Positions 1 to 36,832 of a stretch of 36,832 nt of DNA are shown piece by piece. The stretch covers positions 1 through 36,832 of the forward strand of contig CANQVV010000005.1 of the NCBI GenBank assembly GCA_947627385.1, in the 5' to 3' direction. The notes under the pieces were generated by a model. The model was not told the origin of the DNA. It searched no databases and was given only the letters and a program-made list of their open reading frames with translations. The first letter of the stretch is position 1, and every line of letters begins with the position of its first letter. This stretch comes from an uncultured Bacilli bacterium (GTDB lineage Bacteria > Bacillota_I > Bacilli_A > RF39 > UBA660). Made by a program: the position numbers and the translations under genes.

Positions 1-89
1 AAATTTCTAACTATTAATGGCACCAATATTATTTCTATTATTACTCCTAGTACTATTAATTCTTTTCTATATTTGTTAATAACTTCCAT
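1..89 (-). CDS. Partial CDS (N-terminus of a probable membrane protein, truncated by window edge)
   Basis: Minus-strand ATG at 89..87 preceded by AGGAAGG; reads MEVINKYRKELIVLGVIIEIILVPLIVRN, hydrophobic; open to window edge. Confidence 0.55.
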   Translation of the reverse strand, partial: MEVINKYRKELIVLGVIIEIILVPLIVRN

Positions 90-110
90 ATTATACAATC
101 CTTCCTATTT

Positions 111-162
111 TATAACCGTATAGTTATATTTTATAGTTAAATTTTATAACCAAACAGTTATA
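111..162. promoter_or_regulatory. Two TATAAC-N6-GTTATA inverted repeats, candidate operators for the adjacent XRE regulator
   Basis: TATAACcgtataGTTATA at 111-128 and TATAACcaaacaGTTATA at 145-162, in the divergent intergenic region. Confidence 0.5.
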
Positions 163-214
163 ATGTCAAGCTGCTTTCTTTATAATATGAGAAATTAGAT
201 ATAGGTGATTAATT

Positions 215-442
215 TTGAATTTAATAAGACTTAAAGAAATTAGAGAGGATAGGGATTTAACTCAAAAAGAAATTGCAAAAATATTAAATATGACACAAGT
301 TCAATATTCAAGATATGAAACTGGTGTAAGATTAATTCCCATAGATAAACTTAATATTTTAGCAAATTATTATAATACAAGTGTTGATTACTTGATATGT
401 CGTACAGATGAAAGAAAGTCTTATCCTAAAAGTAAGGTATAA
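215..442 (+). CDS. XRE-family helix-turn-helix transcriptional regulator
   Basis: TTG start with AGGTGAT SD; LKEIREDRDLTQKEIAKILNMTQVQYSRYETG is a classic HTH_3. Confidence 0.9.
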   Translation: MNLIRLKEIREDRDLTQKEIAKILNMTQVQYSRYETGVRLIPIDKLNILANYYNTSVDYLICRTDERKSYPKSKV

Positions 443-476
443 AAAAATTATCAAAGTAGTATTGATAATTTTTTAT
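442..476. terminator. Bidirectional intrinsic terminator between convergent XRE gene and prmC
   Basis: AAAAAATTATCAA-agtagta-TTGATAATTTTTT. Confidence 0.75.
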
Positions 477-1192
477 ATTTTTTTATTACTTATAAATACA
501 TATCTTTCATAATTATTATAATCTTTTTCTAATTTTATATGGGAATTGGGTAAATAATTTAATATTATTTCTTTTATTTTTATAAATTCTTTATCTCCTA
601 TTTCAAATGCAATTAAATAATTATCATTTAAATTATTATGTATTTTTTCTAATATTATTTTATAAAAATATATCCCATTATCTTTTGCATATATAGCATT
701 ACTAGGTTCATATTTTATTTTTTCATCAACAATACTATTAAATGGTACATATGGAGGATTACTTATTATTAAATCAAATTTTACCTTAGATTTATAATTA
801 TTAATATCTTGTTTTTTAAAATTAATATCAACTTTATTAAGTAAGGCATTCTTTTTTGCTAAATTAATTGCTTTACTAGAAATATCGATAGCATTTATAT
901 TACAATCATAGTGTTTTTTTAAAGCTATTGCAATACAACCACTGCCAGTACCAATTTCTAAAATATTTGGTTTAACAATATTTAATTGTTTTAAATAACT
1001 AATTGTTTTTTCTACTAAATATTCTGTTTCAAATCTTGGTATTAAAACATCTTCATTAACCAATATATTACAATCATAAAAATCAACATTACCTATTATA
1101 TATTGAATAGGATATCCGGCATTTAATTTTTTTATAGCATCTTTTTGCTTACACTCTGGTATATATTTTTTTATTTGTTCTAAATCAGTCAT
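473..1192 (-). CDS. prmC: Peptide chain release factor N5-glutamine methyltransferase
   Basis: SAM motif EIGTGSGCIAIAL, NPPY motif; directly downstream of prfA with TAATG overlap. Confidence 0.93.
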   Translation of the reverse strand: MTDLEQIKKYIPECKQKDAIKKLNAGYPIQYIIGNVDFYDCNILVNEDVLIPRFETEYLVEKTISYLKQLNIVKPNILEIGTGSGCIAIALKKHYDCNINAIDISSKAINLAKKNALLNKVDINFKKQDINNYKSKVKFDLIISNPPYVPFNSIVDEKIKYEPSNAIYAKDNGIYFYKIILEKIHNNLNDNYLIAFEIGDKEFIKIKEIILNYLPNSHIKLEKDYNNYERYVFISNKKI

Positions 1193-2259
1193 TAGGAATT
1201 AAAATTTTCTCCGGCTAATTTTAAACGCATATCTTCGGTAATAAGAGCTTCAATTATTGGTTCTAAATGACCATTCATAACTCGATCAAGTTCCATAACT
1301 GAAAAATTAATTCGATGATCAGTAACTCTATTTTGGGGATAATTATAAGTTCTAATCTTTTCGGAACGATCACCAGTACCTATTTTACTTTTTCGCTCAG
1401 CTCCGACTTCTTGGGCTTGTTTTTGCATCATATCATCATGTAATTTAATACGAAGAAGACGCATGGCATTTTCTTTATTTTTAAGTTGACTTCTTTCAGT
1501 TTGACAACCTACTACTACTCCGGTTGGAATATGAGTTATACGGACAGCTGAATTAGAAGTATTAACTGATTGACCACCAGCCCCAGAAGAATGAAAAACA
1601 TCAATTTTTAAATCTGATTCTTTTATTTCAATATCAACATCTTCAACCTCTGGCATAACTAATACAGTTGCTGTTGAAGTATGAACTCTTCCTTGGGTTT
1701 CAGTAACAGGTACCCTTTGAACACGATGAGAACCACTTTCATATTTCAACTTAGAATATACATTATCGCCTTTAATCATACACTCTATTTGAGAGAATCC
1801 CCCAGATGTTCCTTCAATAGAATTTAATACTTCAAGCTTCCAACCATTAGCTTCGGCATAATATGAGTACATTCTAAATAAATCACCGGCAAAAATATTA
1901 GCTTCATCACCCCCAGCTGCACCACGTATTTCCATAATAACATTTTTACCATCATTTTCATCTTTGGGAACAAGTAATATTTCTAATTCACTTTTTATAC
2001 TAGCAAGTTTATTCGTTAATTCTTCAACCTCAGCCTCAGCCATTTCTTTTAATTCTGGATCATCTAAAACACTTTTAGCTTCTTCCAAGGCTTTTTCAAT
2101 TTCTTTATATTCCGTGTATTTATTAACTATATCTTCTAAATCACTTTGTTCTTTGGATAAATTTTTTAATTTATTATAATCGTTTAATATTTCGGGTTTA
2201 GTAAGTTCAAGCTTTAACTCTTCATATTTTTGGACTATATTATCTAATCTTTCAAACAT
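1192..2259 (-). CDS. prfA: Peptide chain release factor 1
   Basis: GGQ motif (HSSGAGGQSVNTSNSAVRITH), RF-1 architecture. ORF track starts at 2277, but ATG at 2259 has the SD (AAAGGTGATATT). Confidence 0.96.
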   Translation of the reverse strand: MFERLDNIVQKYEELKLELTKPEILNDYNKLKNLSKEQSDLEDIVNKYTEYKEIEKALEEAKSVLDDPELKEMAEAEVEELTNKLASIKSELEILLVPKDENDGKNVIMEIRGAAGGDEANIFAGDLFRMYSYYAEANGWKLEVLNSIEGTSGGFSQIECMIKGDNVYSKLKYESGSHRVQRVPVTETQGRVHTSTATVLVMPEVEDVDIEIKESDLKIDVFHSSGAGGQSVNTSNSAVRITHIPTGVVVGCQTERSQLKNKENAMRLLRIKLHDDMMQKQAQEVGAERKSKIGTGDRSEKIRTYNYPQNRVTDHRINFSVMELDRVMNGHLEPIIEALITEDMRLKLAGENFNS

Positions 2260-2316
2260 AATATCACCTTTTTTCAAGAAAAATTATAACATTATAAATA
2301 AAAAGTAGCAATCAAA

Positions 2317-3159
2317 TTAGAGATTTATCTTCGGAGCATCTTTAAATTTAAATAAACGAGACTTGGGATTTATTCTTTCTAATATTGGACCAATATAAGG
2401 TTTATCATAACTATCAGATAAGATTTCTCTTAAAGCTTCTTTATCCTCTTTGGTTATTTGCATTAAATTAATTAAATTTTTAAAATACATATCATCCCTT
2501 TGTAATCTTATTTGAGCTTCGATGACAGTACCTTCTAAAAATGGTTGAATAGAAATAATTGCTAATAAAAATTTATCAATATCTTCATAAGAATATTCTT
2601 TATGATATAATTCAAAAAGATATTTAGTACAGCGTAAATCTAAATCATAATCAAATTCTCCAATGGCATAACTATCGGTATCAATAAATATTGGTTCGTC
2701 ATTTTCTTGAATTAAAATATTTTGACATCTAACATCACCCATTGTAATACCCATTTGATGTAACCGTTGCATAGCATTAGATATTTTTATTATATATTTT
2801 GTAAAACTTGCTACATTATTACTTTTATAAAAAATTTCATCCAAACTTTTAAACTTACTAGTTTTTATAAAAGGCATATAATAGCCTTCTTTAAATTCAC
2901 CAAATGTACATAAACCTAGGGGAAAATTAAAAGATGGATCATTTAATTTAGATAATAATTCTATTTTTTTATATTTATATTTTAATTTTTTTTGAGCATT
3001 TTTAAGATAAAATTTCTTAAAAGCTAAATCATTTGCTATTTTAAAAACTTCTCCTTCGGCTCCACTACCTAATAATTCATATTCTTCATATAATTTCTTT
3101 TCTTCTAACTTTATTACAGGCATTGTTGCACCATTTATTAATTCTTTTTTATAACTCAT
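2317..3159 (-). CDS. Protein kinase-like (Ser/Thr or lipopolysaccharide-kinase fold) protein
   Basis: Gly-rich loop LGSGAEGEVFKI, VAIK-like LAFKKF, catalytic-loop-like GDVRCQNILI, metal-binding-like FIDTDSY. Confidence 0.7.
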   Translation of the reverse strand: MSYKKELINGATMPVIKLEEKKLYEEYELLGSGAEGEVFKIANDLAFKKFYLKNAQKKLKYKYKKIELLSKLNDPSFNFPLGLCTFGEFKEGYYMPFIKTSKFKSLDEIFYKSNNVASFTKYIIKISNAMQRLHQMGITMGDVRCQNILIQENDEPIFIDTDSYAIGEFDYDLDLRCTKYLFELYHKEYSYEDIDKFLLAIISIQPFLEGTVIEAQIRLQRDDMYFKNLINLMQITKEDKEALREILSDSYDKPYIGPILERINPKSRLFKFKDAPKINL

Positions 3160-3180
3160 AAATCCCCCTAAATTATCTAT

Positions 3181-4062
3181 CTAACTTTTTTTCTTAGGTA
3201 CAATATGAATATTGCAATGTTTTACCATATCATACTTTTTTTCAATTGAATCATGTATTTGTTCAACAATTTTATTAGCGTTATTTAAACTCATCTTACC
3301 ATCAACAGCTATTTCAGCATCAATGTATATCTTACTACCAAACATTCTAGTTTTCAAATCATTAATTTTTACAGTTTTATTTATTGACATAATAGTATCA
3401 ATAATTTCCTTAGTTGTTTCTTCATTACATGAAGTATCTAACATTTCAGCAATGGCTTCCATAAAGATTTCAATAGCTGATTTAGTAATTAAAACACAAA
3501 TTAATATACTACATAAAGAATCTAAAATTGGCATACCTAAACGAGCTCCTAAAATACCTATAAAAGATCCAATAGATGATAAGGCATCACTACGATGATG
3601 CCAAGCATCAGCTTTTAAAGAAGAAGAATTAATCTTTTTAGCATAATGCATTGTATAATGAAACATTCCTTCTTTAACTATAATAGATACTATTGCAGCA
3701 ATTAATGGATAAATACCAGGTATTTTTATAGTACTATTATTCATAATAGCTTTTATACCAATAAAACCTATACCTAAACCTGTAATAAGTAAAATAAATG
3801 ATAAAATAATGGCAAAAGCACTTTCAATTCTCTCATGACCATAAGGATGTTTATAATCTGCTTCTTTACTAGCCATAATCATACCAAAAATGACAATAAA
3901 GGTTGTAAAAACATCTGATAAAGAATGAACGGCATCAGATACCATAGCATTAGAATTTCCTATTAAACCTGTAATTAATTTAAATAAAAACAATAAAAAA
4001 TTTATAATAACAGTTACAAAAGCAACTTTTATACCAACATTATTCAATAATTTTTTCATCAT
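3181..4062 (-). CDS. Cation diffusion facilitator family transporter
   Basis: Six-TM pattern with SDAVHSLSDVFTTF and DAWHHRSDALSS (HxxxD) motifs and cytoplasmic C-terminal domain. Confidence 0.92.
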   Translation of the reverse strand: MMKKLLNNVGIKVAFVTVIINFLLFLFKLITGLIGNSNAMVSDAVHSLSDVFTTFIVIFGMIMASKEADYKHPYGHERIESAFAIILSFILLITGLGIGFIGIKAIMNNSTIKIPGIYPLIAAIVSIIVKEGMFHYTMHYAKKINSSSLKADAWHHRSDALSSIGSFIGILGARLGMPILDSLCSILICVLITKSAIEIFMEAIAEMLDTSCNEETTKEIIDTIMSINKTVKINDLKTRMFGSKIYIDAEIAVDGKMSLNNANKIVEQIHDSIEKKYDMVKHCNIHIVPKKKS

Positions 4063-4074
4063 AACTCCTTATAT

Positions 4075-4101
4075 AAAAAAGTGAAACAATAATGTCTCAC
4101 T
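4075..4101 (-). terminator. Intrinsic terminator downstream of rpoE
   Basis: Minus strand AGTGAGACA-ttat-TGTTTCACT-TTTTT. Confidence 0.6.
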
Positions 4102-4156
4102 AACTTAATTTATTTATAATATATGCTTTCTTTAAAATATTAGTTATAACATTTAA

Positions 4157-4597
4157 CTATTCTTGGGCTTGTTCATCCTCATCAATTATAACTAAATCTT
4201 TTAAATCATCATCTTCATCATCATTATCATCAAGTTCATTATCATAGAAAATATCTTCTTCTTCATTTTCTTCTTCTTCGTCTTCGACATCATCATTATT
4301 TTGATCTTCATCTACTATTTCTTCCTCATCTTCAACAACCATATTTTGAATATGTTTAGTAGCTAAATCCCAATAACCATTTGGCATTAAAACAAACTTT
4401 TTGTTAATAGATAATAATTCAAAAAAGTCAGTAATTCTTTCTTCCACCGTAGATTCTGGTAAATCTAAAACTTTACAAACTCTTTTAAATAAATCTAAAA
4501 GTTTCATTTTTTTACCATATTGTTGTAATACTAAATAAGCAATTTCATCATAACTCATTGATTCTAATTCTTCTTTTTTTATATCTTTTAAATTCAT
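4157..4597 (-). CDS. rpoE: DNA-directed RNA polymerase subunit delta
   Basis: HARE-HTH-like N-terminus (SYDEIAYLVLQQYGKKMKLLDLFKRV) followed by extremely acidic D/E tail. Confidence 0.92.
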   Translation of the reverse strand: MNLKDIKKEELESMSYDEIAYLVLQQYGKKMKLLDLFKRVCKVLDLPESTVEERITDFFELLSINKKFVLMPNGYWDLATKHIQNMVVEDEEEIVDEDQNNDDVEDEEEENEEEDIFYDNELDDNDDEDDDLKDLVIIDEDEQAQE

Positions 4598-4648
4598 AAA
4601 TATTTCTCCTTATTCTTTCTCATTATATGCATTATAATATAAATATTA

Positions 4649-4984
4649 CTATAACATTTGTATTATAATTGTTTTTTCTTCATCATCTAATTTATATTTT
4701 AAAGTAACTTCATTATCATTTTTTATAATTTTTGCCTCTACTACAAAGTCAAAAGTATAATTTTTTTCTTTAAGAGTATAAAAACCTTTATTTTCTTGAA
4801 AATTAATCTTAAAATTAAATTCTTGATTATCTCGTATATATGTCTTATTTTTTAAATCAATTATATTAATATTTTCATCTTCTTGATAAATTATTTTATC
4901 ATCATTATACTCACAAGTAACTTTTTCTTTATTAATAATTAAATTATTTGCATTATATAAACGCCAATTAATTAACTTGTTAAT
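4649..4984 (-). CDS. Un-called ORF, probable DUF1934/YwiB-family beta-barrel protein, apparent ATT start
   Basis: Hand translation from ATT 4984: (M)NKLINWRLYNANNLIINKEKVTCEYNDDKIIYQEDENINIIDLKNKTYIRDNQEFNFKINFQENKGFYTLKEKNYTFDFVVEAKIIKNDNEVTLKYKLDDEEKTIIIQML*; stop TAG 4649-4651; SD GAGGTG 5 nt upstream of ATT; adjacent to rpoE as YwiB-type genes often are. Confidence 0.6.
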   Translation of the reverse strand: MNKLINWRLYNANNLIINKEKVTCEYNDDKIIYQEDENINIIDLKNKTYIRDNQEFNFKINFQENKGFYTLKEKNYTFDFVVEAKIIKNDNEVTLKYKLDDEEKTIIIQML

Positions 4985-5081
4985 ATAATCACCTCTTTTG
5001 TCTTAAAAACTATAACATAGTATATATATAATTTCAACATAATTTTTTAGTTTTTTTACATAATAAACTTAGGTGATTAAA

Positions 5082-7028
5082 TTGCGAGTAGTAAAAATCT
5101 TATCAAAAATAACTTTATTTTCTTTTTTAGCATTTATAATTTCTTATATTGGAATTAATATTTATGCTTTAATTACTCCTAAATTAAATATAACTAATAA
5201 TGGTACTTATTATTTATATGACAATAAAGATAATTTAGTTTATCAAGGCAGTAGTACATCTTCTTGGGTTAGTTTAGATAAAATAGATGAAAAATTAGTA
5301 AATGCCGTAATTGCTATTGAAGATAAAAAATTTTATGATCATCATGGTTTTGATATTGCTAGAATTGCTAAGGCAATGTTTATTAATATTCAAAATGGTT
5401 ATATAGTCCAAGGAGCTTCAACTATTACGCAACAATTAGTTAAAAATTTATACTTAGATTTTGGTAAAACTTGGAAAAGAAAAATAGAAGAGGCTTTTTT
5501 AACAATTATTGCCGAAATTCAATATGATAAAAACGAAATTTTAGAAGCATATCTTAATACTATTAATTATGGTAATGGCAACTATGGAGTTAGTAATGCT
5601 AGTCATTATTATTTCAATAAAGATGCAAATGATTTAACTATGGAAGAAGCTATTATTTTAGCTGGTATTCCTAAAAGTCCTAATAAATTTAATCCAGTAT
5701 CAAATAAAGAAGAAGCTATTAGTAGAGCTAAAATAGTAGCTAAGGCCTTATATAATAATGAATTTATAGATCAAGATACTTATAATAATCTAAATTTTGA
5801 TAGTGTTGAAATTTATGGAAAAAATAATGAAAATAATTTACAAATGCTTATGTATTATCAAGATGCCGTATATAAAGAATTAGAAGATTTAGGAATTAAT
5901 AAAAGTATTTTAGAAACAGGAGGTTTAAAAATATATACTAATTTAGATATGGATAAGCAAACTAGTTTAGAAAAAAATATTTTAAATAATTTAAAAGCCG
6001 AAGATGAAGTACAAATTGCTAGTATAATAGTTGATCCTGAAACGGGTAAAATTGAAGCTTTAACTGGGGGATATGATTATGGTAAAAGTCAATATAATCG
6101 GGCTATTCAAGCTAAAAGACAAGTTGGATCTACTATGAAATCTTTTCTTTATTATGCAGCCTTAGAAAATAATTTAGTATCTTCTTCTAAATTTAAAAGT
6201 GAATATACTATTTTTAATATTAATAACAAACAAAGTTATTCTCCAACTAATTATAATAATAAATATGCCAATAAAGACATAACTATGGCTGCTGCTATTG
6301 CTTTTTCTGATAATGTATTTGCTGTAAAAACTAATCTTTTTTTAGGTACAGATAAACTTGTAGAAGTAGCTAAAAGAGTTGGGATAGAAGAAGAATTAAC
6401 ACCTCTACCTTCACTTGCCTTAGGTACAGGAGAAATTGCTATGATTGATTATGCAACTGGTTATGCAACATTAGCTAACTCTGGGTATAAAAAAGATTTA
6501 TATTTTATTAGAAAAATAGAAGATCCAAAAGGAAATGTTATTTATACTAAGGAAGAGAAAAAAAGTTTAGTTTTAAATCCTAATTATGTTTATATTTTAA
6601 ATGAACTTTTATCAAATACTTCAAGTAGTGCCTTTAAAGATTATACATCAGCAACTGCTAGTACTATTGCTAGTAAATTAAGTCGAAAATATGCTATTAA
6701 AACTGGAACTACTCCAACTGATTATTGGACTGTTGGTTATAATAAAGATGATTTAATGCTTGTTTGGCTTGGTTATGATAATAATCGAGAATTTACCAAA
6801 GGTTATAGTACAGTTGCCAAAAATATTTGGGCTGATACTATGGAAGAAATACAGACTGGTATTGAAGATAATTGGTATAAAACTCCTAATGATGTTGTTG
6901 GAATTATTTTAGATTCTGTTACCGGAGAAGTTACTAATGATCAAAGTCGAGCAATAATGTATTATTATTTAAAAGGTAGTGAACCAAATATTAGTAAAGC
7001 CCAAGTAGTTACAAAAGAAGAGGAATAA
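5082..7028 (+). CDS. Class A penicillin-binding protein (transglycosylase/transpeptidase)
   Basis: GT51 motifs IEDKKFYDHHGFD, GASTITQQLVKNLY; transpeptidase SxxK (STMKS), SDN, KTGTT. Track start 5073 GTG lies inside the SD AGGTGAT; TTG at 5082 is the likelier start. Confidence 0.92.
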   Translation: MRVVKILSKITLFSFLAFIISYIGINIYALITPKLNITNNGTYYLYDNKDNLVYQGSSTSSWVSLDKIDEKLVNAVIAIEDKKFYDHHGFDIARIAKAMFINIQNGYIVQGASTITQQLVKNLYLDFGKTWKRKIEEAFLTIIAEIQYDKNEILEAYLNTINYGNGNYGVSNASHYYFNKDANDLTMEEAIILAGIPKSPNKFNPVSNKEEAISRAKIVAKALYNNEFIDQDTYNNLNFDSVEIYGKNNENNLQMLMYYQDAVYKELEDLGINKSILETGGLKIYTNLDMDKQTSLEKNILNNLKAEDEVQIASIIVDPETGKIEALTGGYDYGKSQYNRAIQAKRQVGSTMKSFLYYAALENNLVSSSKFKSEYTIFNINNKQSYSPTNYNNKYANKDITMAAAIAFSDNVFAVKTNLFLGTDKLVEVAKRVGIEEELTPLPSLALGTGEIAMIDYATGYATLANSGYKKDLYFIRKIEDPKGNVIYTKEEKKSLVLNPNYVYILNELLSNTSSSAFKDYTSATASTIASKLSRKYAIKTGTTPTDYWTVGYNKDDLMLVWLGYDNNREFTKGYSTVAKNIWADTMEEIQTGIEDNWYKTPNDVVGIILDSVTGEVTNDQSRAIMYYYLKGSEPNISKAQVVTKEEE

Positions 7029-7048
7029 TTAACTATCCCTCTTCTTTT
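7013..7048. terminator. Bidirectional terminator between PBP gene and noc
   Basis: AAAAGAAGAGG-aataattaactat-CCTCTTCTTTT. Confidence 0.7.
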
Positions 7049-8323
7049 TTATTTATCAATTGTTATTGTATACCTAATCTCTTTAACATCATTTTCTTTT
7101 ACTATACTAATACGATAATTATTAGCACGTAAATCATCTTCTAACTTATTAATAAGAACATTAGCTGTTGTCATATCAACTTCATTAGATAATGAAATAT
7201 CATTTTTAGACTCAGTTGGAGCTAAAAAATCTAACATTTCTATTTCTTCTGGTTCACTTTGAACATTATCTAGTGGTAATTTTGTAGTATTATCACTATT
7301 TTGTTCTTCAATCTTTTCTTTTGGTTCTTCTATAATGTTCTTTTCTAATTCTAATGTTTTTCCTGAATCATTGTCTTCATCTGTATCACTAGATACTAAT
7401 GGTACAACTGGGGCATCTAAATCTATTTTTGGTTGACCTTCTAAAATATTTTGAACTGGGGCTGTACTTTGAGTAACTTGTTCAGTGACTGGCTTAATAT
7501 TAGAATCTGGAACACCCATATTAACTGACTCATCTTCTAAGAAATTAAAGAACTTATTTGGCATTGGTTTTTGTGAATCATCAGTTGGATTTGTAACATT
7601 TTGATTATTAATTGGATTATTAACACTAACTATATCCTCAGCATTTTTTCTTATATCAGCAATATTTGGTACAGGATCAATAATAGGTATTTCATCACCA
7701 CTAGTAGTTTTATTCATAGTTTCTTTTATTTTTTTATCTAAATCTCTAACTGTTAATCTTTCATCAAGAATTGTCTTTAACCAATTAATTTGTTCTTCGC
7801 TACTACCTAGTTGAAGTAAACTTCTAGCATGTCTTTCAGAAATTTTATTTTCAATCAGTGCATTTTGAACTTCTTCTGGTAATGTTAATAATCTTAATTT
7901 ATTAGAAACCGCAGATTGACTTAATCCCATTTTTTTAGCTAATTCTTCTTGGGTTAAATATCCTTTATCTAATAATGCTTTATATGATTTAGCCTCTTCA
8001 ATTGCTGATAAATCTTTTCTTTGAACATTCTCAACAATAGCAACTTCGGCACTTTCATTATCATTCATTTGAGAAATAATAGCAGGAACACTCATTAAAC
8101 CAGCTAATTTTGCCGCTTTATATCTTCTTTCACCAGCAATTATTTCATACTTATCACCAAGGCGTCTTAAAATAAGGGGTTGGATAATCCCATGTTCTTT
8201 TATAGAAGCTGCTAATTCTTTTAATGAATTGTCATCAAAAGTTAATCGTGGTTGAAAACGATTAGGAATTATATCTTCTATTGGTATATTTATAACTTGA
8301 TTTTCTTGTGATGTCGTATTCAC
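7049..8323 (-). CDS. noc: ParB/Noc-family nucleoid occlusion protein
   Basis: ParB CTPase motifs (GERRYKAAKLAG, ENVQRKDLSAIEEA), HTH SQSAVSNKLRLLTLP, ISERHAR; Noc-like C-terminus; position next to rsmG-mnmG; cognate NBS palindromes in the window. Confidence 0.85.
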   Translation of the reverse strand: MNTTSQENQVINIPIEDIIPNRFQPRLTFDDNSLKELAASIKEHGIIQPLILRRLGDKYEIIAGERRYKAAKLAGLMSVPAIISQMNDNESAEVAIVENVQRKDLSAIEEAKSYKALLDKGYLTQEELAKKMGLSQSAVSNKLRLLTLPEEVQNALIENKISERHARSLLQLGSSEEQINWLKTILDERLTVRDLDKKIKETMNKTTSGDEIPIIDPVPNIADIRKNAEDIVSVNNPINNQNVTNPTDDSQKPMPNKFFNFLEDESVNMGVPDSNIKPVTEQVTQSTAPVQNILEGQPKIDLDAPVVPLVSSDTDEDNDSGKTLELEKNIIEEPKEKIEEQNSDNTTKLPLDNVQSEPEEIEMLDFLAPTESKNDISLSNEVDMTTANVLINKLEDDLRANNYRISIVKENDVKEIRYTITIDK

Positions 8324-8366
8324 ACAATCTAGCCCCTTTACTTCATATTCTATATTTAATTTTACC

Positions 8367-9080
8367 CTATTTATTAATCTTTTTCAATGGCTTTTTTATT
8401 ATTTTATCATAGCTTCTTAATATATTTTGCTTAGTTGCTTTATTTTTTTGTATAACAATAATATTTCTTATTCCTAAATTATCAAAATTAAATTCAATTT
8501 TATTAATTATTTTACTATCTAAACATTCAATAGTAGAAAAAGATTCCTTTAATTCATCAACAACATTACCTTTAAGTGCTATAAATAAACCATTTTCTTT
8601 TACTAATGGAAGTGCTAGTTCAGAAAGTACACGTAAATTAGCAACAGCTCTTGATGTAACAATATCAAATTTATTTAAATTATTTTTAGCATAATCTTCT
8701 ACTCTGGCATTAATTAACTCTACCTCTAAATTTAATTTTTGAGATAATTCTTGTAAAAAATGGATTTTTTTATTATTACTATCTAAAAGAGTTACTTTTA
8801 AATTTGGATAAAATATTTTAATAACCATTCCTGGAAAGCCTGCGCCTGTACCGATATCTAAGAGATTATTAATTTTATTTAAATCAATAGCTTTAACAAT
8901 AGTCATTGAGTCATAAAAATGTTTTAAATAGATGGCTTCATCATCTTTGATTGCTGTTAAATTAGTATGTTCATTATATTCTTGTAAAAAATTTTTATAA
9001 ACTTCTAATTTTTCTAACATTTCATCAGTTATATTAATATTTAATTTTTTTATTTCTTCAATAAATACACTTTTATTCAT
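8367..9080 (-). CDS. rsmG: 16S rRNA (guanine527-N7)-methyltransferase
   Basis: LLDIGTGAGFPGMVIKI, VTSRAVANLRVLSELALPL; overlaps mnmG. Confidence 0.96.
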   Translation of the reverse strand: MNKSVFIEEIKKLNINITDEMLEKLEVYKNFLQEYNEHTNLTAIKDDEAIYLKHFYDSMTIVKAIDLNKINNLLDIGTGAGFPGMVIKIFYPNLKVTLLDSNNKKIHFLQELSQKLNLEVELINARVEDYAKNNLNKFDIVTSRAVANLRVLSELALPLVKENGLFIALKGNVVDELKESFSTIECLDSKIINKIEFNFDNLGIRNIIVIQKNKATKQNILRSYDKIIKKPLKKINK

Positions 9081-10935
9081 GTTTACTGTATTCTTTCTTT
9101 AAATAGACGGCTAAAATAGCTATATCAGCAGGATTTACTCCACTTATTCTTGATGCTTGGGCAATTGTCCTAGGTCTAACCTTATCTAATTTTTGTTTAG
9201 CTTCACTAGCTAAATTTTTAATCTTTGTATAATCAATATCTTCGGGTATTTGTTTTTCTTCAATTTTTTGTAATTTTTCAGCTTCTTTATATGCCTTTTC
9301 GATATAGCCACCATATTTATAATTAATTTCAACTTGATAAATTACTTCTGAATCATATTTAAATTCATGAAAATTACTTAAAAATTCCATCGTTATTTCT
9401 GGTCTTTTTAAAGCATCTGCATAAGTAATATTTTGTTTTGGAATATCGATATTATTTTCTTTAAATTTTTTTCTAACATCATCATTTAAAATCAACTTTG
9501 TATCTTCTAATTCTTTTGTTAAATTTTTAATATTTTTCTTTTTTTCTTCTAATCTATCATGTTGTTCTTTGGAAATAGTACCTATTTTATATGCAATATC
9601 TCTTAATCTTAAATCAGCATTATCATGTCTTAAAATTAAACGAAATTCTGCTCTACTTGTAAGCATTCTGTAAGGATCAGTTATTCCTTTTGTTACTAAA
9701 TCATCAATTAATACTCCAATATAAGCTTCATCTCTTCTTAAAACTAATGGTTCTTTATTTTGTAATTTTAAACTGGCATTAATACCTGCCATAATTCCTT
9801 GACCAGCAGCTTCTTCATAGCCACTTGTCCCATTTATTTGGCCAGCGGTAAATAAACCAGATATTATTTTATTTTCTAAACTAGCCTTTATTTGTAATGG
9901 GTCAATAGCATCATATTCAATAGCATAAGCATATTTTGTTATAACAGCATTTTCTAATCCTTTTAAACTATGGACCATTTCTTCTTGAACATTTCTTGGC
10001 ATACTAGTTGAAAATCCTTGCAAATACCACTCGTCATAATAAATACTTTCCGGTTCTAAAAATAATTGATGGCGCTCTTTATCGGCAAATCTAACTATTT
10101 TATCTTCAATAGATGGGCAATATCTAGGACCTACACCAGTAGCATATCCACCATACATAGCAGATTCTTTTAAATGTTGGCAAATTATTTCATGCGTTTT
10201 TTCATTTGTATAAACAAGATAACATTTTTGTTGTTCATTTATTTTATATTGTGGTTTAATATCATGACTAAAAGTCCAGTAAGTATCATCACCAACTTCT
10301 TCGTGCATTTTACTAAAATCAATTGATTCTTTCTTTATTCTTTGTGGTGTTCCAGTTTTAAGTCTAATAATATTTAAACCTAGTTTTTTTAAATTATCAC
10401 TTAAATAGTTACTTCTTCCCTCGCCATGCGGACCACCTGGGGTATTTTCTGAACCAATTAAAATATTTGCCTTAGTATAAGTACCAGTTGTAAGAATAAC
10501 AGTTTTACTTTTTATTTCTTTGCCATTATCTAAAATTACACCTTTTACCTTATTATCTTCAACAATAATATTTTCCACTAATCCTTCTTCAATCGTTAAA
10601 TTTTCATTTTTTTCTAAAAATTCTAACATTTTTTTAGGATATACTCTTTTATCGGCTTGGGCTCTTAAACTTCTTACCGCAGGTCCTTTCGAATTGTTAA
10701 GCATTTTTATTTGAAAGTGGCTCTTATCTGCAACTATACCCATTAAGCCACCTAAGGCATCAACTTCTCTTACGATAATTCCTTTTGCAGTTCCGCCAAT
10801 TGAAGGATTACATGGCATATCAGCAATATTATTTTTATTCATTGTTAAAAGAAGGGTCTTCATCCCCATTTTAGCAGCAATATTAGAGGCTTCACAACCA
10901 GCATGACCGCCACCAACTACAATAATATCATACAT
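9073..10935 (-). CDS. mnmG: tRNA uridine 5-carboxymethylaminomethyl modification enzyme MnmG (GidA)
   Basis: FAD motif VVGGGHAGCEAS, CNPSIGGTAKG, NGTSGYEEAAGQG. Confidence 0.97.
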   Translation of the reverse strand: MYDIIVVGGGHAGCEASNIAAKMGMKTLLLTMNKNNIADMPCNPSIGGTAKGIIVREVDALGGLMGIVADKSHFQIKMLNNSKGPAVRSLRAQADKRVYPKKMLEFLEKNENLTIEEGLVENIIVEDNKVKGVILDNGKEIKSKTVILTTGTYTKANILIGSENTPGGPHGEGRSNYLSDNLKKLGLNIIRLKTGTPQRIKKESIDFSKMHEEVGDDTYWTFSHDIKPQYKINEQQKCYLVYTNEKTHEIICQHLKESAMYGGYATGVGPRYCPSIEDKIVRFADKERHQLFLEPESIYYDEWYLQGFSTSMPRNVQEEMVHSLKGLENAVITKYAYAIEYDAIDPLQIKASLENKIISGLFTAGQINGTSGYEEAAGQGIMAGINASLKLQNKEPLVLRRDEAYIGVLIDDLVTKGITDPYRMLTSRAEFRLILRHDNADLRLRDIAYKIGTISKEQHDRLEEKKKNIKNLTKELEDTKLILNDDVRKKFKENNIDIPKQNITYADALKRPEITMEFLSNFHEFKYDSEVIYQVEINYKYGGYIEKAYKEAEKLQKIEEKQIPEDIDYTKIKNLASEAKQKLDKVRPRTIAQASRISGVNPADIAILAVYLKKEYSKHE

Positions 10936-10944
10936 TTATACCCC

Positions 10945-12288
10945 CTACTTTCCTAAACAAAAATTACTAAATAATGTATCAATTAATTCATCACGATACA
11001 CTTCACCTGTAATTTCACCTAAAAAGTTCCAAGCATTAGTAATATCAATTTCTATCATATCAATAGGAATATCACTACCTAAATTATTAATTGCATTATT
11101 AATACTATCTAATGATTTCTTTAATAAATCAATTTGTCTTACATTAGACATATAAGTTAAATCTTTACTATTAATTTTATCAAGTTCTAATAATTTAATA
11201 ATAGCATTCTTTAAACTATCTAACCCATTTATATCTTTTGTATTACCAACTATATAATCTTTTTCAATAGTAAGCTTGTTATTTAAATCAGACTTATTAA
11301 CAAAAATAATTCTTTTTTCTTTTGGAACATTTTTTATTAAATCTTTTTCATAATTAGATAATTCTTCATTATTATTTAAAACTATGATGACAACATCAGC
11401 CTTATTAATAGCATTTTTACTCTTCTCTACGCCGATTTTCTCCACTATATCATCAGTTTCTCTAATACCTGCTGTATCAATGAAATTAATTAAAAAACCA
11501 TTTAAAGTCATACTACCTTCAACTATATCTCTGGTAGTACCAGCAATATTTGTAACAATAGCTTTTTCTTCTTCGAGTAAACTATTTAAAATACTACTCT
11601 TGCCAACATTTGGTTTACCAACAATAGCAATATTAATTCCTTCTTTAATTAATTTACCATTTTTGGAATCTTTTAACATTGTTACTAATTCTTCTTTTAC
11701 CCTTAATAGTTTAGGCATTAAAGTATCTTTGGTAACTACTTCAATATCTTCATATTCTGGATAATCAATATTTACTTCAATATTAGCCATCACATCGACA
11801 ATATTTTTGCGCATATCTTTAATTTTTTTAAGAAGACTTCCGCCTAAATTATTTAAAGCAAGGACTCTCGCATTATCTGTTTTAGCATTAATTAAATCAT
11901 TTACTGATTCAGCTTGGGTTAGATCAATTCTACCATTTAAAAATGCTCTTTTGGTAAATTCACCAGGTTCAGCTAGACGACATCCTTTTTCAAGTAATAA
12001 TTCAAGTATTCTATTTGTAGTATTTAAGCCACCATGACTATTTATTTCAATGGTATCTTCTTTGGTATAAGTTTTAGGAGCAAGCATAACTGTAACTAAA
12101 ACTTCATCTATTTTTTCATTATTATCATAGATAAAACCATAATGAATTGTGTGACTATCAACTTTTTTTAAATTAGTCCCGTGAAAAATATTGGAAACAA
12201 TATCTAATGTTTCTTTTCCACTAACTCTTATAATTGAGATAGCCCCAGTACCTGATGCTGTTGCAATAGCACATATAGTATCTTCCAT
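10945..12288 (-). CDS. mnmE: tRNA modification GTPase MnmE (TrmE)
   Basis: EDTICAIATASGTGAISIIRVSG; G motifs GKPNVGKSS, DTAG, NKSD; C-terminal FCLGK. Start adjusted from 12309 to ATG 12288 (AAAGGAG SD). Confidence 0.97.
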   Translation of the reverse strand: MEDTICAIATASGTGAISIIRVSGKETLDIVSNIFHGTNLKKVDSHTIHYGFIYDNNEKIDEVLVTVMLAPKTYTKEDTIEINSHGGLNTTNRILELLLEKGCRLAEPGEFTKRAFLNGRIDLTQAESVNDLINAKTDNARVLALNNLGGSLLKKIKDMRKNIVDVMANIEVNIDYPEYEDIEVVTKDTLMPKLLRVKEELVTMLKDSKNGKLIKEGINIAIVGKPNVGKSSILNSLLEEEKAIVTNIAGTTRDIVEGSMTLNGFLINFIDTAGIRETDDIVEKIGVEKSKNAINKADVVIIVLNNNEELSNYEKDLIKNVPKEKRIIFVNKSDLNNKLTIEKDYIVGNTKDINGLDSLKNAIIKLLELDKINSKDLTYMSNVRQIDLLKKSLDSINNAINNLGSDIPIDMIEIDITNAWNFLGEITGEVYRDELIDTLFSNFCLGK

Positions 12289-12341
12289 ATACTTACTCCT
12301 TTTGCACACTTATATTAGCACAAATCTATTATTTTTGCATT

Positions 12342-12364
12342 AAAAAACTTGGAATATTCCAAGT
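12342..12364 (-). terminator. Intrinsic terminator downstream of the 12366-12827 ORF, separating it from mnmE
   Basis: Perfect 18-bp palindrome ACTTGGAATATTCCAAGT followed by TTTTT on the minus strand. Confidence 0.6.
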
Positions 12365-12365
12365 C

Positions 12366-12827
12366 TTAATCTAATTTTAATGATTTACCTTTTTCTTGTT
12401 GTAAATTCATTTCTTCATTTATTCTTGCACAAATTTCATTTAATTGCTCCAATGAAGCAATACCACCTTGTTGATATAACAATTTTGTTTCATCAATATT
12501 TAACATATCAATAAATTCTAAATATTCTGATATTGGATAACTATCTTTAATTATATTAGAACTATTATTTTGATTAAAACATTTAAATAAATGATTAATT
12601 TCCATGGCATTAATTTTTTCATTATCTAAATAATACATTATATAATATTTACCAAATAACTTTGTAACAAATAAATCATTTATATCATAATATTCTTTAT
12701 TTTCAGATTGCAAAATATTAATTGTTTCTGTGGCATTAACCTTTTTTATATTACTAGCAATAATAAGTCCAGATAGTATTTCAATTGTTAGAATGCCTGA
12801 TATTAATTGAGAACTTTTTATTTTCAA
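12366..12827 (-). CDS. Hypothetical protein with N-terminal hydrophobic/signal-like segment
   Basis: ORF directly after jag (MKIKSSQLISGILTIEILSGLIIASN then polar domain); no family recognised. Confidence 0.7.
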   Translation of the reverse strand: MKIKSSQLISGILTIEILSGLIIASNIKKVNATETINILQSENKEYYDINDLFVTKLFGKYYIMYYLDNEKINAMEINHLFKCFNQNNSSNIIKDSYPISEYLEFIDMLNIDETKLLYQQGGIASLEQLNEICARINEEMNLQQEKGKSLKLD

Positions 12828-12828
12828 T

Positions 12829-13437
12829 TTATTCTGGTTTTATAACAACATGTCTATTTGGCTCTTCACCAGTACTTTCAGTTGTTACACCTTTAAAATC
12901 AGTTAATATATTGTGAACAATTCTTCTATCATAAGCATTCATATTTTCTAAGTGAGCTTCAACTTTGGTTTTGACAACATCTTTGGCAACATTTTTAGCA
13001 AGTCTTTCTAATCTTTTTTGATTTTTTTCACGATAATTGCCTACATCTAAACATAAATATACTCTTAAATTTAGTTCAGTATTAATTTTTTGTTTAACAA
13101 TATTTTCTAAGGCTTTTAGAGTATTACCACCCTTACCTATTAAAATTGGATTATTATCAGAATAAATTTTAACAAATAATGTATCTTCACGAAGTTTGGT
13201 TTCAAAATTAACTTCTAAACCCATGTTAGTAAGTAATTCTTCTAGATATTCTTTAACATATTCTAATAAATCAGTTTTAGTTACAACACTTACTTCATAA
13301 ATACTATTTTTATTAAATAAACCATTTTTCTTTTCTGTATAATGATAGTAGAAATCATCTTTATTTAGATTATATTCTTCACATATACTTTCTAAAACAC
13401 CCTCTAATTCTTTTCCTTCTTTACTTATTATTTCCAT
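12829..13437 (-). CDS. jag: RNA-binding protein Jag/KhpB (Jag-N, KH, R3H)
   Basis: KH motif LIGKGGNTLKALENIVKQ; R3H RIVHNILTDFKGVTTESTGEEPNRHVVIKP. Confidence 0.95.
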   Translation of the reverse strand: MEIISKEGKELEGVLESICEEYNLNKDDFYYHYTEKKNGLFNKNSIYEVSVVTKTDLLEYVKEYLEELLTNMGLEVNFETKLREDTLFVKIYSDNNPILIGKGGNTLKALENIVKQKINTELNLRVYLCLDVGNYREKNQKRLERLAKNVAKDVVKTKVEAHLENMNAYDRRIVHNILTDFKGVTTESTGEEPNRHVVIKPE

Positions 13438-14458
13438 ACTTCATACCTCTTTTAACTTCTAATTTATCTTTTATTTTATCCTTCTTATTTTTATCTTTTT
13501 TTGGAATATCACCAGTTAATTTTCTAAATATAAAGGTTTGAATTGCGATAAAGGCATATGTTACAATCCAGTAGAATGATAAGGCCGTAGATAATGAGAA
13601 TGATGTAACAACAATTAAGATAACCATTACATTAGTCATTGTATTCATTTGATTAGCCATATCTGGGGTTTGATTTAAAGCACCGGTTGATTTCATTGAA
13701 TATTTAAATGAGAAATATGTTGAAACCGCAATTAATAAAATTAATAAGATATATAAGTAATTACCATGAGTAAGACCAACATAAGGTGTCATTCCTAAAT
13801 TAAATCCTAAAAGTTTTCCTTCAAATATTGCTGGAACACGATTAATTGCTTGTAAGAATGCAAAGAATATTGGTAGTTGTAAGAATGCAACTAAACAGCC
13901 AGACATTGGTTTTACATCATACTTTTTATATATTTCAAGCATTTCTTGACTTTTCATCATCATAGAATCACGATCATCACGACCACGATATTTATACTCT
14001 AATTTTTGCATATCTCTTTGCACTTTTTGCATATTTTTACTTTGTTTATGTGTTTTATATGAGAATGGTAATAAAATTAATCTAATTAATAAACCTATAA
14101 TAATTAATGATATACCATAATTTCCTACTAATTTACCTAACTTTAAAATTAAATAGGCAAGTGGTTTAACAAATATACCTTCCCAAATACCTGAGGCTTT
14201 ATTAGAATTTAATTTAAATTCTGAACAAGCTGGTAATTTATCAAAAGGTATCTTTAAATCATCTGAATATTCTTCATATAAACTATATAAATCAGTATTT
14301 TTTTCTGGTTTACATAATATATTGTTTGGTAAACTTTGGCCTGTTTCTTCATATTGAACTATTTTTTTATTATCATCTTGAAGATAATCACTAGCACCAC
14401 AGCCACTTGTTAGTAACATGGCAACTACTAGTATGGCCAGTATAAATTTATTTTTCAT
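13421..14458 (-). CDS. yidC: Membrane protein insertase YidC/SpoIIIJ (lipoprotein type)
   Basis: Lipobox LLTSGCG; YidC core with KPMSGCLVAFLQLPIFFAFLQAI. Confidence 0.96.
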   Translation of the reverse strand: MKNKFILAILVVAMLLTSGCGASDYLQDDNKKIVQYEETGQSLPNNILCKPEKNTDLYSLYEEYSDDLKIPFDKLPACSEFKLNSNKASGIWEGIFVKPLAYLILKLGKLVGNYGISLIIIGLLIRLILLPFSYKTHKQSKNMQKVQRDMQKLEYKYRGRDDRDSMMMKSQEMLEIYKKYDVKPMSGCLVAFLQLPIFFAFLQAINRVPAIFEGKLLGFNLGMTPYVGLTHGNYLYILLILLIAVSTYFSFKYSMKSTGALNQTPDMANQMNTMTNVMVILIVVTSFSLSTALSFYWIVTYAFIAIQTFIFRKLTGDIPKKDKNKKDKIKDKLEVKRGMKYGNNK

Positions 14459-14790
14459 AAGTTTGCTCCTTTTTCATTTAATAACATTATTAATTCATTT
14501 TGCATATTATTAAAAGATAACTCATTTATCTCTTTCTTACTTATTATAATATAATAATGATAATTTTTAAATAGTTCTATATTATGATCTATTATATTTC
14601 TTATTTGTCTTTTTACTTTATTTCTATGAACAGCATTGCCAATTTTTTTTCCAACAGCAATTCCAAATTTTGGCTGTTCATCATTACTTTTTAAACTAGA
14701 TATTACGTAATATTTATTACTTATTTTCTTACCATTATTAATAACATCATTAAATAAAATATTTGATTTTACAATATTTTTCTTTTTCAT
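14455..14790 (-). CDS. rnpA: Ribonuclease P protein component
   Basis: FGIAVGKKIGNAVHRNKVKRQIRNII RNR motif; stop TGA overlaps yidC ATG. Confidence 0.95.
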   Translation of the reverse strand: MKKKNIVKSNILFNDVINNGKKISNKYYVISSLKSNDEQPKFGIAVGKKIGNAVHRNKVKRQIRNIIDHNIELFKNYHYYIIISKKEINELSFNNMQNELIMLLNEKGANL

Positions 14791-14815
14791 ATTAATTAAA
14801 AAAATGCGTAAGAAA

Positions 14816-14938
14816 CTATCTTGTTAATTCCTTACGACCTTTCTTACGACGATTGTTAATAATTTTTGTTCCTTTACGAGCAAAGAAACCATGCTTTTTA
14901 GCTTTTTTACGATTATTTGGTTGATAAGTTCTTTTCAT
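14816..14938 (-). CDS. rpmH: 50S ribosomal protein L34
   Basis: Not in the ORF track (too short): [40 protein letters not shown]. Confidence 0.97.
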
Positions 14939-14984
14939 TTTTGATTCCACCTCTTTCTTCAAGCAACGTTATTATAATATTAAT

Positions 14985-15375
14985 AAGCCTTAAATGTCAA
15001 GAAAATTCCTGGTCATATAAGTATTTGTTAATATTTTGGTTAAAAAATTATAAATGTTATTAACTTTTTAGTTATCAACATTATTTTTGTTAGTAATTTG
15101 TTAATAATTCTTTACTTTTTTCTTGAAATATTCGGATAATTTTAAAATTATTAACATTAATAACATTTCATTAACATAAATTTAATGTTTAATTGTTAAT
15201 AAAGTTATAAAAAAATGTTGATAATGTTAATAACTTGTTTTAATATAGGTAATACCTAAGAAAATCGTGTGGATAACTTGTGGAAAACTATTATTCAATA
15301 ACTTTTTTCTTGTATTAAAATAGCATTTAAGTTAAAATGAAATTGGGATATATTTGGAAGATGGGGTGAGGTATT
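14985..15375. other. oriC: Chromosomal origin of replication (oriC) upstream of dnaA: DnaA-box cluster
   Basis: Consensus TGTGGATAA (15268-15276), TGTGGAAAA (15279-15287), TTATCAACA (15072-15080), TGTTGATAA (15216-15224), plus TTATTAACA/TGTTAATAA variants at 15099, 15148, 15194, 15225. Confidence 0.88.
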
Positions 15376-16743
15376 ATGAAGATGCACGAACTTTTTCAAA
15401 AATTTTTAGATACAATTGCTGAACAAGTTTCACCAGGCACATTTTCTGTTTGGTTTAAAGAATTAAAATTAATTGATATTGATGATAAAACTATTACCTT
15501 ACAAGTACCAATTCCAATTCATAAACAAATACTTAGAAGTCAGTATATGGATTTATTAGATGACTCAATATTTTCTTTAACTGGCATTAATTATGAATTT
15601 AAATTACTAACCGAAGATGAAGTTAAAGAACTAAAAAATACCGATACTAATGATGATCATGATGAACCAATTAAAAATGATGAAAAAAATGTTGAATGGA
15701 ATACTAATTTAAGACCAGAATTAAATTTTGATAATTATGTTGTTGGTGAATCTAATCGTCTTGCTTTTATTTCTGCAATGAATGTGGCTCAATCTCCTGG
15801 AACTATCCGTAATCCTTTATTTATTTATGGAAGAAGTGGCATTGGCAAAACTCATTTAATGCATGCAATTGGTAATTATATTACTGAACACTCTAATAAA
15901 AAAGTTTTATATACTACTAGTGGAGATTTTAAAGATGAATATGCTGGTATTTCTCGACAAGATAAAGGAAAAGATTCAATTAATTATGCAAATAATTTTA
16001 AAAATAAATATCGTAATGTTGATGTTTTAATAATAGATGATATTCAGTTTTTAGTCGGAGCTGAATTAACTCAACAAGAATTTTTCTATACTTTTGAATA
16101 TTTACATCAACATAATAAACAAATTATTATTTCTAGTGATAAAAGTCCTGATGATTTAAAGAAAATTGAAGAAAGACTTAGAAGCCGCTTTACTTGGGGA
16201 CTTCCTGTTGATATTTATCCACCAGATTTTGAACTTCGTTGTGAAATAATTAATCAAAAGCTAAAAAATACCAGTATTAAAGATAAAGTTAATAAAGATG
16301 TGGTGGAATATATTGCAAATGCTTGTCCAAATGATGTTCGACATATTGAAGGTACAATTAATCGATTACTAGCATATACAGCCATGATGATGCCAACTGT
16401 TATTGATTTAGATTTTGCCATTGAAGCTCTAAAAGATTATGTTAATGTGAATATTTATCAAGAAAATACTATTTCTCATATTCAAAAAGTAGTAGCGGAT
16501 TTCTTTAAAATTACAGTTGATGATTTAAAAAGTAAGAAAAAAAGTAATAATATTGTAAAACCACGACAGATAGCAATGTATCTTTGTCGAGTTGAAACCG
16601 AAGAAAACTTAGCAAAAATTGGTTTTGAATTTGGCGGTCGTGATCATTCAACTGTTATTGCAAGTTGTGAAAAAATTAAGGATGAACTTAAAAATAATGA
16701 AACATTTAGTAATTTGTTAAAAGAAATAAAATCTAAGTTATAA
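15376..16743 (+). CDS. dnaA: Chromosomal replication initiator protein DnaA
   Basis: Walker A GRSGIGKTHL, Walker B DVLIIDDIQFL, DnaA signature FGGRDHSTVIASCEKI. Confidence 0.99.
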   Translation: MKMHELFQKFLDTIAEQVSPGTFSVWFKELKLIDIDDKTITLQVPIPIHKQILRSQYMDLLDDSIFSLTGINYEFKLLTEDEVKELKNTDTNDDHDEPIKNDEKNVEWNTNLRPELNFDNYVVGESNRLAFISAMNVAQSPGTIRNPLFIYGRSGIGKTHLMHAIGNYITEHSNKKVLYTTSGDFKDEYAGISRQDKGKDSINYANNFKNKYRNVDVLIIDDIQFLVGAELTQQEFFYTFEYLHQHNKQIIISSDKSPDDLKKIEERLRSRFTWGLPVDIYPPDFELRCEIINQKLKNTSIKDKVNKDVVEYIANACPNDVRHIEGTINRLLAYTAMMMPTVIDLDFAIEALKDYVNVNIYQENTISHIQKVVADFFKITVDDLKSKKKSNNIVKPRQIAMYLCRVETEENLAKIGFEFGGRDHSTVIASCEKIKDELKNNETFSNLLKEIKSKL

Positions 16744-16860
16744 AATTGTTAATAAAAATTCCTTAAAATAACGATATATTTTTAGAAAAAAATAAGTTAT
16801 TAACATTATAAACACTATAATAAACATAATAATATTAATAATAAAAGAAAGAAGGAGATA
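16744..16860. other. Second oriC sub-region (dnaA-dnaN intergenic), AT-rich with DnaA-box-like sites
   Basis: TGTTAATAA 16747-16755 and TTATTAACA 16797-16805 flanking a nearly pure A/T tract. Confidence 0.5.
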
Positions 16861-16863
16861 AAA

Positions 16864-17982
16864 ATGAAATTTATTATTGATAAAAATATTTTATTGGAAG
16901 GATTGACTAATGTTACCAGAGCAATTGGAACAAGAACAACTATTCCTATATTAAATGGTATTAAATTTGAATTAACTAATACTGGTTTAAGTTTAATGGC
17001 TAGTGATTCTGAATTGACAATTCGAGTAAGTATTCCGGAAAAAGATATTAAAAAGATAGAAAATCCCGGAGCTATGATTATTCAAAGTAAGTTTATTTTA
17101 GACATTATAAGAACAATGCCATCAGATATAATTCATTTTGAACAAGAAGATACTAGTAAAATAAAAATATATACAGATAATAATGAATATAGTTTAAATT
17201 GTTATGATATTAATGATTATCCACATATTTCCTTAGAAGAAAGTAAAGAACCTATTGCAATAAAATCAGCAACCTTAAAAGATATAATAAATGAAACAGT
17301 TTATGCTGTTTCTACCCAAGAAGTACGACCATTACTTACTGGAATTAATTTTAAAATAGTTGGAGATAATTTAGAATGTATAGCTACTGATTCTTATCGT
17401 TTAGCTAAGAAAAATGTTAAATTAGATAATATTATCAACAATGCAGTAAATATAGTTATTCCAGGTAAAAGTATTAGTGAACTTGAACATATGTTAAATA
17501 ATGAAGATGATGTTATAATGCATATATTTAATAACAAAATATTGTTTAAATATCATAATATTGAATTTCAAACTAATTTATTAAGTGGTACATATCCTGA
17601 TACTAATCATTTTATTCCAAATGAATTTGCATATATGATTAATTTAGAATTAAAATCATTTAATGATGCAATATATAGAGCGTCATTACTTGCCCAAAGT
17701 AAAGATAAAAATATTGTTAGAGTAGTTATAGATGGAAAAAATATGATTATTTCATCAAGTGCAAGTGAATTTGGAACAACGGAGGAAAATTTAACAATTG
17801 AATGTAGTAATAAAGAAAAATTAGAAATAGCTTTTTCTTCTAGATATATGTTAGAGGCTTTAAAAGTAATAAAAGATGATAATATATTGTTATTAATTAA
17901 TAGTGATGATAAACCAATTTTAATTAAATCTGTAAAAGATGAATCATTAATTGAACTTATTTTACCTGTTAAAACATATTAA
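16864..17982 (+). CDS. dnaN: DNA polymerase III beta subunit (sliding clamp)
   Basis: Position after dnaA; LLTGINFKI, TDSYRLA, C-terminal LILPVKTY. Confidence 0.98.
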   Translation: MKFIIDKNILLEGLTNVTRAIGTRTTIPILNGIKFELTNTGLSLMASDSELTIRVSIPEKDIKKIENPGAMIIQSKFILDIIRTMPSDIIHFEQEDTSKIKIYTDNNEYSLNCYDINDYPHISLEESKEPIAIKSATLKDIINETVYAVSTQEVRPLLTGINFKIVGDNLECIATDSYRLAKKNVKLDNIINNAVNIVIPGKSISELEHMLNNEDDVIMHIFNNKILFKYHNIEFQTNLLSGTYPDTNHFIPNEFAYMINLELKSFNDAIYRASLLAQSKDKNIVRVVIDGKNMIISSSASEFGTTEENLTIECSNKEKLEIAFSSRYMLEALKVIKDDNILLLINSDDKPILIKSVKDESLIELILPVKTY

Positions 17983-17997
17983 AAAATATCAAAAAAT

Positions 17998-18011
17998 ATT
18001 TCCCGGGAAAT
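17998..18011. promoter_or_regulatory. Noc-binding site (NBS), perfect ATTTCCCGGGAAAT
   Basis: Exact match to the known B. subtilis NBS consensus. Confidence 0.85.
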
Positions 18012-18035
18012 AATTCGACAAATTATTTCCTTTTT
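18006..18035 (+). terminator. dnaN intrinsic terminator overlapping the NBS
   Basis: GGAAATAATT-cgaca-AATTATTTCC-TTTTT. Confidence 0.8.
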
Positions 18036-18071
18036 ATATGGTATAGTAAATGCCAATTTCAGGAGGAATAT

Positions 18072-18524
18072 ATGGTAAATTATTTAATTAATGAAAAAAC
18101 AATAGCAATTCGTAAAGTTAATAAAAAAACTATTATTTATGATGTTGATAATATAAGAGTTATCAACAAAAATATAAAAAATTTATTAAATATAAATTGT
18201 AATTTTTATGGTAGTAGTTTAGATGGAAGAATTAACAGTGCCAAAAAAATATTAAATATTAAGTATAGAGTACCATTTTTATTAGATGAATTAAATAATA
18301 TTATTTTAATTCCTTTAAATTCAATAAGAGATAATCATTGTCTATATTTAATTCAAAATAAAATAATTAATTATGAAATGGATCAACATTTGCTTAAAGT
18401 AATATGTTGTAATAAACATATTTTTTACTTAAAAACTTCAAAATATAGTTTTGAAAAATTATTAATAAATTCTTTTAAATTAAATAATCATTTAAAATGT
18501 TTAAAATTAAAAAATATTGTTTAA
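18072..18524 (+). CDS. comK: ComK-family competence transcription factor-like protein
   Basis: Alignable by eye to B. subtilis ComK: NCNFYGSSLDGR..VPFLLDELNNIILIPLNSIRDNHCLYL vs SCRFFGSSYAGR..PPIMVDPSNQIFLFPTLSSTRPQCGWI; YSFEKLLINSFKL vs NSFENQVYRTAWL. Strong AGGAGG SD. Confidence 0.8.
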   Translation: MVNYLINEKTIAIRKVNKKTIIYDVDNIRVINKNIKNLLNINCNFYGSSLDGRINSAKKILNIKYRVPFLLDELNNIILIPLNSIRDNHCLYLIQNKIINYEMDQHLLKVICCNKHIFYLKTSKYSFEKLLINSFKLNNHLKCLKLKNIV

Positions 18525-18614
18525 AATATCCTTATTTTGTGTTATAATTATTAATAGGTATAGGAGTACTTAAATACCTTAATTTTTTATTAGAAGTTAA
18601 AAGAGAGGCATAAA

Positions 18615-19703
18615 ATGAAAATCAACGTTTTAAAAATTCATAATTTTAGAAATTATGAAAAGGCAACTTTAAACTTTAATGAACATTTAAATATAATATA
18701 TGGTAAAAATGGAGTTGGTAAAACAAATTTAGTTGAAGCTATTTATGCCTTAGCAATAACTAAATCATTTAGAACTAATAATGATAAAAATCTAATAAAA
18801 ATGGGTGAAGTAAGTACTAAAATAGAAGGAGTTGTTGAAAAAAATACCGAGTCAAATTATCAAGTGATCATTAATGAAGAAGGCAAAAAAGTTAAAATAG
18901 ATAATAATATTATTTCTAAAATAAGTGATTATATTGCTAATATTAATGTAGTTTTACTAGAACCAGAAGAACAGATGATATTTAAATCTTCACCTCAAAA
19001 TCGTCGTAAAAAATTAAATATGGAAATAAGTCAATTAAAAAAAGATTATATATTATATTTAAATAATTATAATAAGACTTTAAAACAGAGAAATTTTTAT
19101 TTAAGAGAGGCTTATATAAATGGTAATTCTAGTCAAGAATATTTGGATATATTAACTGATAAATTAGTCGATTTAGGCTTAAAAATTCATACTTTAAGAA
19201 AAGAATATTTAGATAATATTAATATTTATATTAATGAAAAGTATCATGAAATAATGTCTTCTGGTGAATTAGAAGTTAAATATGTATCTGATTATAATAA
19301 TAAAAGCAAAGAAAATATAATAGCTAATTATCAAAAAAATTATAATCGTGAAGTAATAATGGGAAAAACATTATCTGGTATTCATCATGATGATGTTATA
19401 TTTATGTTATCAAAGAAAAATATTGCTGAATGGGGAAGTAATGGTCAACAAAAAAATGCTATTTTTGCTTATAAATTAGCAGAAATAGCAATTATAAAAG
19501 AATCAACCAACGATTATCCAATTTTAATTTTAGATGATTTATTTAGTGCTCTTGATAATGAAAAAATCAAAAATATTATTAAATTACTTAATGATAATAT
19601 TCAAACATTTATTACAACAACTGATTTAAATAAAATAAACAAGAAATTACTGAAAAATGCTGATATTTTTCAAGTTGAAAGCAATAGTGTTAAGGAGGTT
19701 TAG
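18615..19703 (+). CDS. recF: DNA replication/repair protein RecF
   Basis: HNFRNYEKATLNFNEHLNIIYGKNGVGKTNLVEAIY; signature and DDLFSALD. Confidence 0.97.
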   Translation: MKINVLKIHNFRNYEKATLNFNEHLNIIYGKNGVGKTNLVEAIYALAITKSFRTNNDKNLIKMGEVSTKIEGVVEKNTESNYQVIINEEGKKVKIDNNIISKISDYIANINVVLLEPEEQMIFKSSPQNRRKKLNMEISQLKKDYILYLNNYNKTLKQRNFYLREAYINGNSSQEYLDILTDKLVDLGLKIHTLRKEYLDNINIYINEKYHEIMSSGELEVKYVSDYNNKSKENIIANYQKNYNREVIMGKTLSGIHHDDVIFMLSKKNIAEWGSNGQQKNAIFAYKLAEIAIIKESTNDYPILILDDLFSALDNEKIKNIIKLLNDNIQTFITTTDLNKINKKLLKNADIFQVESNSVKEV

Positions 19704-19706
19704 AAA

Positions 19707-21632
19707 ATGCAAGATAATAGTATGCACTATAATGAAAGTGATATTCAAGTATTAGAAGGTTTAGAAGCAGTAAGAAAAAGACCAGGTATGTATATAGGTA
19801 CAACTGATGTTAAAGGACTTCATCATTTAGTATGGGAAATTGTTGATAACGCTATTGATGAGGCCTTAGCTGGTTTTTGTAATCATATTGAAGTAATAAT
19901 TAATAAAGGAAATTCCATTACTGTAAAAGATAATGGTCGTGGTATTCCAACTGGCATTCACCCTAAAACTGGTATTTCTACGGTAGAAACAGTTTATACT
20001 GTGCTTCATGCTGGTGGTAAATTTGGTGAAGGTGGTTATAAAGTAAGTGGCGGTCTTCATGGTGTAGGGGCCTCAGTTGTTAATGCTTTATCAAAATGGG
20101 TAAATGTTACAGTCTATCGTGATGGTAAAATTCATGAAGCTAAATTTGCCGATGGTGGAAAAACAGTGCAAAAATTAACTGTTATTGGAGAATGTGAACC
20201 TAATCGTACAGGTACAACAGTAGAATTTAAACCCGATCCTGAAATATTTGATACAGATATTTATGATTATGAAACATTAAAAGTTAGAATAAGAGAATTA
20301 GCGTTTTTAAATAAAGGATTATCTTTAACTATTCGTGATGATCGTGATGAAAAAGATGATATGGGAGAAACTTTCCATTATGAAGGTGGAATTTCAGAAT
20401 ATGTTAAATTTTTAAATGTTAGTAAAACTCCTATTCATGAGGATATTATTCATTTAGAAGGTGAAGAAGATGGCATTATTTTTGAGGTTGCATTACAATA
20501 TAATTCAGGTTATAGTGACAGTATTTATTCATTTGTAAATAATATTAATACTCACGATGGTGGAACCCATGAAGAGGGAGTTAGAAGAGCTTTAACAAGA
20601 GTTATTAATAATTATGCTCGGAAGGCTAATATGTTAAAAGAAAAAGATGATTCTTTAACGGGTGATGATGTTAAAGAAGGTCTTACAATGATTATTTCTT
20701 GTAAACATCCAAATCCTCAATTTGAAGGACAAACAAAGGGTAGACTTGGTAATAGTGAAGTAAGAAAATTAGCTGATAGTGTATTTTCAAAAGGCTTTGA
20801 AAGATTTTTAATGGAAAATCCGAATGATGCAAAAATTATAGTAGAAAAAGCAATGACTGCATCAAGAGCCAGAGTTGCTGCTAAAAAAGCCAGAGAAGTA
20901 GCTAGAAGAAAAAGTGATTTAGATATTGTTAATTTTGGTGGAAAATTAGAAGATTGTAAAGAAAAAGATCCATCTGTATGTGAAATATTTATAGTCGAAG
21001 GAGATTCAGCTGGTGGATCAGCTGTTAAAGGAAGAAATTCAATGACACAAGCAATTCTTCCATTAAGAGGTAAGATATTAAATGTTGAAAAAGCAAGAAT
21101 TGATCGGGCTTTATCTAATGAAGAAATTAGAACAATTATAACGGCCTTTGGTACTGGTATTGGTGATAATTTTGATTTAAGTAAATTAAGATATGATAAA
21201 ATAATTATAATGACTGATGCCGATGTTGATGGTGCTCATATTAGAGTATTGTTATTAACTTTATTTTATCGTTTCTTTAAGCCAATTGTTGAAACTGGTC
21301 ATGTGTATGCTGCTCAACCACCACTTTTTTGTATAAAACATGGTAAAGTTAGGAAATATGTCTTAGATGAAAAAGAAAGAGATGCTTATCTAGCTTCTTT
21401 AAATCCAAATACTAAATATGAAATATTTAGAATGAAAGGTTTAGGAGAAATGGATGCGGAAGAATTAAATGAAACAACTATGGATATTAATACCAGAGTT
21501 TTAAGAAGAATTACCGTAGATGATGCAATTGCAGCTGATGAAGCATTTTCAATGTTGATGGGTGAAGAAGTAGAACCAAGACGTTTATTTATAGAACAAA
21601 ACGCAGAATATGCGAAAAATGTAGATATTTAG
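19707..21632 (+). CDS. gyrB: DNA gyrase subunit B
   Basis: [43 protein letters not shown]. Confidence 0.98.
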
Positions 21633-21639
21633 GAGGTTT

Positions 21640-24117
21640 ATGATGAATCAAGAAAAAGATAAATTAATTGAAAATAATATAGTAAAAGAAATTAAAGATT
21701 CATTTATTGATTATTCAGTTAGTGTTATTATGTCGAGAGCAGTTCCTGATTTAAGAGATGGCTTAAAACCAGTTCATAGAAGAATTTTATGGTCAATGTA
21801 TGAATCTGGTTATACTCCTGATAAACCGCATCGTAAAAGTGCACGTATTGTTGGTGATGTAATGGGTAAATATCACCCACATGGTGATTCAAGTATTTAT
21901 GATGCAATGGTAAGACTTGCCCAAGATTTTAATTTTACTCATTGTTTAGTTGATGGTCATGGAAACTTTGGTAATATATCTATTCCACGTCCAGCAGCAT
22001 CACGTTATACCGAAGCTAGACTTTCTAAAATATCTTTGGAATTACTTAGAGATATTAATAAAGATACTGTAAATTTCGTTCCAAATTTTGATGAATCAGA
22101 AAAAGAACCAGAAGTATTACCATCTAGATTTCCTAATATTTTGGTAAGTGGTACTATGGGTATTGCCGTTGGAATGGCTACTAATATACCACCACATAAT
22201 TTAGGAGAGGTTATTGATGGTTGTGTAGCTTACATTGATAATCCAGACATTGATACAGCTGGGTTAATGCAATATATTAAAGGTCCAGATTTTCCAACTG
22301 GGGGATTAATTTTAGGCAATAGTGGTATTAAAAAAGCTTATGAAACAGGAAGAGGTACCATTACAATTAGAAGTAAAGCAACTATTGAAGAGAAAAATGG
22401 TAAAAATTATATCATTATTGATGAAGTTCCTTATGGTGTTAATATTACAGAATTAAAGGATAAAGTAGCAGAACTTGTTCATAATAAAATAATTGATGGC
22501 ATAGCAGATTATCATACAGATTTAAAAGATGGTTTAAAAATAACTATTACTTTAAAGAAGGATGCAAATCCCCAAGTTATATTAAATAATTTATATAAAC
22601 ATACTCAATTTCAAACAAGTTATGGAATTATTTTCTTAATGATTGATAATAAAGTACCTAGAACATTAGGTTTAAAAGATATAATTTCTAAATATATTAA
22701 TTATCAAGAAGAAGTAATTATTAGAAGAACTAGATTTGATTTAGATAAAGCTGAGAAACGTGTTCATATTTTAGAAGGATATAAAATAGCATTGGATAAT
22801 ATTGATGATTTTATCAAAATTATTCGTGAATCAGAAACTGACATTATAGCTAAGGAAACCTTAATGCAAAAATATGGCTTAACAGATATTCAAGCTGATG
22901 CTATTTTAGAATTAAAACTTCGTCGATTAACTGGTCTAGAAAGAGCAAAAATTGAAGAAGAATTAAAAGATTTATTACAAAAAATTGAAGAATATAAGGC
23001 CATTTTAGCATCAAGAGAAAAAATATTAAATATTATAAAAACTGAATTATTAGAAATAAAAGAAAAATATGCCGAAGATCGTCGTACAAAGATAGATATG
23101 ACTGCTATTGAATATATTGAAGATGAGTCATTAATACCTGAGGAAGATGTTATGGTAGTTTTAACTAATAAAGGTTATATTAAAAGAACAACAAATGATT
23201 CATTTAGAATTCAAAATCGTGGTGGAGTTGGTATTAAAGGTCTTACAACAAATGATGAAGATTATGTTGAACATTTAATTAATTTATCTACTCATGATTA
23301 TATTATGTTCTTTACTAATAAAGGAAAAGTTTATCGTATAAAAGGTTATGAAATACCAGAATTTAGTCGACAATCTAAGGGAATTCCAGTTATTAACTTA
23401 TTAAATATTGAGAAAGATGAAAAAATTAATTCTATAATTAAAATAAGTAAAAATGATGAATATAAATATTTATTATTTGCTACTAAAAAAGGAATTGTTA
23501 AGAAAACATTACTTACTGAATTTGAAAATATTAGGACTTCTGGTAAGATATGTATTAATTTAAATGATAATGATGAACTTATAGACGTTAAAAAAACAAC
23601 TGGAAATAATATAATTTTACTTGGAAGTAGTCATGGTAGAATGGTAAAATTTGCTGAAAATGAAATTAGATCTATGGGTAGAACGGCCACAGGTGTTCGA
23701 GGTATAAACTTAGATGGTGGAGAATGCATCTGTTGTGAAGTAGTTAACGATGATTCTATTATTCTTTTAGTTACAGAAAAGGGATATGGAAAACGTACAA
23801 AAGTTTGTGATTTTAGACAAACAAAGCGTGGTAGTAAAGGTGTTTTAGCTTTAAATGTTACAGAAAAAAATGGTAGTTTAATTGCCGCCCGTCAAGTTGA
23901 AGATGATAAAGCTGTTGTCATTATGACTAATGTTGGTATTACTATTAAATTACCTATAAATCAAATATCAATATTAGGAAGAGTTACCCAAGGATTAAGA
24001 CTAATTTCTTTACGTGATGGTCAAAAGGTTGCAACAATTAGTATTGTTGATAAAGAAGATGAAAATGACGATCAAAATATAGAAATTTCTGATGATAATA
24101 AAGAAATATCTGACTAA
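21640..24117 (+). CDS. gyrA: DNA gyrase subunit A
   Basis: [10 protein letters not shown]-type motif ([15 protein letters not shown]), C-terminal GyrA-box QTKRGSKG. Confidence 0.98.
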
Positions 24118-24132
24118 GATGTTTCTTTTTTT
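24100..24132 (+). terminator. gyrA intrinsic terminator overlapping the stop codon
   Basis: AAGAAATATCT-gacta-AGATGTTTCTT followed by T tract (one U-G pair). Confidence 0.7.
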
Positions 24133-24146
24133 ATTTCCCGGGAAAT
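24133..24146. promoter_or_regulatory. NBS, perfect ATTTCCCGGGAAAT
   Basis: Exact consensus. Confidence 0.85.
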
Positions 24147-24251
24147 AAAATTTTGCCGAATTTTCATAATTTGCATTTTTTTATAAATTATTTATCTAAA
24201 TTAAAAATTTTATATTTTATTAGTAACCATATTAAATTTTTATTTAAAAAT

Positions 24252-24265
24252 ATTTCCTGGGAAAT
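24252..24265. promoter_or_regulatory. NBS-like ATTTCCTGGGAAAT
   Basis: One central mismatch from NBS consensus. Confidence 0.7.
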
Positions 24266-24359
24266 ATTTTTTTGCAAAATTTTAATAATTGGTAAATTTA
24301 TTTAAAAACTTATTTTAAATATTTAATATAAAATAATTAATTTAAAAATTTATACTCAA

Positions 24360-24375
24360 TGTTTCACGTGAAACA
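24360..24375. promoter_or_regulatory. parS: parS site TGTTTCACGTGAAACA (within 22-bp palindrome 24357-24378)
   Basis: Exact match to Spo0J/ParB parS consensus. Confidence 0.93.
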
Positions 24376-24445
24376 TTGAAGTTACAATAAATATAATATT
24401 AAAAAAATAAATTTAAAGTATATTATGATTTTAATCTTATTAAGA

Positions 24446-24461
24446 TGTTTCACGTGAAACT
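24446..24461. promoter_or_regulatory. parS: parS site TGTTTCACGTGAAACt
   Basis: 15/16 match to parS. Confidence 0.88.
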
Positions 24462-24477
24462 ATAAATATTAACAAAT

Positions 24478-24491
24478 ATTTCCCAGGAAAT
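24478..24491. promoter_or_regulatory. NBS-like ATTTCCCAGGAAAT
   Basis: One central mismatch; reverse complement of the 24252 site. Confidence 0.7.
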
Positions 24492-24499
24492 ACTATTAA

Positions 24500-24515
24500 T
24501 GTTTCACGTGAAACA
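24500..24515. promoter_or_regulatory. parS: parS site TGTTTCACGTGAAACA (core of 34-bp perfect palindrome 24491-24524)
   Basis: Exact parS consensus. Confidence 0.93.
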
Positions 24516-24589
24516 TTAATAGTAAACATTACAAATAAAAATCAATTTAATTAATTGCTTATAAAATATAAATATGATATTATTAATTT

Positions 24590-24666
24590 GCACAACAAAT
24601 ATGTCGTAACCTGGTCAGAGTTGGAAGACAGCAGCCACATCGATCTCTATTTGTGTGTGCTTTTTT
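24590..24666 (+). ncRNA. ffs: Signal recognition particle RNA (small bacterial 4.5S type) with terminator
   Basis: Apical motif CCTGGTCAGAGTTGGAAGACAGCAGCC; GCACAACAAATA pairs with TATTTGTGTGTGC, then T6; classic position near tadA/dnaX. Confidence 0.93.
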
Positions 24667-24681
24667 AATGGAGATGTAATT

Positions 24682-25095
24682 ATGAATAATCAATATATGT
24701 TATGTGCTTATAAAGAAGCAATTAAGGCTTATAAAGATAATGAAATACCTGTTGGGGCAGTAATAGTTTATAAAGATAAAATAATTGCCAAGGGTAGAAA
24801 TAATCGTCAAAAAAAACATAATGTTTTAGGCCATGCTGAAATAAATGTAATTTTAACTGCAGAAAAAAAATTAAAAGATTGGCGACTTGATAATTGTGAT
24901 TTATATGTTACATTAGAGCCGTGCAAAATGTGCAAATCTATCATTAAAGAATGTCGAATAAAAAATGTATATTATTTATCCAAACAATTTCATGATGATA
25001 ATGATAATTTATTTATGCAAACAAATGATTGTATCAGGGTACAAAAAGAATATGAAAAAATATTAAAAAATTTTTTTCAAAAGTTACGTGATTAA
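24682..25095 (+). CDS. tadA: tRNA(adenine34) deaminase
   Basis: HAEINVI and PCKMC zinc-deaminase motifs. Start moved from 24655 (inside SRP RNA) to ATG 24682 with GGAG SD. Confidence 0.93.
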   Translation: MNNQYMLCAYKEAIKAYKDNEIPVGAVIVYKDKIIAKGRNNRQKKHNVLGHAEINVILTAEKKLKDWRLDNCDLYVTLEPCKMCKSIIKECRIKNVYYLSKQFHDDNDNLFMQTNDCIRVQKEYEKILKNFFQKLRD

Positions 25096-25185
25096 CTTTA
25101 ATAATTGCTATACTATATGGTATAATTAAATATGAAAAGTTTTGTTAAATGTACTATAAACATATAACTAGAAAGAAAAAACACC

Positions 25186-26751
25186 ATGAATTACAAAGTC
25201 TTATATCGTAAATATCGTCCAGATAATTTTGAAAATATTATTGGTCAAGATTATATAATAAAAACATTACAAAATTCAATTAGGAATGGTAATATTTCTC
25301 ATGCTTATATATTTTCTGGTCCCAGAGGAACAGGAAAAACTAGTACTGCCAAAGTATTTTCCAAAGCAATTAATTGTTTAAATCCGGTTAATGGTTCTCC
25401 ATGTGGTGAATGTGAATTTTGTAAGAATTTTAGTGAAAATCCGGATATTATTGAGATTGATGCGGCTTCAAATAATGGTGTTGATGAAATTAGAAATTTA
25501 ATAGATAATATTAAATTAACGCCAACAAATGGTAAATATAAAGTTTATATTATTGATGAAGTTCATATGTTAACACCAAATGCTTTTAATGCTTTGTTAT
25601 TAACTTTGGAAGAGCCACCTAAACATTCAATTTTTATATTAGCAACTACAAATATTGAAAATGTACCAATTACCATTTTATCACGTTGTCAAAGATTTGA
25701 TTTTCAAAAAATAAAAATAGATGATTTAGTTGAGCGCTTGAAATATGTATGTGAAAACGAAAAAATATCTATTGAAAATGCCGCCTTACAAGAAATTGCT
25801 GAACTTTCTGAGGGTGGAATGCGTGATGCATTAAGTTTATTAGATCAGTTATCAAAAAATGGAGAAAAAATAACAGCAGATTTAATAGAAAAACAAATAA
25901 AAACAGTTTCTCAAAAAAATATAAATGATTTATTAGATTCCTTAGAAAATAATAATATAGATAATTGCTTAAATTTAATTAATGAATATCGAAATAGAGC
26001 AATTGATTATAAAACTTTAATAAAAAAATTAATAACAATTGCTAGTAAAAGAGCAAAAAATATTAAAATAACTGGTAAATATATACGTCTTAATTTTAAA
26101 GAATACAAAGATTTTATTTTTGATTTATCAGCAAGTTTATCTAGAACTAATATAAATGTTGATAATTTTACATTATTAGAATTAATTTTTTTAGATTACT
26201 TAGAGTCAAATCAAGAAGAAACAATTGTTAAAAAAAGTACAAAAGAGCCTAAAAAAATAGATGAAGAGATTGTTGAAAAAGAAAAAGTGAATCAAAATAC
26301 CGAAAATAATATCGATTTAGATAACATTGTTAATATTAGAATAAATAACTGTTTTGTTAATGCTCAAAAACAATATTTAGAAAAAATAAAAAAAGAAATA
26401 ATTAATTTAAATAATTCTCTAAATATTCCTGGAAAAATAAAAACAATTTTAATTGATAGCATCGTAGTAGCGGCTTCTGATAAAAATTTAATTTTGACAT
26501 GTGGTAATATTCATAATGTTGAAAATTCTAATAGAATGCTTGCTGAAATAGAACAGGTTATAAATAAAGAATTAAATGAGAATTATAAAATAATATTCTT
26601 ATCTGAAAAAAGATGGCAAGAAGAAAAGGAAAAATACATTGTTAATGTTAAAAATAAATATGTTTATAATTATATCAATGAAGATGAACAAATAATGAAT
26701 AATATTGATATTAATGATGTATTTAATAAAAGTAAAGTAGAAATTGTTTAG
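25186..26751 (+). CDS. dnaX: DNA polymerase III subunits gamma/tau
   Basis: YRKYRPDNFENIIGQD, GPRGTGKTSTAK, zinc CGECEFC, DEVHMLT, LEEPP. Confidence 0.97.
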   Translation: MNYKVLYRKYRPDNFENIIGQDYIIKTLQNSIRNGNISHAYIFSGPRGTGKTSTAKVFSKAINCLNPVNGSPCGECEFCKNFSENPDIIEIDAASNNGVDEIRNLIDNIKLTPTNGKYKVYIIDEVHMLTPNAFNALLLTLEEPPKHSIFILATTNIENVPITILSRCQRFDFQKIKIDDLVERLKYVCENEKISIENAALQEIAELSEGGMRDALSLLDQLSKNGEKITADLIEKQIKTVSQKNINDLLDSLENNNIDNCLNLINEYRNRAIDYKTLIKKLITIASKRAKNIKITGKYIRLNFKEYKDFIFDLSASLSRTNINVDNFTLLELIFLDYLESNQEETIVKKSTKEPKKIDEEIVEKEKVNQNTENNIDLDNIVNIRINNCFVNAQKQYLEKIKKEIINLNNSLNIPGKIKTILIDSIVVAASDKNLILTCGNIHNVENSNRMLAEIEQVINKELNENYKIIFLSEKRWQEEKEKYIVNVKNKYVYNYINEDEQIMNNIDINDVFNKSKVEIV

Positions 26752-26762
26752 GAGGTGATAAT

Positions 26763-27062
26763 ATGAATATGCAAAATTTAATGGCCCAAGTTCAAAAAAT
26801 GCAACGAGATATAACGGCAAAAAAAGAAGAATTAGAAAAGACTGAATTTACGGGTAAATCAGAATGGGTTGAAGTAGTATTTACAGGTAATAAAGTATTA
26901 AAAAGTATCAAAATAGTTAAAGATGGTGATATAACTAATGATGATAAAGAAATATTAGAAGATATGATTCAAATTGCTATTAAGGATGCCTTTATAAAAA
27001 TTAATACCGCAATGACTGAAAAATTAGGTCAATATGCTGGTGTTTTAGATGGATTGATGTAA
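26763..27062 (+). CDS. YbaB/EbfC family nucleoid-associated protein
   Basis: Position dnaX-ybaB-recR and MQNLMAQVQKMQRDI..; C-terminal AMTEKLGQYAGVLDGLM. Confidence 0.95.
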   Translation: MNMQNLMAQVQKMQRDITAKKEELEKTEFTGKSEWVEVVFTGNKVLKSIKIVKDGDITNDDKEILEDMIQIAIKDAFIKINTAMTEKLGQYAGVLDGLM

Positions 27063-27063
27063 C

Positions 27064-27666
27064 ATGATTTATCCTAGTTTATTACAAAATTTAATTGATT
27101 TTTATAAAAAAATGCCAGGTGTGGGAGAAAAATCAGCTGAAAGAATGGCTTTATCAACCTTAGAATTATCCGAAAAAGATATAGATGATATTGCTAAGAA
27201 TATCGTTTTAGCTAAGGAAAAATTACATAATTGTAAAATATGTGGTCATTTAACTGATCAAGAAATTTGCAATATATGTAGTGATGATAGTCGTGATAAA
27301 AATTTAATATGTGTAATCGAGGACTATAAAAGTGTATTTTCATTTGAAAAAGTAGGAAATTACAAAGGAGTATACCATGTTTTGAATGGATTAATTTCTC
27401 CGATGGATAGTATTGGTCCCGAAGATATAAATTTATCTAGTTTGGTAAAAAGAGTTGAAAATTTAAAAAATCCTGAATTAATCTTGGCGTTAAAATCATC
27501 TATTGAGGGAGAAACAACAACATTATACATAAAAAAAATATTTGAAAAGAAAGATGTTACTATTTCAAGATTATCTTATGGTATACCAATGGGAGCAGAA
27601 ATAGATTATCTTGATATAATAACTTTGGATAAAGCCTTAGAAGATCGCAAAAAAATATCTGAATAA
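27064..27666 (+). CDS. recR: Recombination mediator protein RecR
   Basis: LIDFYKKMPGVGEKSAERMA, CxxC zinc motif, Toprim CVIEDYKSV, SRLSYGIPMGAEIDYLD. Confidence 0.97.
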   Translation: MIYPSLLQNLIDFYKKMPGVGEKSAERMALSTLELSEKDIDDIAKNIVLAKEKLHNCKICGHLTDQEICNICSDDSRDKNLICVIEDYKSVFSFEKVGNYKGVYHVLNGLISPMDSIGPEDINLSSLVKRVENLKNPELILALKSSIEGETTTLYIKKIFEKKDVTISRLSYGIPMGAEIDYLDIITLDKALEDRKKISE

Positions 27667-27669
27667 ATT

Positions 27670-27683
27670 ATTTCCCGGGAAAT
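27670..27683. promoter_or_regulatory. NBS, perfect ATTTCCCGGGAAAT
   Basis: Exact consensus, 3 nt after recR stop. Confidence 0.85.
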
Positions 27684-27703
27684 ATAATTTATTAGGTGAT
27701 TTA

Positions 27704-27892
27704 ATGAAAAGTAAGTTAGGTACAATAATTAAAAGAATTATTTTTGCTTTTGGTATGATTTATGGTATAGACGTTATGTTAAATCATGTAGGAATTTATT
27801 TACCATTAAATTTATTAACTATTAGCATTACCGCATTTTTAGGTGTACCTGGCTTATTATCCTTATTTGCTCTTCTATTTATCCTAACTTAG
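27704..27892 (+). CDS. bofA: BofA-like (pro-sigmaK-processing inhibitor family) membrane protein
   Basis: GIYLPLNLLTISITAFLGVPGLLSL resembles BofA GIHVPINLVTTAISGILGIPGIAAL; located between recR and holB as in Bacillus. Confidence 0.75.
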   Translation: MKSKLGTIIKRIIFAFGMIYGIDVMLNHVGIYLPLNLLTISITAFLGVPGLLSLFALLFILT

Positions 27893-27899
27893 GAGGTAT

Positions 27900-28760
27900 A
27901 TGACAGAGGAGTTAGAAAAACTTAGTGGATATTATCAAGAAGGTAAATTAGCTCATGCTTATTTAATTTCAACTAATAATAATGTCAAAACATTAAAAGT
28001 TCTTTTAAAAGTTATAAAGAACATTTTTTGCGTTCAAAAATATAGTGATAATTGTAATAAATGTTCTTTATGCCATTTAATTGATATTAATAATTTACCA
28101 AGTTTGAAAATTATTAGTCCTGATGGAAATATAATAAAAAAAGAACAAATACAGGAATTAAAACATTTATTTTCCAAAAGCTCACAATATACCAAAGAAT
28201 CTATTTATATAATTTTAAATGCTGAAAAAATGAATAAAGAAGCTGCCAATACAATGTTAAAATTTTTAGAAGAACCAGATGGCAATGTAATTGGTTTCTT
28301 TTTAACAAATGAAAAAGAAAATGTGCTTTTAACAATTCAAAGTCGTTGTCAATTAATAGATGTTAATTTTGAAAATAAAGATTTTGAAAAATATAATTTA
28401 ACAACAGATGAATATTGTAATTATTTAAATTTAACCACAGAATATTTAAGAAATTTAGAAGATAATAAAGGTTCAATTTTGATTAATAATAGCTTAATTG
28501 ATTATGAAAAAAAAGATATTATAATTTTTTTTAAATTATGTTTGACAATTTATAATCAAGAATTAGAAAGTCGATTTGTAACTAATATAAATTGTGATGA
28601 AAATTTTAAATTTTTAAATAAATTTAGCAATGAAAATTTAAAAGAAAAAATTAAATTAATCGTAGAAATATTAAAAGAAATACAATATAATGTAAATGTA
28701 AATTTGCTTCTCGATAAGTTTGTATTAAAAATGGAAGGAGTTAATAATGAAATTATATAG
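27900..28760 (+). CDS. holB: DNA polymerase III delta prime subunit
   Basis: AHAYLIS, CNKCSLC, NAEKMNKEAANTMLKFLEEP, SRCQ. Confidence 0.9.
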   Translation: MTEELEKLSGYYQEGKLAHAYLISTNNNVKTLKVLLKVIKNIFCVQKYSDNCNKCSLCHLIDINNLPSLKIISPDGNIIKKEQIQELKHLFSKSSQYTKESIYIILNAEKMNKEAANTMLKFLEEPDGNVIGFFLTNEKENVLLTIQSRCQLIDVNFENKDFEKYNLTTDEYCNYLNLTTEYLRNLEDNKGSILINNSLIDYEKKDIIIFFKLCLTIYNQELESRFVTNINCDENFKFLNKFSNENLKEKIKLIVEILKEIQYNVNVNLLLDKFVLKMEGVNNEII

Positions 28761-29535
28761 TGTAATATTCAAAGATAATGGTAAAAGTTATTATTTTAAT
28801 GGTGATGATAATTTAAAAAAAGACGATTATGTTATTGTTGAGACAGAACGTGGTCAACAATATGGAAAAATAAATAATGTTTTAAATGATAATCCAAGTG
28901 AAGATAAATATAAAAATATTATTAGAAAATCAAATGAAGATGATAAAGAAATTTATTATAATTTAATAAAAGAAGGAAACGAAGCTTTAAATAAATGCAA
29001 AGATTTAGTAAAAAATTTAGAATTAAATATGAATGTTATAAGTGCAGATTTTACTTTTGATCGTAGTCAATTATTATTTTGTTTTGTATCAGATGAACGT
29101 GTTGATTTTAGAGAACTTGCTCGTAAACTTGCAAGCATATATCATACTAGAATTGAATTAAGACAAATCGGAGCTCGTGATAAAGCCAAAGAAATAGGTG
29201 GAGTTGGTATTTGTGGTGAAAGAATTTGTTGTGGTCGTTTTTTAAATCATATTGATGCTATTTCTATGAATATGGCTAAAAATCAAAATTTAGCTTTAAA
29301 TCCATCTAAAATTAATGGTTTATGTGGAAGATTATTATGTTGTTTACAATATGAAGATGAAAATTATTTAGAATGTAGTAAAGGAATGCCAAATTTAGGA
29401 GATGAAGTTAATACACCATCTGGAAAAGGTACTGTGGTTAATGTTGATATTTTAAACCGTAAATGTAAGGTATTAGTAGGCAGTAATAAAGAAGAAATAA
29501 TAATTGGTAATAATGAAAAAAGAAGTACTAAATGA
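28747..29535 (+). CDS. ricT: PSP1 domain protein RicT (YaaT)
   Basis: RTRIELRQIGARDKAKEIGGVGICGERICCGRFL; cysteine-rich PSP1; ends in TGA. Confidence 0.93.
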   Translation: MKLYSVIFKDNGKSYYFNGDDNLKKDDYVIVETERGQQYGKINNVLNDNPSEDKYKNIIRKSNEDDKEIYYNLIKEGNEALNKCKDLVKNLELNMNVISADFTFDRSQLLFCFVSDERVDFRELARKLASIYHTRIELRQIGARDKAKEIGGVGICGERICCGRFLNHIDAISMNMAKNQNLALNPSKINGLCGRLLCCLQYEDENYLECSKGMPNLGDEVNTPSGKGTVVNVDILNRKCKVLVGSNKEEIIIGNNEKRSTK

Positions 29536-30232
29536 TTTATTTGATTATGAAAATTTAAAAATTTATCAATATTCTGATAGTTTTAAATTTTCTCTGGATT
29601 CTATATTACTTGCTGAATATGTTAAAATTACGAAAAAAGTTACTAATATTCTGGATTTATGTACTGGCAATGCCGCTATACCTTTAATATTATCAACTAA
29701 AACAAAAGCTTTAATCGATGCTTTTGAAATTCAAATGGATATTGCTAATTTAGCCAATAAAAGCATTAATTATAATAAAAAAGATAATCAAATAAAAATA
29801 TATAATGCTGATATAAAAGGAATAAATAATTTTATTGGGGAAAAAAAATATGATATAATTACTTGTAATCCGCCTTATTTTAAAGTAGAAAATGAGAATT
29901 ATTTAAATGATTATGAAATGTTAGCTATTGCAAGACATGAAATAAAGATAACACTTGAAGATATTTTTAAAATAGCTAGTAGTCATTTAAATACAAAGGG
30001 TGAATTTTATTTAATTCATCGAGTTAATCGACTAGATGAAATAATTATTTTAGGCAATATGTATCATTTAAATGTCAAAAATATTGAACTGATTAAAACC
30101 AAAGAAAACGGTAAACCATATCTTGTTTTAATTAGAGCTATTAAAGATTCAAATTTAGGAGTTAAATTAAATGATGTTAAATGTATTGCTAATTTAAAAA
30201 CATATCAAAATTTATTTAAGGAGGACTTATGA
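29513..30232 (+). CDS. tRNA1(Val) (adenine37-N6)-methyltransferase family (YabB/TrmN6)
   Basis: ILDLCTGNAAIPLIL, NPPYF; start ATG 29513 preferred to 29504; overlaps ricT. Confidence 0.88.
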   Translation: MKKEVLNDLFDYENLKIYQYSDSFKFSLDSILLAEYVKITKKVTNILDLCTGNAAIPLILSTKTKALIDAFEIQMDIANLANKSINYNKKDNQIKIYNADIKGINNFIGEKKYDIITCNPPYFKVENENYLNDYEMLAIARHEIKITLEDIFKIASSHLNTKGEFYLIHRVNRLDEIIILGNMYHLNVKNIELIKTKENGKPYLVLIRAIKDSNLGVKLNDVKCIANLKTYQNLFKEDL

Positions 30233-30777
30233 AATTAATAGTGGGATTAGGCAATCCTGGGAGAGAATATAAAAATACTAGACATAATGTTGGTTTTATG
30301 GTTTTAGATAGTTATCTTGGTAAAGTAGATTGGAAAAATAAAATGGAAGCATCTTTTTTTCAAACAGAAATAAATGGTGAACAAGTTATATTTTTAAAAC
30401 CTCTTACTTATATGAATTTATCAGGTCTTGCTGTAAGTAAAGTAGTAAATTTTTATAAAATAAATATAGAAGATATATTAATAATTCATGATGATTTAGA
30501 TCAAGAATTAGGCAATTTTAAATTAAAGAAAAATAGTTCATCTGGTGGTCATAATGGAATTAAATCAATTATTGCTGAACTTAATAATGAAGATTTTGCC
30601 AGATTAAAAATTGGAATTAGTCATAATCGTTTAATACCAACTGATAAATATGTTTTAGGTAAATTTTCCAAAGAAGAATTAGCAGAAATAACTAAAAATA
30701 TGGAAATTTACCATAATATAATTGATATATTTATTAAAAATGGTTTTGAATCAGCACTTAATATAAGTCATAGTTAG
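30229..30777 (+). CDS. pth: Peptidyl-tRNA hydrolase
   Basis: IVGLGNPGREYKNTRHNVGFMVLD, HDDLDQELG, SSSGGHNGIKSI. Confidence 0.97.
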   Translation: MKLIVGLGNPGREYKNTRHNVGFMVLDSYLGKVDWKNKMEASFFQTEINGEQVIFLKPLTYMNLSGLAVSKVVNFYKINIEDILIIHDDLDQELGNFKLKKNSSSGGHNGIKSIIAELNNEDFARLKIGISHNRLIPTDKYVLGKFSKEELAEITKNMEIYHNIIDIFIKNGFESALNISHS

Positions 30778-30787
30778 GATATTTATT

Positions 30788-33934
<3,147 letters not shown>

Positions 33935-33961
33935 TTATATAATTTACTAAGAGGTGGTTAT

Positions 33962-34249
33962 ATGAATGTTTATAAATTAGATAAGAAAGAATATAAAATG
34001 CAAATAACTGAATTTAAAAAGACATATTATGGTAAAAATTTATATTATGTTTATATAATAATGTTAGTGTTAACTTGTCTTAGTTTATCTGCTGCTGGAT
34101 TTGAATTTGGTATGTATAATGATCTTACTAAGTCAGCAATTAATTATTTGCAAACTGGTGTTATTTTATTAGCTTTAACTTATATTGTATATGTAATTAT
34201 AACTATTGAAATAAGAAAATATATTGAATCTAAGAATAAAAAATTTTAA
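33962..34249 (+). CDS. Small two-TM membrane protein, unknown function
   Basis: GAGGTGG SD; two hydrophobic segments. Confidence 0.75.
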   Translation: MNVYKLDKKEYKMQITEFKKTYYGKNLYYVYIIMLVLTCLSLSAAGFEFGMYNDLTKSAINYLQTGVILLALTYIVYVIITIEIRKYIESKNKKF

Positions 34250-34294
34250 AAAAGTAAATTAATTTTTATATCAACTATTAATTTACTTTTTTTT
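34248..34294 (+). terminator. Intrinsic terminator after the small membrane protein
   Basis: AAAAAGTAAATTAA ... TTAATTTACTTTTTTTT. Confidence 0.7.
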
Positions 34295-34402
34295 AATATA
34301 TTGACACTTTTTTGTTGAATTTGTTGATTTTTAATTAAAATTTAGAAAAATTAAAATTAATTGAGTTATAATAAATAATGTAAATAGAAAGTAGGTAAAA
34401 AT

Positions 34403-34738
34403 ATGAGTTCAAATCCTTATGGTGTAAGTCCAGAAGAATTAGAAAAAGCCCAAAAAAAATATGCTTATTTAGATGATTATCTACCGCCAACATTAGATGA
34501 AACTGAGGAGTATACTCCAAGTCCATATGGTGTAAGCCCAGAAGAGTTAGAAGCAGCAGAAAAAAGACAAACTTTGGCAGAAGATTATTTACCACCGAAG
34601 CCTAAATCTGATAGTACAGAAGGTATGGATTACATGCCATTTGATTTAAGTAAGATGAGTAAAGAAGAATTAGAAGAACTTCGAGAAAGACTTGCTGAAA
34701 GTCAAAAAGAAGATAGAGGACATGGTCTAGGAATGTAA
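34403..34738 (+). CDS. Small acidic protein with tandem PYGVSPEELExAxK...DYLPP repeats
   Basis: Two copies: NPYGVSPEELEKAQKKYAYLDDYLPP and SPYGVSPEELEAAEKRQTLAEDYLPP. Confidence 0.75.
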   Translation: MSSNPYGVSPEELEKAQKKYAYLDDYLPPTLDETEEYTPSPYGVSPEELEAAEKRQTLAEDYLPPKPKSDSTEGMDYMPFDLSKMSKEELEELRERLAESQKEDRGHGLGM

Positions 34739-34747
34739 GAAAAATAG

Positions 34748-34771
34748 AAAAGCATTTTTTAATGCTTTTTA
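34748..34771 (+). terminator. Intrinsic terminator
   Basis: AAAAGCATT-tttt-AATGCTTTTT. Confidence 0.75.
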
Positions 34772-34854
34772 AATTACTCATTTTTATTATAATATTTATT
34801 TTAATAGGTATAATATAAAAATATTTATTCACACTATTTATAGGAGTGTGTAGT

Positions 34855-35364
34855 ATGAGTAAAAGTGGAATTACCAGAAGAATAGATGAACTGGGAAGAA
34901 TAGTTGTTCCAAAAGAAATAAGATATAATTTAGGTATAAGAGATGGTGAACCACTAGAAATATATACAAGTGATAATTCTATAATAATAAAAAAATATTC
35001 CCAAGTAGAGAATATTAAAGATTTAGGTCAAAATATTTGTAATATTATTTATGATGTTTGTAATGTAGGAATTATTATTAGTGATCGTGAGAAAATAGTA
35101 GCTACTAGTAACAATTTAGTAAATTTAAAAAATTGGAAGTTAAATGATAAATATAAAAATTTAATTGATAATAGAGAATCATATATATCGGATAAACAAG
35201 AAATTGAATTTAATATAAATGGTTACTTTACAGTATTACCAATAATAACGCAATCAGATTGTAGTGGTTTAGTAATAATAATTACAAAAGATAAAAGTGA
35301 AGAAAATATTAAATATGGAAAAATTGCTCAAAAGTTAATTATTCAAAAATTAGATATTGCTTAA
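34855..35364 (+). CDS. spoVT: AbrB/SpoVT-family transcriptional regulator with C-terminal GAF-like domain
   Basis: GITRRIDELGRIVVPKEIRYNLGIRDGEPLEIY; start ATG 34855 (GGAG SD) rather than 34846. Confidence 0.88.
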   Translation: MSKSGITRRIDELGRIVVPKEIRYNLGIRDGEPLEIYTSDNSIIIKKYSQVENIKDLGQNICNIIYDVCNVGIIISDREKIVATSNNLVNLKNWKLNDKYKNLIDNRESYISDKQEIEFNINGYFTVLPIITQSDCSGLVIIITKDKSEENIKYGKIAQKLIIQKLDIA

Positions 35365-35377
35365 TAGCAATTTTTTT
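35356..35377 (+). terminator. spoVT terminator
   Basis: ATTGCT-taat-AGCAAT-TTTTTT. Confidence 0.7.
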
Positions 35378-35424
35378 ATTGAATAAATTAATTTCTTATG
35401 CTAAACTTAATTTAATTGATGTGG

Positions 35425-35625
35425 AATTTGTAGGATAATTATGGAAATATTAAAGAGAGTTAATGGCTGGTGTAAATTAACATAAGGAAATAATTAGGTA
35501 TGAACAAAGGAGTCAAGTCACAGAGGTGTGTTAAAACCAATAAGTGTATGAATATAGTTCATAAATAAAGGTGGTACCGCGGAAAATTTCGTCCTTTACT
35601 CCTTGTTTATGAATTTTTTTTATTT
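35425..35625 (+). promoter_or_regulatory. T-box leader (tRNA-sensing) with terminator
   Basis: AAGGTGGTACCGCGGAAAA...CGTCC antiterminator T-box; distal GTTAAT-GGCTGGTGTAA-ATTAAC Stem I loop with AGAGAG; terminator TTCATAAA...TTTATGAATTTTTTTT. Confidence 0.92.
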
Positions 35626-35640
35626 AAAGGGTGTGGTTTA

Positions 35641-36264
35641 ATGAAGGCAATTATATTTGATGTAGATAATACTTTAATTGAATGGCAAGATAAATTTTTT
35701 AATGCTATTGTTAAGACATTAAAAGATGATGGCCATAATTATTCAATGGATTTAGTTCATAAAATATTTGAAACAGTTGATGAAAATGAAGCAGTTAAAG
35801 AAAAATTAGAAAAACAAGACTTAGTAAATTTTATTAATGAAAAATGTCAGACTAATTTAACAGTTGATTTTGTAAATAAATATATGGAAAATTTAGATTA
35901 TTGTGTTTCTAAGGATGAAAGTGTTATTAAAACAGTGGAATATTTAAGTAAAAAATATGATTTATATGTTATAACTAATTGGTTTACGGCTTGTCAAAAA
36001 GTTAGATTAGAAAAATCAGGTCTTTTAAAATATTTTAAAGATGTTATTGGGGCTGATATTAATTACTTTAAGCCTAATCCAAAAACCTTTGATGTCATAT
36101 TTAAAAAATATAAACCAGAAGAATGTGTCTATGTTGGTGATAATTTAAAAAAAGATGTCATGTTTCCCATTTCGATGGGAATGAAAGCAATATGGAAAAC
36201 TAATCTAGAATCAAAGGAATATCAAACAATTAAAAATATAAGTGATTTAATGAATATACTTTAA
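35641..36264 (+). CDS. HAD-family hydrolase (YjjG-like)
   Basis: IIFDVDNTLIEW (motif I), ITNW (motif II), K-P-N-P (FKPNPKTFD), YVGDNLKKDV (motif IV). Confidence 0.92.
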   Translation: MKAIIFDVDNTLIEWQDKFFNAIVKTLKDDGHNYSMDLVHKIFETVDENEAVKEKLEKQDLVNFINEKCQTNLTVDFVNKYMENLDYCVSKDESVIKTVEYLSKKYDLYVITNWFTACQKVRLEKSGLLKYFKDVIGADINYFKPNPKTFDVIFKKYKPEECVYVGDNLKKDVMFPISMGMKAIWKTNLESKEYQTIKNISDLMNIL

Positions 36265-36273
36265 GGAGAATAT

Positions 36274-36798
36274 ATGGATAGATGTTTTGAAAAAATTAGT
36301 TTTAAACAGTTTAAAAAAGATGTTAAAGATGATAAAAAATTATATGAAGAATATAAATTACCAGTAAGAAAAACTAAGCATAGTGCTGGTTATGATTTTC
36401 TGGCAATTGAAGAATTTGAAATTAAACCTGGTGAAATAAAAAAGATACCAACAGGATATAAAGCTAAGTTTCCAGGAGATGAAATGCTCATCATTGTTGT
36501 ACGAAGTAGTATGGGATTTAAATATAATGTTAGAGCTACTAACCAAATAGGAATTATTGATAGTGATTTTTATAATAATAAAGATAATGAGGGACACTTT
36601 TATGTATCTTTGCAAAATGAAGGTGATAAAGTGTTTAAAGTAAAAAAAGATGAAGCTTATGCCCAAGGAATATTTCTAAAATATTTAACTTGTGGTGATG
36701 AGGTTAATATTGAACGTCAAGGTGGGCTTGGCAGTACAAATAGAAAAGAGGAATGTAGTCTGAAAAGAAAAAACAAAATTTATTTTAAAAATAGTTAA
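36274..36798 (+). CDS. dUTP diphosphatase-family protein
   Basis: dUTPase motifs: SAGYDF, RSSMGFK, GIIDSDFYNN, RQGGLGSTN. Confidence 0.88.
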   Translation: MDRCFEKISFKQFKKDVKDDKKLYEEYKLPVRKTKHSAGYDFLAIEEFEIKPGEIKKIPTGYKAKFPGDEMLIIVVRSSMGFKYNVRATNQIGIIDSDFYNNKDNEGHFYVSLQNEGDKVFKVKKDEAYAQGIFLKYLTCGDEVNIERQGGLGSTNRKEECSLKRKNKIYFKNS

Positions 36799-36832
36799 AA
36801 AAGGGCAGACTTCCCCTTACCCCAAAGAAAGT

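Follow-up and report, generated by a model that had tools for sequence, protein, structure and literature searches.

The spacer between gyrA and ffs, the small SRP RNA gene, in a 36,832-nucleotide stretch of DNA from an uncultured Bacilli bacterium of the RF39 lineage (the whole stretch is referred to as the window) contains three parS palindromes and three palindromes of the Noc type (NBS), interleaved in the order N-N-P-P-N-P (N, NBS; P, parS). The genus comprises uncultured gut Bacilli, and 34 of its 35 species with a comparable locus, i.e., 33 relatives and the window, have a mixed NBS and parS array in the same spacer. From these sequence comparisons we consider it probable, if by no means secure, that the gyrA–ffs spacer is a composite centromere at which the Noc-like protein acts as an origin-restricted second clamp beside ParB, while a nucleoid-occlusion role of the array and of this Noc appears doubtful. 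A motif scan confirmed the three parS and three NBS sites and their interleaved order as given in a preliminary description of the window, including the single central change in each of two NBS. The sites and the genes which frame them are as follows.

15376–16743, + strand: dnaA; the likely oriC, indicated by a DnaA box at 15268, is some 9 kb distant from the array
21640–24117, + strand: gyrA, left border of the spacer
24132–24147, no strand: NBS, no mismatches to the 16-mer TATTTCCCGGGAAATA, first element past the gyrA stop
24251–24266, no strand: NBS, one mismatch, central CG to TG (CCTGGG)
24360–24375, no strand: parS, no mismatches, within the longer palindrome CAATGTTTCACGTGAAACATTG
24446–24461, no strand: parS, one mismatch, at the final base
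24477–24492, no strand: NBS, one mismatch, central CG to CA (CCCAGG)
24500–24515, no strand: parS, no mismatches, within ATTAATGTTTCACGTGAAACATTAAT
24579–24675, + strand: ffs, small SRP RNA gene (Rfam RF00169, 55.7 bits), right border of the spacer

The spacer, which opens at the gyrA stop (24117) and closes at the SRP RNA, measures 461 bp and has a G+C content of 15%. Within it the NBS at 24477 lies, start to start, 31 bp from the preceding parS and 23 bp from the following one. The parS sites near oriC match the ParABS consensus TGTTTCACGTGAAACA, from which the NBS motif differs at four of 16 bases. Over the whole window the chance expectation for parS at up to three mismatches is 0.19, and the NBS 14-mer at the same tolerance was found eight times versus 2.0 expected by chance. 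The central changes to TG or CA (CCTGGG/CCCAGG), as at 24251 and 24477, represent the usual NBS variant of the family. Two other identities for the NBS were tried and rejected: the sole terminator-like match coincided with the first of the parS palindromes, and matches resembling promoters were no more frequent than at shuffle level.

Pattern searches also covered the assembly of the window (1.16 Mb in 66 contigs, 71% complete); a scan of the entire genome for both motifs had been proposed as a check on the array. In the whole of this assembly parS at up to two mismatches occurs only at the three spacer sites, and NBS at up to one mismatch only at five sites, three in the spacer and two outlying ones which had escaped the preliminary description.

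17997–18012, no strand: NBS, perfect, 15 bp past the dnaN stop
27669–27684, no strand: NBS, perfect, 3 bp past the recR stop

Counterparts of these outlying sites, at about -6.1 kb and about +3.4 kb, are present in some relatives only. Between dnaN and recF there is also a gene for a ComK-family protein (18072–18524, + strand; PF06338, 64.7 bits, E 1e-17), an unusual location for this competence regulator.

Conservation of the array was analyzed across the window and 36 further species of the genus; the gyrA locus was obtained in 34 of the 36, so that 35 arrays could be compared. The 34 mixed arrays hold one to seven NBS and two to seven parS each, and the sole exception, species G002, has a parS-only array. 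Sites scattered evenly through the genome, with no conserved cluster in relatives, would have spoken against the array as a unit, and this was not what we found. When the 35 genomes were searched with a combined pattern at up to one mismatch, a threshold which would overlook degenerate dispersed NBS, 219 of the 226 parS- or NBS-like sites lay within about 8–10 kb of the array, and of the seven genomes which have a site outside this region, five have a gyrA contig that ends early. Exact matches to the combined pattern numbered 101 for parS and 95 for NBS, and none of the 14 possible mixed forms was seen among these 196 sites; this absence of hybrids indicates that two separate specificities are maintained. 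The positions of the NBS turn over between species, while the order with NBS on the outside is kept.

This order was compared with 5000 label shuffles, with the reservation that the shuffle fractions are not probabilities, because the species are related. Of the 35 arrays, 34 open with an NBS (shuffle mean 14.8, maximum 25) and NBS stand at both ends in 22 of 35 (mean 4.8, maximum 13), while 12 arrays start with an NBS and end with a parS. Close neighbours, at most 41 bp apart, comprise 28 NBS-parS pairs versus a single like-like pair (NBS-parS shuffle mean 17.9, maximum 27). Reducing the set to one species per distinct order (n = 21) left the end effect in place and weakened the close-pair effect, with 0.5% of shuffles as high. 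The 5'-most NBS may be a single inherited site across species. Alternation of NBS and parS beyond chance was considered and dropped (86 switches versus a shuffle mean of 88), and no clear helical period was seen in the NBS-parS spacings when the list was inspected by eye.

To place the mixed state in a wider frame we used related uncultured Bacilli, sampled from rabbit, goat and other sources. The gyrA–ffs spacer of these wider relatives (loci L148–L199) carries parS-only arrays with up to 12 parS in less than 2 kb, and the mixed state is therefore taken as derived. In a GyrA tree it maps to one branch which covers the whole genus, with one loss (L145, i.e., G002). Outside the genus the mixed state recurs at L195, and L183 too has NBS within the spacer; in both they were apparently gained separately. 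In sister lineages the NBS lie kilobases from the spacer, several of them within coding sequences, dnaX and recF among these (genes named there by motif or start sequence). Across the whole order NBS are few, 0–11 per genome, and in other families of the class they are mostly absent, both counts being made at up to one mismatch so that degenerate sites would escape.

The presumed reader of the NBS is encoded in the window itself.

7049–8323, - strand: noc-like gene, 424 aa, with ParB_N (PF02195), HTH_ParB (PF17762) and a ParB-like C-terminal domain, beside rsmG

In B. subtilis noc likewise adjoins rsmG. The best match of the product is a solved Noc (196.6 bits versus 180.2 for Spo0J), it carries the ParB_N motifs GERR and EN.QR, and both model and sequence match the solved Noc; a fold search was confirmatory only. 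With the NCBIfam model TIGR04285 it scores 276.3 bits, the highest of its family matches but below the curated cut-off of 315; two other Noc proteins of the genus score 255 and 271 bits, and the ParB of the window's own genome 232.5. At the positions equivalent to 173, 179, 184 and 201 of Caulobacter ParB it has Q-K-T-R, and the pattern Q-K-[S/T/Q]-R holds in 36 of 37 species, G002 being the exception; the reported Noc code is Q-K-K-R, of which one permissive lysine is enough (PMC7383237). Noc was found in all 36 further species searched, and the second paralog, ParB, was also matched in 35 of them (G028 gave one match only).

Two features set the Noc of this genus apart. An N-terminal amphipathic helix is absent from all 37 proteins when their N-termini, with inferred start codons, are compared: a short polar N-terminus, in most cases (V/M)NTESQVLNVPIED, leads straight into the conserved NRFQPR of the fold. 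A membrane helix at this position is present in all Noc homologues examined elsewhere (PMC4331003), and its removal impairs nucleoid occlusion (PMC8429893). The other feature is a long variable linker with two conserved motifs, PNKFFNFLEDE..NM and EEIEMLDF, which are near-invariant in the genus, with F258, F259, M269, E362 and L364 invariant. These motifs occupy residues 255–269 and 359–366 of a linker otherwise low in conservation. The first is modelled by AlphaFold2 as a helix (257–268) with an F-F-x-F-L face, at low confidence (pLDDT about 56), and its C-terminal side is acidic. The linker motif is common to some sister genera and missing from more distant Noc; it could bind the membrane or a protein partner.

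The species which lost the NBS is also the one whose Noc has changed. In G002 the recognition helix reads GISLMAVENK versus the usual GLSQSAISNK, the only altered helix in the genus set, and its neighbour in the GyrA tree (L142, i.e., G007) combines the common form of the helix with four NBS. Loss of sites and change of helix thus coincide in one species. A search of the G002 array for a palindrome replacing the NBS returned only parS and one AT-rich palindrome. A broader association was found in 80 other genomes of the family, a set enriched for NBS-free genomes by including every one from the order-wide scan, with Noc scored as present if its best match was higher than any ParB score: 11 of the 13 genomes without Noc have no NBS, versus 16 of the 67 genomes that encode Noc (Fisher p = 6e-5). 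Several family members (G098, G195, G230, and G231) encode a Noc with an intact Q-K-x-R helix and have no NBS at up to one mismatch, so that a tight coupling of Noc to NBS does not hold throughout, and a helix change was rejected as the general cause of NBS-free, Noc-positive genomes.

The parA-parB pair of the window's genome lies on another contig (C25), and in relatives with joined contigs parB is about 32–49 kb from gyrA. This ParB has a solved Spo0J as its best match (191.5 versus 149.6 for Noc), an N-terminal LGRGLEQLF motif and R173, and the residues R-L-[N/K]-S were found in all 18 genus proteins typed at all four positions. Position 201, which contacts the base that distinguishes parS from NBS, is serine in 21 of 21 genus proteins (L014 and L230–L249), while of 18 proteins from elsewhere in the family 13 have glycine; S201 also occurs in some ParB from outside the genus (G075, G084, and G126). 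Extant ParB proteins are reported to have G201 without exception, and T or S predominates at this position in dual-specificity variants, although S201 is also found among parS-specific variants (PMC7383237). A third ParB_N protein in the genome (L016, contig C28, 617–1012, 131 aa) adjoins an HTH gene and is phage- or plasmid-like. Of 12 genomes of the genus examined, 11 have FtsZ and SMC matches above cut-off and none has a MinD match above it, weak matches being mainly ParA.

These findings bear unequally on the two halves of the joint centromere and nucleoid-occlusion loading hub proposed in the preliminary description. The compact, conserved mixed cluster and the presence of ParB- and Noc-type proteins with residues that match, position 201 of ParB excepted, uphold the first half; the second fares badly, as Noc is without the N-terminal helix in 37 of 37 species and the NBS, scanned at up to one mismatch, are not dispersed, so that both nucleoid-occlusion features of B. 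subtilis are absent (PMC4331003; PMC8429893). For the same two reasons Noc is most likely a second clamp of the origin region only, and two clamp proteins probably load at the array. ParB would nucleate at parS and the noc product at the interleaved NBS, both would close into the predicted CTP-dependent clamps and slide into the same origin-proximal DNA, and Noc may bring a partner or an activity to the segregating origin through its conserved linker motifs. The NBS at the array edges and beside parS may also shape the spreading of ParB.

A conventional Noc, which tethers the origin to the membrane by another route (e.g., through the FFNF helix of the linker) and prevents division over origins, seems unlikely, if still a serious contender. 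It would attribute the confinement of the NBS to the small genome and the lack of MinD, and it draws on the presence of FtsZ without MinD, on the low-confidence helix 257–268 with its F-F-x-F-L face, and on the joint delay of midcell Z rings by Spo0J and Noc in B. subtilis (PMC6852036). Yet the N-terminal membrane helix is missing in every one of the 37 species, the linker motif is acidic at its C-terminal side and absent from more distant Noc, and in B. subtilis the timing role hinges on the NBS being dispersed. The arrangement of the arrays suggests another alternative, that NBS-bound Noc is mainly a boundary or roadblock which limits or channels ParB sliding and not a separate clamp with an output of its own; to this we assign a low probability. 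DNA-bound roadblocks do halt ParB sliding in vitro, but bypass has been seen as well (PMC9242446). The outermost 5' position of the NBS in 34 of 35 arrays, their presence on both sides in 22 of 35 and the 28 to 1 excess of NBS-parS close pairs would suit a fence; the species, however, may be non-independent through inheritance of a single 5' NBS, 12 arrays open with NBS and close with parS, and the outlying NBS 3–6 kb away are unlike a tight fence. A clamp-forming Noc, moreover, departs from its site and would hence be a poor fixed barrier.

It is improbable that a ParB of relaxed specificity loads at both palindromes, the NBS then serving ParB as well as Noc and Noc being a competitor. Serine at position 201 throughout the 21 genus proteins, where 13 of 18 other family members have glycine, is in keeping with this idea, as is the prevalence of T or S at 201 in dual-specificity variants against an otherwise conserved G201, but S201 also belongs to parS-specific variants (PMC7383237) and to the non-genus proteins G075, G084, and G126, and the lack of hybrid sites suggests two sharp specificities. 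The NBS could finally be neutral by-products, i.e., parS copies which drifted towards the NBS form through mutation or conversion, or else palindromes of an unrelated family, given that the motifs differ at just four of 16 bases and have one spacer in common; this we hold to be highly improbable, since there are no intermediates among the 196 exact sites, the N-outside order survives the turnover of NBS positions, the NBS were lost together with the Noc helix change, and NBS are rare without Noc. Compared with these alternatives the composite centromere with an origin-restricted Noc remains our preferred reading. A bolder form of it, in which Noc has turned from a chromosome-wide nucleoid-occlusion factor into a centromere component, two CTPase clamps of sharply different specificity at interleaved sites build the partition complex together, NBS set its edges and the specificity residue of ParB co-evolves, is put forward only tentatively.

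The array has parallels in known systems and departs from each of them. The Noc-NBS system of B. subtilis and S. aureus has the same NBS palindrome, the same Q-K-x-R residues and the ParB-type clamp fold predicted for the Noc of the genus, but B. subtilis has about 70 dispersed NBS (PMC4331003) and S. aureus 41 loci (PMC5540599), whereas the genus has 0–7 NBS in the array and at most two nearby, and a Noc which has a long linker with new conserved motifs in place of an N-terminal membrane helix. The Spo0J-parS ParABS system shares with the genus the canonical parS 16-mer near oriC, ParA beside ParB, LGRGLEQLF and the presence of SMC; in the genus, however, the parS are packed into one spacer and interleaved with the predicted sites of a second ParB-family protein, and ParB has S201 instead of G201. 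The parS-only relatives (L148–L199) have the same spacer, nearly all of them without NBS there. In the literature searched we found no report of a mixed NBS and parS array and nothing relevant on parS or Noc in RF39 or Tenericutes.

Noc and ParB are a textbook example of paralogs which parted after a duplication, with different sites, places and jobs. This genus combines both sets of sites in one spacer and has kept them there through heavy turnover, without a membrane helix or dispersed NBS. The array therefore opens a way to study the function of Noc apart from nucleoid occlusion, the sharing of a single DNA track by two clamp families or their competition for it, and the upkeep of specificity with sites 23 bp apart, with G002 providing a natural loss-of-site comparison.
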